From Natrarchaeobaculum aegyptiacum (GTDB taxonomy: Archaea; Halobacteriota; Halobacteria; Halobacteriales; Natrialbaceae), in the NCBI RefSeq assembly GCF_002156705.1, contig NZ_CP019893.1, forward strand, positions 2,480,001-2,544,000: a stretch of 64,000 bases of DNA, in the 5' to 3' direction. Below are positions 1 to 64,000 of this stretch, one piece after another. The translations under genes were made by a program, and so were the position numbers. Numbering within the stretch: the stretch's first letter is position 1; every line of letters begins with the position of its first letter. Below the pieces are notes generated by a model. That model worked only from the letters and a program-made list of their open reading frames with translations. It did not search any database and was not told the DNA's origin.

Positions 1-1690
1 TCGTGTCGTCGTCGATGTAGGCCATCACGTGGTCCATGTACTTCTCGCCCTGACGCTGGATCTCGTCGACGTCGTAGGCCAGCGCGTGACGGACGTCCTC
101 GATGGCGCGCTCGCGGTACTCCTCGCGCACGGTCTCGAGGTAGCGGTAGTACTTCTCGAAGTTGTCCTCCGGAATGGAGCCGTGGTGCTCTAAGTTCTCC
201 TCGAAGAAGTTGAACACCGTCAGCGGCGAGAGGAATCCACGCGAGCGGTGCTTGCTGTCCATGATCGCCTCGGCGATCTCGTCGCCGATGAATCGTGGGG
301 AGATGCCGACCATCCCCTCGCCGATTTCGGCCTTCTGGGCGGCTTCCTCGCGGAGTTTCTTCACGTCGACGTCGTCGCCCTCGTCGATCTCGCCGTTGTA
401 GGCTTTCGCCTTCGAGAGGAGGTCGACCGTCTCCGCGTCGGGTTCTTCGATGCGGGTGAGGACGCCGAACAGGCCCGCCATCTCTAAGGTGTGGGGCTCG
501 ACGTTGATGTCGGGAACGTCGGCGTTGGAGAGCATCTTGTCGTAGATGCTGGCCTCGTCTTCGTAGCTGAGGACGTACGGGAAGTCGATTCGCTTCGTCC
601 TGTCGTTGAACGCCTCCATCTTCTCGTCGCCTTTCTTGTCCTTGTACTCGGGCATGTTCGTCCGCCCGACGATCACCTGGTCGATGTCGATCCGGGGGTT
701 GTTCTTGGGCTTGATGGTCTGCTCCTGAGTGGCGTGGAGGAAGTCGTAGAGGAACTCTCGCTGGAGTTTGAGCAGTTCCTCCCCGGAGAAGATGCCACGG
801 TTGGCGTTACAGAACGCTCCCGAGTAGTCGAACGCGCGCGGATCGGACTCGCCGTAGATGGCGATCTTCGAGTAGTTGACGTCGCCCGTCAACTCGGTTT
901 CGTCCTGATTCTTCTTGTCTTTCGGCTCGAAGGTCTCGATCCCCTGACGCTTGTTCTCGTCGGCGATGAAGCGGACGATCTCGACGTGATTCTCTAGGAC
1001 CTGCTGGAGGTCGTCGTCGTAGTACGCCAGCAGTTTGTCCATGTAGAACTCGCTTTCGGGGTCGAGTGCCTGCTCGTTCTGGATGGTGTAGGGCGCATCG
1101 AGGCGCTCGTTCAGATCCTCGATCACCCGCTGGCGCTGCTCGAGCGGCAACAGGACGAGCGGATCCTGATTCATCGGCGACCGGACGACGTCGTCTGCGG
1201 GATCCTGGTCTTTGATGACGTCACAGAGGTTCGTCCACCGGAAGGTGTACATCCGCCCCTCCTCGCGGAGCGTGTAATCCTCGAAGTAGTTCCGAACCTG
1301 TTTGTCGAAGTGAGACTTCCCGGACCCGACCGGACCGAGCAGCAATTTGATACGGCGTTCCGGCCCGAGTCGACGGGCACCTGATTTCACCTTGTTGACG
1401 AACTCGTGGATCGACTGGTGAATCACCTTCCCGTAGAAGGTGTTCTCGCCGTCGTGGAGGGGATCTTCGCTCGCGAGTCGGTACTCGACGACTCCTTCTG
1501 TCTCGTCGTAGGTGGTCCCGTAGTAGTCGAACATGTCCGCGACGCGCTGGTGAGCGTTGCGGGCGACTTTCGGGTCCTCGTAGACCTCCTCTAGGTACCA
1601 GTCGAACGACTTGGTTTCCCGCAGGTCCGCGGGCATCGATTCCTTGTATGCCGTACTGAGCTTCTCGAGCGTCTCGATGTCACCGGTCAT
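1..1690 (-). CDS. prkA: PrkA-type serine protein kinase (AAA+), 3' end outside window
   Basis: The visible part is about 563 residues from an ATG at 1690; the gene runs off the left edge. A Walker A motif GPVGSGKS lies at residues 119-126, after an N-terminal stretch typical of PrkA AAA domains (EVYEDP, RVADMFDYYGT). Family knowledge: PrkA proteins are ATP-dependent Ser/Thr kinases with an AAA+ core and a C-terminal kinase-like domain; haloarchaea often carry two in tandem beside a DUF444 protein, so partners would lie to the left. The kinase C-terminal part is not visible, so activity cannot be judged. A long non-coding region follows on its 5' side. Confidence 0.9.
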   Translation of the reverse strand, partial: MTGDIETLEKLSTAYKESMPADLRETKSFDWYLEEVYEDPKVARNAHQRVADMFDYYGTTYDETEGVVEYRLASEDPLHDGENTFYGKVIHQSIHEFVNKVKSGARRLGPERRIKLLLGPVGSGKSHFDKQVRNYFEDYTLREEGRMYTFRWTNLCDVIKDQDPADDVVRSPMNQDPLVLLPLEQRQRVIEDLNERLDAPYTIQNEQALDPESEFYMDKLLAYYDDDLQQVLENHVEIVRFIADENKRQGIETFEPKDKKNQDETELTGDVNYSKIAIYGESDPRAFDYSGAFCNANRGIFSGEELLKLQREFLYDFLHATQEQTIKPKNNPRIDIDQVIVGRTNMPEYKDKKGDEKMEAFNDRTKRIDFPYVLSYEDEASIYDKMLSNADVPDINVEPHTLEMAGLFGVLTRIEEPDAETVDLLSKAKAYNGEIDEGDDVDVKKLREEAAQKAEIGEGMVGISPRFIGDEIAEAIMDSKHRSRGFLSPLTVFNFFEENLEHHGSIPEDNFEKYYRYLETVREEYRERAIEDVRHALAYDVDEIQRQGEKYMDHVMAYIDDDT

Positions 1691-2292
1691 GGTTTGGAGT
1701 GTGGTGCCCCCGTAGTCGGTCGTCGGTTTCCGCTCGTCGGACGTCGGCTGCGGGAAGCGCCGTAGCGACGAGCCACGCCACTCCGAGAGCCCGGGGAGCC
1801 GGACGCGAGCGGCGAGCGGTCTCCCGTCGGCTGGTGGGCGGTCCGCAGCGACCCCCAGTTTGGGCGGCAGCGAACGATCGTGTCATGTGTGAACTATCAC
1901 CACTCATCGGTGTGCGAGCCTCGCGTCGACGAACTCGCACGACCTGCACCGGGGACGGGCGCTGAGTGGATCGGTCCGGCGAACGGATACCGATAGTATT
2001 TAATGAGTGAGTAATCCAGCTACTTAACCTTGGCCCCAAAAGGTATTTACCAGAATCTATTTTCAGGCAAAACGTGCCTGAATCGTATCCTGTCGTTCGG
2101 TACCAGACCACATATTACTCGCTCGTTGCCCTCAATCGACGGCTTTCACCTGCCTGCCTCGCTCGCGCGCGGTCCTTCCACGGATCGCCAAACGATAGTC
2201 TGGGGGAGGGCCGGAAAACGACCTGCCCCAACGCGACCGACTCGAGTCGGGGAGCCGACGACGATTTAGGCCCGTCTCGCCTACCCCACTGC
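1691..2292. other. Divergent intergenic region with AT-rich core
   Basis: Roughly 600 bases between prkA and the rightward gene at 2293, with no acidic halophile-like reading frame. The central part (about 1990-2110) is much more AT-rich than its surroundings and holds TATA-like stretches on both strands (tatttaatgag near 1996, tacttaacc near 2021), so it is the probable divergent promoter region. The prkA transcript would then have a leader of about 300 nt. Confidence 0.5.
2062..2082. promoter_or_regulatory. Perfect inverted repeat TTCAGGC-N7-GCCTGAA
   Basis: Two perfect 7-bp arms separated by aaaacgt lie in the AT-rich core of the prkA upstream region. The size and spacing suit a dimeric regulator site; a short transcript hairpin is the alternative. 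No regulator can be assigned. Confidence 0.35.
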
Positions 2293-2691
2293 ATGAGCGA
2301 CCTGCCGGACCTCCCCGATTCGTGGGTCGTCTGGGCCGACGGTGACGACGGCCGACTCGTCCTCGCCTATCGCCCCGACGTCTTCGACGCAGGCGAGTAC
2401 CCCGCCCCCTGCCTCCCCACCCTCTACGTCACCCACGGCCGCCGGACCCGTCGCCCCGGTCGAAACCCCCGGAACACGACCGCCTCGAGCGACTGGTTCG
2501 TCACGTTCTACCTCGAGCCGGAGGTCACCCTCGCGAACGATTGCCACTCGAGTCAGGCCGAGGCACTCGCCGCAGCGGGTGACCTCGCTCGCCGGTTCGA
2601 CGACGGCGAACTGGACTACCGGGGATGCTATCAGGTTCCCCGGGAGGCGTATCTGGATCGGCTGGACGACCTGACTGGTCGGGCGGAATAG
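2293..2691 (+). CDS. Conserved haloarchaeal protein, DUF5820-like
   Basis: 132 residues from an ATG; codons further upstream in the same frame lack halophile composition. The protein is acidic, with a WVVWADGDDGRLVLAY start, a central basic stretch ([13 protein letters not shown]) and a C-terminal QVPREAYLDRLDDLTGR ending. I recall this ending from a haloarchaea-only family of unknown function (DUF5820), an assignment made from memory. No signal peptide, membrane segment or catalytic motif is visible. It sits on the same strand as the UPF0179 gene about 60 bp downstream. Confidence 0.7.
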   Translation: MSDLPDLPDSWVVWADGDDGRLVLAYRPDVFDAGEYPAPCLPTLYVTHGRRTRRPGRNPRNTTASSDWFVTFYLEPEVTLANDCHSSQAEALAAAGDLARRFDDGELDYRGCYQVPREAYLDRLDDLTGRAE

Positions 2692-2753
2692 GCGTCGATG
2701 GACGCGTCCGCGAACGCGTGAGTCTTAACCGCCCGTAGCGAGTACCCCTCGCC

Positions 2754-3200
2754 ATGTCCACCGTCACCCTCCTCGGCCGTCGGCTGGCCGAACCCGGGAC
2801 CGAATTCGTCTACGAGGGCGAAGCCGACGGCTGTGCGGGCTGTCCCTACCGCAGCCAGTGTCTCAATCTCTCCACTGACACGAAGTACCGCGTCACGAGC
2901 GTTCGCGAGAACGCCCAGACCCTCGAGTGCGCGATGCACGACGGTGGCGTCCGCGCCGTCGAGGTCGAACCCGTCTCCGTGCGCGCGAACATCCACGGGA
3001 AGGGTGCCTTCGCCGGGAGCAAGGCTGGCCTCCCCGGCCCCTGCCCGTACGTCGAGTGTTCGAGCCACGAGTTCTGTGAACCCGACGGCGTCTCCTTCGA
3101 CGAGGAGTACCGAATTCGCGAGATTATCGGTGATCCCCCACACGAGGTCTGTCACCTCGACCGCTCGCTCGAACTGGTCGAACTCGACGTGCAGGATTGA
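2754..3200 (+). CDS. UPF0179 family protein (Cys-rich)
   Basis: 148 residues, the usual length of this archaeal family of unknown function. Eight cysteines stand out (C27, C30, C36, C59, C97, C102, C108, C133), arranged as CxxC-x5-C and CPYVECSSHEFC. This pattern suggests metal or Fe-S binding, which is inference. It is soluble, with no signal peptide. TATA-like bases (cttaacc, near 2727) precede the ATG by about 30 bp, fitting a leaderless transcript. Confidence 0.85.
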   Translation: MSTVTLLGRRLAEPGTEFVYEGEADGCAGCPYRSQCLNLSTDTKYRVTSVRENAQTLECAMHDGGVRAVEVEPVSVRANIHGKGAFAGSKAGLPGPCPYVECSSHEFCEPDGVSFDEEYRIREIIGDPPHEVCHLDRSLELVELDVQD

Positions 3201-3241
3201 TCGGCTCGGTCTCCACCTCTCGAGTCGTCCGTCGAATTCCT

Positions 3242-3261
3242 CCCACAGCTCACGCCGTGGG
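3242..3261. mobile_element. Hairpin resembling the end of an IS200/IS605 (TnpB) element
   Basis: An 8-bp stem (CCCACAGC / GCCGTGGG, one G-T pair) closes a 4-nt loop; on the minus strand the loop reads GTGA. It is flanked by gaattcct on one side and ctttctcct on the other. I recall a very similar hairpin with the same flanks at the right end of many haloarchaeal IS1341-type TnpB elements. No transposase or TnpB frame is present in the 180-bp gap, so this would be a remnant. Confidence 0.35.
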
Positions 3262-3379
3262 CTTTCTCCTTGTCCCGCCGTGACTGCGACGGTGACCCCG
3301 GCTCCAGCGTCGTCACTCACGACGTCGGTGGGCGCAGAAAAACGTGTACCAGGGGAAGCCAGCGACGCGTCGTGTCGCT

Positions 3380-3838
3380 TTACTCCTCGCGGACGTCGAC
3401 GACCAGTACCGGAATCGTCGTCGAGCGCAGTGTTCGTTCGGCGACGCTGCCGAGCAGGACCCGTCGGACGCCGCCGCGACCGGCCGACCCCATCACGATG
3501 AGGTCGATGTCGTTTTCGTCACCGTAGGTGGCGATTCGCTTGCGCGGGTTGCCAGCGACGATCGATTCGGTGACCTCGAGGCCGGCTGCTTCGGCTTTCT
3601 CGGCGACGGAGCCGGTAGCGATCCGGGCGCGCTCCTCGAGTTCGGGGAGGTCGCTCAGGTCGCCCTGTTTGAAGCGGTCGATCTGTTCGGTGCCGACGGC
3701 GACGTCCATCGCGTCGAGGTCGACGACGTACAGCGCGTGGACGTCGGCGTCGTACTGCTGGGCGAGGTCGACGGCGTGTTCGACGGCGGTTTCGGCGACG
3801 GTACTTCCATCGGTCGGGACGAGTATGGTGTCGTACAT
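3380..3838 (-). CDS. Universal stress protein, UspA family
   Basis: 152 residues, single Usp domain. It starts MYDTILVPTDGS, and the nucleotide-binding loop GSAGRGG followed by GSVAERTL fits the ATP-binding subclass (G-x2-G-x9-G[ST]). It is cytoplasmic and probably dimeric. It lies about 106 bp behind the symporter pair on the same strand, a common haloarchaeal arrangement suggesting a role in transporter or stress regulation. Specific function unknown. Confidence 0.9.
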   Translation of the reverse strand: MYDTILVPTDGSTVAETAVEHAVDLAQQYDADVHALYVVDLDAMDVAVGTEQIDRFKQGDLSDLPELEERARIATGSVAEKAEAAGLEVTESIVAGNPRKRIATYGDENDIDLIVMGSAGRGGVRRVLLGSVAERTLRSTTIPVLVVDVREE

Positions 3839-3944
3839 GTGTCGTGTAGTCGTCTCGGTTCTTCGTTCTCGAGGGCTATGGTGGATGTCGTTGGGCGAGG
3901 ACCGTCAGTTGTTGGGCAGTTCTCAGTTCGTGGTGGTTTGTCGA

Positions 3945-5591
3945 TCAGTCGTCTGCGGGACTCCCTCCGTCGGCTGCGACGTCTTCTGCGGAGTCCATCT
4001 GGTGCATCGGCTCGGGGCTGTGACACTGGCGGACGAGTCGTTTGACGTCCTCCGGTGGTTCTTCGGTCAGCAGCGAGACGACGATGATGACTGCGAACAC
4101 GACCGGGACGCCGATCAGTGCGGAGGCGGTCCCGGGCAGGTACGCGGCGACTTCCGGGATCACGGCAGTCTCGACGCCGGTGTACATCGGAATCGCGGTG
4201 TCGTTCAGGATCGCACCGAACGAGATCACCATCCCGACGAGCATGCCGGCGATGGCACCCTCTCTGGTCGTCTTCTCCCACCAGAGCCCGAGGAAGAACA
4301 CGGGGAAGAAGATCGAGCCCGCGATGGCGAACGACATCGCGACGAGTTCGCCGATGAGCGCCGGCGGGTTCAGGCCGATGATCGTCGTCAGGATACCGAT
4401 GCCGAGGATCGTCGATCGACCGACGATCAACTGTTCGCGCTGGGTCGCGTTCTCCTTGTAGAGGTTGGTGTAGATGTCGTGTGCAGCCGCCGACGAGGCC
4501 GTAATGAACAGGCCGGCGGTCGTCGCCAGTGCCGCGGCGACGGCACCCGCTGCGACCAGTCCGACCAGCCACTCGGGCAGTTCCGCGAGCTGGGCGGTCA
4601 ACAGCACGATGGAGTCTGCGTCACCGCCGGGCATGTCCATGAAGCTGCCGTCGCCGGGACCGTCGGCGTACAGCAGGCCACCGAAGGCCGCGTACGTCGC
4701 GGTGCCCCAGTACAGCAGGCAGATGAAGAACAGTCCCCACACCGTCGACCAGCGGGCCGTCCGCTCGTTGTCGACCGTGTAGAACCGCACCAGCACGTGG
4801 GGCAGCCCGCAGGTACCGACGATGAGACTGAACGTCAGTGCGATCCAGCCGTAGTAGCTCGTGAACGCGAACGGCTCGACGAGCTGGGCCTCGAGGCTCG
4901 CGGCCTCTGCGACCTGCGGACCGGCCTCGAGGTACGGCACGGCGAGCGACCAGCCCTGTGCCCAGCCGGTCGCGTAGAGGCCGAGCGTGAACGCGATGAT
5001 CAGGATGATGTACTGGATGGCCATGTTCTTCGTCGTCCCCAGCATGCCGGAGAGGGCGACGTAGCCGATGGTGACGGCCATCAGCAGGATGACGCCAGTC
5101 TCGTAGGAGACGCCGAAGATGTACTGGGACATCAGTCCCATGCCGCTGGCCTGTCCAACCGCGTAGACGAACGCGATCACGAGCGTGGTGAACGCCGCGA
5201 TGCCACGCGCCCAGTCGGAGTAAAACCGGTCACCGACGAAGTCGGGTGCGGTGTACTTTCCGAACCGACGGAACTGGGCGGCCATGAAGATGAGCAGGAT
5301 GAAGTATCCCGTCGTCCAGCCGACGACGTACGCCAGCCCGAAGTAGCCGATCGTCGCGATCAGTCCGGCCACCCCGAGGTACGACGCGGCACTCATCCAG
5401 TTTGCACCGATCGCCATCCCGTTCTCGACCGAGCCGATCGAGCGCCCGGCGACCCACAGTTCGTCGACTGCGGCGACGCGGAAGAAGTACCCCACGCCCA
5501 GGAAGAGCGCGAGCATCCCGACCAGGATCAGTGTCGGAACCGTCTTGAACCCGATGTCGAGTGCAGAGTCGAGGACGACCGGATCCATCAT
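3945..5591 (-). CDS. Sodium:solute symporter, acetate/monocarboxylate-type (ActP-like)
   Basis: 548 residues with about 13 hydrophobic segments and SSS-family features (FFRVAAVDELWVAGRSIG, GANWMSAASYLG, and GLFITASSAAAHDIYTN near the Na+ site). Its ATG overlaps the stop of the upstream small-subunit gene by 4 nt (ATGA), so the two are translationally coupled. Coupling to a DUF4212 subunit is typical of the VC_2705-like branch of this family. With acs immediately upstream, uptake of acetate or a related carboxylate is a reasonable inference; the substrate is not proven. The C-terminal tail is acidic and cytoplasmic. Confidence 0.85.
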   Translation of the reverse strand: MMDPVVLDSALDIGFKTVPTLILVGMLALFLGVGYFFRVAAVDELWVAGRSIGSVENGMAIGANWMSAASYLGVAGLIATIGYFGLAYVVGWTTGYFILLIFMAAQFRRFGKYTAPDFVGDRFYSDWARGIAAFTTLVIAFVYAVGQASGMGLMSQYIFGVSYETGVILLMAVTIGYVALSGMLGTTKNMAIQYIILIIAFTLGLYATGWAQGWSLAVPYLEAGPQVAEAASLEAQLVEPFAFTSYYGWIALTFSLIVGTCGLPHVLVRFYTVDNERTARWSTVWGLFFICLLYWGTATYAAFGGLLYADGPGDGSFMDMPGGDADSIVLLTAQLAELPEWLVGLVAAGAVAAALATTAGLFITASSAAAHDIYTNLYKENATQREQLIVGRSTILGIGILTTIIGLNPPALIGELVAMSFAIAGSIFFPVFFLGLWWEKTTREGAIAGMLVGMVISFGAILNDTAIPMYTGVETAVIPEVAAYLPGTASALIGVPVVFAVIIVVSLLTEEPPEDVKRLVRQCHSPEPMHQMDSAEDVAADGGSPADD

Positions 5592-5998
5592 CGGTCACCC
5601 CCGTCGGCCGCGACCGTCTCGCTCGAGTCGGTCTCGACGTCGTCTTCGTGTGAGATACCGTACTTGGTGTCGAGGCGATCACGCTGGTAGGCGTAGACGG
5701 CCGACAGCACCAGCGCGCCGAGGGGTGTCACGACCGCCGTGATGAAGAAGTGCAGCGGGAACCCGCCGAGCACTTCCGTCCCGGTCATGACGTCTGGCGC
5801 GATCAGGACCGCCGTCGTCGGGCCGAACACGACGATCGCCCACAGCGCGAACAACCCCCACATCGCACGCAGGTTGTCCCGCATGAACGGCGTCGCGGGC
5901 TTGAAGAGGTTGATCTCCTTGTCGAGGTACTGTTCAGTCTTCACGCCGCCGTCCGTCGCGGCGGCGTCTGTCGAATCTCGAGTGGTATTATCTGACAT
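5588..5998 (-). CDS. DUF4212 small subunit of the sodium:solute symporter
   Basis: 136 residues with two membrane segments (MWGLFALWAIVVFGP region and FFITAVVTPLGALVLSAVYA). The N-terminal motif YLDKEINLFKPATPFM is typical of the DUF4212 family. These proteins are nearly always encoded just before an SSS symporter, as here with a 4-nt overlap. The role is probably assembly or regulation of the symporter. It is the first gene of the unit DUF4212, symporter, usp, about 75 bp behind acs. Confidence 0.85.
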   Translation of the reverse strand: MSDNTTRDSTDAAATDGGVKTEQYLDKEINLFKPATPFMRDNLRAMWGLFALWAIVVFGPTTAVLIAPDVMTGTEVLGGFPLHFFITAVVTPLGALVLSAVYAYQRDRLDTKYGISHEDDVETDSSETVAADGGDR

Positions 5999-6074
5999 GG
6001 TCTTGGTTCGTATCGTGGTCTCGTGTCTCGTGTCTCGTGTCTCGTGGCCTGTGAAATCGAAGAATGGCCGCTGC

Positions 6075-8048
6075 TCAGTCGCTATCCACCTGCGCAGCGA
6101 TGTCGTCGACGACGTCCGGATTCCGGAGCGTCGACGTGTTGCCCAGTTCGTTGCCGCTGGCGATGTCCTCGAGTAGCCGCCGCATGATCTTGCCCGAGCG
6201 CGTCTTCGGGAGTTCCGGCGTGAAGATCACTTCTTCCGGGCGAGCGATCGGGCCGATCGAATCGTCGATCGATTCCACCACCGCTTGCTCGAGTTCGGCG
6301 TCGCCCTCGTAGCCGTCTTCTGGGATCGCGTAGACGTAGACGGCCTCGCCTTTGACCTCGTGGTCACCGCCGACGACGGCGGCTTCGGCGACGCCCTCGA
6401 CGCCGACGGCCGCGGACTCGATCTCCATCGTCCCGAGGCGGTGGCCCGAGACGTTGATGACGTCGTCGACGCGGCCGAGGACGGTGATGTAGCCGTCCTC
6501 GTCGATCTTCGCGCCGTCCTCTGGGAAGTAGACCCACTCGTCGGCGTCGGGGTCTGAGTACTCCTGCCAGTACTCGGAGACGAATCGCTCGTCGTTCCGG
6601 TACAGCGTTCGGAGCATCCCGGGCCAGGGCTTCTGAACGGTGAGGTAGCCAGCCTCACCGGCGTCGACCTCCTCGCCTGCCCCGTCGACGATCTGGACGT
6701 CGAGCCCGGGGAGTCCCGGTCCAGCGGAGCCGGGTTTCATCTTGCCCACGCCGGGCAGGGTGGTGATCATGTGACCGCCAGTCTCGGTCTGCCACCAGGT
6801 GTCGACGACCGGACACTCACCGCCTCCGATGTGCTCGTAGTACCATTTCCACGCGCGCGGGTTGATCGGTTCGCCGACCGTTCCCAGCAGTCGCAGCGAG
6901 GAGAGGTCGTGGCGTTCTGGGTACTCCTTGCCCCACTTCATGAACGCCCGGATCGCCGTCGGTGCCGTGTAGAAGACGTCGACGCGGTTCTTCTCGATGA
7001 TCTCCCAGAACCGGTCTTTGTCCGGATAATCGGGCGTCCCCTCGTACATCACCGTCGTCGTTCCGAGCGCGAGCGGCCCGTACAGGATGTAGGAGTGACC
7101 CGTAATCCAGCCGATGTCCGCCGAACACCAGTAGGTGTCTTCCGGCTCGAGGTCGAGGACGGCGTGAGACGTCCAGGCGGCGTACGACAGGTAGCCACCC
7201 GTCGTGTGCTTGACGCCTTTCGGCTTGCCGGTCGTCCCCGAGGTGTACATGAGGAACAGCATGTCCTCTGCGTCCCGGGTGACTGGCTCGACCGTCGCAC
7301 CCGCGTGCTCGTCGACCAGTTCGTCGTAGTCGACCTGATCCGCCGCGAGGTCGTGCTCGAGTGCGTCGCCGAGTCGGTCGACGACGACGGTCGTGGTCTC
7401 GTGGTCGACGTCGGTGAGCCCCTCGTTGGTCTTCGAGAGGTGATCGAGCGCGTCGCCGCGCCGGTAATACCCGTCACAGGTGATCAGGTACTCGCTGTCG
7501 GCGTCGTTCATCCGGGTCGCGAGCGCGTCCGCGGAGAATCCGGCGAAGACGACCGAGTGGGGTGCGCCGATGCGGGCGCAGGCGAGCATCGCGATGGGCA
7601 GCTCCGGCACCATCGGCATGTACATCGTGACGACGTCGTCTTCCTCGACGCCGAGGTCTCGCAGCCCCGCCGCGAAGGCTTCGACCTCGTTCAGAAGGTC
7701 ACCGTACGTGTACGTGCGCGTCTCACCCAGTTCGCCCTCCCACTTGATCGCCGCCCGGTTTTTCGCCCCGTTCTCGACGTGCCGGTCGAGACAGTTGTAC
7801 GAGGCGTTCAGCTTCCCGTTCGTGAACCACTGGTAGGTCGGTGCCTCCGACTCGTCTAACACCTCGTCGTAGGACTCCTCCCAGTCGATGAAATCGGCTG
7901 CCCGTTCCCAACACTCCGGCCAGTTCTCCTCGAACTCGTCGTAGATGCCCGGATCGGACACGTTCGCCTGCTCGACGAACGACTCGGGCGGCTCGAACGT
8001 ATCTTGCTCCTCGAGTCGCGCCTCGAGACTGGCTTCCTCCTGTGACAT
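6075..8048 (-). CDS. acs: Acetate--CoA ligase (AMP-forming)
   Basis: 657 residues, full length for Acs. The P-loop YTSGTTGKPKG, the WWQTETGG motif and the C-terminal PKTRSGKIMRRLL are all present; the last carries the catalytic, acetylatable lysine. It converts acetate, ATP and CoA to acetyl-CoA, AMP and PPi in the cytoplasm. It lies upstream of the DUF4212/symporter genes on the same strand, making an acetate uptake and activation unit. A second acs paralog lies at 10717-12708, with a Bat-like regulator between. Confidence 0.95.
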   Translation of the reverse strand: MSQEEASLEARLEEQDTFEPPESFVEQANVSDPGIYDEFEENWPECWERAADFIDWEESYDEVLDESEAPTYQWFTNGKLNASYNCLDRHVENGAKNRAAIKWEGELGETRTYTYGDLLNEVEAFAAGLRDLGVEEDDVVTMYMPMVPELPIAMLACARIGAPHSVVFAGFSADALATRMNDADSEYLITCDGYYRRGDALDHLSKTNEGLTDVDHETTTVVVDRLGDALEHDLAADQVDYDELVDEHAGATVEPVTRDAEDMLFLMYTSGTTGKPKGVKHTTGGYLSYAAWTSHAVLDLEPEDTYWCSADIGWITGHSYILYGPLALGTTTVMYEGTPDYPDKDRFWEIIEKNRVDVFYTAPTAIRAFMKWGKEYPERHDLSSLRLLGTVGEPINPRAWKWYYEHIGGGECPVVDTWWQTETGGHMITTLPGVGKMKPGSAGPGLPGLDVQIVDGAGEEVDAGEAGYLTVQKPWPGMLRTLYRNDERFVSEYWQEYSDPDADEWVYFPEDGAKIDEDGYITVLGRVDDVINVSGHRLGTMEIESAAVGVEGVAEAAVVGGDHEVKGEAVYVYAIPEDGYEGDAELEQAVVESIDDSIGPIARPEEVIFTPELPKTRSGKIMRRLLEDIASGNELGNTSTLRNPDVVDDIAAQVDSD

Positions 8049-8307
8049 GGTACAGACACACCAAAACCTACTACCATAGTAAAGTGGGTCTCTAGCTGTG
8101 CAAAATCATCCGGGTTATGCGCGCCCACCAGACATAGTTTCTCGAATCTATCACAGAAACAATGTCGGTATCGCGCTCTGGACTCGCCACGCTCCGAGTT
8201 ACGACCGTTCAGAAGCCGTTATTTAACAACTGTTTTACGATAGTTCGACCCGTTCGTTGCGGTGGCTCTAGAGGCTTAGTGTCGACCGGCTCGCGGCCAC
8301 CACCGGA

Positions 8308-10593
8308 TCACTCCCCATCGATCGTCTCTTCTCCCGGATCGTCGAAGAACGTCCGCAGTAGCTCGTGCTGGCCCTTCCGGAGGTGGTTGTGAAGCGTCGG
8401 CGAGGAGATGCCCATCGCGTCGGCGACCTCCTCGGCCGTACTCTCCCGGGGCCAGTCGTAGTACCCGCCGAAGTACGCTGCCCGCAGGGCGGCCTCCTGC
8501 CGGTCGGTCAGGCGCTCCTCGAGTCCGTCCCTGAACTCGCGGGCGGTCTGGACGGCGCGTTCGGTCTCGCGCTTGCTGACTACCTCCGAATCGGGGAACG
8601 ACGCGCGCAGGCCGTCGACGATGGTCCGGAGGTCCGCGTCGGCCGCACACTCGGCGGTGATCGTCGCCACGCCGTCGGCGAAGACGGCGTCGACGACCGT
8701 CATGCCGTACTCCGTCAGCGTCAGCGTGGGCGAGGATCCCTCGACGACGAACTCGAGTCGGCAGCCGTCCTCGTCGGTCTCGATGAGCCGACAGTCCTCG
8801 ATCCCGTGATCGGCGTCGACCAGATCGAACACCGCCGCCGGCTCTGCACCCTCGAGGTAGAGGTAGTACAGTTGCGTCGTCTCCGAAATCGCCACGAGCG
8901 AGTCGAGTTCGAATCGACAACCGAGCCGACGGCTCGCGTCGACGAAGAACGATTCGTCGTCCCGACAGACGATCTCGAGTTCGACCACCCGGTCCGACAG
9001 CAGGAGGTTCCGCCGGCGGACCGCCCTGATGGCGTAGCCGACCTGCCGAGCGATCGTCTCGAGCCACCGTCGCTCCTCGTCGTCGATCGCTGCCCGCCGG
9101 GTTGCGACCGAGAGCGTCCCGTAGGTCGTGTCGCCGTCGGAAAGGGGAACTGACGCGACCGTTCCGTCGAACCGCTCGCCCTCGAGGGTGCCGTCGACAG
9201 GGGTCGTGAACACGAGTTCGTTCCGGTCCTCATCGTTCGCGCCGCTGGCTTCGTTGCCTGCCGGTTCACCGATCACGTCGACCGTCGTCGATCGCTTCGG
9301 TCCGCCATCGCCGACGACGGCCTGCGCCCCGTCCCAGTCGTCGGGGAGCACCCCGTCGATCGCGTCCGGATCGACGCCGCTTGCAGCCCGTCGTGGCATC
9401 GTCCGCTCGTCGACGGTGGTCCGGTCGATCCAGGCGAAGGCGTAGGCGTCACCGTCTACGATCGCCGCACACGCGTTCCGTTCGACGGCTTCGTGGTCCT
9501 CCGCGGCGAGCAGTGCCAGGGTGAGCCGACGGTGCCCGCGAGCGACCGCCTCGCGGCGCTCGAGCGTCTCACACCGATCGGTTACCGACTCGAGTTCCTC
9601 GTAGAGCGACGAGACGTCGCGCACGAAGACGGCGTAACCACGGTGGCGACCTCGATCGTCCCGCAGCGGGGTGATCACTTCGGTGGCGCGAAACCTCGAG
9701 CCGTCCTTGTGGACGCGAAGTCCCTCGGCTTCGTATCCCGACTCCTCGAGTGCTGCTGCGAGCGTCCGCTCCGGCCTTCCGTTCTCGACGGCCTCGTCCG
9801 TGTAAAACGCCGAAACGTGCGTGCCGACGATCTCGCCGGCCCGGTAGCCAAAGAGCGCGGCGCCGCTTCGATTCCACCGCTCGACGTAGCCGTCTTCGTC
9901 GAGCCGAACCAGCGCGTAGCGGTCGCTCGCGGCGAGCAACAGGCGGATCACGCTGTCGTCGCTCACGGCTGAACCGGTCCCCGGCTGCCCGCCGCTTCGG
10001 CTCCGCCGCGGGTCGCCCGGCCGTTCGACCGCCTCGAACGCGTCGACGAGTTCCGTCTCCGTGGGCTCGGGAAGGTACGGCTCGAGCGCTTCGAAACTCT
10101 GCCAGCCACCCGCCGCCTTCACGACGCGCGGATTGACGTCGTTTGCGACGAGCGCCCGGTAGAGGAAATACTGTCTGAGGTCACTCGAGGAAATTTCGGC
10201 GAGTGAGGGGTCCTCGAAGAGGTCGCTCGCGCGCTCGGCGACGTCGGCGACGAGCATCTGGAGCCGCCGGGGCGTCACCGTGAAGATCCGGTCGGCGGCG
10301 GCGAGGTCGTTACTCCGGGCGTACCGCCGGAGCTCGCGCTCGACGTTCGTCGGCAGGTAAGCCGTCCGGCCCGACCGATCCCCGACCGGGGGAACGCGAA
10401 CGAGATATCGGGGCGGATCCATCCGGACCTGCTCTACGTCCTCGATCGATAGCTCGGCGAGTTCCGCCGGTCGGAGCCCGACCTCGCCACAGAGACGGAC
10501 CACGAGCGCCTCGCGGTAGGTCTCGGCGGCGTCGAGTAACGACTCGTACTGCCGACGAGAGAGGACGGCGTCCGTCGCCGTCTCGATGGACAT
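8308..10593 (-). CDS. Bat-like transcriptional regulator: recombinase-like, PAS, GAF and HTH_10 domains
   Basis: 761 residues from MSIETATDAV. In order: a tyrosine-recombinase-like region at about 15-175 (GLRPAEL, SSDLRQYFLYRAL, AGGWQSFEALEPYL), a PAS domain at about 220-325, a GAF domain at about 350-530, a Bat-associated region, and a C-terminal HTH_10 (LTDRQEAALRAAYFGGYYDW) at about 700-750. This is the architecture of bacterio-opsin activator proteins. The recombinase-like part keeps the first Arg context but shows no convincing His and Tyr set, so I read it as DNA-binding rather than catalytic. Placement between two acs genes suggests control of acetate metabolism (inference); light, redox or ligand sensing through PAS/GAF is possible. 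Confidence 0.85.
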   Translation of the reverse strand: MSIETATDAVLSRRQYESLLDAAETYREALVVRLCGEVGLRPAELAELSIEDVEQVRMDPPRYLVRVPPVGDRSGRTAYLPTNVERELRRYARSNDLAAADRIFTVTPRRLQMLVADVAERASDLFEDPSLAEISSSDLRQYFLYRALVANDVNPRVVKAAGGWQSFEALEPYLPEPTETELVDAFEAVERPGDPRRSRSGGQPGTGSAVSDDSVIRLLLAASDRYALVRLDEDGYVERWNRSGAALFGYRAGEIVGTHVSAFYTDEAVENGRPERTLAAALEESGYEAEGLRVHKDGSRFRATEVITPLRDDRGRHRGYAVFVRDVSSLYEELESVTDRCETLERREAVARGHRRLTLALLAAEDHEAVERNACAAIVDGDAYAFAWIDRTTVDERTMPRRAASGVDPDAIDGVLPDDWDGAQAVVGDGGPKRSTTVDVIGEPAGNEASGANDEDRNELVFTTPVDGTLEGERFDGTVASVPLSDGDTTYGTLSVATRRAAIDDEERRWLETIARQVGYAIRAVRRRNLLLSDRVVELEIVCRDDESFFVDASRRLGCRFELDSLVAISETTQLYYLYLEGAEPAAVFDLVDADHGIEDCRLIETDEDGCRLEFVVEGSSPTLTLTEYGMTVVDAVFADGVATITAECAADADLRTIVDGLRASFPDSEVVSKRETERAVQTAREFRDGLEERLTDRQEAALRAAYFGGYYDWPRESTAEEVADAMGISSPTLHNHLRKGQHELLRTFFDDPGEETIDGE

Positions 10594-10716
10594 ACTTCGC
10601 CACTTCAGGAGCAACGAACATAATTGTGCCGGGTGATCGAACGAACACCCGGTATATCCGGCTTCCTCACTCGATCCGACGCAATCGGACGTTTCGCGAC
10701 AGTTGATTCCGCGAAA

Positions 10717-12708
<1,992 letters not shown>

Positions 12709-12804
12709 CTCGTTCGTGTTCGAGGGTCGTCAGCCGAATAAACGTTCCTCCAAATCGCTCACGGTCGCCCGGATTCGACGGTGACGACCCGGGCGTGAGT
12801 GTGC

Positions 12805-13305
12805 TCACTCGGACTCGGTCATCGAGTCGACGTCCGTGACGTCGGCGTCGTCGGGGTCGTCGTCCGGCTGCCGAACGACGTAGACGTCGTATCGCTGTCC
12901 CTTCGCGACGGGGCTGCCGACGCTGGACTGGGGGGCGATGACCGATCCGGCGTTCTCCGAGCCGATGAAGACGACGCTCGCTTCGATCTCGGCTGCAACG
13001 CGGCGGATCTCCCGGACGACCTGCGTCGTGGCGGTCGCGGTCGGCTCGTCGGAACTCACTCGCTTGGTTCGAAACGTCGTCTCGGGGGCGACCTCGTCGG
13101 CTCTGGTCTGCAAGCCGGCGGCGATCGTGTCGGGATCGAACGGTTCACCCTGGGTAATCCAGTTGCGCTCCCGGGCGTACTCGGCGTCGTCTGGAATCAC
13201 CGTCAGGACCACCACCTCTTCGTCGAGCAACTCACCGAACGTGGCTGCCTTCTCGAGTGCCTCTCTCGCCAGCGCAGAACCGTCGTACGGAACGAGTAAC
13301 GTCAT
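12805..13305 (-). CDS. Universal stress protein family, divergent nucleotide loop
   Basis: 166 residues starting MTLLVPYDGSALAREAL. The usual G-x2-G-x9-G[ST] loop is changed (FIGSENAGSVIAPQSSVGSPVAKG), so ATP binding may be weak or altered. The C-terminus ends in an acidic tail rich in Asp. It is one of three Usp genes in the first 14 kb and lies behind the next Usp gene on the same strand. Confidence 0.85.
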   Translation of the reverse strand: MTLLVPYDGSALAREALEKAATFGELLDEEVVVLTVIPDDAEYARERNWITQGEPFDPDTIAAGLQTRADEVAPETTFRTKRVSSDEPTATATTQVVREIRRVAAEIEASVVFIGSENAGSVIAPQSSVGSPVAKGQRYDVYVVRQPDDDPDDADVTDVDSMTESE

Positions 13306-13489
13306 CGTCGGATACCACCACGACCGCGGAGGTAAATGTTCGGCTTCGAACATCCGCGAAGCGGACGACGGCATCACGGTTTTGCCATCCTCGTGGTCCG
13401 TGCAGGTCGTTCGTGCGGAAGCGTTTGCCAGTGACGTGGGTCCAGAACGTGTTCGCGATAGCGAGGACGAACCACCACAGCAGCCACTC

Positions 13490-13933
13490 TCAGTCGTCCT
13501 GCTCGGTCGCCGCGTCGACGACGGTCACCGGCCGGTCGGCGAGTCGGACGACCCGATCGACCGTGCTCCCCAGCAGTGCACCCTTGAACGACGATCGGCC
13601 CTGTGAGCCGACGACGACGACGTCGACGTCCCGGTCGGCCGCGAGCGCGAGAATCTCCTCGTGGGGAACCCCCGACATGATCCTCGTCTCGAGCGCGACG
13701 CCTGCTTCACTGGCCAGCCCCTCGGCGTCCTCGAGCCACGATCGGGCCCGCTCCCGGCGCTGTTCGTCGACCGTCTCGGGATCGACGATGGCGTTGTCGT
13801 AGCCGGTCCGGGTCTCGAGGACCGCGACGGCGGTCACGTCGGCATCGAGGCTGGCTGCGAGACTGATCGCGTGGCTCACGGCTGCGTCTGCGGCCTCGCT
13901 GCCGTCGGTCGCGACGAGGATCGAGTCGTACAT
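13490..13933 (-). CDS. Universal stress protein, UspA family
   Basis: 147 residues, canonical Usp fold: MYDSILVATDGSEAADAAV at the start and VVGSQGRSSFKGALLGSTVDRVV as the ATP loop. The start at 13933 is chosen because the Usp family begins at this MYDSI; the in-frame extension upstream is Arg-rich and unlike a protein. It is cytoplasmic, and its role in stress is inferred from the family only. Confidence 0.9.
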   Translation of the reverse strand: MYDSILVATDGSEAADAAVSHAISLAASLDADVTAVAVLETRTGYDNAIVDPETVDEQRRERARSWLEDAEGLASEAGVALETRIMSGVPHEEILALAADRDVDVVVVGSQGRSSFKGALLGSTVDRVVRLADRPVTVVDAATEQDD

Positions 13934-14085
13934 GCGCGCCGATACGGTCCGACACCTCTTGGGACTACCCCTCCTCGCGGGCGTACGATAACCGGGGCGC
14001 GCACGAACCGGCAGTCTGCCGCCCACGGCACGAGACTGCAGGACCAGCCCCTGCCCCTTTGCCCGTCGCGGTAGCCAGCCGACCT

Positions 14086-14472
14086 ATGTCGAACGTCTCC
14101 GACGCCGTCGAGAAGCGACTCGAGTCCGAGCCGCTGATGGCCCATCTCGCGACGAGCGTGGACGACCGGCCCCACGTCGCGCCAGTCTGGTACCGGTACG
14201 ACGACGGGACGATCGAGATCGTGACGACGGGACGGAAACTCGCGAACGTCCGGGAGAACCCACGGGTCGCGCTCTCGATACAGGCCGCCGAAGGCGGCGA
14301 CCCCGAGTGGACGGTGACGCTGCTCGGAAGGGCGACGATCGTCGACGACGAGGCGGAGAGTCGGCAGGCTCGAGCCCGAATCCACGAGAAGTACGACGCC
14401 GACGCCTCGTCCTACAGCGAGAACGTGCTGGTTCGGATCGACGTCGGATCGGCGAGCCTCCAGACCTACTGA
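14086..14472 (+). CDS. Pyridoxamine 5'-phosphate oxidase-like flavin/F420-binding protein
   Basis: 128 residues with the split-barrel pattern: MAHLATSVDDRPHVAPVWYRYDDGTIEI, then the NVRENPRVALSIQ helix and strand. Such small proteins bind FMN, F420 or heme and often act as redox or quinone-related enzymes; the cofactor cannot be read from sequence alone. It is convergent with dys, whose 3' end lies 22 bp away. Confidence 0.8.
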   Translation: MSNVSDAVEKRLESEPLMAHLATSVDDRPHVAPVWYRYDDGTIEIVTTGRKLANVRENPRVALSIQAAEGGDPEWTVTLLGRATIVDDEAESRQARARIHEKYDADASSYSENVLVRIDVGSASLQTY

Positions 14473-14494
14473 GCCAGATCGTCCACTGGGCCCG

Positions 14495-15601
14495 TCAGGA
14501 CCCGTCGCCTTCCACTCGCTCTCGAGCCGCCGCGACGACCAGCGGCAGCGACACCGTGGCGTCGCCGTAGACCGAGGCGTTCTCGGCATCGCGCTCGAGT
14601 TTGCCCCACGAGCGGGCTTCCTCGAGGGTTGCCCCGGAGAGGCCGCCGCTCTGTTTCGGGTCCATGGTGAGCTGGACGGCGTAGTCGTACGCCCGCGGGG
14701 TGACGAGCATCGTCTGGAGGGTGTAGTTCTTCGGGACGCCACCGCCGACGACGAACGCGCCAGCGCCGTCGGCATCGAAGGCCACGTCGGTGATGTCGGT
14801 CATGTCCGAGAGGGCGTCGAGCGTGAACGACGTCGTCTGGGAGTACATCCACGCCTGCAGGCCGAGGACGGAGTCCTGAACGGCGGGACAGTAGATCGGG
14901 ACGTCCGATTCGTAGGCCGCGGCGGCGATCCCCGGGTCCTCGTCGACGTCGTCGCGCTCGTTGACCGCGGCGTTGGCCCGACCGAGTTCTTCGGTCAATC
15001 GCTGGATCGAGACCGACCCCTTCTCGCGGTTCGCACCGCTCGAGGATTCCGAGGCGCGTGACGCCTCGCTCCCCTCGCACTCGGCCTCGAGCGGCGGGAA
15101 GACCTCCTCGCGCAGGTGCGATTCGAAGGTGGCGAAGAACTCCTGTGGGAGGTAGACGTTGTAGATGCGGTCGACGCCCTCGTCACGGAGGGTCTCGTCG
15201 TGTTCGCGTTCGCTCATCCCCTCGGGGGTGACCTCGCCGTGGTGGTGCTTGCCGCCGATGGCCTCGATCGAGTCGTGGGTGAGGTTTGCCCCCGTCGTTA
15301 CCAGCACGTCGATGTAGCCGTCGCGGATGAGATCCGAGACGATCCGGCGCATGCCGGCCGGGACCATCGCCCCCGCGAGCGAGAAGAAGACCGTCACGTC
15401 GTCGTCACCGAACATCGTCGCGGCCACGTCGACGGCCTCGTTGAGGTTCGCAGCGCCGACGCCGGCGTGTCCGTACTGGTCGGCGAGGTCGCCGACGCTC
15501 ATCCCCCCAGTCACGCTGGCGTGACCGATGGGGTCATGGGAGAACGTCTCCCGTTCGGGTTCGTAACCGTGCTCGTGGGCGTCTTCGTCCTCGTCGCTCA
15601 T
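14495..15601 (-). CDS. dys: Deoxyhypusine synthase
   Basis: 368 residues. NAD-binding features (SLAGAMVPAGMRRIV, VTTGANLTHDSIEAIGGKHHHG) and the catalytic SWGK motif, with K334 as the enzyme-intermediate lysine, are present. It modifies the conserved lysine of translation factor aIF5A. In Haloferax the pathway was reported to run through agmatine and an agmatinase-like protein; homologues of both partners lie at 19485-20713. An acidic insertion around residues 180-220 is a halophile feature. The start ATG is preceded by a long non-coding stretch. Confidence 0.93.
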   Translation of the reverse strand: MSDEDEDAHEHGYEPERETFSHDPIGHASVTGGMSVGDLADQYGHAGVGAANLNEAVDVAATMFGDDDVTVFFSLAGAMVPAGMRRIVSDLIRDGYIDVLVTTGANLTHDSIEAIGGKHHHGEVTPEGMSEREHDETLRDEGVDRIYNVYLPQEFFATFESHLREEVFPPLEAECEGSEASRASESSSGANREKGSVSIQRLTEELGRANAAVNERDDVDEDPGIAAAAYESDVPIYCPAVQDSVLGLQAWMYSQTTSFTLDALSDMTDITDVAFDADGAGAFVVGGGVPKNYTLQTMLVTPRAYDYAVQLTMDPKQSGGLSGATLEEARSWGKLERDAENASVYGDATVSLPLVVAAARERVEGDGS

Positions 15602-15960
15602 ACTCCGGTCTGGGTCGGCCAGCGGTTTGAACGCCGCGGTTCGGCCGTCAACTGTCCGGTCCCCGGGCGCGGCCGTTTCCCTTCTCGTCGTGAGAGGTGC
15701 ATGCAGTCACGAGACGGGCATGGCTGGTCGGTCAGGTCACGGCCTCGAGTCGGCGTCGACCGATTCTCGACGCACTCCTGGTCGGATTCGGGTCCAACGA
15801 AGGAATCGAGCGGGGTCGGCAGCGGGGTGGAATCGGGAGCACGCGACGTGGGAGTCGGAATCGACGGCAGCGACGGGCTATTCCCACCCCGTCTCAGGAC
15901 ACGGAAGCGATCTCGAGCCGACTGGCAGGCGACTCGAGGCGAGAGACGGCTGCGAGTCGA
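15602..15960. other. Non-coding stretch between dys and the Tat-exported protein gene
   Basis: About 360 bases. Frames here are Arg/Ser-rich and lack the acidic bias of real genes in this window, so I see no gene. It should hold the dys promoter (minus strand) and the 3' end of the neighbour at 15961. No clear TATA box or strong hairpin was found. Confidence 0.4.
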
Positions 15961-17484
15961 TCAGCAGCTCCGTGACGGGTCGCTCGCGGCAGCGCCGACG
16001 GACTCGCCCTCGTAGAAGAGGCCGACCGTCGCCTCACCGTCGGGAGCGGGGACCCGGAACGTCTCCGCGCTCGCGAGGGAGTCGGGCACGGTGACGAGCC
16101 CTGTCTGTCCCGTCTCGGCGACGTAGTAGACGAACGTCAGGTCGTCGTCGGTGCCGTTGTGGACGTAGAACTCGGCCATGCCCTCCGTGGCGTCGTAACA
16201 CTCGAAGGAGAAACCGATCTGGGTGCGCGGGATGCACTCTCCGCCCCCGCTCTCCCTGATATCGAGTTGCTTGCCGTCGGCCCAGATGCTGACCGTCGCC
16301 TCGCCTTCCGGCGCCATGACCTCGATGTAGGTCGCGCTCCTGGCTTCGACGTTGATCGTACGCGCGTCGTCGAACTCGCCGTCTTCGACCTGGGAAACGA
16401 CCTCGACGGGCTTCGGGTTCGTGTTGTTCACCCGGAACCGGGCCATCCCGCGCTCGCTGTCGACGCAGACCGGCGACAGCGAGATGTTCTCGAGGTCGAT
16501 CGTCCCGTCCCACTCGAAGGTGCGCTGGTACGGCGCTGCGCACTCGTTGGGGTTCTGGATGGTCGTGCCGTCGATCGTGACGGAGATGACCTTGTCGCCG
16601 GCGGTGATCGGCCGGTCGTAGAACTGGTACGGGTTGAACGTCCACGCGTAGACGTCCTGGACGTCGTCGTAGCCGTGGAGCGTCGACGTCAGGAGGTCGT
16701 CGACCGTGATCGTTCGGTAGATGTTCTCGATCCGTTCCGTGCGGGCGTTGTACATTCTGACGCGGACGGACTTGAGGTAGCCGCCGCGTTCCCTGACGAC
16801 GGGAGCCGAAGCGACGGCGCCGTCTGCGTCGCCACCGACGACGGGGAAGTGTGCAACGCCGTCGTCGACCGGGATCGTGACGCTGTGGGCACCCGAATGT
16901 GCAACCGGGATGAGCAGGTGGCCGCCGTTGACCAGCGGGATCTTGTAGGCCCCATCGTGTTTCCCGTCGGTCGGGACCACGATCGAGTCCTCGGTCGTCT
17001 TCTGCAGCGGCACGCGCACGACCTGTGGGGTCTGGACGAGGCTATCTCTGTCCTGAACGACGACGTCGACGTAGCCGTCGGTCGGGTTGAAGTTCCCGAT
17101 CGGAAGCGCGATGGCAGTGTCGGTCCCGTCTGCGGTCGGGATGAGCATGACGTCGTTGGTCGCGCTGACGGGGATCTCGAGGGAGTGGCTGTCTTTCTTC
17201 GTGATCCCAACCTCGACGAAGCCATCGGCCTCCGGCGCGACGTAGCCGGGATCGAAGTGGACGGCCATCGAGTAGCACTCCCAGAAGTCGATCGCCTGGA
17301 CGCCGTGGATCTCGCCGACGCCGTCGGCACCGTTTTTCTTTCCGTCGTCCTTCTTGCCGCCTTTGTCGTGTTTCTTGCCGGCACTCGCACCGGTCGCGCC
17401 GAGGGCGATACCGCCGAAGAGCGCCCCGGACGTTGCGATACCTTTGAGGCTCGTTCGCCTGGAGATTCGATGTTCGTCTGACAT
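15961..17484 (-). CDS. Tat-exported protein with duplicated C-terminal module, function unknown
   Basis: 507 residues from MSDEHRISRRTSLKGIA, a twin-arginine signal (RRTSLK) followed by a hydrophobic stretch ending about residue 35, then a Lys/Gly/Asp-rich linker. The mature part is beta-rich. The last 170 residues form two similar units of about 80, each opening with C(V/Y)D...GMA.F and containing AP(E/D)GEATV and a terminal Cys (GGEC, SRSC). There is no lipobox or C-terminal PGF-CTERM anchor, so it is probably released or cell-surface associated. No enzymatic motif was seen. Confidence 0.8.
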   Translation of the reverse strand: MSDEHRISRRTSLKGIATSGALFGGIALGATGASAGKKHDKGGKKDDGKKNGADGVGEIHGVQAIDFWECYSMAVHFDPGYVAPEADGFVEVGITKKDSHSLEIPVSATNDVMLIPTADGTDTAIALPIGNFNPTDGYVDVVVQDRDSLVQTPQVVRVPLQKTTEDSIVVPTDGKHDGAYKIPLVNGGHLLIPVAHSGAHSVTIPVDDGVAHFPVVGGDADGAVASAPVVRERGGYLKSVRVRMYNARTERIENIYRTITVDDLLTSTLHGYDDVQDVYAWTFNPYQFYDRPITAGDKVISVTIDGTTIQNPNECAAPYQRTFEWDGTIDLENISLSPVCVDSERGMARFRVNNTNPKPVEVVSQVEDGEFDDARTINVEARSATYIEVMAPEGEATVSIWADGKQLDIRESGGGECIPRTQIGFSFECYDATEGMAEFYVHNGTDDDLTFVYYVAETGQTGLVTVPDSLASAETFRVPAPDGEATVGLFYEGESVGAAASDPSRSC

Positions 17485-18090
17485 GGTGTCGGTCGTCCCG
17501 CCTCTGGCGGCGACGCCGCCAGACCAGCGAGTATCCCCTGCTGCACCGTACCGACGTTTTGTAATCGAGGAACTACCCGATAGAATGACAATTCTAACGC
17601 CGAGACCATTCGCAGATTCCAACTGTCACAGTTCCTGACCGGGACAAACGGCTGTATTCCGCTCACAACGCGGAGAAAGCGGCGGCTATCGCCGATCCGA
17701 TTCGGTCGCCCGCGACGACGCGCACGAAAACCTGCGGTGAAGAGGTACACGTCGAACTGTGCCGGACTGCTATCGGGGTCGATCGAGGGCTGGCGGCCCC
17801 CTCGAGTGGCTCTTCCCCACCGACGGCGTCGTCACTCGACTCCACACCGTCTCGTGGTGTCCGTCCACCGGCGTCACCCGGAGAAGTGCCTCCGTACTGG
17901 ACTCGAGCGTCCCGTACGACGTCACTACCCCGGTCACCACGGGGATGGTACGCGCTGGTTCACTCACTGGCCCGCGAGACAGTCCGGCCCTACTCGAGTC
18001 GGATCCGTGCCTGACCGGTTCGTCGGCGGTCGAAGGTACCAGCTACCGGGGCCGAGTCGGAAACGGATACCTGCAACCGTCCGGACGGCC
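17485..18090. other. Non-coding region upstream of the Tat-protein gene
   Basis: About 600 bases. Both strands carry frames, but these are Ser/Arg/Pro-rich and not acidic, so no gene is called. The part next to 17484 should contain the promoter of the exported protein. A 16-bp palindrome lies at 17581. Confidence 0.4.
17581..17596. promoter_or_regulatory. Palindrome TAGAAT-GACA-ATTCTA upstream of the exported protein gene
   Basis: Perfect 6-bp arms with a 4-bp spacer, about 100 bp upstream of the ATG at 17484, in the only AT-rich part of this gap. The geometry suits a dimeric repressor or activator site. No regulator can be named. Confidence 0.35.
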
Positions 18091-18867
18091 TCACAGCCCG
18101 GTCGGCGACTCGAGGTAGGTCGTCTCGAGGTCGGGGTGCCACGTCTCGAGTCGCGACTGGAGCGAGCGAACGCCGAACGTCTCGGTGGCGTAGTGGCCGG
18201 CCAGGACGACGCTGACGCCAGCTTCCTTCGCCTCGTGGTAGACCGGGTGTTTGCCCTCGCCGGTCACCAGCGCGTCGGCACCGACGTCGACGGCTTCCTC
18301 GAGCCAGTCGGTGCCGCTGCCGGTGACGATCGCGACCTCCTCGATCTCGTCGGGTCCAAACGGGAGGAGTCGAACGTCTCCTTCGCCCGTCTCGAGCGAG
18401 TCGACGAGTCGGTCGCGGAGTTCGTCGGGTGCGTACGCGGTGGGCGCGCTCCCGCGCTGGCCGATGTGTTCGGGCCCGAGTTCGCCAAACGGCTCGCGAC
18501 CCTCGAGCTCGAGCACGTCGGCGACGCCGGCAGCGTTGCCGAGATCGGGGTGGGCGTCCAGTGGCAGGTGCGAGACGTACAGTGCGAGGTCGTTCTCGAG
18601 CAGCCGCGAGAGGTGGTCGTAGGTGCGACCGGTGACCCGGTCGAATCCACCCCAGGAGATACCGTGGTGGACGACGAGCAGGTCCGCGCCGGCCTCGGTC
18701 GCCCGGTCGAAGGTCTCCGCGACGCCGTCGACGGCGAACGCGACGTGATCGACGGTCGTTTCCTCGGGGCCGACCTGCAACCCGTTCGCGCTCGCGTCGA
18801 GGTCGGCGAAGTCGGCCGTCCGCAGTTCCTCGTCGAGCCGGTCGACGAGCGTCGACAGCTGTGGCAT
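18091..18867 (-). CDS. Nif3-like dinuclear metal-center protein (GTP cyclohydrolase I type 2 homolog)
   Basis: 258 residues from MPQLSTLVDRLDEEL. The metal-binding motifs LLVVHHGISWGG and VLAGHYATETFGV, plus ALVTGEGKHPVYHEA, are those of the Nif3/YbgI family. These are hexameric cytoplasmic proteins with a dinuclear metal site; the physiological role is uncertain. The Met at 18867 is chosen because family members begin at this helix. Confidence 0.9.
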   Translation of the reverse strand: MPQLSTLVDRLDEELRTADFADLDASANGLQVGPEETTVDHVAFAVDGVAETFDRATEAGADLLVVHHGISWGGFDRVTGRTYDHLSRLLENDLALYVSHLPLDAHPDLGNAAGVADVLELEGREPFGELGPEHIGQRGSAPTAYAPDELRDRLVDSLETGEGDVRLLPFGPDEIEEVAIVTGSGTDWLEEAVDVGADALVTGEGKHPVYHEAKEAGVSVVLAGHYATETFGVRSLQSRLETWHPDLETTYLESPTGL

Positions 18868-18952
18868 AGTCCGAGAGAGGGGCCCCGGGGACTGGACGTT
18901 TGTGGTTCGTGACTGGTCCCGCCGTCTGGCGACAGCGCTGACGGAACAGTCC

Positions 18953-19345
18953 TCAGGAACTCGAGGGCGGACCGTCGCCCCGACTGTGACCGTCACCACT
19001 GCCTGTGTTCAGGTTCAGTCGCGCCGCGAGAACCGACGGAAAACGGTCTCCTACCTCCTCGGGAACGACGATAACGTTCTCCGCGGGACGGTAGTCGATC
19101 ACGTCGTGATCGTGGAGAAATGGCAGGTGGTTGTGGACTAGCTGGCTCTCGAGGTGGTACTCGTCTACGGCGACGCCAGAACCGTCGCTCGAGTCGGCGG
19201 CTGTTCGTGCAAGGTCACGAGCGAGGCTCCCGACGGTGCGTCGTTCGCCCGGAGTCAACTGTTCGAGAAGCCGGCGGCGACAGGGGTTGGCACAGATCGC
19301 GTACGCCGCGTCACGAGAAAGCGGATCCGGGTTGCTCGAGACCAC
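18953..19345 (-). CDS. Winged-helix domain protein, DUF7344-like
   Basis: 130 residues. An N-terminal helix-turn-helix (YAICANPCRRRLLEQLTPGERRTVGSL) is followed by ESQLVHNHLPFLHDHDVIDY and ENVIVVPE, a winged-helix pattern common in haloarchaeal DUF7344 proteins. It is presumably a DNA-binding regulator of unknown target. The C-terminal 20 residues are low-complexity Gly/Asp/Ser. Confidence 0.75.
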   Translation of the reverse strand: MVSSNPDPLSRDAAYAICANPCRRRLLEQLTPGERRTVGSLARDLARTAADSSDGSGVAVDEYHLESQLVHNHLPFLHDHDVIDYRPAENVIVVPEEVGDRFPSVLAARLNLNTGSGDGHSRGDGPPSSS

Positions 19346-19484
19346 CGGACGGAGTGGCGGATGCTAGCCCCCCAACACTTGCCCCAAACTGGTTGGGTAT
19401 GCCAGCGACGGACGAGCGGTCGTCCTCGACCGGTGGCCACCTGTGGGGTCCTCGAACGATACCTGGCGGGGTGGCCTCGATACG

Positions 19485-20339
19485 TCACTCCGCGGCCGCC
19501 GAGAAGACGAACTCACGGAGGAGTTTCCCGGCCAGCGCCGCGGCCTGCCCGTCGTCGCGATCGTTCACCTCGACGACGTCGAACCCACTCGCGTCCGGGG
19601 CCACTTCGCGGACCACGTCGCGCAGTTCGCGTGGTTCGAGGCCGAACGGTTCCGTCGTTCCCGTTCCCGGTGCGTAGCCGGGGTCGGCAGCGTCGACGTC
19701 GACGCTCAGGTAGGCCTCGCGGTCCTCGAGGGCGTCCCCGACCGACCAGTCGGCGACGTCTTCGGGTGCGACGACGGTCACGTCGTCTTCCTCGGCGCGT
19801 TCCCACTCGGCTTTGCTTCCCGTCCGGATTCCGAGGAGGATCACCTCCTCGACCGACTCGACCTCGAGAATGCGACGCGTCACCGAGGCGTGTGAGAACT
19901 CGTTGCCGTCGTAGGCGTCGTAGAGGTCGAGGTGTGCGTCGAGGCAGACGAACACCTCGGGGGAAACGGCGCGGACGCCCGCGAGTGAGACGGTATGTTC
20001 GCCGCCGAGTGTCAGGGGGACGGCGTCGTCCCAGACTACGTCGCGGAGCGTGCCCTCGAGCCACTCGAGGTACTCCTCGACGTCGTCCCAGGCACGGACG
20101 TCGCCGTGGTCGGCGACGCCGAGGTCCGAAAAGTGCTGGTCGGTTCGACGGTCGTAGTCGTCGAACGGCTCCGCAAAGGTCCGAATGCGCCGGGGGCCGA
20201 ACCTGGTCCCCGGCTGAAAGGTCGTCGATACGTCCAGGGGCGCACCGACGACAACGAAGTTCGCGTCCTCGGCGTCGGTATCGGCCGACTCGGCCGCGTT
20301 GGACTCGGTCCGCTGGTAGTCGGTCGCCCCGGGAAACAT
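19485..20339 (-). CDS. speB: Agmatinase-like ureohydrolase (hypusination pathway)
   Basis: 284 residues. Arginase-family metal ligands are complete: GGEH at 112-115, DAHLD at 134-138 and SVDVDAADP at 212-220. The family makes putrescine and urea from agmatine. Its start overlaps the stop of the aIF5A gene, so the two are co-translated; in Haloferax this gene pair was reported to be needed for deoxyhypusine formation, where the ureohydrolase may act on agmatinyl-modified aIF5A. The dys gene lies 4 kb downstream. Confidence 0.92.
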   Translation of the reverse strand: MFPGATDYQRTESNAAESADTDAEDANFVVVGAPLDVSTTFQPGTRFGPRRIRTFAEPFDDYDRRTDQHFSDLGVADHGDVRAWDDVEEYLEWLEGTLRDVVWDDAVPLTLGGEHTVSLAGVRAVSPEVFVCLDAHLDLYDAYDGNEFSHASVTRRILEVESVEEVILLGIRTGSKAEWERAEEDDVTVVAPEDVADWSVGDALEDREAYLSVDVDAADPGYAPGTGTTEPFGLEPRELRDVVREVAPDASGFDVVEVNDRDDGQAAALAGKLLREFVFSAAAE

Positions 20340-20713
20340 CAGACGATCTTGCGCTGGTCGTCCATCTCGAGGAATTCGATCTCGTCGTCGGGGGAGACGT
20401 CCTCGTCCTCGGGAACGCGCATCGTCATGGTCTCGTAGGTCTCGAGGTCCATCACCTGCATGTCGTCGCCGTCGACGGAGACGACCTGGCCCTGTTTGCG
20501 CTCGATGATCGGAACCCAGATCTTCGCGTCGACGGGCTGGGAGAGCGAGCGCTTCTTGCCGTCGAAGACGCCGCGAGCGTCGATGCGGGCCTTCGCGCTG
20601 CCGTGTTTTCCGGGCTTTGCGGTCGAGTAGGAGTCGATCTTACACGCCGCGTCGTCGATCATCACGTAGCTGCCTTCCTGGAGGTCGCGAACTTCTTGCT
20701 GCTGTTTCGCCAT
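20339..20713 (-). CDS. eif5a: Translation initiation factor aIF5A
   Basis: 124 residues, usual archaeal length: an SH3-like N-domain and OB-fold C-domain. The modified loop [13 protein letters not shown] is present, with K36 as the lysine converted to deoxyhypusine/hypusine. It stimulates peptide-bond formation and termination on the ribosome. It is followed without a gap by the agmatinase-like gene. A TATA-like cggtttatgg lies about 38 bp upstream of its ATG. Confidence 0.96.
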
Positions 20714-20894
20714 GCGGCGGGATAATCAACCGACGGCCATAAACCGTTTGGAATCGCCGCTCACCTGAGCCCGCCGTGGCGCGGCTAACGCGGTCGATCC
20801 CCGGGGCCTCTGTTTTCAGTCTCGGCAGTTCGTGGACCGCATCCCTCCGCCGAAACGACCACGGCGCTGGCAGCGCAACGCTCGAGCGACATCG

Positions 20895-21452
20895 ATGCTC
20901 GACGCGGTCGACGCCTCGACGCTCGCGGTCGTGTTCGCCGTCCTCGTCGGAGCCACCGCACTGGTCGGCTACCGCCGCCTGCAGACGCGGGCCCAGCGTG
21001 CACTCGCTGCCGACCTCGAGTCCCGTCTCGCAGCCGAGATCCGGACGGGGATCGCCTCCCACCTCGAGCGGCCACCGCGCGTGCGGACGATCAGACGCGT
21101 CGACGAGGCCCGCAACGAAGAGCCAGCCGTCGTTCCCGTCGTCCGCGTCGACCTCGAGACGGCCGACACGCCGGGGACGGAACTGGCCTGCGAGTACGTC
21201 GCCGACGTTCTCCGAGCGGTCCATCCCGCGTGCCGCGAGCGCGCGATTTCAGTTCAGCGCTACGAACTCGAGTTCGGGGTCGGCCCCGGTGGCCTCCTCG
21301 TCGGTGGGGAGTGCCGGCGGATCGACGTTCCGCCCGCGCTGGCCGACCGGGTGGTCGACGAGGGCGAGTATCGCGCGTTCGATCTGCATCGAGACCTGAA
21401 ACGGCGTAGTCTCGACGAGGATTCCACGGCTGTGTTGTGGGTGCCCTGCTGA
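20895..21452 (+). CDS. Haloarchaeal membrane-anchored protein of unknown function
   Basis: 185 residues from MLDAVDASTLAVVFAVLVG, which forms one N-terminal membrane segment (residues 8-26). The rest is a soluble, mixed charged domain with no motif I recognise. The ATG at 20895 is preferred to an upstream in-frame Met because the extension is Arg/Pro-rich. It is divergent from the aIF5A gene, with about 180 bp between. Confidence 0.7.
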   Translation: MLDAVDASTLAVVFAVLVGATALVGYRRLQTRAQRALAADLESRLAAEIRTGIASHLERPPRVRTIRRVDEARNEEPAVVPVVRVDLETADTPGTELACEYVADVLRAVHPACRERAISVQRYELEFGVGPGGLLVGGECRRIDVPPALADRVVDEGEYRAFDLHRDLKRRSLDEDSTAVLWVPC

Positions 21453-21490
21453 TATTCCTGAGGTCAAAATCCCCCAACTGTTATACTCTC

Positions 21491-21507
21491 CATGCACGTA
21501 CCATGCA
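21491..21507 (+). promoter_or_regulatory. Direct CATGCA repeats upstream of vapB1
   Basis: Two CATGCA copies lie exactly 11 bp apart (21491 and 21502), just after a TATA-like ttatac (21481) and just before the ATG at 21514. Same-face spacing close to one helical turn next to the start suits autoregulation by the VapB-VapC complex; this is inference. Confidence 0.35.
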
Positions 21508-21513
21508 TTAGGT

Positions 21514-21741
21514 ATGGCGACGACGACGATCAGTTTGACAGAGGAGGCCTACGAAAGCCTGAAAGCGCTAAAAGAGGATGACGAGAGCTTCAGCGATGTC
21601 GTGCAGCGTCTCACTGGGGCTGAGCGTGACAAAATGAAGGGGTTCGGTTCGTGGGCGGACTCGGGTCTTCGCGAGGAAGTTGCGTCGTATCGGGACGGGT
21701 TCGAGACCGATGCCGCAGAACGGATCGATGAACTGTCTTGA
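21514..21741 (+). CDS. vapB: Antitoxin of VapBC module 1 (ribbon-helix-helix type)
   Basis: 75 residues. The N-terminus TTTISLTEEAYESLKALK with ESFSDVVQRLTG is the archaeal VapB-like (DUF7557/UPF0330) antitoxin pattern; the C-terminal part would wrap the toxin. Its 3' end overlaps the toxin gene by 14 nt. Codon use is less GC-biased than in neighbouring genes, which suggests transfer. Confidence 0.85.
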   Translation: MATTTISLTEEAYESLKALKEDDESFSDVVQRLTGAERDKMKGFGSWADSGLREEVASYRDGFETDAAERIDELS

Positions 21742-22114
21742 TACCAGCGTCATCGTCGATTACCTGCACGGGATTGACGAGGTTGGAGCCTACGTTCGCG
21801 CACACGAATCTGAACCGCTCTTCGCACCGACGATCTCACTTCAGGAGACGTTCGTCGGTGCAGTGAGAACGCGGGGTTCCGAGGGACTCGAACGGGTTCG
21901 GGCAGATCTCGACTGGATCGAGCCGATCGATCTTACGGTCGACGCTGCCGCAGAAGCGGCGGTAATCGATAACGAGCTACACCGCGAGGGAACTCCCATC
22001 GGTTCTCTCGATACGCTCATCGCAGGCACCGTCAGAGCGGCCGGCGGAACGTTAGTAACGAGGGATCGCCACTTCGAACGGGTCGACGGGCTCGAGGTCA
22101 CGCACATCGACTGA
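21728..22114 (+). CDS. vapC: Toxin of VapBC module 1, PIN-domain ribonuclease
   Basis: 128 residues from MNCLDTSVIVDYLHG. The PIN acidic residues are in place: Asp in LDTSV, Glu in SLQETFV, Asp in GSLDTLIA and Asp in VTRDRHF. It is probably an endoribonuclease inhibited by the overlapping antitoxin. The stop codon TGA is also the first three bases of an 87-bp palindromic element. Confidence 0.9.
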   Translation: MNCLDTSVIVDYLHGIDEVGAYVRAHESEPLFAPTISLQETFVGAVRTRGSEGLERVRADLDWIEPIDLTVDAAAEAAVIDNELHREGTPIGSLDTLIAGTVRAAGGTLVTRDRHFERVDGLEVTHID

Positions 22115-22198
22115 TACGAATTACTGTAACGGTTTACCGACGCAACCGCGACCCGTGCGGCGGTTGCGTCGGCAACGACTTACAGTAAACCGTATGAG
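22112..22198 (+). repeat. 87-bp dispersed palindromic element, copy 1 (starts at the vapC stop codon)
   Basis: The outer arms are imperfect (ATACGAATTACTGTAA versus ATACGGTTTACTGTAA on the opposite strand). Inside is a perfect 13-bp stem (22137-22149 with 22160-22172) around a 10-nt loop. A second copy with 69 of 87 identical bases and no gaps lies at 27524-27610 on the other strand. Both copies begin with TGA serving as the stop codon of the preceding gene. It could be a miniature mobile element, a 3'-UTR structure, or a bidirectional terminator; copy 1 lies between convergent genes. Confidence 0.85.
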
Positions 22199-22232
22199 TT
22201 GTCGGTTCGCTGGATTCGACGTTCCGTCGTGT

Positions 22233-23309
22233 TTACTCCCACCGAAACCCGACCGTCTCCGCAGGGGGCTCGAGCGGGCTCGCCGGCAATCCATCGCCGA
22301 CCTCGGGGTCGTTGTACGCTTGCGGGGCGATGTCGTTCGGTCCGTCGGGGTAACACAGCGCGGCGAGCACCTGAAGCTGGCCGCGGCCGACGCCGAGTTC
22401 GAACTGGCCGCCGCCGTACAGGCGAATCTCGTGCTCCTCGCAGTAGTCGAGCGTCTCGAGCAGTGACTCGAGCGAGCCAAAGCGGGAGGGTTTGATGTTC
22501 AGCCAGTCCGGCTCCCACGGGAGGGCCTCGACGTCTGCGAGCCCGTGGATCGGCGCGTCCCACGAGACGCGCGACCGCACTGCCGGATCGTCGAACAGCG
22601 GCTCCGTCTCGGGCGTCAGGGCGGGATCTTCGATGATCGCGCTCGGGAACGCCTCGATGACGCGCTCGTAGAGGTCCGGGTCGGCGGGAACGTCGACGTC
22701 GGTTCCCTCGTACTGGCCTTTCAGGTCGAGAATCCGGACCGACTCTGCGCCGACTGTCTCACGGATCGACGTGACGACCTCGTCGTCCCACTCGAGCGTC
22801 GGATCGAGCTTGAACTCGACGCCGGGAACGCGGCTACGAAGTTGCTCGAGTCGGTCGGTCGTCGGCGGTTCCCCGAGTCGCGTACTGGTGACGAACCGAA
22901 CGGGCTCCGCGTCGCGCTCGAGCAGCGCCGGAAGGCTGGTCTCGGCCTGCCGGAGCGCGAGGTCGAGAGCGGCCGCCTCGAGCGCCCAGCGTCGGTAGTG
23001 GGTGAACGCGTCGCGGTCTGGCACACCGTCTGGAAAGAGCTCCAGCGTCTCGAGCCGATCGGCGAACGACGAGAGCGTGTACTCACCCGAGAGGTCGGGA
23101 AGCCCGCGCTCGGCCAGCGCGTCGTGGGGTTCGACGTCGTAGATGACGTCCTCGCCGCGCCCCGCTCGTCTCGTCCCGTCGTCTCCGGGGCCGACGAGCG
23201 TGATTTCGGTCGTCACCCGGGTAAAGTCGCTCGAGGTCTCGCGTTCGCGCCGGGTCGTCTCGAGGTCGGTCACCGTCAGTTCGAGCTCGGGAAGCCGATC
23301 GACGTTCAT
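22233..23309 (-). CDS. Enolase-superfamily enzyme, MenC/dipeptide-epimerase-like
   Basis: 358 residues from MNVDRLPELELTVTDLE. Recognisable pieces are VEFKLDPTLEW (Lys region), RILDLKGQYEG, IIEDPAL (acidic ligand) and LNIKPSRFGSLESLLETLDYCEEH (barrel Lys and following helix). These fit the muconate-lactonizing/o-succinylbenzoate synthase side of the superfamily, but the metal-ligand set departs from the classical spacing (DLKGQYEG replaces DAN). Menaquinone synthesis would be the simplest role; no other men gene lies nearby, so the substrate is open. Confidence 0.7.
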   Translation of the reverse strand: MNVDRLPELELTVTDLETTRRERETSSDFTRVTTEITLVGPGDDGTRRAGRGEDVIYDVEPHDALAERGLPDLSGEYTLSSFADRLETLELFPDGVPDRDAFTHYRRWALEAAALDLALRQAETSLPALLERDAEPVRFVTSTRLGEPPTTDRLEQLRSRVPGVEFKLDPTLEWDDEVVTSIRETVGAESVRILDLKGQYEGTDVDVPADPDLYERVIEAFPSAIIEDPALTPETEPLFDDPAVRSRVSWDAPIHGLADVEALPWEPDWLNIKPSRFGSLESLLETLDYCEEHEIRLYGGGQFELGVGRGQLQVLAALCYPDGPNDIAPQAYNDPEVGDGLPASPLEPPAETVGFRWE

Positions 23310-23363
23310 ACCCACTCCTCTCGGGGGAGGATCAAGACGCTGGTGGGGGGATTCCGACACGTG

Positions 23364-25034
23364 TCACTGCTCTTCTTCTCGTTGCTGCTGCCGGAGTCGC
23401 TGACGGCCGATCTGGGGCCTGACCCGGGTCTTCCGTCGTTTGCGGAACGTCCGGTAGAGCTGGATCGTCACGATCACCGAAAAGACGGCCGCGACGACCG
23501 ACGCCTCCGGTGCCTCGAGTGCGTAGAGGACGCCCATCGAGAACAGCGACATGGTGAGCAACATGCCGTAGATCAGCCGTTTGGCGAGGTTACCGAAGAC
23601 GCCTTCGGGGTCCTCGACGCCGATCCTGACGTAGAGGTCGTCGCGCTCGAGACGGTCGAGCGCTCGCTCGGTCTTGGGCGCGAGTCGGGTGAGCGATTCG
23701 CCGGTTCGACGCAACTGGTCGCCCGTCTCGGCGGCGTACTGCCGGATCGACTCCTCGCGGTAGCCCTGTTCGGTGAGGTAGGCCGTCGCCGTCGAGATGA
23801 AGTCGAACTCGGGATCTAACGTGACACAGACGCCCTCGACGACGGTCGCGACCCGCAGGACGAGCGCGAGGTTCTTCGGAAGTCGGAACGGGAACTCGTA
23901 GATCGAGTCTTCGATCTGGCCGACGATCTGCTGGACCCGGTACTGTTCGACGTCCTCGCCGCGGGCGTTCTGGATGGCCAGTTCCATCACGTCGGCCATC
24001 GTCCCCCGGTCGGCCTCCGGGCTCAGGGTTCCGATCTCGATCAGCGCATCGAGGATGGCGTCGATGTCCTGGTTCGCGACCGCGACGTAGAAGTCGACGA
24101 TCTTCCCCTGGACGAACTCGTCGACCCGGCCGGACATTCCGAAATCGTAGAAGACGATTCGCCCGTCGTCGGTCACCGCGAGATTCCCCGGGTGTGGGTC
24201 GGCGTGGAACACACCGTCGTCGATGATCATCTGCAGGTAGGCCCGCTCCAGGTGTTCCGCGAGCTGTGTCCGGTCGATGCCCTTTCGCTCGAGCGTCTCG
24301 ACGTCGGTGATCTTCGTGCCGCCGACGTACTCCATCGTCAGCACCCGCCGGTTCGAGTACTCCTCGTGGACGTCGGGGACGACGAACCGCTCGTCGCCGG
24401 CGAAGTTCGACCTGATCTCGGTGAGCATCGCGGCCTCGCGTTCGTAGTCCATCTCCTCACGGATCGTCTTCGCGAACTCGTCGGCGAGGTTCTCGAGGGA
24501 GAACGCCCGCGAGTCGTCGACGAAGTACAGCAGGATCGGCAACGACCAGCGGATGACTCGCAGGTCCGTCTCGACGAGTGACTCGACGTTCGGCCGGCGA
24601 ACCTTCACCGCGACCGGCTCGCCCTCGAGTTGTGCCCGGTAGACCTGCCCGAGACTCGCGCCGCTGATCGCTTCGGTGTCGAACTCGTCGAACGCCTCCT
24701 CGACGGGGCCGAGTTCGTCCTCGAGCACCTCGCGGGCCTCCGGCCACGGCGCTGGCGGCACCTCGTCTTGCAGGGCCGAGAGGACGTCGATGTACGCTGG
24801 CGGCAGAATGTCTGGCCGCGTCGAAAGTAGCTGGCCGAGTTTGATGAACGTGGGCCCGAGAGTCAGCAGCGACTCGAGGAGAACCTCTGCCCGCTCGCGC
24901 TGGGTAGCCGGGTCGACGCGCCGCCTGGAGCCGAAGAGGAGGAATCGTCGCCGGTCGCGGGCGTAGGCGAGAAAGATCGGAAGAAAGTGCCACGCGACGA
25001 CGACGAACCGTCTGTACGCGCGCAGGGAGGCCAG
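23364..25034 (-). CDS. ABC1/AarF/UbiB-family atypical kinase, start uncertain
   Basis: About 556 residues if it starts at a CTG (25034). Family motifs: LGPTFIKLGQLLSTRPD, SGASLGQVYRA (Ala-rich nucleotide loop), AVKVRRP (Lys), FHADPHPGNLAV, FYDFGMSGRV; two C-terminal membrane helices follow near residues 500-545. UbiB proteins are membrane ATPases/kinases linked to quinone metabolism. No ATG, GTG or TTG start lies in this frame between the hsp20 stop (25041-25043) and a GTG at 24761, which would cut off conserved parts. A GTG at 25044 overlapping the hsp20 stop would fit if one C of the CCC near 25026 were absent. Confidence 0.8.
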   Translation of the reverse strand: MASLRAYRRFVVVAWHFLPIFLAYARDRRRFLLFGSRRRVDPATQRERAEVLLESLLTLGPTFIKLGQLLSTRPDILPPAYIDVLSALQDEVPPAPWPEAREVLEDELGPVEEAFDEFDTEAISGASLGQVYRAQLEGEPVAVKVRRPNVESLVETDLRVIRWSLPILLYFVDDSRAFSLENLADEFAKTIREEMDYEREAAMLTEIRSNFAGDERFVVPDVHEEYSNRRVLTMEYVGGTKITDVETLERKGIDRTQLAEHLERAYLQMIIDDGVFHADPHPGNLAVTDDGRIVFYDFGMSGRVDEFVQGKIVDFYVAVANQDIDAILDALIEIGTLSPEADRGTMADVMELAIQNARGEDVEQYRVQQIVGQIEDSIYEFPFRLPKNLALVLRVATVVEGVCVTLDPEFDFISTATAYLTEQGYREESIRQYAAETGDQLRRTGESLTRLAPKTERALDRLERDDLYVRIGVEDPEGVFGNLAKRLIYGMLLTMSLFSMGVLYALEAPEASVVAAVFSVIVTIQLYRTFRKRRKTRVRPQIGRQRLRQQQREEEQ

Positions 25035-25040
25035 CCTCGG

Positions 25041-25496
25041 TCACCTCGGTTCGGCGTCGGTGGTGTCTGGGTCGGTTGGATCGTCGGGATCGGTGGTCGA
25101 ATCGCCGCCAGCATCGTCGTCCGTGGCGGCCCGACGACCCCGTCCCTCGGCGACGTCGATCGTCGTCTCGTACCGCTCGGGCTCACGGGGGACGACCACC
25201 TCGAGGATGCCGCGATCGACCGTCACCTCGAGGCCGTCGGCGCTTGCGTCGTCGGGCAGTGGGAGGTCGACGTCGACGAGCGTCGGCCGGTGCTCTTCGA
25301 CGTAACTGTACTCCCCCGCGTCGGGTTTCTCCCGGCTGGCGTCGATCACCAGTCGGTCGGCAGTCGCCTCGACCGTGACCGAGTCGTCGGTTACGCCGGG
25401 AAGGTCCACCACGTACAGGTACGCCGACTCGCTCTCGAGGAGGTCGAAGAAGACGTCGTCGGCGAGATCGGCGACTGCGTCGCGAAGGGCACCCAT
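25041..25496 (-). CDS. Hsp20/alpha-crystallin small heat-shock protein
   Basis: 151 residues from MGALRDAVADLADDVFFDLLES. The alpha-crystallin domain runs from about residue 20 (YLYVVDLPGV) to the conserved GILEVVVP signature (G-I-L-x-V), followed by a low-complexity Asp/Thr tail of about 35 residues. It is a cytoplasmic holdase chaperone. It is the first gene before the UbiB-like gene, whose frame continues directly after its stop; moeA is divergent. An alternative upstream Met at 25550 would add 18 residues. Confidence 0.88.
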   Translation of the reverse strand: MGALRDAVADLADDVFFDLLESESAYLYVVDLPGVTDDSVTVEATADRLVIDASREKPDAGEYSYVEEHRPTLVDVDLPLPDDASADGLEVTVDRGILEVVVPREPERYETTIDVAEGRGRRAATDDDAGGDSTTDPDDPTDPDTTDAEPR

Positions 25497-25607
25497 TGAT
25501 ACGGGTTCTGGTTCGAACGCCGTGACGAAAAAGGCCGCGGTCGCGGTCATCGCTCGAGACACGGGGAGTCCCGCACGTTTTTTGCCTCGCGCAACCCGGG
25601 TCCGGGT

Positions 25608-26927
25608 ATGAAAGGAGCCGATCGCGAACGAACCGAGGCCGGGTTCAGGGTGCGGACGCCGGTCGACGAGGCGCGCCAGACGCTCCGGGACGCCCTCGAG
25701 GAACGCCTCGAGCGGCCGGTGGCCGACGGACCGGCGACGGGAACCGAGACGATCGACGTCGAGCGCGCCGACGGGCGCGTCCTCGCCGGCGGGATCGAGT
25801 CGGCACGGAACGTCCCACACTACGAACGAGCGGCGATGGACGGCTACGCCGTCCGGGCCGCGGACACCTTCGGCGCGAGCGAACGCTCACCAGAGGTCGT
25901 TCGGATCGCCGACGGAATCGGTACCGAGGCCACCGTCGGGCCGGGGACGGCCGGCCGGGTCCACACCGGAAGCGCCCTGCCTGAGGGTGCCGACGCCGTC
26001 GTTATGATCGAACACGTCACCGAACTCGAGGCGACCGGCGAACTCGAGGTCGAAGACGCCGTCGCGGAAGGAGAAAACGTCGCGCCGGTCGGCGAGGACG
26101 TCTCCGAGGGCCAGTCGCTGTACGAGGCCGGCCACCGGCTCCGTCCATCCGATCTGGGACTCCTCCGCTCGGCGGGCTACGCCCGGGTCGAGGTCGCGAC
26201 CCGGCCGGCGGTCGGCGTCGTTCCGACGGGCGAGGAACTCGTCGCCACCGACCCGGGACCGGGAGAGGTGATCGAGACCAACGGACTGACGGTCTCACGG
26301 CTGGTCGAACGCTGGGGTGGCCGAGCGACCTACCGCAACGTGGTCACCGACGATCCGGACGCCCTCCGTGCGGCCATTCAGCGGGATCTCACGAAGGACG
26401 TCGTCGTCACCACCGGTGGTTCCTCGGTCGGCGAACGTGACCTCCTCCCCGAGGTGATCGACGACCTCGGCGAGGTGCTCGTCCACGGCGTCGGTCTCAA
26501 GCCCGGCCACCCGGTCTGTCTCGGCATCGTCGAGGACACCCCCGTGCTCGCGCTGCCGGGCTATCCCGTCGCCTGCATCGTCAACGCCGTCCAGTTCCTC
26601 CGTCCCGTCCTCCGGTGGCTCGAGGGCACCACCCCCGACCCGCACCCGACCAGGCGGGCGGTGCTGGACCGGAAGATTCCGAGCGAACCCGGCACGCGGA
26701 CGTTCGCACGGGTCCAGCTCGAGCGTCGCGACGAGTCGGACGGTGACGCGAGTGACGCGGACGGCGAAGCCGAACCGGGCTACCGTGCGATCCCGACGCG
26801 GGCGAGCGGCTCCGGCGTCCTCTCGAGCGTCGCGCTGGCCGACGGCTGGGTCGTCGTCGACGACGCTCGAGAGGGGATTCCCGAAGGAGAAACGGTCACG
26901 GTCGAGCTCTGGGAGGATTCGTCCTGA
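25608..26927 (+). CDS. moeA: Molybdopterin molybdotransferase MoeA
   Basis: 439 residues. Key MoeA pieces: NVPHYERAAMDGYAVR, HTGSALPEGADAVVMIE, EDVSEGQSLYEAGHRL, VVTTGGSSVGERD and LPGYPVACIVN. It inserts molybdate into adenylylated molybdopterin in the cytoplasm. A second, longer MoeA with an extra C-terminal domain is encoded at 30520-32391. A TATA-like run (cgttttttgcc) lies about 30 bp upstream of the ATG, so it is probably leaderless. Confidence 0.93.
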   Translation: MKGADRERTEAGFRVRTPVDEARQTLRDALEERLERPVADGPATGTETIDVERADGRVLAGGIESARNVPHYERAAMDGYAVRAADTFGASERSPEVVRIADGIGTEATVGPGTAGRVHTGSALPEGADAVVMIEHVTELEATGELEVEDAVAEGENVAPVGEDVSEGQSLYEAGHRLRPSDLGLLRSAGYARVEVATRPAVGVVPTGEELVATDPGPGEVIETNGLTVSRLVERWGGRATYRNVVTDDPDALRAAIQRDLTKDVVVTTGGSSVGERDLLPEVIDDLGEVLVHGVGLKPGHPVCLGIVEDTPVLALPGYPVACIVNAVQFLRPVLRWLEGTTPDPHPTRRAVLDRKIPSEPGTRTFARVQLERRDESDGDASDADGEAEPGYRAIPTRASGSGVLSSVALADGWVVVDDAREGIPEGETVTVELWEDSS

Positions 26928-26975
26928 CGAAGGCCGGTGTCGATCGGTGAGCATTGGCTCCGTGCCCGTCGAGTC

Positions 26976-27068
26976 TCAGGGCTGGTCGCCACCTGTCGCG
27001 ATCCGCAGGAACTGGATCGTGCCGAGGGCTGTACACCCGAGGAAGACGCCGAGTGCGACGGCGTTCAC
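26976..27068 (-). CDS. Possible 30-residue single-span membrane peptide
   Basis: A GTG start lies 12 nt behind the stop of the gene at 27081-27407, in the same frame. The peptide reads MNAVALGVFLGC, TALGTIQFLRIA, TGGDQP and is almost entirely one hydrophobic segment with a short polar tail. Third-position GC and the close spacing support translation; its small size means chance is not excluded. Confidence 0.35.
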   Translation of the reverse strand: MNAVALGVFLGCTALGTIQFLRIATGGDQP

Positions 27069-27080
27069 TCGACTCGAGAC

Positions 27081-27407
27081 TCAGAACGACAACGACTGGT
27101 GGTTCCGGCTCTCGCCCAGCGCTGGCGGCGTACGATCCGAGTAGTACTTTCGTCCGATCGCGCGGCTGTCGACCATGTTGAACAGCGCCTGCTGGGCTTC
27201 GGTAGGTGATTCGTACGTCTCCGCTCCGACCGACTCGAGTATTTCCCGCACCGATTCCGTTCCGTTCGGGAGTTCGAGGACGTGTTCGCCGAATTCGGCG
27301 ACGAGTTCCTCGCTCGTCAGTGGGTAGGAGTGCTCCTCGATCTGTGCGGCGAGGTCGCCGAACTCGACGCCCAGTTCTCGACGCGGCAAAGTGTTGACGT
27401 TCGTCAT
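27081..27407 (-). CDS. Small haloarchaeal protein, DUF5789-like
   Basis: 108 residues. The pattern GVEFGDLAAQIEEHSYPLTSEELVAEFG, then ELPNGTESVREILESVGAETYESPTEAQQALFNMVDSRAIGRKYYSDR, matches what I recall of the haloarchaeal DUF5789 family. Function unknown. It is soluble and acidic in its first half. A possible 30-residue membrane peptide gene follows 12 nt downstream. Confidence 0.75.
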   Translation of the reverse strand: MTNVNTLPRRELGVEFGDLAAQIEEHSYPLTSEELVAEFGEHVLELPNGTESVREILESVGAETYESPTEAQQALFNMVDSRAIGRKYYSDRTPPALGESRNHQSLSF

Positions 27408-27523
27408 CGTCGATCCGACGGTCCTACGCTATCCGTTCACAAACGTCTTCGCCAGTCGCTGGCCGGCGACCCGGCTGCAGTCCGCCGATTTCCTGTCCCG
27501 CACCGATCTCGCCACCGACCGCT

Positions 27524-27610
27524 CTCATACGGTTTCCTGTACGTCATTTCCGGGGTAACCGCCACCCGGGCGGCGGTTACCTCGGTACATCGTTACAGCA
27601 ATCCGCATCA
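27524..27610 (-). repeat. 87-bp dispersed palindromic element, copy 2 (starts at the stop codon of the 27608-27826 gene)
   Basis: Read on the minus strand it begins TGATGCGGATTGCTGTAA and ends AAACCGTATGAG, like copy 1 at 22112-22198 (69 of 87 positions identical). The central stem has 14 positions with one mismatch. Two of its base pairs differ from copy 1 at both partners, so pairing is kept. Its first three bases are the TGA stop of the small membrane protein gene. Confidence 0.85.
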
Positions 27611-27826
27611 CTTGCCGGACAGTCGCCTCGAGAGGTACCGATAGCCGGTCACGAGCACGAGCGCGTTCGTCGACAGGCTCCCACAGAGAGCAAACAGGTT
27701 CCGGCGCTCGCCCCACTCGATGCGATCCGACGCAGAGGGTGCGAGCGTCGCGATCAGGTGTGCCGCGGCCGCGGCGGTCCAGGCGAGGACGGCCACGACG
27801 GCGAGGAGACGGCTGTATCTGCTCAT
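27608..27826 (-). CDS. Small membrane protein, unknown function
   Basis: 72 residues with two hydrophobic segments (SRLLAVVAVLAWTAAAAAHLIATL and NLFALCGSLSTNALVLVTGY) and a basic C-terminus (RYLSRRLSGK). No family recognised. Its stop codon coincides with the first bases of palindromic element copy 2. It lies downstream of the serine hydrolase gene on the same strand, with about 50 bp between. Confidence 0.6.
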   Translation of the reverse strand: MSRYSRLLAVVAVLAWTAAAAAHLIATLAPSASDRIEWGERRNLFALCGSLSTNALVLVTGYRYLSRRLSGK

Positions 27827-27877
27827 GGTCGGTGTACACCCTCGCGACTCGTCAAGCTACTGGATACTCACCTCGGG

Positions 27878-29008
27878 TCACTGCAGCAACGCCGTCCGAA
27901 CGGCGTCGGCCAGCGAGCGGACGCGGGCGACGTGCTCGTAGGACCCCTCACGAACGCCGTTCGTGACGTACGAGAAGCCGACGTTCAGTTCGGGGTCGGC
28001 CCACCCGACGCTGCTGCCCAGGCCCGCGTGGCCGTAGACGTGTTCGGGGGTCAGCGAGCCGTAGGGGTCTGCCGTCGTCCCACCCTTCCAGAACCCGAGC
28101 GCGAACCGTCCCGGTCGGCCGAGGGTGCCGTCTGCGTCCGTCTTGGCCTCGAGCGCCGTCGCCTCCTCGAGCGTCGACTCCGAGAGGATGCGTGTGCCCT
28201 CGAGTTCGCCGCCGTTTGCCAGACAGCCGTAGAAGCGGGCCATGTCCCGGGCGGTTCCGATGCCGGTGGCGGCGGGGATCACCGACCGGTGGACCGCCTC
28301 GGTGTTGAACGGCGCGGCGACCTCGGTGTGGTCGCCGAGTCCTTCGCCGGGGTCGCGACAGCGGTCGAACGGCTCGAAGGCGACGAGCGTGGCGACGTCG
28401 TCCGGTTCGTCCTCCCGGAGGCCGATGCCGGTGTCGTCCATCCCCAGCGGGTCGAAGACGCGCTCGGCTACGGCCTCCTCGATCGGGGTCCCAGAGACGC
28501 GGCGGACGAGTTCGCCCACCAGCCAGCCGAAGGTCAGCGGGTGATACGCCGGTACCTCGCCCGGCGAGAAGACGGGGTCCATCTCCTCGAGCGCCTCGAC
28601 GCAGGCGTCCCAGTCGCTCCACAGGTCCGGTCGTTCGTCGATCTCGCCCTGGGTCAGCCCCGCAGTGTGGCTCAGAACCTGCCGGACGGTGATCTCGGCC
28701 TTCTCGGTCCCCGCGTCGGCGAACTCCGGCCAGTGGTCGACCACGCGGTCGTCGTAAGCGAGTTCGCCCTCGTCGACCAGCGTGTGGAGCGTGATGGCCG
28801 CGTAGGGTTTCGTACAGGAAAACAGGACGTGGCGCTGCTCGCTCGTCGTCTCCGTTCCGTCGGGTCCGGTGACGCCGCCGGCGAGGTCGAGTTCGAGTTC
28901 CCCGTCGACGAACACGGCCAGTTGTGCCCCGTGGTGGAGCCCGAGCTCGAGCTGGCGGTCGAACAGTGCGGCGATCCGGTCACGACCGGACGTGGTGAGT
29001 CCTGTCAT
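27878..29008 (-). CDS. Serine hydrolase of the class C beta-lactamase/esterase family
   Basis: 376 residues from MTGLTTSGRDRIAALFD. The SxxK nucleophile motif is SCTK (LFSCTKPYAAI), the Tyr motif region is PAYHPLTFGWLVGELV, and GHAGLGSSVGWADPE supplies the third motif (HxG). No signal peptide is seen, so it is probably an intracellular esterase or peptidase-like enzyme rather than a secreted lactamase. Substrate unknown. Confidence 0.88.
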   Translation of the reverse strand: MTGLTTSGRDRIAALFDRQLELGLHHGAQLAVFVDGELELDLAGGVTGPDGTETTSEQRHVLFSCTKPYAAITLHTLVDEGELAYDDRVVDHWPEFADAGTEKAEITVRQVLSHTAGLTQGEIDERPDLWSDWDACVEALEEMDPVFSPGEVPAYHPLTFGWLVGELVRRVSGTPIEEAVAERVFDPLGMDDTGIGLREDEPDDVATLVAFEPFDRCRDPGEGLGDHTEVAAPFNTEAVHRSVIPAATGIGTARDMARFYGCLANGGELEGTRILSESTLEEATALEAKTDADGTLGRPGRFALGFWKGGTTADPYGSLTPEHVYGHAGLGSSVGWADPELNVGFSYVTNGVREGSYEHVARVRSLADAVRTALLQ

Positions 29009-29054
29009 ACCACGACCCAACCAGCGGGATCACCGTAATCGTTCCCCTCGGCAG

Positions 29055-29375
29055 TCACTCGAGGCGGTTCCAGTCCGGTGCCGCCTCGAGTCGCGGGAGA
29101 GCCTCCTCGAGGTCGAGCTGTGCCGCGCCGTAGAATCGCTGGCGGCCGACGGGGGTGCGAACGCGTAACACGACGGTGTTGTCCGTCACCCGGAAGATCG
29201 AGAGCGCCCAGGTGCTACCGGTTCGCTCCCACTCCTCGAGGTGTATCGTCTCTTCGTCCGAAACGATTCGCGACCCCAGCTCCCAGCTCAACCGGGTCAG
29301 CGCCGGGAGCTCCACCGGGAGGGCCGTCGGCAGGGACGCACCTGGTTGTGTTCCGTGCGTTCCGTGAGTGGCCAT
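29055..29375 (-). CDS. Haloarchaeal protein of unknown function
   Basis: 106 residues from MATHGTHGTQPGAS. The body has halophile composition and alternating strands (IFRVTDNTVVLRVRTPVGRQRFYGAAQLDLEEAL); the N-terminus is low-complexity. No domain recognised. The Met at 29375 is preferred because the upstream in-frame region is Arg-rich. It is divergent from halorhodopsin, with about 230 bp between. Confidence 0.65.
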   Translation of the reverse strand: MATHGTHGTQPGASLPTALPVELPALTRLSWELGSRIVSDEETIHLEEWERTGSTWALSIFRVTDNTVVLRVRTPVGRQRFYGAAQLDLEEALPRLEAAPDWNRLE

Positions 29376-29560
29376 ATCACGCAAGATAGCCTCGAGCGTG
29401 AAAAAGACAGCTATTCCCTCGTCGTCAGCGAGGGCTGGCCGGTCGTCGACCACCGTGGGCCCACACAGAAAGCGCGTCTCGAGGCGTGAGGATCGACCGA
29501 CCGACCAATCTCCGCGGGGAATCTCACGCCGAATCACGTGCGATGGGCGCACCGGCCATA

Positions 29561-29570
29561 CACGTTAGGT
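29561..29570 (+). promoter_or_regulatory. Candidate Bat-type upstream activating site of halorhodopsin
   Basis: CACGTTAGGT, centred about 42 bp upstream of the hop ATG (29608), shares the core CGTTAGGT with the upstream activating sequence I recall for the Halobacterium bop promoter. A weak TATA-like cctattg lies between it and the ATG at a spacing suiting a near-leaderless transcript. The match is short and from memory. Confidence 0.4.
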
Positions 29571-29607
29571 GCGCTCGTTTTCGCCCTATTGCTCGTATAC
29601 GACTGAC

Positions 29608-30459
29608 ATGCACGTAGCTCCAGCCGGTACGGCAGTACTCCCACAGGTCACGACGCCGCTCGAGGCGTCCCAGGCGGAACTCTTCGAGTTCGTTCACAGC
29701 GACCCGCTCCTCTCGGCGTCGTTCGTCGCGAACATCGCGCTCGCAGGACTGACGATCCTCCTGATCGTCTACCTCGGGCGTCATCTCACCGATCCGCGGA
29801 CGAAGCTCATCGCGGTGTCGGTGATGCTGATCTCCGTCGTCTCGATCTCGAGTTATACGGGGCTCGCATCCGGGCTCACGCTGAGTTTCCTCGAGATGCC
29901 TGCCGGCCACGCGATGGCCGGAGAGGAGGTACTCGCGATGTGGGGACGGTACCTCACCTGGACCTTCTCGACGCCGTTTATCCTGATCGCTCTCGGGATG
30001 ATCGCCGGCTCGAACCTGACGAAGATCCTGACCTCGGTCGCGTTCACCATCGCGATGTGTGTCACGGGCCTCGCAGCCGCGTTCACCACCTCGAGCTACC
30101 TGATGCGCTGGTGGTGGTTCGTCATTAGCTCGCTATTCTTCCTCGTCATCGTCTACATCATCCTCGTCGAGTGGACGGCCGACGCGAAGAACGCGGGCAC
30201 CATCGGCCTGTTCAACACCCTGAAGATCCTGACGGTCGTTTCGTGGTTCGGCTACCCGATCCTGTGGGCGCTGGGCGTCGAGGGATTCGCCTTGCTCGAC
30301 GTGGCGATCACGTCCTGGGGCTACAGCTTCCTCGACATCATCAGCAAGTACGTCGTCACCCTGCTGATCATGCTGTGGCTCGCCAACGAGCCCTCGGAGG
30401 TTACCGCTGGCGCAGACTACGGCGCGAGTCTCCCGGGCTTCGCTCCGGCGGACGACTGA
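29608..30459 (+). CDS. hop: Halorhodopsin, light-driven chloride pump
   Basis: 283 residues, seven membrane helices. The retinal Schiff-base lysine is K247 (WGYSFLDIISKYVV). In helix C the chloride-pump T-S-A triad is present: T117, S121 and A128 in RYLTWTFSTPFILIALG, where proton pumps have D85/T89/D96. ASYTGL-type (SSYTGLASGLT) and LMRWWWF helix features also match halorhodopsins. The start at 29608 gives the usual short extracellular N-terminus (ASQAELFEFVHSDPLL follows). It stands alone, followed by a moeA-type gene. Confidence 0.96.
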   Translation: MHVAPAGTAVLPQVTTPLEASQAELFEFVHSDPLLSASFVANIALAGLTILLIVYLGRHLTDPRTKLIAVSVMLISVVSISSYTGLASGLTLSFLEMPAGHAMAGEEVLAMWGRYLTWTFSTPFILIALGMIAGSNLTKILTSVAFTIAMCVTGLAAAFTTSSYLMRWWWFVISSLFFLVIVYIILVEWTADAKNAGTIGLFNTLKILTVVSWFGYPILWALGVEGFALLDVAITSWGYSFLDIISKYVVTLLIMLWLANEPSEVTAGADYGASLPGFAPADD

Positions 30460-30519
30460 TCGCGAATCCTGGCATCGAATTCGGCCGACGTTTTTAGGCT
30501 CCACCACCGATAACCCGGT

Positions 30520-32391
30520 ATGGACCGCAAGGAATTTCGCGACCTCGCCTCGCCCGCCGACGCCCGCGAGGCGATCGACTCGCTGCCACTCGAGGCCGGC
30601 GTCGAACGGGTTCCGCTCGAGGAGGCCCGCGGCCGGGTGCTCGCCGAACGACTGGACGCCGAACTGGACGTCCCCGGGTTCGACCGGGCGAGCCTCGACG
30701 GCTACGCACTGCGCGCACGGGATACGTTCGGGGCCGACGAGGCCGATCCCGCCCGCCTCACCGTCGTGGGTGAGGTCCACGCTGGCGAGGAACCCGACGT
30801 CGACCTCGAGACCGGACAGGCGGCCGAAATCTCGACCGGCGCGGTGATGCCGCCGGGTGCGGACGCGATGGTCCCCGTCGAGCGGACGGACGAAGCCGAC
30901 GAGGCCGGTGAGGTGCTGGTCCGCACGAGCGTCGCGCCTGGGGACAACGTGATGTTCGCTGGTGCGGACGTCGCCGCGGGCGAACGGGCACTCGGTCCCG
31001 GAGCCCGGATCACGCCACGAGATATCGGGCTCCTCTCGGCGCTGGGAGTCGACGAGGTTCCGGTCCGCGCTCGCCCGAAAGTCGGCATCGTCTCGACGGG
31101 TGACGAACTCGTCCGTCCGGGTGGGGACGTAGAGAGCGAACGCGGCCAGATTTACGACGTCAACAGCTACACGATCGCCGCGGGCGTCGAGGACGCCGGT
31201 GGCGATGCCGTCCTCTACCCGCACGCGGGCGACGAGGCCACGGAGATGGAACGAATCCTCCGACAGGCCGCCGAGGAGTGCGACCTCGTGCTCTCTTCCG
31301 GATCGACCAGCGCCAGCGCGGTGGACGTCATCTACCGCGTCATCGAAGAGCAGGGCGACCTCCTCGTACACGGCGTCGCGGTCAAACCCGGCAAGCCGAT
31401 GCTCGTGGGTCGACTGGAAGAGTCGGCGTACGTCGGCCTCCCCGGCTACCCGGTCTCGGCGATGATGGTGTTCCGCACGTTCGTCGCGCCTGCGATCCGT
31501 GAGGCCGCTGACGTACCCGAACCCGAAACCGCGACCGTGACGGGGCGGATGGCCCGGCAGGAACGGTACGCCGAGGGTCGGCTCCGGCTGATGCCCGTCG
31601 GCCTGGTCACGGACGGTGACGGCGAGACGCTCGTCTACCCCGTCGACAAGGGCAGCGGTGCGACCACGAGCCTCGCTCACGCTGACGGCGTCGTCGAGGT
31701 CGAGCCCGGAACCGATTACCTCGAGGAGGGGAGCCCGGTTACCGTCCAGCTCTTCTCGCCGGACGTCCGCCCGCCCACGCTCCTGGGCGTCGGCGAAGAC
31801 GATCCGACACTCAATCGCGTGCTCGACCGGCTCGAGCACCCCCGGTACCTTCCGGTCGGCTCGCGACCGGCACTCCGGCGGCTCCGCGATGGAATCCCGG
31901 ACGTCGCGGTCGTCGCGGGCCCGATAGCGCGCGAGGTGGACGCCGTCGACCTCGGCGGCTGGGAGCGCGAGTGGGGACTCGTCGTCCCGGCGGGCAACCC
32001 CGACGACGTGACCGGACTGGCGGAGCTGGTCGATCGTGACCTGCGACTGGTCTCCCGGACGACCGACTCCGGCCTGCGGACGAGTCTCGAGGCCGAACTC
32101 GAGGCGCTCGCGGCCGAGCGGGATTCCGACCGCACGACGCTGGCCGGGGCCATCGACGGCTACCAGTTCGCCCTGCGGGCCCACGAGAGCCCGGCCCGGG
32201 CCGTCCAGCGGGATGACGCCGACGTCGGCCTCGGACTGGCCGACACCGCGGATCGACTCGGGCTCGGGTTCGTCTCGCTGGGCTCACAGCAGGTCCGCGT
32301 GCTGGCGAATCCAGACCGGACCGGAAAGCGCTCCGTCCGGGAACTCAAGCGCGCGCTCGAGTCGGGAGTGGACGTGGACGAACTCGAGTAG
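30520..32391 (+). CDS. MoeA fused to a periplasmic-binding-type (LysR substrate-like) domain
   Basis: 623 residues. Residues 1 to about 400 are MoeA (FDRASLDGYALRARDTFG, STGAVMPPGADAMVPVERT, VLSSGSTSASAVDVIYR, LPGYPVSAMMVF). Residues from about 420 form a second domain (GVGEDDPTLNRVLDRLEH, VVPAGNPDDVTGLAEL, LGFVSLGSQQVRVLANPDR) like the PBP_like domain that senses molybdate or pterin. The fusion is known in archaea. It probably works with the shorter MoeA at 25608, one inserting molybdenum and the other tungsten or acting under other conditions (inference). Confidence 0.9.
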   Translation: MDRKEFRDLASPADAREAIDSLPLEAGVERVPLEEARGRVLAERLDAELDVPGFDRASLDGYALRARDTFGADEADPARLTVVGEVHAGEEPDVDLETGQAAEISTGAVMPPGADAMVPVERTDEADEAGEVLVRTSVAPGDNVMFAGADVAAGERALGPGARITPRDIGLLSALGVDEVPVRARPKVGIVSTGDELVRPGGDVESERGQIYDVNSYTIAAGVEDAGGDAVLYPHAGDEATEMERILRQAAEECDLVLSSGSTSASAVDVIYRVIEEQGDLLVHGVAVKPGKPMLVGRLEESAYVGLPGYPVSAMMVFRTFVAPAIREAADVPEPETATVTGRMARQERYAEGRLRLMPVGLVTDGDGETLVYPVDKGSGATTSLAHADGVVEVEPGTDYLEEGSPVTVQLFSPDVRPPTLLGVGEDDPTLNRVLDRLEHPRYLPVGSRPALRRLRDGIPDVAVVAGPIAREVDAVDLGGWEREWGLVVPAGNPDDVTGLAELVDRDLRLVSRTTDSGLRTSLEAELEALAAERDSDRTTLAGAIDGYQFALRAHESPARAVQRDDADVGLGLADTADRLGLGFVSLGSQQVRVLANPDRTGKRSVRELKRALESGVDVDELE

Positions 32392-32502
32392 GCCAGCTCG
32401 TGGGGCGAACTCACACCGTCTCGAGTTCGGACAGGTTGCCAGAACCGACTCTCAGGCCACGCTGAACAGCGATTTATACCGGATGCCGGTGTACCAGGCC
32501 TG

Positions 32503-33162
32503 ATGTCGACGATAGCAGAGCTTCGCCTTCCGGCACCGGAGACGACACTGGCGACGGCGTTCGACCACGCTCCCGACGCCACCTTCGAACTCGAGTCGTC
32601 GGTGTCGAAGACGAACCCCTGTCTCTGGGTCGCCGACGTCGACCGCAGCCGTATCGAGACCGCCTTCGACGCCGATTCGTCCATCGAGGCCTACGAAGCG
32701 CTCGTCGAGACCCAGTCGCGCGTCCTCTACGATCTGGAGTTCGTCGACGGCGACGGGATCACGACGCTCTGTGACCCCTTGCTGGTCGACGGCGGCTCGT
32801 TACTCGAGGCCTGGGGAACCGACGGCTGGTGGCAGGTCCGCGTTCGATTCCCCGACCGGGACGCGCTCACGAACGCCTACGAGCGGCTGCTCGAGCGCGA
32901 CATCTCCGCCGACCTGCGCCGGGTCACTGACGTCACGAACGCCACCGAACCCGACACGCGACTGACGCCGGAACAGCGCGAAGCACTCGAGGCTGCCCTG
33001 CAGTACGGCTACTTCGAGATTCCTCGCCAGATCTCGATGGAGGAACTGGCCGCCGAACTGGACATCTCTCACCAGGCGCTCTCAGAACGCTTCCGGCGGG
33101 CCTACGAGACGCTCGTCGACGAGGAGCTGCAACCTGCTGGCGAACCGCCGACGACGAGCTGA
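32503..33162 (+). CDS. HTH_10 (Bat-type) transcriptional regulator
   Basis: 219 residues. The N-terminal 150 residues form a sensor-like domain without a named fold; the C-terminus LTPEQREALEAALQYGYFEIPRQISMEELAAELDISHQALSERFRRA is the HTH_10 DNA-binding domain. A TATA-like gatttatacc lies about 30 bp upstream of the ATG. It is similar in layout to the regulator at 40092-40739. Confidence 0.88.
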   Translation: MSTIAELRLPAPETTLATAFDHAPDATFELESSVSKTNPCLWVADVDRSRIETAFDADSSIEAYEALVETQSRVLYDLEFVDGDGITTLCDPLLVDGGSLLEAWGTDGWWQVRVRFPDRDALTNAYERLLERDISADLRRVTDVTNATEPDTRLTPEQREALEAALQYGYFEIPRQISMEELAAELDISHQALSERFRRAYETLVDEELQPAGEPPTTS

Positions 33163-33249
33163 CCCGGACACCTGATCGTGGGCTGACAGGCCGCTCGACG
33201 GTCGAGAGCGGTGCGCTTTATACTCTCGAGAGCTAACGCTCCGGCGCAC

Positions 33250-34086
33250 ATGAATAAGACCGGTTTGCAGTTGCGGATGGCAGTCGTCGGTTCCGTGCTG
33301 TTCGGCCTCTATCTGGTCGCAGCGTGGTTCATCTCGATGGCCTTCGGGGTCAACTGGCTCTACGTGCTGGTCCCCGGGATCGTCTTGCTGCCGGCGGTCC
33401 AGTACAAACTCGGCAAGTTCATGGCTGTCAGGACCTCGGGCGCCAAGGACATGCCCGAGGACCACCCCCGGTACCGGCGGGTCCACCAGATGACCGAGTC
33501 CCTGAGCCGGGACATGAAGATGGACAAGCCACGGCTGATGGTCGCCGAGATGGGCGTCCCCAACGCCTTTGCCACCGGTCGCAAGGGCTCGGGCGTCGTC
33601 GTCGTTTCGACGGAACTCATGCAGATCCTCGACGACGACGAACTCGAGGGCGTCGTCGCCCACGAACTCGCCCACCTCAAAAATCGCGACACCATCATGA
33701 TGACGCTGGGCCAGTCGATCGCCACGATCGTCGGCTACGCCGTGTTCTTCGTCGTACAGGCAGTCGGCGAGGACAATCCGGGCAGCATCGTCTTCGCCTG
33801 GGTCGCCTCCATGATCGCCAACTTCCTCGTCATGCTGCTGGTGATGGCCATCTCGCGATACCGCGAGTACGTCGCCGACGACACGGCCCGCCAGTACATC
33901 GGCAACGGCGAACCGCTGGCTCGCGCCCTCGAGAAGATCTCCGGGAGTGCCGAGGGCCGTGAGTCCCGAATCGACGACAGCGGCGTCAACGCCCTGTGTA
34001 TCTTCAACGCCGACCGCAGCATGCTCCAGCAGGTGTTCTCGACGCACCCGCCGACCGAGAAGCGCATCGAGGCCCTCCGGAGCTAA
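33250..34086 (+). CDS. htpX: HtpX-like M48 membrane zinc metalloprotease
   Basis: 278 residues. The zinc site HELAH is at residues 138-142, with a downstream Glu in SRYREYVADD; four hydrophobic segments include MAVVGSVLFGLYLVAAWFI and WVASMIANFLVMLLVMA. It degrades misfolded membrane proteins from the cytoplasmic face. TATA-like ctttatact lies about 30 bp upstream of the ATG, fitting a leaderless transcript. Confidence 0.93.
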   Translation: MNKTGLQLRMAVVGSVLFGLYLVAAWFISMAFGVNWLYVLVPGIVLLPAVQYKLGKFMAVRTSGAKDMPEDHPRYRRVHQMTESLSRDMKMDKPRLMVAEMGVPNAFATGRKGSGVVVVSTELMQILDDDELEGVVAHELAHLKNRDTIMMTLGQSIATIVGYAVFFVVQAVGEDNPGSIVFAWVASMIANFLVMLLVMAISRYREYVADDTARQYIGNGEPLARALEKISGSAEGRESRIDDSGVNALCIFNADRSMLQQVFSTHPPTEKRIEALRS

Positions 34087-34223
34087 CATCGCTCGGCCCG
34101 TTCGCTCCCCGCTTGCGACTCGAAACTCTACACTCGAGGGCGATCGAACGACGGGCGTTCAGTTTTCGCGGTTCCGCATCGACGAGCGACGATTTTTAAC
34201 CACGGTCGTCCTTAGAAGAGCGT

Positions 34224-34721
34224 GTGACGGAAATCCACCCCGGTCAGCGCGTCGCCGTATTGGTCGACGCCCAGAACCTCTATCACTCGGCACAGAGCCT
34301 CTATAGCCGAAACATCGACTACTCGTCGCTGCTCGAGAAGGCGGTCCAGGACCGACAGCTCACCCGCGCGATCGCGTACGTGATCCGGGCCGATGCCCCG
34401 GAAGAAGAGAGTTTCTTCGACGCGCTGATCGACATCGGCTTCGAGACGAAGATCAAGGAGATCAAGACGTTCTCGGACGGCTCGAAGAAGGCCGACTGGG
34501 ACGTCGGGATGAGCCTCGACGCGGTGACGCTCGCGAATCACGTCGATACGATCGTCCTCTGTACCGGTGACGGGGACTTCTCACGGCTCTGTTCGCACCT
34601 GCGCCACGAGGGCGTCCGCGTCGAGGTGATGGCGTTCGAGTCGTCGACCGCCGACGAACTCGTCGAGGCAGCGGACACGTTCCTCGACCTCGGCGAACGC
34701 CACGAGACCTTTCTGCTCTAG
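34224..34721 (+). CDS. NYN-domain (LabA/DUF88) predicted nuclease
   Basis: 165 residues from a GTG. NYN/PIN-like acidic residues appear in order: VLVDAQNLYH (Asp near residue 15), KKADWDVGMSLD and VLCTGDGDFSRLC. It is a predicted metal-dependent RNase or RNA-processing enzyme in the cytoplasm. The GTG at 34224 is chosen because a TATA-like gatttttaacc lies about 30 bp before it. No antitoxin-like partner is adjacent, so this is not a VapC-type module. Confidence 0.87.
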   Translation: MTEIHPGQRVAVLVDAQNLYHSAQSLYSRNIDYSSLLEKAVQDRQLTRAIAYVIRADAPEEESFFDALIDIGFETKIKEIKTFSDGSKKADWDVGMSLDAVTLANHVDTIVLCTGDGDFSRLCSHLRHEGVRVEVMAFESSTADELVEAADTFLDLGERHETFLL

Positions 34722-34922
34722 GCTATTGTGGTCGTCCTCGCAGTCTCCAGTCCGTAGCGATGCGTCTCGAGATCGGTACGGAAGACGGCGACTGGACTCG
34801 GGGGTGACACTGAATATGGCGACGCGTCTCGAGCAGGTTGCAATCGAGGCTGCTCGAGGCGGGAGGAACAGCCGGTACGCAAACCGGGGTGGGTCCGAGG
34901 TCCAGATGGCTAGCAGTCCGTA

Positions 34923-35093
34923 TCAGGGATGAGTGTCGCGGGCGATCGTGGTGAAGACGACGAGGGAACCGACGAGGAGGGCGAACCCGGTCACCGCGGC
35001 GAGAACGGACGCGTCGAGGCCCGAGGGGCTTGCAAACGCGAGTCCGCTAACGGCGAGGAGCGAGGCTCCGATCGCGACCTGCGTCAGATCCAT
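34923..35093 (-). CDS. 56-residue two-span membrane protein
   Basis: Starts MDLTQVAIGASLLAVSGLAF and ends VFTTIARDTHP; the middle is a second hydrophobic span (VLAAVTGFALLVGSLVVFTTI). Codon third positions are strongly GC, as in real genes here. A TTATATA box lies 25-31 bp upstream of the ATG on the same strand, as expected for a leaderless haloarchaeal gene. Function unknown. This is the only gene-like feature in the 620 bases between the NYN and PUA genes. Confidence 0.65.
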   Translation of the reverse strand: MDLTQVAIGASLLAVSGLAFASPSGLDASVLAAVTGFALLVGSLVVFTTIARDTHP

Positions 35094-35117
35094 TCAGCAG
35101 GGGGTTTCGACCGCTGG

Positions 35118-35124
35118 TATATAA
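35118..35124 (-). promoter_or_regulatory. TATA box of the 56-residue membrane protein gene
   Basis: TTATATA on the minus strand, 25-31 bp upstream of the ATG at 35093, a standard distance for leaderless haloarchaeal transcription. The rest of the surrounding gap (34722-34922 and 35094-35344) shows no further gene. Confidence 0.5.
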
Positions 35125-35344
35125 TGCTCGTGGTCTGTGGCGTTTGCGGCGTGTCGTACGCGTAGCATACTCAGATGCGCCCATCCCTCGCTGGTGATCT
35201 GTGCCGACTGTTCGCCGGTGAGCCACTGGCGGTGCACGTACATCGCTCCACGAGATCAGCTGGCGGGACAGGGGCGAGCAACCGACCACCCCTGCGCTCG
35301 AGCCGGGTCGAAGCGCTTTCGACGCGTCAGGGCGAAGCCCGCCC

Positions 35345-35857
35345 ATGACCGACGCTTCCGAGACCACCGACGCTCCCGGCGGTCCCGACGGTAACGCGGG
35401 CTTCCCGACGCTCCGGACGATCGCCGACTACCAGTTCGGCGCTGGCGCTGGCGAGGCACTCTTTCCGCCAGACGAGTCGCTCACGATCAAGCGGACGACC
35501 TCCGGCCGCCCCCAGCAGGTTCTCGCCGACAGCGGCCGCCTCGTCTCTTTCGGCACGGACGGCCGGTTCACACTCGGCCTCGAGGGTGGTCGTCGGCTGG
35601 CCGACGCCCTCTCCCACCCGTCGTACCGGGTCGTCGTCGACGACGAGAGCGAACCGTTCGTCCGCGACGGGAAGAACGTCTTCGCGAAGTTCGTCCTCGA
35701 GGTGGGCGAGGAGATCCGGCCGGGCGACGAGGTGCTGGTGGTCCACGAACGCGGCGACCTGCTGGCGGTGGGGCGAGCGGAACTCGGCGCTGCGTCGATC
35801 GACGATTTCGAGTCGGGGATGGCTGTCTGGGTGCGCGAGGGTGCGCCTGCCGAATGA
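35345..35857 (+). CDS. PUA-domain RNA-binding protein
   Basis: 170 residues. An N-terminal region TLRTIADYQFGAGAGEALFPPDE is followed by a PUA domain (YRVVVDDESEPFVRDGKNVFAKFVLE, IRPGDEVLVVHERGDLLAVGRAELG). This resembles the stand-alone C-terminal half of archaeosine tRNA-guanine transglycosylase-type proteins. The likely role is binding or modification of RNA; the target is unknown. Confidence 0.85.
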   Translation: MTDASETTDAPGGPDGNAGFPTLRTIADYQFGAGAGEALFPPDESLTIKRTTSGRPQQVLADSGRLVSFGTDGRFTLGLEGGRRLADALSHPSYRVVVDDESEPFVRDGKNVFAKFVLEVGEEIRPGDEVLVVHERGDLLAVGRAELGAASIDDFESGMAVWVREGAPAE

Positions 35858-35967
35858 GGTCACGATTGTATGAGCCACTGTCGACCCGACCGCAAGCGTA
35901 ACCACCAACCCGTTTGCCCGGCGAACGGACCGGTACGATTAAGTGTCCGTCACCTGCGCTCTTTCGT

Positions 35968-36195
35968 ATGAGTGGACGACCGCTGGACGTCCTCGAGGCG
36001 TCGCTTTCGGAACGGGTCACCGTACGACTCAAGAGTGGTGACGAGTACGTCGGCGAGCTGACGGGCTACGACCAGCACATGAATCTCGTCTTGGAGGACG
36101 TGGCGATTCCGGCCGGCGAGACCGCATCCGGGGAGGAGCAGATCGAAGACACAACGATTATACGCGGCGACAACGTCGTTTCGATCACTCCATGA
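35968..36195 (+). CDS. lsm: LSm/Sm-like archaeal protein
   Basis: 75 residues with Sm1 ([28 protein letters not shown]) and Sm2 ([10 protein letters not shown]) motifs; the loop between is acidic ([12 protein letters not shown]). It forms heptameric rings that bind U-rich RNA. Its stop overlaps the start of the L37e gene (ATGA). Upstream gattaagtg is a TATA-like box about 30 bp from the ATG. Confidence 0.95.
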
Positions 36196-36368
36196 CTGGC
36201 GCAGGAACTCCGAGCCAAGGAAAGAAGAACACGACGACCCACGTGAAGTGTCGTCGCTGCGGTGAGAAATCGTACCACGTCAAGAAGAAAGTCTGCTCGT
36301 CGTGTGGCTTCGGCAAATCGGCCAAGCGCCGCGAGTACGCCTGGCAGTCGAAAGCCGGCGACAACTGA
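36192..36368 (+). CDS. rpl37e: 50S ribosomal protein L37e
   Basis: 58 residues, starting [13 protein letters not shown]. The zinc ribbon is CRRC...CSSC, followed by [14 protein letters not shown], conserved in L37e. It is translationally coupled to the LSm gene by a 4-nt overlap; this lsm-rpl37e pair is widespread in archaea. Confidence 0.96.
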
Positions 36369-36495
36369 GACTCGACCTGCAGACCGCTTCTCCTGCTTTC
36401 TCACCCTCGAGCGACAGCGTCTGGTCCGTCCACTCGAGGTTGCCGATCGATGACCCGATGGACAGCCATTTGTCCAGCGCCGCGAACACACGCGT

Positions 36496-37701
36496 ATGAC
36501 CACGGCAATGGAGACGACCGACGCGTTCGTCGGCCTCGAGTGTCTCGACTGCGGGGAGACGGTCGACGCGGCCGACGCGAGCCACCGGTGTCCGGACTGT
36601 GGGGGACAACTCGACCCCCGGTACGACTACGATTCGATCGACCTCGACCGTGACGCCCTGACCTCCCGTCCGTTCGACTCGATGTGGCGCTACGCGGAGG
36701 TGCTGCCGTTTGCCCGCGAGACGGCGGTGACGACTCGTGAGGGGGCGACGCCGCTGGTCTCGTGTCCCACTCTCGCCGAGGAGTTCGGCGTCGAGCGCGT
36801 CCTCCTGAAAGACGAGGGCCGAAACTCGACGGGAACGCTCGCCGATCGCGGATTCTCGGTCGCAACGACGGCCGCCGTCCAGCACGGGGCTGACAGCGTC
36901 GCGCTCGCCTCGCCGGGTGATGGCGGCCAGTCGGCTGCGGCCTACGCTGCCCGGGCCGGACTCGAGGCGACGGCCTACCTGCCCTCCCGCTCTGGATTCT
37001 CTAACAAAGCGATGGTGAACGTTCACGGCGGCGAGATGAACGTCGTCGGCGGCCGGTACGACGACGCCGTCGGCGCTTACGAGGAGGGGCTCGACGAACA
37101 CGACGACTGGTACCCACTCCAGCCGTTCGAGACGCCCTACCGTCACGAGGGGGCGAAGACGCTCGTCTACGAACTGCTCGAGCAACTCGAGTGGGAGGTC
37201 CCCGACGCGGTCGTTTACCCCACCGGTCACGGCGTTGGACTCGTCGGTGGCTACAGCGGGGCGACGGAGTGTCGGGCCCTCGGACTGGTCGACGACCGAC
37301 CGGCGCTGTACGCCGCTCAGGCGTCGGGCTGTGCGCCGATCGTCGCGGCCGTCGACGACGACGCGGATACCCCAGCGCCCGTCGAGACGCCCGACACCAT
37401 CTGCGGCGAACTCGAGATTCCCGATCCCACCGGTGGGAAGCGGGTGCTCGAGGCGATCCGCGAGACCGGCGGCGATGCAGTTGCGACCGACGACCCGGAC
37501 GTCCTCGAGGCGGGAACACAGATCGCGATGAACGAGGGGCTCGAGGTTTCCCCGAGCGCGGCGGCGGCGATCAGCGGTGCGCAGGAACTGGCCCAACGCG
37601 GTGAGTGGAACGGCGACGAGACGATCGTACTCGTCAACGCCGCGGCGGGGAACAAGCAGGCCGACGTGCTCCGGAGTCACCTGATGAGTCAGGGAATATA
37701 G
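36496..37701 (+). CDS. Threonine-synthase-like protein lacking the PLP lysine (probable pseudoenzyme)
   Basis: 401 residues. An N-terminal zinc ribbon (C16, C19, C32, C35) precedes a fold-type II PLP enzyme body. Active threonine synthases have NPTGSFKDRG or NPTGTFKDRG; here residues 110-119 read NSTGTLADRG, so A116 stands where the Schiff-base lysine should be. The SGN substrate loop is PGD (residues 140-142), and the glycine phosphate loop is TGHGVG instead of TGGGVG. The reading frame is intact with normal codon use, so this is not simple decay. A regulatory or binding role is possible. The NOS gene follows 155 bp downstream on the same strand. Confidence 0.85.
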   Translation: MTTAMETTDAFVGLECLDCGETVDAADASHRCPDCGGQLDPRYDYDSIDLDRDALTSRPFDSMWRYAEVLPFARETAVTTREGATPLVSCPTLAEEFGVERVLLKDEGRNSTGTLADRGFSVATTAAVQHGADSVALASPGDGGQSAAAYAARAGLEATAYLPSRSGFSNKAMVNVHGGEMNVVGGRYDDAVGAYEEGLDEHDDWYPLQPFETPYRHEGAKTLVYELLEQLEWEVPDAVVYPTGHGVGLVGGYSGATECRALGLVDDRPALYAAQASGCAPIVAAVDDDADTPAPVETPDTICGELEIPDPTGGKRVLEAIRETGGDAVATDDPDVLEAGTQIAMNEGLEVSPSAAAAISGAQELAQRGEWNGDETIVLVNAAAGNKQADVLRSHLMSQGI

Positions 37702-37856
37702 TGGCGGTCCAGGCCTGAACTGGTGCGTGAAACCGAGCGCAGGTGACCGGTTTCACCCGTCAGTCGACGCCTGGAACGGTACTGGGTCGAATCGCTCCGA
37801 GTCCTGCGACGCGGGGATCATCGGTACCCATATGACGCCCGAGTCGAAGTGAGCGC

Positions 37857-39026
37857 ATGCACCAGCCGATCCCGGAGTACGACCCACAGGAGCTCTACCG
37901 GGAGGCGGAGGCGTTCGTCCGCCAGTGTTACACGGAACTCGAGAAGGAATCGGCAATCGAGCCCCGGCTCGAGACGATCCGCCGCGAGATCGCCGAGAGC
38001 GGTCACTACGATCACACCTTCGAGGAACTCGAGCACGGCGCGCGGATGGCCTGGCGCAACAGCAACCGATGCGTTGGGCGGCTCTTCTGGCAGTCACTCG
38101 AGGTGCTCGACCGGCGGGACTGCGAGACGCCCGCGGAGGTCCACGAGGCCTGCTGTGAGCACCTCGATCGGGCGCGAAATGGGGGCGATATCGTCCCGAC
38201 GATCTCGATCTTCGAGCCGATGATTCGCGGGCGACAGCGGGTTCGCATCTGGAACTATCAGTTGCTGCGCTACGCCGGCTATGCGGGTGGCGACGACAGT
38301 GACGTGGTGACCGGAGATGGCGACAGAACGCGTGCCGAAAACCCGGACGAAATCGTCGGCGACCCCGCGGAGGTGCCGATGACCCGGTACTGTCAGTCTC
38401 GTGGCTGGGAGGGCGACGGTGGCCGGTTCGACATCCTGCCACACGTGATTCAGGTCGGCGACGACGAGCCGGAACTGTTCGAGGTGCCCGACTCGGTGAT
38501 CGAGGAGGTCGAACTCAGCCATCCGGAGTACGACTGGTTCGCCGACCTGGACCTCCGGTGGTACGACGTGCCGGTCGTCTCTAACATGCGCCTCGAGGTC
38601 GGGGGCATTCAGTACACTGCCGCGCCGTTCAACGGCTGGTATCTCGCGACCGAGATCGGCGCGCGGAACTTCGCCGACACGGACCGGTACGATATGCTTC
38701 CCGAGATCGCCGATCGACTCGGGCTCGACACCGACGACGACCGGTCGCTGTGGAAAGACGAGGCGGTCGTCGAACTCAACCGGGCCGTCTTGCACTCCTA
38801 CGACGAGGCGGGCGTCCAGATCGTCGACCATCATACGGTCACCGACCAGTTCGCCCAGTTCGAGCGCAACGAGGAGGCGGCAGGCCGGGACGTGACCGGT
38901 GACTGGTCGTGGCTAATCCCGCCGGTGAGTCCCGCGACGACGCAGGTCTTCCACACGACCTACGACGACGAGATCAGGACGCCGAACTTCTTCTACCTCG
39001 AGCCGCCAGCGGCTATCCGGGAGTGA
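37857..39026 (+). CDS. nos: Nitric oxide synthase, oxygenase domain
   Basis: 389 residues, the size of bacterial NOS oxygenases. The heme-thiolate motif WRNSNRCVGR (C72) and the substrate motif PFNGWYLATEIGARNF (W261, E266) are intact, as are the WNYQLLRYAGY and SNMRLEVGGIQYTAAPFN strands. It oxidises L-arginine to NO and citrulline using tetrahydropterin/folate-type cofactor. There is no fused reductase, so electrons must come from a separate ferredoxin or flavodoxin partner, not found nearby. An acidic insertion lies at about residues 144-168. NOS is rare in archaea. Confidence 0.95.
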   Translation: MHQPIPEYDPQELYREAEAFVRQCYTELEKESAIEPRLETIRREIAESGHYDHTFEELEHGARMAWRNSNRCVGRLFWQSLEVLDRRDCETPAEVHEACCEHLDRARNGGDIVPTISIFEPMIRGRQRVRIWNYQLLRYAGYAGGDDSDVVTGDGDRTRAENPDEIVGDPAEVPMTRYCQSRGWEGDGGRFDILPHVIQVGDDEPELFEVPDSVIEEVELSHPEYDWFADLDLRWYDVPVVSNMRLEVGGIQYTAAPFNGWYLATEIGARNFADTDRYDMLPEIADRLGLDTDDDRSLWKDEAVVELNRAVLHSYDEAGVQIVDHHTVTDQFAQFERNEEAAGRDVTGDWSWLIPPVSPATTQVFHTTYDDEIRTPNFFYLEPPAAIRE

Positions 39027-39262
39027 CCTGACGAAGACCAGAATAAACCCAGTGCCGAACTCGCCGGGTGGTTCTCGAGTCTGGAACCGTAGCTGCCACG
39101 TCCGCTGGCGGTCTCCTCGACGGCCCGACAGTGGAGGTCGCCTGTGAGATCCCCGCGATCGACTCGGGTGCACGAGGAGAACTGCGTGCCTCGAGCGCTC
39201 ACGCCGGCAAATCCGTCGGGCGTTTCGTAGCGTTTTTGCTGGCGCTCTGGAAATGGAGCGGT

Positions 39263-39964
39263 ATGACTGCCCCCTGGGACGACTGGAATCACGTGCTCAA
39301 GATCGATCCCGACAAGGACTTGCCCGAGGGCGTGACCTACGGCGACATCTGTGCGACCGGGACCGACGCGATCGAAGTCGGTGGCACGATGGGGATCACC
39401 GAGGAGAACATGCAGGCCGTCGTCGACGCCTGCGCGGAACACGACGTCCCCCTCTATCAGGAACCCTCGAGTCCCGACGTCGTCATCGAACACGATGCCC
39501 TCGAGGGGTATCTCATTCCGACCGTCTTCAACGCGGGGTCGCCGTTCTGGATCACCGGCGCGCACAAGGAGTGGGTTCGTATCGACGACGGTCTCGACTG
39601 GGATCGCACGACGCTCGAGGCATACATCGTCATGAACCCCGACGCTGACGTGGCGACCTACACCGAGGCCGACTGCGATCTGAACGCCGACGACGTCGCC
39701 GCCTACGCCGAGGTCGCAGAGCGCATGTTCGGTCAGGAAATCGTCTACCTCGAGTATTCGGGTATGCTCGGCGACGAAGGGATCGTCGAGGCAGCAGCGG
39801 GGGGAGTCGACGAGGCCACGCTGTTTTACGGCGGTGGCATCCACGACTACGATTCGGCGTACGCGATGGCCCAGTACGCAGACGTGATCGTCGTCGGCGA
39901 CCTCGCCCACGAGGAAGGGGTCGACGCCGTCCGCGAAACCGTCGAGGCGGCAGCCGACGCGTGA
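39263..39964 (+). CDS. Geranylgeranylglyceryl phosphate synthase
   Basis: 233 residues from [22 protein letters not shown] barrel with PcrB/GGGPS motifs: [48 protein letters not shown] and VVGDL at the phosphate site. It joins sn-glycerol-1-phosphate to geranylgeranyl diphosphate, the first committed step of archaeal ether lipid synthesis. The ATG at 39263 is chosen over upstream in-frame codons because the family begins here. Confidence 0.95.
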
Positions 39965-40091
39965 GGTCACTGGCCACTGCCGATCACTACCGACGTGGAT
40001 TTCTGGAATATCGTTAGAACAACTGTTCGAGCGGGCTGAAAAAGCCGGATCGGCCTAAACGGTTTTGCGTCTCCTCTCTCGAGTTCGATGC

Positions 40092-40739
40092 ATGAGTCTC
40101 CGCGCGGAGTTCGAGGCGGCGTCACCCGGCCTCGTCCTCGGTCCGACGCTCGAGGCCCTGCCGTCGCTCACGGTCGACCTCGAGCGCCAGTACGCGCTCG
40201 ACCCCGACCACCCGATCGCGTTTTGCTGGGTCAGGTATCCCGACCGACGACGGCTCGAGCAGACGCTGACCGACGACGGGACCGTCGACGACTTCGACCG
40301 GGTGACGACGGCCGACGACTCTGCGCTCTATCGGATCCAGCGTAGCGATTCGAACGTCGTCGGGGCCTATCGGCGCTGGGTCGCCGTCGGCGGCGAGTTG
40401 CTCGCCGGCCGCGGGAGCGACGGCCGCTGGGAGATCGAAATGCGCTTTCCGGACCGCGAGGCGTTCACCACCTACCACGACTTTCTCCAGCGCGAGGGCG
40501 TCGGCTTCGAGTTACATCGACTCGCCCCGGACGATCGGGTCGGCCGCGACCGCCAGTCGGAACCGGTCACTCACTCACAGCGAGAAGCGCTCGTTCTCGC
40601 CCACGAACACGGCTTCTTCGAGGTCCCACGGGAGACGTCACTCGAGACGATCGCAGACACGCTCGAGATCTCTACGCAGGCCGTCAGCGAGCGACTCCGG
40701 CGAGGCCAGTCCCGGTTGATCGAAGAACACGTTCTCTGA
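40092..40739 (+). CDS. HTH_10 (Bat-type) transcriptional regulator
   Basis: 215 residues from MSLRAEFEAASPG. An N-terminal sensor-like domain (about 140 residues) and a C-terminal HTH_10 (HSQREALVLAHEHGFFEVPRETSLETIADTLEISTQAVSERLRRG) are seen. It is convergent with the sirtuin gene. It is one of four HTH_10 regulators in this window (others at 8308, 32503, 45338). Confidence 0.88.
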   Translation: MSLRAEFEAASPGLVLGPTLEALPSLTVDLERQYALDPDHPIAFCWVRYPDRRRLEQTLTDDGTVDDFDRVTTADDSALYRIQRSDSNVVGAYRRWVAVGGELLAGRGSDGRWEIEMRFPDREAFTTYHDFLQREGVGFELHRLAPDDRVGRDRQSEPVTHSQREALVLAHEHGFFEVPRETSLETIADTLEISTQAVSERLRRGQSRLIEEHVL

Positions 40740-40746
40740 CTGCGCG

Positions 40747-41550
40747 CTACCTGACAAGTTCCCGCAACCGCGGGACGGCCTCGGTGACGTCCGCTCGACA
40801 GACTACCGCGGCGTCGCCGTCACAGGGAGTCTCCTCGAGGTTGATCACAGCCAGCGTGCCGTCTGCGGCGGCCTGTCTCGGTAACGAGGCAGCGGGCTGG
40901 ACGACCAGCGAGGACCCGATCGCGAGGAAGACGTCGCTTTCGCCTGCGAGCGTCCGTGCGCGCTGGATGACGGCCCCGGGTAGCTGTTCGCCGAACAGCA
41001 CGACGTCCGGTTTGAAGGTGCCGCCGCAGTCACATCGCGGCGGGAGGTCGCCGTCTTCGGCGCGTTCGAAGACCGGGTCTGCATCCTGTCGCCGTCCACA
41101 GTCGACACATCGCACTCGACGCGCGTTGCCGTGTAACTCGAGAATCTCGTGATCGGTCCCCTCGGATTCGTCGGTGGTGTCGTTCTCTCCGTCGGCCGTC
41201 GCCCCCCGAACGCGTGCTGTCGCGTCACGGTGTAGCCCGTCGGTGTTCTGGGTGACGACCGCGTCGAGGTACCCCTCGGCGGCGAGTTCTGCGAGCGCCA
41301 CGTGGGCTGCGTTCGGCTCGTAGGCCTCGCCGAACAGCTCGCGCTGGAGGTCGCCCCGATCGTCCCAGAAACCAGCGGGATCGCGCTGGAACCGTCCGTA
41401 GGTGAACTGTCCCTCGTCGAAGTGCTCCCAGACGCCGTCGTCGCCGCGGAACGTCGGAACACCCGAGGGTGCGGAGATTCCTGCACCCGTGAGCGCGACG
41501 ACCGTCGACGCCCGGTCGATCTCGGCTGCGAGTGACTCGAGGTCGTCCAT
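40747..41550 (-). CDS. Sir2-family NAD-dependent protein deacylase
   Basis: 267 residues from MDDLESLAAEIDRA. GAGIS (22-26), TQNTDGLH, catalytic H140 (ELHGN), and zinc ligands C148, C151, C173 and C175 are all present; GSSLVVQPAASLP binds NAD. An acidic insertion (residues 113-133) precedes the catalytic His. It removes acyl groups from protein lysines; acetyl-CoA synthetase is a classical sirtuin target, and two are encoded in this window, though 28 kb away. Confidence 0.93.
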   Translation of the reverse strand: MDDLESLAAEIDRASTVVALTGAGISAPSGVPTFRGDDGVWEHFDEGQFTYGRFQRDPAGFWDDRGDLQRELFGEAYEPNAAHVALAELAAEGYLDAVVTQNTDGLHRDATARVRGATADGENDTTDESEGTDHEILELHGNARRVRCVDCGRRQDADPVFERAEDGDLPPRCDCGGTFKPDVVLFGEQLPGAVIQRARTLAGESDVFLAIGSSLVVQPAASLPRQAAADGTLAVINLEETPCDGDAAVVCRADVTEAVPRLRELVR

Positions 41551-41614
41551 ACGCGAGGATCGACCTCGACGGAGATAAGACCAGAGATACCCCCCGCAGC
41601 TAAAGATTATATGC

Positions 41615-41636
41615 ACAGGAACTCGTACACAGGAAC
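41615..41636 (+). promoter_or_regulatory. Direct ACAGGAAC repeats upstream of vapB2
   Basis: Two perfect ACAGGAAC copies (41615-41622 and 41629-41636), 14 bp apart, lie between a TATA-like gattatatg (41606) and the ATG at 41641. The position suits an autoregulatory operator of the second VapBC module. Confidence 0.35.
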
Positions 41637-41640
41637 ACAG

Positions 41641-41895
41641 ATGGGGAACAAGACCATCAGCCTCCGAGCGGAAACGTACCGCCGACTCGAGCGGGCGAAA
41701 CGGGGCGACGAGAGTTTTAGCGACGTGGTCGATCGACTGCTGGTCGACGACGAGAACCCGTTTCGCGAATTCGTTGGATTCGTCGACGAGGACGAATTGG
41801 ATACCGTCCGGCACGAGTCGTCGACGTTTCGCGCCGAGATGAACACTCGATTCGCCGATGGTGGTGACGGGGGCGACGATGGTTCTGGTCGATAG
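41641..41895 (+). CDS. vapB: Antitoxin of VapBC module 2
   Basis: 84 residues from MGNKTISLRAETYRRLERAKRGDESFSDVVDRLL, the archaeal VapB-like (DUF7557) pattern seen also at 21514. The C-terminal end is Gly/Asp-rich. It overlaps the toxin gene by 17 nt. Confidence 0.88.
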   Translation: MGNKTISLRAETYRRLERAKRGDESFSDVVDRLLVDDENPFREFVGFVDEDELDTVRHESSTFRAEMNTRFADGGDGGDDGSGR

Positions 41896-42250
41896 CTGCT
41901 TTTTGATCGATCTCTTCGAGGCCGACGCCGGTGCGATCGCCAAACTCGACGAGTTCGACTGGCACGACGCGTCGGTTTCGACGCTCACTGTGACCGAAGT
42001 CGGCCGAGGCCTCCCCGAATCGCGTCGTGACCGGTTCGAATCGATCATCGAGCGCGTCGACGTGCTGCCGTACGGGTTCGACGAGGCGAGACGAGCAATC
42101 GCTGAACACCGCCGTCTCCGTTCTGCAGGGACCCCGATCGGTGCGGTCGATACGATGATCGCTGCAACCGCGATCGCGGTCAACAAACCGGTGTTGACGA
42201 GAAACGTGGCTGAGTTTCAGCGAACTCGAGCGGCCGTCACACCATACTAG
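41879..42250 (+). CDS. vapC: Toxin of VapBC module 2, PIN-domain ribonuclease
   Basis: 123 residues from [17 protein letters not shown] motifs: Asp in VDSCFL, Glu in TVTEVGR and Asp in GAVDTMIAA, with TRNVAEF at the fourth position (Asn, as in many PIN toxins). It is a predicted RNase neutralised by the overlapping antitoxin. It lies just upstream of aspS. Confidence 0.9.
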
Positions 42251-42312
42251 CCGATTGCATGCAGTGGACTCGAACGAGTGCGCTTAAGTTTCGCCTGCGT
42301 GAATCACGGCCT

Positions 42313-43617
42313 ATGCAGGACAGAACTTACACTGCCGACGCCGAGCCAGGCGACGACGCAACCGTCGCCGGCTGGGTGCACGAAATTCGTGACCTCGGCG
42401 GGATCGCGTTCCTGATTCTCCGGGATACCACCGGCAAGATACAGATCAAGTTCGAGAAAGACGAGATGGACGACGAACTCGTCGAGACCGGGCTGGGCGT
42501 CTCCCGCGAGAGCGTCGTCAAAGTCTCCGGTGCCGTCGAAGAGGAGCCCCGCGCCCCGACCGGCGTCGAGGTTACCCCCGAGTCGGTCGAGGTCGTCGCA
42601 CCCGCCGACCCGGAGCTCCCGCTGGACCCCTCCGGGAAGGTCGACGCCGACATCTCGACGCGACTGGACAACCGCACCCTCGACCTCCGCAAGGAGGAGG
42701 TGCAGGCGATCTTCGAGATCCGCGCGGAGATTCTGCGTGCGGTTCGCGAGCAGTTCCGCGAATTCGACTGCACGGAGATCAACACGCCGAAGATCGTCGC
42801 CACCGGCACCGAGGGCGGCACCGAACTCTTCCCGATCACCTACTTCGGCGAAGAGGCCTTCATGAACCAGTCGCCACAGCTGTTCAAGCAGCTCATCGCC
42901 GGTTCGAACGTCGAGCGCGTCTTCGAGATCGGTCCGATCTTCCGCGCCGAAGAGCACAACACCCCGCGGCACCTCAACGAGGCCACCTCGATCGACTTCG
43001 AGGGCGCATTCTGTGACGAATCCGACGCCATGGACGTCGCCGAGGGTGTCGTCCGTGCGGCCTACGAGGCTGTCGCCGAGAACTGCAGCGAGGAACTCGA
43101 GGCACTCGGCCTCGAAGAGGAGTTCGAGGTTCCCGAGGAGGCATTCCCGCGTCTCAGCTACGAGGAGGCGATCGAGCGTATCAACGCGACGGGCGAACTC
43201 GACGACCAGCTCGTCTGGGGCGACGACCTCCCGACCGAAGGCGAGAAGGCCCTCGGTGAGGACGTCGGTAGCCACTACTTCATCACCGACTGGCCGAGCG
43301 AGATCAAGCCGTTCTACATTCAGGATCACGACGACGACGAGCAGCTGTCGACCGGCTTCGACCTGATGCACCCGCGGATGGAACTGGTCTCCGGTGGCCA
43401 GCGTGAACACCGCCACGAGAAGCTCATCGAAGGCTTCGAACAGCAGGGACTCGACCCCAGCGAGTTCGAGTACTACACCAAGATGTTCAAGTACGGGATG
43501 CCGCCCCACGCCGGCTTCGGCCTCGGTGGCGAGCGCCTCGTCATGACGATTCTGGGCCTCGAGAACATTCGAGAGGCTGTTCTCTTCCCGAGAGATCGCC
43601 AGCGTTTGTCGCCCTAG
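42313..43617 (+). CDS. aspS: Aspartyl-tRNA synthetase
   Basis: 434 residues, archaeal/eukaryotic type. An N-terminal OB-fold anticodon domain is followed by class II motif 2 ([20 protein letters not shown]) and motif 3 ([16 protein letters not shown]). The C-terminus is [11 protein letters not shown]. The ATG at 42313 follows a TATA-like cttaagttt by about 25 bp. Its stop codon sits in the loop of a 10-bp perfect hairpin (43604-43626). Four more copies of its last codons follow downstream. Confidence 0.95.
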
Positions 43618-43936
43618 GCGACAAACCTGGGAGCCAGCGAGACGACCGAAGCGAGTCTCGCCGGACCGGCAGCGGCTCTCGCCGTAGGCGAGGTCGCTGT
43701 TCGTCGGTCGGGAGCAGGGAGGAGCTTCGCTCCGACCGTGTTCCCACGAGATCGTCAACGTCTGAGCCCATAGGCGAAGACGCCGAGAACCAGCAAGTCG
43801 TGGTGGGCGACAGCGAGCCACCTCGCGGGGTCGTCACCGACTGAGCCCCTAGAGCGAAGTCCCTGGGAGCGCGTGGAAGCTACGAGCGCGTAGCGCGAGT
43901 GCGTTTCCTCGAGATCGCCAGTGGGTGTCGCCGTAG
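43585..43936 (+). repeat. Five-copy degenerate tandem array of the aspS 3' end
   Basis: Copy 1 is the true aspS tail (43585-43617: [10 protein letters not shown]-stop). Copy 2, 43655-43687, reads VSPDRQRLSP-stop. Copy 3, 43741-43773, reads [10 protein letters not shown]-stop. Copy 4, 43821-43852, has a 1-nt frame disruption, then RHRLSP-stop. Copy 5, 43904-43936, reads FPRDRQWVSP-stop. Stop-to-stop distances are 70, 86, 79 and 84 bp, so units are about 80 bp; spacers start GCGA or AGCGA and are hairpin-rich. Differences between copies are mostly synonymous: copies 1 and 3 encode the same ten residues with several different codons. Confidence 0.85.
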
Positions 43937-44066
43937 AGACGATCCCCCTAATCGATCACCGATTTGCAGCCGCACGAGCGGCCAGTCAAAATGCGTGACG
44001 TTGGTCAACGGGTGAGTGGGTCTGTTGGTGTGGGAGATCGCTGTGGGGCGGGGCCTGTCTTCTCGG
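43937..44066. other. Gap between the aspS tail array and the hydrolase gene
   Basis: Together with the array (43618-43936) this makes about 450 bases without a functional gene. Apart from the tail copies I see no frame with halophile composition; the segment from about 43945 is the 3' side of the leftward hydrolase gene. Confidence 0.4.
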
Positions 44067-44954
44067 CTACCACCAGCCGAAGTCGTCGTCATCGTCGTCT
44101 CCGCCGCCATCGTCGCCGTCGTCTTCGATGGCAGCGGCGATGTCGGCACCGACCTCGGAATCGCCGAGGAACGCGAAGTGGTCGCCGACGCTCGAGGTGA
44201 CGTCGACGTCGGTGTAGCCGTCGGGATCACACGGGGCACCTTCGTTCCCGAGTGCGGTGTCGCTGAAGACGCCGTAGGCTGCTCCGACGGTCGAGTCGTT
44301 CTCGGAGTGGTAGTTGCGGATATCGACGGCGCCGTCGGTCGCGTCGTCCCACGGCCCGTCACAGACTTCGGAGCCGTCGGCGGCCGCACCGAGCGGGGCG
44401 ACGGTCTCGATTTCGTAGCTCGAGCCGATCTTGGTCGCCGCCCAGAGGACGCAGCGCCCGCCAAGCGAGTGACCGACGAGACGGACGTTCCCGCCGCCAT
44501 CGTCGTAGAAGTCCTCGATGAGTTCTGCGGCGACCTCGCCGACGTACTCCGTGTCGCTCTCGGCACCGAAGAAGTTGATCGTCGTCGCTGGCCACTCCAG
44601 CGCGACGGCCTCGTCGGGTTCGTAACCGCCGTCTTCGACTGCGCCGAGCACGTCGTTTGCCTGACTCGAGACCGTGGTGTCGCCGAACCAGCCGTGGATG
44701 AAGACGAACAGTTCGTCTGCCACGGGGAGGTCGTCTTCGGCTTCCCAACCGCCGAGGAGCCCGCCGTCGTCGATCTCGATGACGTCGACGCCACCGAAGA
44801 GCTGTGCGGATGCCGACCCGGAGACGGCCGTCAGTCCCGTTCCGGCGACGGCGGTCACGCCCGCGGCTTTGAGCATCGTCCGTCGCGTCGAGGTTGGTTC
44901 ATCGCCCGATTCCTGCGCTCGTGGCACGTGGTCGCTGTCGTTGTTGCCTGCCAT
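44067..44954 (-). CDS. Tat-exported alpha/beta hydrolase (lipase/esterase-like)
   Basis: 295 residues. The twin-arginine signal is STRRTMLKAAGVTAVAGTG (signal ends near residue 50, SASAQ). The lipase-type nucleophile elbow is GHSLGG, and VFIHGWFGDT supplies the oxyanion loop; a His (SVGDHFAFLG) near residue 260 could complete the triad. The C-terminal 25 residues are an Asp/Gly run. There is no lipobox, so it is likely secreted; the substrate is probably a lipid or ester. Confidence 0.88.
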   Translation of the reverse strand: MAGNNDSDHVPRAQESGDEPTSTRRTMLKAAGVTAVAGTGLTAVSGSASAQLFGGVDVIEIDDGGLLGGWEAEDDLPVADELFVFIHGWFGDTTVSSQANDVLGAVEDGGYEPDEAVALEWPATTINFFGAESDTEYVGEVAAELIEDFYDDGGGNVRLVGHSLGGRCVLWAATKIGSSYEIETVAPLGAAADGSEVCDGPWDDATDGAVDIRNYHSENDSTVGAAYGVFSDTALGNEGAPCDPDGYTDVDVTSSVGDHFAFLGDSEVGADIAAAIEDDGDDGGGDDDDDDFGWW

Positions 44955-45337
44955 GAGACGATATTATCTCGCGTGAAATGGTGGGAAACTATTCTCCTTC
45001 GGAACTGAATCCATTCAAACCGGGGCGGGAATGTGTCCAGACATATCACGACACACAGTCTCATCAGTGCGTTCCCTGCGGTGTGTTTCGATCACTCGGA
45101 CGTGAGAATATAGACACGCGAGGCCCGTCATCGACTGTCTCGAGTCGCAACCAAGTTATATTTTAACCCAAGGATAAAAAATAAATATGCCGGCACCGAT
45201 ACGATGCGTTTCGACGAACAGAGCCAGTCGTCAGTCACCGATCGCGACTGGACGTCGGCGTTCGCTGACAGGATGTCTGGACACTCTTACGACACATTCC
45301 GGAATATTTTTAATTAATAATAACGTGGAGAGGTAGT
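44955..45337. other. AT-rich divergent promoter region
   Basis: About 380 bases between the hydrolase and an HTH_10 regulator. Two AT-rich cores are seen: 45150-45190 (ttatattttaac, aaaaaataaat) and 45300-45325 (aatatttttaattaataata), the latter a strong TATA region about 15-35 bp before the regulator ATG. Between them lies one short acidic frame (45204-45317), listed separately. Confidence 0.5.
45204..45317 (+). CDS. Possible 37-residue acidic peptide
   Basis: Starts MRFDEQSQSSVTDRDWTSAF; the composition is halophile-like for about 30 codons, then runs into the AT-rich promoter of the next gene. A TATA-like element lies about 45 bp upstream. It could be a leader peptide, the stub of a decayed gene, or chance. 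Confidence 0.22.
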   Translation: MRFDEQSQSSVTDRDWTSAFADRMSGHSYDTFRNIFN

Positions 45338-46012
45338 ATGAAACGGGTGACGTACGTTGTCACTCCGCGACGTGGGTACTTCGCTCCGACTGAGAGGCGA
45401 TGTCGTGAAAACGGCATCCGGTTCGAAGCGATCCACGAGGCCGATATCCTCGAGGACGGCTCGGTGAACACGCTCCTCGAGGTGTCTGGCACTCCGACTC
45501 AGATTCGAGCGTGTTTCCCGACGGAGCTTCCCCGGCTGATCGACCGGGAACTCAGCACCGACGGGGAGACGACGATGTTGCAGCTTCGGTACGAACCGAC
45601 CGAGCACAATCGACGATTTCTCGAGCCGTTCCGAACCTATGGTGTCATCGTCCAGTATCCGATGGTGTACGTCGAGCCACTGCGATCGGTGCTCCGGGTG
45701 ACGATCTTCGGACCGGACGACGAGGTCCAGCGGTTCGTCGGCGACATGCGAGAACTGGCCACACTCGAGGTCGAGCAGGTGACGAACTACTCGCCTGCCG
45801 TGAGCCACCAGTTCGACGACCTGACCGATCGGCAAAAGGAGGTCTTGCTCACTGCCTACGAGCAGGGATACTACGACACGCCGCGTGAGGCGACCTACGA
45901 GGACATCGCGGCCGAACTGGACTGCTCGGCGAGTTCGGTCGGTCAGATCCTTCGGCGGACCGAATCGGCGCTCGTTTCGGCGACCGTCTCCGATCGCACG
46001 CTCGAGTCCTGA
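45338..46012 (+). CDS. HTH_10 (Bat-type) transcriptional regulator
   Basis: 224 residues starting MKRVTYVVTPRRGYFAPTE, a sensor-like N-domain different from the two other short HTH_10 proteins here, and a C-terminal HTH_10 (LTDRQKEVLLTAYEQGYYDTPREATYEDIAAELDCSASSVGQ). A strong TATA region precedes it. It is divergent from the exported hydrolase, which could be its target (inference). Confidence 0.88.
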   Translation: MKRVTYVVTPRRGYFAPTERRCRENGIRFEAIHEADILEDGSVNTLLEVSGTPTQIRACFPTELPRLIDRELSTDGETTMLQLRYEPTEHNRRFLEPFRTYGVIVQYPMVYVEPLRSVLRVTIFGPDDEVQRFVGDMRELATLEVEQVTNYSPAVSHQFDDLTDRQKEVLLTAYEQGYYDTPREATYEDIAAELDCSASSVGQILRRTESALVSATVSDRTLES

Positions 46013-46182
46013 CCTCTGTGTCTACAGTCTCGTACCCTCGGGTCTCGTGGTCTGACTCCTGAGGTCCGGAGCCGCCGCTGCTCGAGATATTTTCACCACT
46101 GGTTTCACGAACTGCCCAACTCCACCGGCGATCGCTCCCGTAAATCTTCACAGTTATACAGGCCGGGTGGCAAGCATCGGCA

Positions 46183-47016
46183 ATGCGCGACGAAGCGACG
46201 GCGTTCGTACCCGGCCACGTGACCGGCTTCTTCAGCGCCCACCCTGCCGAGGACCCGACGATTGCCGGCTCGCGGGGTGCCGGCCTGACGCTCAGCGACG
46301 GTGTCGAGGTGACCGTCCGTCCGACGAACGACGCGGCGTCGACGGTCGTCCTCGACGGGACCGACGTCACCGTCGACCCCGTCGAGACCGTCCTCGAGAC
46401 GCTGGGCGTGACCGCGCGCGTCGAGGCGGAGTCGGCGGTCCCGATCGGTGCTGGCTTCGGTGTCTCGGGCGCGATGGCTCTCGGCACGGCGCTGGCGGCC
46501 AACCGCGCGTTCGATCGGGCGCTGTCGACGAACGAACTCGTCACGATCGCCCACGGCGCGGAGGTCACTGCCGGGACGGGCCTCGGCGACGTGGTTGCAC
46601 AGGCCCACGGTGGAATTCCGATTCGACTCGAGCCGGGTGGCCCCCACGAGAACGAACTCGATTCGATCCCCGATCGCTCGCGCGTCGAGTACGTTTCCTT
46701 CGGCCAGCTCTCGACGGCCGACGTCCTCTCGGGTGACACCGACGCGCTCGACGCAGCTGGTGAGCGCGCGCTCGCACGCGTCGTCGGGGAACCGACCCTC
46801 GAGTCGTTCGCGGTGGCCTCACGGCAGTTCGCTCGCGAGGCGGGACTGTTGACCGACCGGGTCGCAGACGCGATCGAGGACGTCGCGACGGTCGACGGCG
46901 AGGCCTCGATGGCCATGCTCGGCGAGACGGTCTTCGCACTGGGAACCGGACTGTCGGATGCCGGATACGACCCGGCCGTCTGCGAGACTCACTCTGCCGG
47001 TGCGACGCTCCGATGA
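46183..47016 (+). CDS. Pantoate kinase (archaeal GHMP-kinase type)
   Basis: 277 residues. The GHMP glycine/serine loop PIGAGFGVSGAMALGTALA and AFVPGHVTGFFS at the N-terminus fit the archaeal pantoate kinase family. It phosphorylates pantoate to 4-phosphopantoate, the first archaeal-specific step to CoA. The next enzyme, phosphopantothenate synthetase, is at 51798-52574, separated by a 13-repeat membrane protein and a permease. Confidence 0.9.
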   Translation: MRDEATAFVPGHVTGFFSAHPAEDPTIAGSRGAGLTLSDGVEVTVRPTNDAASTVVLDGTDVTVDPVETVLETLGVTARVEAESAVPIGAGFGVSGAMALGTALAANRAFDRALSTNELVTIAHGAEVTAGTGLGDVVAQAHGGIPIRLEPGGPHENELDSIPDRSRVEYVSFGQLSTADVLSGDTDALDAAGERALARVVGEPTLESFAVASRQFAREAGLLTDRVADAIEDVATVDGEASMAMLGETVFALGTGLSDAGYDPAVCETHSAGATLR

Positions 47017-47175
47017 CTGAGGTGTCACGACCTCGTCGAAGCCTCTGGTAATCGCCTGTTGACTGTCGTTTCATCGACTTCTATGGGTTCTATCCGGGAC
47101 TCGGTTAGTTATTTTGCGTTGTCACTTGGCCAAAAGTTTATTTAAGTCTGACCTAATTCTCCGGCGAGATTTCGA

Positions 47176-50085
47176 ATGTCATTCGTCCCGACGATTCACC
47201 AAAGTCTGTATCGGCTCTACGAACACTACGTCGGCGAACCGGACTCGAGTTCGGACGTCTACGGCTACTGGCTGTTCATCGTCGGCTACCTCGTCGCCGC
47301 CGCGGGCGTGCTCATCTTCGTCGTCAGTTACGCCGGCGACACCGGCTCGTACTTCCTGATCAGGGTGTCGACGGTCACCGCGGGGACGGGCGCGACGCTC
47401 GCACTGTTCGGCATCGTGCTCATGCAACCGGTCAGGAAGTGGGGGATCTGGGCGAGCGTGGTCGGGTTCGCCATCGCCCTCGTCGGCGTCGCGTTCTTCG
47501 CAGTGGTCTACCCCGAACACTGGCGCGGGCACGGTAACGACTGGAGCGTCGAGGTCGTCGCCGTGTATGCCCTTGGCGTCGGCATCATCGCCGGCGTCAC
47601 CGCGCTCGTCCCCATCGTCACCGGTCAGCGGGGGATGTTCGTCGACGACGTCGGCGACGACGAGGACCCGCCGATCCTCACCGGCGACGCTCTGGAGGGC
47701 GCGCAGTTCGCCGTCTTCCGCGACGAACACGGCGACTGGACGTGGAACGTCCTCCACCTCGAGGCGCTGGCGACGAGCGACCAGAGCGCGGTCACTCGCC
47801 CCGACGCGACGGCGGACATCGAGCGCGTTCAGTCCCGGATCAGTTCGGCCGGCCTGCTCGAGTTGACGACCTCCGCGTTTCGCCTCTACGAGGACCGCGA
47901 CGGGAGCTGGCAGTGGACGCTCGCGCGCGACGACGGGAGTATCGTCGGCAGTTGCGCCGGCCAGTTCCCGACGCGAGACGAGGCCGAGGAGTCGGTGAGC
48001 TTCCTCAAGGATCGGGGGCCCGAGGCCGACGTCATCGAGATCGACGGCGCGGCGTTCACCTACGACAGCGACCGTGATCGCTGGTTCTGGACGCTGATCG
48101 ACGACGAGCGACGGCCGATGGCTCGCGGTGCGGGCGACCACCCCGACCAGGACGGTGCCGAAGCCGCGGCCAGTTCGTTCGCCGAGCGATTCGACGGTGC
48201 GCGCGTCCTCGACGTCGAACACGTCGGGATCGAACTCTACGAGCGCGAGGCCGACTGGGCCTGGCGGGTCGTCGACGGCGACGACCGCCCCGTGATGGAC
48301 AGCACCGACCCCTTCGACTCCCGTCGGGACGCCGAAGCGGCCGTCGAGGCACTGGTCTCCGAACTCGAGACCGCCTCGATCGTCGTCGCCGGCGAGCCGG
48401 CCTACGAACTGTACGAGGTTGGTTCCGACTGGAACTGGCGGCTAATCGACGAGACCGAGAGCACCGTCGCGCGCAACCCGGCGGAGGTCTCGAGCGAGGA
48501 GGCCGTCACGGAAACCGCAGAACAGTTCGCGAGCAACGCTCAGACGGCCGAGGTCGCCGAGATCGACGCCGCCGAGTACGAGGTCTACCCCGCGCCAGAG
48601 GGGGTGACGGCCGCGTCGGGGACCGACGACTCGCTCCCGGCGTCGGTCGAAGAGCCAGCCAGAGCCGACGGCGGCACAACTCTCGAGTACGCCGAAGACG
48701 ACGCCGAGGCCACGGGCCCCGACTGGCACTGGCGTCTCGTCACCGAAGACCGCGACATCGTCGCCGCGAGCACGGAGCCACACGGGGACGCGGAGACGGC
48801 CACCGAGGCGATCGAGCGCGTCCGCCAGCAGGCCGCCGAGGCCGACCTGATCGAGTTCGAGCACGCGGCGTTTCAGGTCTACGAGGCCGACGACGGCGAG
48901 TGGCGCTGGCGACTGATCGACGAGGACGGCAACGTGCTCGCCGACAGCGGCGCAGAACACACCTCCCGGAGCGAGGCCGCAGAGGCCATGATGACGCTCA
49001 AAGAGGAGGCCCCCGACGCCGAACTGCTCGAGATCGAGACCGCGGCGTTCGAACTGTTCGTCAACGACGACGGCGAGTGGGGCTGGCGACTGATCGACGA
49101 GGGTGGCAAACTCGTCGCCGAGGACCCCGCGACCCACCCGACCCGAGCCGCGGCCAAGGAGGCGATGGACCGCCTGCTCGAGCATCTGGACTCGAACGTC
49201 CGGACGATGGAACAGGCGATCTTCCAGCCCTACGCGGCCGACGACTGGCACTGGCGGTTCGTCCTGCCGGAAGGCGAGACGATCGCCGTCTCCGAGGACG
49301 CCTATCCGACCCGCGACGAACTGCTCGAGGACGTCGACCGGCTCCGCCGGGTGGCCGCCGTCGGCCAGCAGCACGTCTTCGGGGAGGTCGCCGTCCAGCT
49401 CTACGGTGCCGACGAGTGGCACTACCGGCTGCTCGACCGCGACCGTGAGGAACTGGCAGATTCGACGATCACGTTCCCCGATCAGGAACGCGCCCGCGAA
49501 GCCGCGGTCCACCTCGAGTCCCACGTCGCCGAGGCACCGGTGTTTTCGATCGAGGACGCCGTGGTTCGCGTCGAGCGCGGCGACGAGGGCTGGGGCTGGA
49601 GCCTCGTCGACGGCGACCGACAGGCGATCGCCCACTCGGTCGAACCGGTCGGAAGCCGCTCCGAGGTGTTCGAGACGATCGAGACGGTCCGCCAGCTCGC
49701 ACCGATGGCCGACCGTGTCGACTTCGACGTCGCCTCGTTCGAACTCGCCGTCGAGGACGACCGCTGGCACTGGCGCTTACTCGACGAAGACGGCCGCGTC
49801 GTCGCCACCGGCGCCGAGCGCTACGACTCGAACGAGGCTGCCCGGGACGCCCTCGAGGACGTCCGCGAGGTGATCGAACTAGCGAGTATCCTCGAGATCG
49901 ACGAGGTCTCCTTCGAGTTGCACGCTGCCGACGACGGCGAGGGCTGGGTCTGGCAGCTCATCGACGAGCACGGCAGCCGGATGGCCGAGAGTACGCAGGT
50001 CTACGAGACCCGCACCGAGGCCCGCGAGGCGATGAACGACGTGAAAGCCCACGCACCGGAGGGCTGGATCACGTTCACCGAGTAG
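47176..50085 (+). CDS. Four-span membrane protein with 13 tandem YegP/DUF1508-like repeats
   Basis: 969 residues. Four hydrophobic segments lie within about residues 28-160; then come 13 repeats of about 57-65 residues, each with a signature such as F.VYEADDGEWRWRLIDEDG, a polar/Thr turn, and an acidic helix (SRSEAAEAMMTLKEEAP). Repeat 6 carries an extra acidic insertion of about 45 residues. The repeat unit resembles DUF1508/HVO_2922-type small proteins. The soluble part is very acidic, likely cytoplasmic, and could form a beta-helix-like rod or binding array. TATA-like gtttatttaag lies about 38 bp upstream of the ATG. Confidence 0.85.
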   Translation: MSFVPTIHQSLYRLYEHYVGEPDSSSDVYGYWLFIVGYLVAAAGVLIFVVSYAGDTGSYFLIRVSTVTAGTGATLALFGIVLMQPVRKWGIWASVVGFAIALVGVAFFAVVYPEHWRGHGNDWSVEVVAVYALGVGIIAGVTALVPIVTGQRGMFVDDVGDDEDPPILTGDALEGAQFAVFRDEHGDWTWNVLHLEALATSDQSAVTRPDATADIERVQSRISSAGLLELTTSAFRLYEDRDGSWQWTLARDDGSIVGSCAGQFPTRDEAEESVSFLKDRGPEADVIEIDGAAFTYDSDRDRWFWTLIDDERRPMARGAGDHPDQDGAEAAASSFAERFDGARVLDVEHVGIELYEREADWAWRVVDGDDRPVMDSTDPFDSRRDAEAAVEALVSELETASIVVAGEPAYELYEVGSDWNWRLIDETESTVARNPAEVSSEEAVTETAEQFASNAQTAEVAEIDAAEYEVYPAPEGVTAASGTDDSLPASVEEPARADGGTTLEYAEDDAEATGPDWHWRLVTEDRDIVAASTEPHGDAETATEAIERVRQQAAEADLIEFEHAAFQVYEADDGEWRWRLIDEDGNVLADSGAEHTSRSEAAEAMMTLKEEAPDAELLEIETAAFELFVNDDGEWGWRLIDEGGKLVAEDPATHPTRAAAKEAMDRLLEHLDSNVRTMEQAIFQPYAADDWHWRFVLPEGETIAVSEDAYPTRDELLEDVDRLRRVAAVGQQHVFGEVAVQLYGADEWHYRLLDRDREELADSTITFPDQERAREAAVHLESHVAEAPVFSIEDAVVRVERGDEGWGWSLVDGDRQAIAHSVEPVGSRSEVFETIETVRQLAPMADRVDFDVASFELAVEDDRWHWRLLDEDGRVVATGAERYDSNEAARDALEDVREVIELASILEIDEVSFELHAADDGEGWVWQLIDEHGSRMAESTQVYETRTEAREAMNDVKAHAPEGWITFTE

Positions 50086-50289
50086 TCTCGACTGCGACGC
50101 CACTTTCTGTTTTCTCCGACCGTCTGACTCGGCTCTGCACACTGGCTCGCTGTCGGCCCTCACTGGCCAGTCGAGCCAGCGTCGGCTGCTGGATACTCAC
50201 TCGAGCGCGACTCGGACCCACGGTCGAACGCACGGTGTGCAGTTTACCACGATCGCCTGACGTTGGATCTACTTCGTGACCGCCGGGCG

Positions 50290-51648
50290 CTACGACTGGT
50301 CGTCGAACTCGCGGTCGGCATCCGGATCGTACGTCGGATCGAGGTCGAGGTCGGCCTCGAGTGCGGCCTGCACGTCGAACCCGTCGTCGTCGGTGTCGGA
50401 ATCGGCGTCGACGTCGGGGACCGCCTCGAGTCCGGATGGGCGCTCAGAATCCGGCGCATGCCCGTACTCGAGCCCGTGGCCCTCGCGGTGCCACTCGACC
50501 GACCCGTCGCCGGTCCCGACCGCAGACTCGAGTGACTTCCCACCTTCGAACGCATCGTCGTCTACGTCGGGGACGTCCTCGAGTGCAGGGCTGGGTTCGG
50601 CGGCACCGAGCAGGCGCGGAAGGGCGGTGTCGGCGAAGGTCAGTCCGACGACGAGGATGATCGGTGCGAGAAAGAGGCCGTGGAAGCCGAAGACGACGGG
50701 ACCGAAGATGTACGCGAGCATCAGGAGGCCGACGTGGGTGCGCTTGCCGCTCAGGTACGGGCGAACGACGAGGTCGGGAATCGTGTCGACGACGACGACC
50801 GCGAGCGCGAGAAAGCCGACGATGTACGCGAGCATGGCGACCTCGCCGTCCATGGCGAGTGGAACCGCCGCGGCGATGGCGACCGGGACGTAGACGATCT
50901 TCATCCCGACGACCGGGATCAGGCTGGCGATCCCCGTCAGCGCGCCTGCGAGCGCCGGATAGGGGATCTCGACGGCCGGTGGGGCCACCACGTTGTAGCC
51001 CATGAACGTCACTACCGCGACGATCGAGATGATGATCACGTTGAGCAGGTTGCCAAAGAGGACGGCCTCGAGTTCCTCGTCGACGGCTTCCAGGTACTCA
51101 CGGACGATCGCGTCGTCGTCGAACCGCAGGAGCCACTCGTGGGCCTTCGAGCCGTCGAGCAGCAGGTAGTAGGTGACGACCACGGTGATCAGGAGGTTGA
51201 GCAGGAAGGCGGTCACGAGGCTGGTCAGGACGGCCGCGTGTTCGACGACGTAGTCGATGAGCGGGTCGAACGTCCCGTCCTGGTAGGCGTCGATCAGGCC
51301 CTGGAAGGTCAACTCGGGCGGTTCGTCGAACGCCCGGGCCCAGGCGACGTCGTCGGGAACGGACTCGGCGATCGGGTAGGCGTCGGCGAAATTTCGCAAC
51401 TCGACCGCGAGCAAGAGGACCGTGTAACTGAGCAGGACGAGCAACGGCAACCCAAGCAGCGAAAGGACCAGCGCCGCCCGGACCCGGGCCGGGAGCTTGA
51501 ACCGCTCGAGGCTCCGGTAGAACCGCCGCGTCGAGTAGTAGAGGAAGACGGCGACCGTGAGCGCGGCGATGAACCGGTAGGCGACGTAGGCGGTAACGGC
51601 GGCGACGCCGATCCCGAACAGGGCGACGACCACGCGTTTCTCGTTCAT
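50290..51648 (-). CDS. AI-2E family (PerM/UPF0118) transporter
   Basis: 452 residues from MNEKRVVVALFGIG. Eight or so hydrophobic segments are seen; the family regions YYSTRRFYRSLERF and VVTYYLLLDGSKAHEWLL and the PVVGMKIVYVPVAI segment match AI-2E permeases. The C-terminal 100 residues are a long acidic cytoplasmic tail. Substrate unknown; some members are Na+/H+ antiporters. It is divergent from the phosphopantothenate synthetase gene. Confidence 0.87.
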   Translation of the reverse strand: MNEKRVVVALFGIGVAAVTAYVAYRFIAALTVAVFLYYSTRRFYRSLERFKLPARVRAALVLSLLGLPLLVLLSYTVLLLAVELRNFADAYPIAESVPDDVAWARAFDEPPELTFQGLIDAYQDGTFDPLIDYVVEHAAVLTSLVTAFLLNLLITVVVTYYLLLDGSKAHEWLLRFDDDAIVREYLEAVDEELEAVLFGNLLNVIIISIVAVVTFMGYNVVAPPAVEIPYPALAGALTGIASLIPVVGMKIVYVPVAIAAAVPLAMDGEVAMLAYIVGFLALAVVVVDTIPDLVVRPYLSGKRTHVGLLMLAYIFGPVVFGFHGLFLAPIILVVGLTFADTALPRLLGAAEPSPALEDVPDVDDDAFEGGKSLESAVGTGDGSVEWHREGHGLEYGHAPDSERPSGLEAVPDVDADSDTDDDGFDVQAALEADLDLDPTYDPDADREFDDQS

Positions 51649-51797
51649 CTGTCGACGGTCAATGGCGTCGCTAAATTTAAATAAATGTATCGACGTGTGA
51701 GACGAGCGGGTTGACGGGCCGGTCACCGCGACTGGCGGCGGACGCGGTGCGCCGGCAGATCGGTCTGTTTTTTATCGGTCACCGCGAGTTGTCCCTC

Positions 51798-52574
51798 GTG
51801 AGCGACTACGACACGGTCTCGGCGGAGGTCGAACACGAAGACGAGATTCCGGAGGACCACCCGCGGTACCAGGATCTGCTCACCCGTCACCGCATCGAGA
51901 AGGGCGTCGAGAAGGGCATCACCCACCTCCAGGGGATGCACGCAGAGGGCCGGGGGAGTGCGTTCGACTATCTACTCGGCGAGGAGACGATTCCCAGTGC
52001 CGACGACGCCGAACGCGCGGCCGCGGCCCACCTCCTGCTCGCCGACCACCCCGTCCTCTCGATCAACGGTAACGTCGCCGCGCTCGTTCCCGGCGAGATG
52101 GTCGACCTCGCCGAGACCGTCGACGCCGACCTCGAGGTCAACCTCTTCAACCGCACCCCCGAGCGAATGCAGGCCATCGCCGACCACCTGCGCGACCACG
52201 GGGCCGAGGCGGTCAAGGGGCTCGAGGCCGACGCCCGCATCCCGAACCTCGACCACCAGCGCGGCAAGGTCGACGAAGACGGCATCTACGCCGCCGACGT
52301 CGTCCTCGTCCCGCTCGAGGACGGCGACCGCGCGGAAGCACTGGGCGAGATGGACAAGACAGAGATCGTCATCGACCTGAATCCCCTCTCCCGGTCGCCG
52401 CGGGTCGCCGAGGTGCCGATCGTCGACAACATCATCCGTGCCGTGCCGAACATCACCGCCCACGCACGCGACCTCGTCGACGCCGATCGGGACACTCTCG
52501 AGAAAATCGTCGAGGAATTCGACCGCGAACACGCACTCGAGGCGGCAGAAGAGCGGATTCGAAGCGGGTTCTGA
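51798..52574 (+). CDS. 4-phosphopantoate--beta-alanine ligase (phosphopantothenate synthetase, archaeal)
   Basis: 258 residues from a GTG (MSDYDTVSAEVEHE). DUF137 features: HPRYQDLLTRHRIEKGVEKG, HPVLSINGNVAALVPGEMV, VNLFNRTPERMQAI and IDLNPLSRSPR. It condenses 4-phosphopantoate and beta-alanine with ATP in CoA synthesis. The GTG start follows a TATA-like ttttttatcg by about 28 bp, fitting a leaderless transcript. It works with the pantoate kinase at 46183. Confidence 0.92.
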   Translation: MSDYDTVSAEVEHEDEIPEDHPRYQDLLTRHRIEKGVEKGITHLQGMHAEGRGSAFDYLLGEETIPSADDAERAAAAHLLLADHPVLSINGNVAALVPGEMVDLAETVDADLEVNLFNRTPERMQAIADHLRDHGAEAVKGLEADARIPNLDHQRGKVDEDGIYAADVVLVPLEDGDRAEALGEMDKTEIVIDLNPLSRSPRVAEVPIVDNIIRAVPNITAHARDLVDADRDTLEKIVEEFDREHALEAAEERIRSGF

Positions 52575-52681
52575 CGGAATTTGCGGATCGAGTCTGACCG
52601 CTCGATCGATTGCTTCTGTTTCGATCGGGTAACTCGGCGAAACGGCTGATCGGTGTCTCGAGTTCGGGGCGTACCCAGCGC

Positions 52682-53209
52682 CTACTGGGGGTCGGCCGGC
52701 CCCTCGAGCAGGTCGTCGACGAGGCGAGTGAACCGGTCGAGCAGGCGGTCGGGGACGGTCGGTTCGACCTCGGCGAGCAGTTCGCCAGTCCGTTCGGGGT
52801 TCGCCAGCGTGAGTGTAACTCGATTGCGCTCGTCGTATCGTTTTTCGACGATCTCGCAGTCGACGAGTCGACCGAGGTGGTACTCGAGGGTGCTGCGGGC
52901 GATCTCCAGCGCGTCTGCGACGGTTGCCGGGGTGGTCGGTTCGTGCTCGATCAGGTAGACGACGATCTCTCGCGTCGTCTCGCGTCGGAACAGCGCGAGG
53001 GCGGCGCGTTCCCAGGCGTCGTAGGTCGGCGGATAGTAGTGGGTTCGACCGTAGTGCTCGTCTCTGACCAGTTCGTCTTCGGCGATGAGGCGACGAACGT
53101 GGTACTGGATCTGTCCCGGCGCGAACGCCGACTCGCGGACGAGTTCGTTGAAGTGGATGCCGGCGTTGGCGTGTACGTGCGTCCGGATCTGTCGTCGTGT
53201 GTCGCTCAT
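52682..53209 (-). CDS. Tandem winged-helix transcriptional regulator
   Basis: 175 residues with two winged-helix modules: residues about 5-60 (NAGIHFNELVRESAFAPGQIQYHVRRL) and about 80-145 (TTREIVVYLIEHEPTTPATVADALEIARSTLEYHLGRL). This is typical of haloarchaeal ArsR-like regulators. It is divergent from a small membrane protein gene at 53421; the shared upstream region holds a palindrome over a TATA box, suggesting joint control. Confidence 0.88.
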   Translation of the reverse strand: MSDTRRQIRTHVHANAGIHFNELVRESAFAPGQIQYHVRRLIAEDELVRDEHYGRTHYYPPTYDAWERAALALFRRETTREIVVYLIEHEPTTPATVADALEIARSTLEYHLGRLVDCEIVEKRYDERNRVTLTLANPERTGELLAEVEPTVPDRLLDRFTRLVDDLLEGPADPQ

Positions 53210-53281
53210 GGGTTGGTGTGGTGAGGCCCCCGTTCCAGACGGGGGGTAGTCGGTAGTAGTCTCTAGCGGTATAGCAGGGAT

Positions 53282-53330
53282 AACGGGTTCGCATCGTTCC
53301 CAGTCGCTAAGAACGGGTTATATGACCCGT
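53282..53330. promoter_or_regulatory. Candidate operator: ACGGGT-TATATG-ACCCGT plus a second half-site
   Basis: A 6-bp perfect palindrome (53313-53330) encloses the TATA-like TATATG. Another AACGGGTT lies at 53282-53289, exactly 30 bp upstream of the same octamer at 53312-53319, about three helical turns. A regulator bound here would cover the promoter; the divergent wHTH protein is the natural candidate. Confidence 0.45.
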
Positions 53331-53364
53331 CCGGCACCTCGATTCGATCAGCGACGTGGGCTCC

Positions 53365-53383
53365 GCTTCGGTTGCACCGAAGC
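53365..53383 (+). repeat. Perfect 8-bp hairpin in the leader of the 53421 gene
   Basis: GCTTCGGT and ACCGAAGC flank the 3-nt loop tgc, about 40 bp upstream of the ATG. Half of the arm (ACCGAAG) recurs at 53401-53407. It may be a transcript structure affecting translation or another regulator site. Confidence 0.4.
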
Positions 53384-53420
53384 ACATACAGTGTTCTCAC
53401 ACCGAAGTACGGCAGCGTCG

Positions 53421-53771
53421 ATGCAGCACACGAATCCCTTCGAGGTGGACTGGCTGAGCCCGGAGGCAGCCTGGCTCTTGCTCGCCGTGATCGTCCTCGC
53501 GGTGATCGGGACGACCGTCCTCTTCTGTGTCGGACTCGTCGCGTACCACCGCCGCCGGTCGTTTCGGTACTTACTGATCACCGTCGTGCTCGGACTGCTC
53601 GTCGTCCGGTCGATCGTCGGCCTCTGTACGGTGTTCGGCATCATCCCGATGGCGATCCACCATCTCGTCGAACACGGCCTGGACTTCGCTATCGCCGTGA
53701 TAATCCTCTATGCAGTGTATCGAAGCGGCTCACAGCGGAGCGAACCGATGCCTGGGTTCGAAGAGGAGTGA
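53421..53771 (+). CDS. Small membrane protein, DUF7471-like
   Basis: 116 residues from MQHTNPFEVDWLSPEAAW. Three hydrophobic segments (LLLAVIVLAVIGTTVLFCVGL, YLLITVVLGLLVVRSIVGL, GLDFAIAVIILYAVY) surround a conserved HHLVEHGLD motif that I recall in haloarchaeal DUF7471 proteins, which are often encoded next to a winged-helix regulator, as here. Function unknown. Confidence 0.75.
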   Translation: MQHTNPFEVDWLSPEAAWLLLAVIVLAVIGTTVLFCVGLVAYHRRRSFRYLLITVVLGLLVVRSIVGLCTVFGIIPMAIHHLVEHGLDFAIAVIILYAVYRSGSQRSEPMPGFEEE

Positions 53772-53782
53772 TCGGCGGAACC

Positions 53783-54505
53783 CTACTGCAGCGCCTCGAG
53801 CACGTCGCTCCCCTCGAGGTAGACGAAGTCGTGTCGGTTGGCGTAGCTTCTGGCGTCGGCCGGCGCGAGTGCGCCACCGGTTTCGTCGTCGAGCATCTCA
53901 CAGACGACGACTGCCGGCGGGAGGTCGGCGGCCGCTGCGAGTGCGACGCCGAGTTCGGTGTGACCCTCGCGCTGGGCGAGCAGGTCGGGGGCAGCTTTCA
54001 GGAGGTGGACGTGCCCCGGAACGCGGAATTCGGTCGTAAAGTCGACCGCGTCGGGTTCGCCAGCGGCCGCGCCGAGTGCCTGGATGGTCTGTGAGCGGTC
54101 CTCGTCGGTGATCCCGGTGAAGGTGTCCCGGTGGTTGACCGTCAGCGAGAACGACGACCGCTCGTCGTAGCCGAGTTCGTGGTCGCCCGTGGCGGGATGA
54201 TCGACCGCCTCGGTGAAGAAAGGTAGATCGAAGGTCTCGGCGACCTCGTATCCCAGGGCCGTACAGACCAGCCCGCCGGCATCGTTGCGCAGGCGTGCGA
54301 CGGCATCGGGCGTGACCGCGTCGGCGTGGTAGATCAGGTCCGTCTCGCCCTCGCGGTCTGCCGCGTCGTGGACGAGCACCGGTTCGCCGGCCTGCAGGGC
54401 CTCGAGCGCGCGGTCGACGGCTTCGGTTCGGCCGTCGGGCTGGCCGGTCCCGGTCGTCGTGATGCCGTCGCCGTTCGGCCGTGGCCCCGCGTGGTGGCCG
54501 GTCAT
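53783..54505 (-). CDS. ribB: 3,4-dihydroxy-2-butanone-4-phosphate synthase
   Basis: 240 residues. DHBPS motifs: [10 protein letters not shown] (acidic/metal loop), [19 protein letters not shown] and [12 protein letters not shown]. It makes the four-carbon precursor of riboflavin from ribulose 5-phosphate. About 28 extra polar residues lie at the N-terminus. Its start overlaps the riboflavin kinase/regulator gene by 4 nt, so the two form a unit. Confidence 0.94.
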
Positions 54506-55209
54506 TCGCTCTCACCCACGGTGACCGTGACGTGATCGTCGTCCTCGAGGGCGAGTTCCTCCCGGAGCTTCTCGGGGGCGATCACCTCGAGCTGGTCGTC
54601 GTCGTGGTGGGTTCGCTCGGGAGCGATGGTGTGGGCACGCTCGTAGGTTTCGCCGGTCGCGGTCTCGATCGTCGCCGGATAACAGACCGCCGGGCCGTAG
54701 GTCCGCTCGTCGTCCTCCCAGCCGTCGATCGGAATCGGCTCGAGCGACTCGATGGCTCGTCGACGGCGGACGCTGTCGTCCCGCAGTTCGACGTTCAGCG
54801 TTCCGGGGAACGGCTCGTAGCCCAGTCGATCCTCGAACTGGCGCTTGTACCCCGACAGGGAGATGTAGTGGCGGCCCTCACCCATCCCGCTCGTCACGAC
54901 GCCCTCGAGGTCGACTTCGGCGTCGGTCTCGAAGATGCGCCGGTATTCCTCGTACTCGGCGCGCAGCGCGCGTTCGCCATCGTCGGTGATCGCGACCCAC
55001 TGGCCGTCACTGACCGTCTCACGTTCGAGATACGCCGCGCTCTCGAGTCGCTGGAGCCGGCGCGAGGCGGTCTGGTTCGACGCCTCGAGTCGATCGGCGA
55101 GTGCCGAACAGGAGATTTTCAGGTCGCCCTCGAGGCCGCCGTCGAGTGCGAGAAGTCTGAGAACGGCGAGTTCGTCGTGGCCGACGGCCGTCTCCGCTGT
55201 CGCGTTCAT
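54502..55209 (-). CDS. ribK: CTP-dependent riboflavin kinase fused to a winged-helix domain (RbkR-like)
   Basis: 235 residues from [20 protein letters not shown]. An N-terminal winged-helix domain ([25 protein letters not shown], residues about 10-95) is followed by the archaeal RibK domain ([33 protein letters not shown]). Such bifunctional proteins make FMN using CTP and repress riboflavin genes (RbkR). The coupled ribB and an imperfect palindrome upstream support autoregulation. Confidence 0.93.
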
Positions 55210-55238
55210 ACACCACCGTTCCGGCGGGATCCCCAAAA

Positions 55239-55258
55239 GCGTACCGAATGTGGTATGC
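55239..55258. promoter_or_regulatory. Imperfect palindrome GCGTACC-N6-GGTATGC upstream of ribK
   Basis: Arms of 7 bp with one mismatch and a 6-bp spacer lie 30-50 bp upstream of the ATG at 55209, where the promoter should be. A dimeric winged-helix protein such as the RbkR-like product is the obvious candidate ligand; this is inference. Confidence 0.4.
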
Positions 55259-55349
55259 GTAACAGAACTGTGATGGCGTTGTCGGGAGTTTACTCGCTGG
55301 CTCAGGGGTTGGGGGCGACGTGTAAAAAGACACCGGCTCCGTTCGTCGA

Positions 55350-56201
55350 CTACAGCGAGGTTGCGATCGTTTCGTCGATGGCCGCCACTCGCTCGGCGTC
55401 GAACGTAAACGCGCCGTCCCAGACTCGCGGTTCGACCTCCCAGCAGACGAGTGCGGCCGGCGTCGCCGACTCGGCCCGTTCGTCTGGCAGATAGACGACG
55501 AACCAGGCGTTTCGATAGGCGGTCCCGTCATCGGCGTGAACCGTCGCCTCGAGGTCCGCTGGTGCCCCATCGTCGACGCCGTAGACGTGGACGTCGACGT
55601 TCGTCCGGTCGAGTCGCCGGTACACGTCGCGCGTCCCGATTTCGTCGCTGATACGCGAGAGCCGCTGGAACGCCGCCCGGTGCGTCCCGGAACCGCCGGC
55701 CCAGGCCAGCTGTTCGATGTACCGCGAGAGCACGATCAACACGAGTTTTTCCTTGTGTGCGAGCGGGTACCCCCGCAACTGAAGTCGCGTGTCGGCGAGC
55801 CCCGCAAGCACGTCGGGGAGGTCGACCTCGCCGAGTCCTCGCGCACCCGTGACGAACAGGTCCGAGTTGATCGCCAGGATGGCCTCGTAGAGGTCGGTCA
55901 TCGATGAAGCCGCGACGGGCTCGCCGTCTTCGAGCAGGACCGCCGTGTCCCCACTCGAGGTGAGTTCGTCGACGACGGTAGACTCGAGGTCGCCCGGCTC
56001 GAACGTCGACTCGAATTTCTCGGTCGGGCGGCCCGAAACGTCGATCGACTGCTCGTCGAAGAGGCCCGCGAGCATTCTCTCGAGCGGTCCCTGCTGGCCG
56101 GTGCTGCCCGTCCGATCTGTCTCATCGGCCTCGCGCGCGACGACGATCGCGTGATCCGGTGGATCGGTTCCGAACTCCTCGAGCACGGATCGAAGTGACA
56201 C
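55350..56201 (-). CDS. DICT sensory domain protein
   Basis: 283 residues starting [24 protein letters not shown]. The body ([38 protein letters not shown], then [10 protein letters not shown] and RNAWFVVYL) matches what I recall of haloarchaeal DICT-domain proteins, thought to sense light or diguanylate-type signals. No kinase or DNA-binding domain is attached. Role unknown. Confidence 0.75.
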
Positions 56202-56289
56202 TGGTCGTCGTTCTCGAGTTACCTACCTAAACGTTCTCGCCAACGAGTACGGGAGCGGACGAGCAGAAACGGCCCAGGGCAACGCCGAG

Positions 56290-57375
56290 TCAGTCGCCCA
56301 CAACCGGATCGCGCGCCCAGAAGTCGCTACCTTTCTTCAGTTTCGGCACCCAGGTGTCCAGGGTCTTCGAGAGCAAGGCGACGTGGGAGGCTGGCACCTC
56401 GAGACACTCGGTGAACTCGGGCATGTACTCCATGACGTCCTCGGCGAATTCGACGACCTCGTCGTGGTGGGGCATCGCCGAGCGATCGAGGCGACCGCGG
56501 GAGTGGCCGACGTGCATGTAGGCTTTGATCTCGACGAAGTCGGGGTCGGCCTGCTCGTAGAAACCGGCGTACCAGTCGGGATGGTGCATGTTCTCGCCCT
56601 TGACGAGCGTCGTCCGGAGGACGGTCCGCGTCTCCGATTTCTCCCGCAGGACGGCCATCGTCTCGAGGAGTTTCTCCCAGGCGTCGTCTTCCATCGCGCC
56701 GACGACCTCGTCGAAGGTGTGGCGGTCGGGTGCGTCGACGCTGACGTACAGTTGCGTCGGGTCACACTCGCGCAGGACCTCGGGACGGGTACCGTTCGAG
56801 ACGAGGAACGTGGTGATGTCACGGTCGTGGAACGCCTCGATAAGTTCCGGCAGGTAGGGATAGAGACTCGGTTCGCCGTCGAGCGAGATGGCGACGTGAC
56901 GGGGCTCCATCGCCTGCTCGAAGACCTCCCGTGGGACCTCCTCGTTGCCGCCGAACCCCGAGAGCAGCTTCTTCTGGAGCCGGATCGAGGCGTCGACGAC
57001 GGCTTCGGGGTCGTCCCACTCGACACCGTCGAGTTCGTAGGCGTGGCCGTTGTGGTCACGCCAGCAGAAGACACAGCGTTCGTTACAGCGCACGACGGGG
57101 GTCATCTGGATACAGCGGTGGGACTCGATCCCGTACCAGATGTTCTTGTAGCATTTGCCCTCACCCCGGAGGGCGTTGGCCGTCCAGCCGCAGGTCTGGG
57201 CCGCCGTGTGATTCTCGTTGTGATAGTTCGGGCTCGAGACCTGTGCCGGGCCGCCCCCATCGTCGTCAGCCCCGGTCTCGCCGGTTTCGCTCCCGTCGAT
57301 GCCGGACCTACCAGCGTCGCCGCCCTCGTCGACGGCGGGTCCCGCCTGCCTGCCACCGTCTGCGGAGTCGCTCAT
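56290..57375 (-). CDS. taw1: tRNA 4-demethylwyosine synthase (Taw1, radical SAM)
   Basis: 361 residues. The radical-SAM motif is C97-x3-C101-x2-C104 (RCNERCVFCWRD). A second Fe-S cluster is indicated by C62, C75 and C88, spaced 13 and 13 as in Methanocaldococcus Taw1. It converts m1G37 of tRNA-Phe to 4-demethylwyosine with pyruvate. About 50 N-terminal residues are a Gly/Asp-rich halophile extension. Confidence 0.95.
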   Translation of the reverse strand: MSDSADGGRQAGPAVDEGGDAGRSGIDGSETGETGADDDGGGPAQVSSPNYHNENHTAAQTCGWTANALRGEGKCYKNIWYGIESHRCIQMTPVVRCNERCVFCWRDHNGHAYELDGVEWDDPEAVVDASIRLQKKLLSGFGGNEEVPREVFEQAMEPRHVAISLDGEPSLYPYLPELIEAFHDRDITTFLVSNGTRPEVLRECDPTQLYVSVDAPDRHTFDEVVGAMEDDAWEKLLETMAVLREKSETRTVLRTTLVKGENMHHPDWYAGFYEQADPDFVEIKAYMHVGHSRGRLDRSAMPHHDEVVEFAEDVMEYMPEFTECLEVPASHVALLSKTLDTWVPKLKKGSDFWARDPVVGD

Positions 57376-57438
57376 GTTGCTCTCGCTTGGACCGGGGCGC
57401 TGAAAAGCCGTGTGGTCCGCCCCGTCGCGGGAACGCGG

Positions 57439-57759
57439 TCACTTCCGACGTGGCAGCGTCCCCGGTTCGGCCGGTTCTTCTTCTTCGCCACTCGAGAGTT
57501 CGCGCTCGAAGCCGTACAGCACCAGCCCGGTGTTCGCGGTCATGATGACGCCGGTCGTCGGCACGGTCGCGAACAGGTACAGTCCCAGCCCGAGGACGTA
57601 CGCGCCCGGAACGGCGACCACCCACAGCCAGCGGCGGGGGACCTCGACCCGGCCGGCATCCCAGTAGGTCCAGCCCAACAGCAACGGTGTCCCCACGACA
57701 GCGAGCAGGCTCGCGATGGGCGACTCGAGTGCGACCGCGCTCACCGACTCGAGGACCAT
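57439..57759 (-). CDS. Haloarchaeal membrane protein, unknown function
   Basis: 106 residues. Three hydrophobic segments (IASLLAVVGTPLLLGWTYW, WLWVVAVPGAYVLGLGLYLF, TGVIMTANTGLVLYGF) and an acidic cytoplasmic tail (SSGEEEEPAEPG). No family recognised with certainty. It lies upstream of taw1 on the same strand, about 60 bp away. Confidence 0.7.
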   Translation of the reverse strand: MVLESVSAVALESPIASLLAVVGTPLLLGWTYWDAGRVEVPRRWLWVVAVPGAYVLGLGLYLFATVPTTGVIMTANTGLVLYGFERELSSGEEEEPAEPGTLPRRK

Positions 57760-57838
57760 ACGCGAGTGCAGGGTCGGCGCGAGGAAAAACGTTCTGTCAC
57801 GGGTCGAGGCCCCACATTCCCGGGCTGGTCGACGCTCG

Positions 57839-58798
57839 TCAGTCGTCGTCTGCCGACCGTCTCGGTGGCTGGCGACCCGACCGTTCGACCTCGAGTTCGG
57901 TCACTGCTCGATCGGCCGGGTCGGTCCCTCCGCGCTCGAGTCGTCTGCGAAGCCGCCCGGAGAGGTTCTTCGCGAGGACGCGGGCTGCGAAGGCTGGCTG
58001 TCGACGCTGGTCACGGTAGTAGAACGCACCCAGTTGCTCTTCGGGCACCGCCGTCGGCTCGAACGTCGGGTCCCTGAGGTTCGCCAGTCCCTCACCTAAC
58101 AGGTCGATCTGGAGCGTGGCGAGCCTGTCGAAGACGTCCCAGAGGGTGTAACAGCCCTCGAGGCTGACCTCCTCGAAGGCGACGATCTCGCCGCCGTCGA
58201 TCGACTCGTTCAACCGCTGGAGGGTCGTGCCGGCCCGTCCCCGACCGTCGTGGAAGATCGCCGGCGGCCCCATCCCCCGGTACCGCCGGATGTCGGCGGG
58301 GTGAAAGCTGATCACGCCGTGTTCGGGCGCCGTGAGGACGTCCCCGCGAACGAGCCCGAATCCGAACCGGACGACGACGTCACACCGCTCGGCAAGGAGG
58401 TCGACCGCGGGCGCGGGGAGCTCGTTCCAGCTGCCGTCCGTGTGGGGCGTACAGCCGACGATATCGACGTCTCGCAGACACTCGACGTTCTCGACGGAGT
58501 GGCGGTGCCAGAGCGTCTGTTCGTCGCCGAGGATCCGCGCGACGGCACGTTCTGCGAGGACGAGCGTCCATGCCTTCTCGGTCTCGAGCAGGGCAAGGAA
58601 CTCCCGGACGTCGTCCAGTGTGATCCGTGACTTCCGGTTCCACGATTCGGCCTGGTATTCGCGAGTGCCGTCGTTTCGGACGACGATGGCGAGATCGACG
58701 TGGGGGTCGTCCCGGAGCGTCTCGAGTGCCCGAACCTGCCACTCGTAGAGCCACGGTTCGGCAAGAATCCCGACGCGCACCTGATCGCTCCCGTCCAT
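57839..58798 (-). CDS. Formyltransferase-fold protein (methionyl-tRNA or sugar formyltransferase-like)
   Basis: 319 residues. The formyltransferase signature appears as GVISFHPADIRRYRGMGPPAIF with ESIDGGEIV, so the catalytic His and Asp are kept, but the usual Asn of N-x-H is Ser (SFH). The N-terminal 100 residues resemble a Rossmann-like nucleotide region; the C-terminus is Arg-rich. The substrate is probably a nucleotide sugar or amine, not initiator tRNA. Confidence 0.7.
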   Translation of the reverse strand: MDGSDQVRVGILAEPWLYEWQVRALETLRDDPHVDLAIVVRNDGTREYQAESWNRKSRITLDDVREFLALLETEKAWTLVLAERAVARILGDEQTLWHRHSVENVECLRDVDIVGCTPHTDGSWNELPAPAVDLLAERCDVVVRFGFGLVRGDVLTAPEHGVISFHPADIRRYRGMGPPAIFHDGRGRAGTTLQRLNESIDGGEIVAFEEVSLEGCYTLWDVFDRLATLQIDLLGEGLANLRDPTFEPTAVPEEQLGAFYYRDQRRQPAFAARVLAKNLSGRLRRRLERGGTDPADRAVTELEVERSGRQPPRRSADDD

Positions 58799-58935
58799 GC
58801 GTCGGAGTACTATACCGGTGCGCGCCAGTTAGTTATCCCCAGCCGACCGGGACCCAGGGTTCGGTATTCGAACGCTACAGGGTAACTCGGCGGCTGTATC
58901 ACCTCGTTACCGTTCGTCGGCCTCGGCGTCGATAC

Positions 58936-59631
58936 CTATTCTCTCTCCAGACCGGTCCCCTGCACGCGCTCGAGCACCGCCAGCGTCCCGTCGACGTGGG
59001 CTGCCTCGAGCACCTCGTCTGCGGCCGCCTGTGCGGCCTCGTCGGCGTTCGAGACGGCGAAACTCCGACCGACGACTTCGAACGTCGAGACGTCGTTGAT
59101 CGAGTCGCCGACCGCCACGCAGTCGGCGAGGTCGAAGCCGACGTGCTCGGCCATCGTCTCGAGGCCGTCGCCCTTCGTCGGCGTCGGGTCCTTGACGTGG
59201 TAGGCGTAGCCCGTGTCGATCACCTCGAGCCCGTGGGCGTCGGCGATCTCGCGCAGTGGCTCGAGCGGCTGCTCGCGGGCAACGGCGATCTCGGTCTCTC
59301 GCCAGCGGTTGATCGTGTCTGCGCCTTTCCAGCCGAGTCCGTAGCCGGCGGCGCGATAGTCCTCGAGGACGGCTCGAGCACCGTCCCGGTCTGCGGTGAC
59401 GAAGATTTCCTCGCCGGTGTAGACGACGCCGCCGTTCTCCGCGACGACGCGTTCCGGGATGCCGGCGAAGTGACAGAGTGCGACGGGGTACGGGAAGGCC
59501 TTCCCGGTCGCGATCACGACGGGGGCGTCCCATGCGCGGAGCGCGTCGAAGATCCGGGGGTCGAGTCCCCACGAGTCCGGCCGGGTCAGGGTCCCGTCGA
59601 CGTCGAGTGCGAGCGGCGGATCGGCAGTCAT
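58936..59631 (-). CDS. Phosphoglycolate phosphatase, HAD superfamily (archaeal type)
   Basis: 231 residues. The HAD nucleophile motif DVDGTLTRP is at residues 10-18; GDSINDVSTFEVVG supplies motif IV, and KGDGLETMAEHVG the motif III lysine. Cap type C2 fits the archaeal phosphoglycolate/sucrose-phosphate phosphatase branch. It hydrolyses 2-phosphoglycolate in the cytoplasm. Confidence 0.9.
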   Translation of the reverse strand: MTADPPLALDVDGTLTRPDSWGLDPRIFDALRAWDAPVVIATGKAFPYPVALCHFAGIPERVVAENGGVVYTGEEIFVTADRDGARAVLEDYRAAGYGLGWKGADTINRWRETEIAVAREQPLEPLREIADAHGLEVIDTGYAYHVKDPTPTKGDGLETMAEHVGFDLADCVAVGDSINDVSTFEVVGRSFAVSNADEAAQAAADEVLEAAHVDGTLAVLERVQGTGLERE

Positions 59632-59941
59632 ACCATCTGGTCGGTCGTCGGCAGCCTAAAACGGTTGGATCAGTCTCGCTCGTCGTGGCCTGCCCTCGAT
59701 CCGAGACGACGTCGATCGCGGACTGGCAGGACTCAGCGGAGGGGACTCGAGCGTCAGCGGGAGGCCGGGCGATGCTGGTGGTGTCCAAAAGTGGTCGACA
59801 GGTGGCAGGTGGTATAGTAACAACTGCAACGATTTACACACTGATCGCCGATCCGTCTGGCGATCAGATATGCACTGACGTGCAGTGGCTACTACAGTTC
59901 GTGGTCGATCGTCGATACACTGCAGGGTCGCGAACGCGCGG
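59632..59941. other. Non-coding gap holding a palindromic element
   Basis: About 310 bases between the phosphatase gene and the leftward membrane protein gene. The only structure is the 80-bp element at 59815-59894. Frames here are Ser/Arg-rich and unlike real genes. Confidence 0.45.
59815..59894. repeat. 80-bp imperfect palindrome
   Basis: The outer arms TAGTAACAACTGCA and TGCAGTGGCTACTA pair at 12 of 14 positions. Inside, CTGATCGCC (59841-59849) and GGCGATCAG (59859-59867) form a perfect 9-bp stem with a 9-nt loop. The layout (imperfect outer arms, perfect inner stem) is like the 87-bp elements, but the sequence differs. It begins about 48 nt behind the stop of the 59942-61042 gene. I recall similar repeats in other Natrialbales genomes. 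Confidence 0.6.
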
Positions 59942-61038
59942 TCAGAACGTCGGGACCCACGAGGTGTCGGGGAAGACGCCGGCGAAGTAGAGGATCGCCA
60001 CGAGGAGGGTACCGAAGACGATCGCCGCCGCTGGCGGGTCGACGTGGGTGTCCCCGTGGGCGTAGAAGACCCGCTGGAACACCTCGCCGAAGAGCGCGCA
60101 GACGACTCCGAACAGGAGCGCGATCAGGAGTGCGCCACTCTGACCGAGCCCGGCTATCAGGGCGTCTCCTTCCACCATCACGGCCAGTGCGGCGGTCCCG
60201 GCCGGCAGGGTGATGTGGTGGGTCACCGGCACCTTCTCGATTCCGAGGTTCAGGAACAGCAGCGTCGCTGCGCTGACGCCGAACGCGAGGAACGGGCTCT
60301 GCGTCGCGATGGCGATCCAGCCGCCGAGAATGCCCGCGAAGGCACCGATCGCGGCGACGTTCGCCCACCGGTACTGGTGGGGGAGCCAGGGTTCGACGGC
60401 GAACCGTCCCTGTCCGATCGCTTGTCTCGCTGATTCGGGCCTGACCACCTCCCCGCCGTCGGTGCGAGCGCGCGCCGTCCCGCCGTCGGTCGCGTTCCGT
60501 CGCTCTTCGCGCTCGAACGGGCTCATGTCGAGGACGCTGCTCCCGCGAATCGTTCCGATGACGCTGTACCCGAGGATGAGGCGGTGGAAGATCGCAGAGA
60601 GTACGACCCCCATCGCGATGGGATCGTACGGCAGGGCGAGCGTGTCGAAGGCGACCTGCATCCACCAGCCGACCACGCCGAAGACGGCACCGACGGCGAG
60701 GACGTCAGGTTTCGTCCCGAGCGCCTGGGCGATGTTCTTCGCCTGGTGGTAGTCGTACTCGAAGTCGTCCATGTAGCCCTTGCGGGCGGCGTAGGCCGTC
60801 GCGGCGACACCGCCGGCGAAGCTCACTGCCGGCGAGAACGCCGGACCGAAGGCGACTGCACCCGTGATGTGCCCGTACTCGTCACCGCCGACCAGCACCG
60901 CCGACTCGCCGGCGATCACCAGCAGGCCCGTGAAGACGAACGCCGGGAGCGGCCCGATCGCCGCCCCGAACGCCCCGCCCCCGAGCGCCGCGACGATCTC
61001 CGGCAGACTCGAGAGCGCCTCGAGCAGCCCGCTGACGG

Positions 61039-61042
<4 letters not shown>
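59942..61042 (-). CDS. Membrane protein of the glycerol locus, candidate glycerol facilitator
   Basis: 366 residues with about eight hydrophobic segments (for example AFVFTGLLVIAGESAVLVGG, VLAVGAVFGVVGWWMQVAF, SGALLIALLFGVVCALFGEV) and a charged loop at about 175-215. Its start overlaps the glpK stop by 4 nt. In Haloferax a membrane protein gene following glpK has been proposed as a glycerol facilitator; this may be its counterpart. It is not MIP/aquaporin-like (no NPA motifs). Confidence 0.75.
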
Positions 61043-62607
<1,565 letters not shown>

Positions 62608-62916
62608 CCCGGTGGCTCACGCACCATCTTTATCGACGGTCACGTGCTACTGGTAAACAATCATGACGATCATTATAAAATTTTCCACGGTCAACTGGTA
62701 GTTACACCGGTTCGATTCGGTCGATCCACCGGACGGGCCGGACTCAGGGTGAGAAATTGTCGATCTGTGTGGCCGCTGGGACAGTCGACGGGTCCCCCTC
62801 GGGTGCGCTGATCGGCTACCACCTCGTCCGTCGTCGCCGACTCTCCTATCTCTTACGGACGCTCTGCTGGTGCCGATAAAATAAAGGGAAGCGGGCTCGA
62901 GGTACGAGTAACGGAA
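62608..62916. promoter_or_regulatory. Divergent glpK/glpA promoter region
   Basis: About 309 bases. Toward glpA, gataaaataaagg (near 62875) is a TATA-like box 32-42 bp from the ATG. Toward glpK, tttataatgatc on the minus strand (near 62670-62681) is TATA-like, leaving a leader of about 50 nt. ACTGGTA occurs twice (62649-62655 and 62694-62700) flanking it and could be regulator half-sites. No GlpR site was recognised. Confidence 0.5.
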
Positions 62917-64000
62917 ATGCCATCGGACACCGACGTGCTCGTCCTCGGTGGCGGCTCGACCGGCTGTGGCATCGCCCGGGACCTGGCGATGCGCGGCCTC
63001 GAGGTCACCCTGCTCGAGCGCGGGACGCTGACGGACGGAACCACGGGTCGCATGCACGGACTCCTCCACAGCGGCGGCCGCTACGCGGTCTCTGACCGGG
63101 CGAGCGCCCGCGAGTGCATCGAGGAGAACCGGGTGCTGCGAGAGATCGCGGGCCACTGCGTCGAGGAGACTGGCGGGCTGTTCGTCAAGCGCCCCGAGGA
63201 TCCCGACGAGTACTTCGAGGAGAAACTCGAGGGCTGTCGCGACTGCGGGATTCCGGCGCGCGTGCTCTCCGGGCGCGAGGCCCGCGCGAACGAACCCTAC
63301 CTGGCCGCTGACGTCGAGCGCGCGATCGAGGTGCCCGACGGCGCGGTCGACCCGTTCCGCCTCTGTGTCGCGAACGCGATCGACGCCGAGAACCACGGCG
63401 CGCGCATCGAGACCCACGCCGAGGTGGTCGACCTGCTGTGCGACGGCGACGACGTCACCGGTGCCGTAGTCCGCCACGGCGCAGGCCCCGGTAAACGGAC
63501 CGACGTGGCCGCGGGGAGCCTCGAGGAGATCACCGCCGAGTACGTCGTCAACGCGACGGGCGCGTGGGCCGGCCAGATCGGGGCGATGGCCGACCTCGAG
63601 ATCGCCGTCCGCCCGTCGAAGGGTGTAATGACCATCATGAACGTCCGGCAGGTCGACACCGTGATCAACCGCTGCCGGCCGAAAGGCGACGCAGACATCG
63701 TGGTTCCCCACGAGACGACCGCCATCCTCGGCACCACGGACGTCGAAGTCGAGGACCCAGACGACTACCCCGAGGAGCGCTGGGAGGTCGACCTGATGAT
63801 CGACAGCCTCGCCGAACTCGTGCCGATCCTCCGGGAGGCCCGGACGATCCGCTCGTTCTGGGGCGTTCGCCCGCTGTACGAACCGCCGGGGACCGGAACC
63901 GTCGATCCGACCGACATCACGCGGGACTTCTTCCTGCTCGATCACGCAGACCGCGACGAGGTAGCTGGAATCTCGAGCATCGTCGGGGGGAAGTTCACCA
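62917..64000 (+). CDS. glpA: Glycerol-3-phosphate dehydrogenase subunit A, 3' end outside window
   Basis: 361 residues are visible. FAD-binding [17 protein letters not shown] lies at the N-terminus; [14 protein letters not shown] and [12 protein letters not shown] are GlpA/GlpD motifs. It oxidises glycerol-3-phosphate to dihydroxyacetone phosphate with a GlpB/GlpC membrane partner, expected just beyond the right edge. It is divergent from glpK. Confidence 0.93.

Follow-up and report, generated by a model that had tools for sequence, protein, structure and literature searches.

The window, the 64,000-nucleotide stretch of Natrarchaeobaculum aegyptiacum DNA analysed here, contains a gene for a threonine synthase (ThrC)-like protein whose open reading frame is open and intact over all 401 aa. 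The gene, its degenerate active-site motifs, and the neighbours that mark its locus are as follows (window coordinates):

35959..36368, forward strand: lsm and rpl37e, upstream neighbours marking the common Natrialbaceae locus (Pfam; synteny)
36496..37701, forward strand: probable ThrC-like pseudoenzyme gene, 401 aa (open reading frame and translation; PALP and NF006050 matches; AlphaFold2 model)
36541..36602, forward strand: Cys4 zinc-ribbon-like motif, C16, C19, C32, and C35 (sequence)
36835..36852, forward strand: TLADRG (residues 114-119), degenerate PLP-lysine motif, TFKDRG in Lys-bearing orthologues (alignments)
36910..36924, forward strand: SPGDG (residues 139-143), degenerate SAGNA substrate/PLP loop (alignments)
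37219..37239, forward strand: PTGHGVG (residues 242-248), degenerate PLP-phosphate loop, PTGGGVG when intact (alignments)
37663..37698, forward strand: C-terminal tail DVLRSHLMSQGI, kept in the family with or without the lysine (tail counts; model)

The gene has a GC3 of 0.83. Its codon at 36841-36843 (GCC) places Ala116 where ThrC has the Schiff-base lysine of the xFKDRG motif, S139-P140-G141-D142 stands in place of SAGN, and P242-T-G-H245-G-V-G in place of PTGGGVG, so that the SGN-loop Asn and the glycine-rich PLP-phosphate loop are missing as well. Substitutions are found at several separate PLP-site positions (F115L, K116A, N142D, A143G, G245H, and T382A). The motifs named in a preliminary description of this DNA (TLADRG, SPGD, GHG, and an intact Cys4 ribbon) were exact, as sequence and alignments confirm, and, judged from sequence, PLP anchoring has almost certainly been lost in this protein.

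In sequence and predicted structure the protein nonetheless falls within the PALP fold and the threonine-synthase family. It matches Pfam PALP (PF00291) at 2.5e-60 and passes the cut-off of NCBIfam NF006050 "threonine synthase" (316 bits, cut-off 303); its score against TIGR00260 is 136, under the cut-off of 167.1. AlphaFold2 modelled it with a pLDDT of 96.7 and a pTM of 0.94, and its nearest matches among solved structures are threonine synthases, with Z up to 49. ThrC (EC 4.2.3.1; structures from Thermus, B. subtilis, and Arabidopsis) shares its fold over 325-390 residues (Z 41-49), is 23-34% identical to it, and has the same order of motifs. Unlike ThrC, it lacks the PLP lysine, the SGN-loop Asn, the phosphate-loop glycine, and the N1-side Thr, and the housekeeping ThrC of the window genome is another gene. 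A Haloferax Lys-less orthologue was modelled equally well (pLDDT 96.7, pTM 0.94), despite its lost zinc-ribbon cysteines.

Directly downstream lies an intact NO synthase oxygenase-domain gene (37857-39026, forward strand; PF02898, 1.5e-161). This neighbour is common to the loci of the same-genus relatives L011/L040/L014 and was not seen at this position in the other loci read.

Two active-site states in one haloarchaeal family

We extracted about 250 homologous proteins from the class Halobacteria. A homologue is present in 124 of 125 Natrialbaceae genomes and, judged by E-values, in nearly all of 391 Halobacteria genomes. Among those checked, the exceptions are G247 and G286, with canonical-ThrC-like matches only, G349, a fragmentary genome with a split copy, and G356. 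With two TGA and one TAA in frame, the G356 copy (L204) is a genuine pseudogene, whereas the gene is otherwise near-universal.

Among 187 representatives, the lysine column holds K in 79, L in 32, T in 24, A in 23, V in 6, R in 5, D in 4, Y in 4, and a few other residues; across the family L, T, A, V, Y, R, D, G, F, I, H, M, and Q are found in place of the lysine. Twenty-three of the 78 sampled genera have Lys-bearing copies only, 42 Lys-less copies only, and 13 both. We scored 11 PLP-site features (F115, K116, S139, N142, A143, T243, G244, G245, G246, G248, and T382). The intact Lys-bearing group has all 11 in 68 of 68 members, and Lys-less members have 2-8. Comparison of the PLP sites and alignments revealed no compensating new lysine in the Lys-less group.

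Four representatives, three from Natrinema (TSKDRG) and L156 (TVKDRG), carry a lysine within a degraded pocket (scores 8, 8, 8, and 6), and because of the three Natrinema sequences residual PLP binding in some members is conceivable. The Natrinema-type copies (genus g15; L016, L020, L035, L043, L223, and L232), which combine this lysine and TSKDRG with a GxG loop, are possibly intermediates or chance returns of the lysine. In a metagenome-assembled genome (L070) the lysine is replaced by asparagine (TCNDRG) and the PLP loop features checked outside the motif are all intact; the loss is either very recent or an artefact of assembly.

Every Natrialbaceae representative has all four cysteines of the Cys4 ribbon. 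Of the 40 Lys-less representatives of Haloferacaceae, 18 no longer have the ribbon (L103-L105, L107-L109, L112-L115, L117-L119, L121, and others), and Lys-bearing Haloferacaceae copies all retain it.

The Lys-bearing orthologues (NF006050; TFKDRG/SAGNAG/PTGGGVG) share loci and C-terminal tail with the window protein and are 62-76% identical to it within Natrialbaceae; they differ in that all PLP features are intact, although their own enzymatic activity is putative. A separate group of Lys-bearing paralogues (L208-L214; GQNPTNTFKDRG) is 38-45% identical, sporadic in several genera, and in some cases located on smaller contigs. The preliminary description derived the protein from threonine synthase, but the immediate ancestor belonged to a separate ThrC-like family and not to housekeeping ThrC. 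A sequencing error at 36838-36843 or a lone mutant, the two concerns raised there, is rejected because separate PLP-site positions differ and dozens of genomes show like changes.

Repeated decay of the lysine at shared loci

In Natrialbaceae, Lys-bearing and Lys-less copies are located at one locus, downstream of lsm and rpl37e (25 and 36 loci), and the same-genus relatives nearest to the window protein (L011/L040 and L014) have TFKDRG at this locus with the NO synthase gene downstream. Outside Natrialbaceae, the neighbours shared by both forms are a gene for a divergent FAD amine oxidase, one for a SirR-type repressor, or both, followed farther out by GDT1 and LysE genes; these four recur but point to no single pathway. 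In genomes with one Lys-less copy and another that is Lys-bearing and intact, any marker genes present are invariably next to the Lys-less one, and by the same rule those of G242 flank the degraded TVKDRG copy. The Lys-bearing and Lys-less forms are orthologues by synteny.

The two forms also share a C-terminal LRSHLMxQG tail, which is found in 98 of 110 Lys-less proteins, in 53 of 54 Lys-bearing proteins outside the extra copies, and in none of the 16 extra Lys-bearing copies. In the AlphaFold2 model of the window protein, the tail lies mostly within a confident helix ending at residue 398. Since it is kept irrespective of the lysine and absent from the extra copies, it is the strongest pointer to a second constraint unrelated to PLP chemistry. 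In L064 (Natrinema hispanicum) homology ends at about residue 376 and the conserved C-terminus is missing, as from a frameshift.

A first tree, computed with only narrow motif windows removed (LG+G4), united almost every Lys-less row in a single clade. When wider active-site windows were excluded and a mixture model was applied, the Lys-less rows were interspersed with Lys-bearing rows from the same families, and descent from one ancient Lys-less paralogue, or a single such clade, was rejected (p-AU 9.4e-9 for all Lys-less rows as one clade); we therefore attribute the first topology to convergence at relaxed sites. The parsimony minimum is 5, 6, or 7 state changes across three trees, and well-supported branches alone provide two independent Lys-bearing/Lys-less pairs, which leaves the independent-pairs test underpowered.

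At genus level, a clade is the best fit for genus g9, which has both Lys and Ala. A clade of genus g1 with the window protein was not rejected (p=0.47), and the lysine loss in the window protein may therefore be recent or shared with other Natrialbaceae. Genus clades were rejected for g10 (p=0.01) and Natronorubrum (p=0.04), pointing to allele replacement and not fresh loss in these within-genus switches. Sliding-window DNA identity gave no usable signal of allele replacement, as the flanks aligned unreliably. Because of these two genera, and with only two pairs on well-supported branches, the number of losses is uncertain. Repeated decay of the lysine and nearby PLP-site residues, at the same places in the chromosome, is nevertheless shown. 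The K-to-A change, which the preliminary description considered as a clade marker, does not define one, since losses are repeated, many residues occupy the site, and same-genus relatives keep the lysine.

Selection on the Lys-less proteins and their remaining pocket

Close pairs (dS under about 0.15) have dN/dS values of 0.09-0.19 among Lys-less and 0.07-0.15 among Lys-bearing proteins, and the medians across all pairs that could be used are 0.200 and 0.204, respectively. The Lys-less proteins are thus maintained under strong purifying selection, like the Lys-bearing ones, which bears out the earlier view of a maintained gene. The window protein is accordingly a homologue of active enzymes without the essential catalytic residues that belongs to a selected and near-universally retained group, as pseudoenzymes do. 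Decay into a pseudogene is rejected by dN/dS and retention. We consider a decaying pseudogene or a sequencing artefact extremely improbable: the in-frame stops of the Haloferacaceae genome G356, the split copy of one fragmentary genome, and the lone metagenome-assembled K-to-N copy with other loops intact would fit, but reading frames are intact in hundreds of genomes and several Lys-less clades are deep in age.

Positions conserved in over 90% of the Lys-less proteins include K105, D117, R118, R165, K171, N175, H177, R187, R216, D300, E307, D333, R393, and S394, and D106, E107, N110, G178, C279, T301, G304, G326, D390, L396, and M397 are also nearly invariant. PLP-loop sites are among those that differ most between the Lys-bearing and Lys-less groups. 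Mean column entropy is 1.55 in the Lys-less against 0.82 in the Lys-bearing group, which we count against the interpretation favoured below; such lower overall conservation is as expected of a less constrained protein.

It is very improbable that the protein is still a PLP enzyme, with the cofactor held non-covalently or another lysine in charge. Engineered lysine mutants can hold external aldimines (e.g., the TrpB K87T structure entry), and Lys105, Lys171, and Lys387 are conserved; these three are, however, no replacements because they are equally conserved in intact members, and the loops for the PLP phosphate, O3', and N1 are degraded along with the lysine. A new, PLP-independent catalysis in the old pocket could explain the strong conservation around it, but we judge this very improbable as well: the residue replacing the lysine varies freely among Lys-less proteins and variation extends to the loop residues, so that no new active site common to these proteins can be seen.

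Candidate roles and threonine synthesis

We think it probable that the window gene encodes a pseudoenzyme of a near-universal haloarchaeal ThrC-like family, kept for a non-catalytic role that probably existed already in the Lys-bearing ancestor. The protein would fold like threonine synthase and form no internal PLP aldimine, and would therefore not catalyse PLP chemistry. If a second, non-catalytic role was in place in the Lys-bearing ancestor, and if selection maintained that role everywhere, catalysis could be dropped in many lineages. We are evenly divided on the broader proposition that a moonlighting ThrC-like protein is near-universal in Halobacteria, selected for its non-catalytic function, and that its PLP machinery was discarded on several independent occasions at one and the same locus.

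Binding would be the likeliest form of this role, and "regulator or binding protein", the role given in the preliminary description, is a reasonable inference from the sequence. The protein might associate with another (e.g., an active ThrC-type enzyme) via its dimer surface and C-terminal helix and regulate or stabilise it, or it might sense a small phosphorylated or anionic ligand via retained Arg, Lys, and His residues; the choice between partner and sensor is speculative.

A specific version of the partner form is that the Lys-less protein hetero-oligomerises obligately with an active PLP enzyme (e.g., canonical ThrC or the second ThrC-like protein) and has a stabilising or activating effect on it, for which LCB1/LCB2 and the dead DHS paralogue/DHS serve as models. 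We regard this as possible but rather unlikely. The fully retained predicted fold, the precedents of dead paralogues in PLP and other enzymes cited below, and the presence of a canonical ThrC homologue in 70 of 70 genomes checked (60-93% identical outside its own copy; lysine intact where read) would agree with it; however, the ThrC-like gene was not seen adjoining thrC in the loci read, and canonical ThrC evolves far more slowly.

In the sensor form, the PLP-free pocket would bind an anion such as phosphate or a phospho-amino acid and signal its presence or buffer it. R216, R165, K171, N175, H177, and R187 are nearly invariant, and R216 aligns with Arg160 of Thermus ThrC, a substrate-phosphate ligand. 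Several of the retained residues may nevertheless be structural, the protein has no DNA-binding or output domain, and substrate-site positions 210, 220, and 245 are relaxed, and we consider a sensor unlikely.

Within the favoured interpretation, a pseudoenzyme kept for a non-catalytic role, the closest known parallels are the SPT subunit LCB1, the ODC antizyme inhibitors, and a dead DHS paralogue, described as catalytically dead homologues kept for complex formation or regulation (PMC2748086, PMC3794620, PMC3663545). Like the window protein, they are retained enzyme homologues without key catalytic residues or activity, but they have other folds and other paralogue histories. In the haloarchaeal family, unlike in these cases, intact and dead forms alternate at one orthologous locus, class-wide and with repeated loss. 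The usual view of a pseudoenzyme is of a paralogue that arose once, whereas this orthologous gene, near-universal in the class, repeatedly went from intact to disarmed. Synteny, tail, and purifying selection persist across the switches, so catalytic and non-catalytic constraint would be separable residue by residue. If the interpretation is correct, the family provides a natural series of before-and-after enzyme-pseudoenzyme pairs inside single genera, and whether moonlighting preceded the death of the enzyme becomes a testable question in the genetically tractable archaeon Haloferax volcanii.

The window genome encodes a second, intact thrC, for which the preliminary description had suggested looking; this canonical protein has SFKDRG, ASTGNTS, and PVGNAGN. 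A third ThrC-like protein with an intact lysine is also present, with relatives in many other genomes. In a Haloferax-like genome, canonical thrC directly follows an OxsR-like TrmB gene near lpdA/pdh, and, since HVO_2970 is OxsR (PMC9426492), this neighbourhood suggests that the canonical gene is HVO_2969 thrC3. The Haloferax Lys-less gene sits between a FAD amine oxidase and SirR, annotated as HVO_0817 (PMC4300041) and HVO_0819 (PMC11349517), and is therefore probably HVO_0818. Both assignments rest on gene order and not on the H. volcanii sequence itself. We found no mention of HVO_0818 in the literature searched, and our searches on haloarchaeal threonine synthase yielded no report of the ThrC-like family. 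The "threonine synthase" annotations of the family, probably including that of HVO_0818, would be misleading. A transposon insertion mutant of HVO_2969 thrC3 does not grow on minimal medium, and growth is restored by Gly+Ser+Thr (PMC4300041); if both assignments hold, this auxotrophy despite a Lys-less paralogue indicates that the Lys-less protein is no substitute for ThrC.
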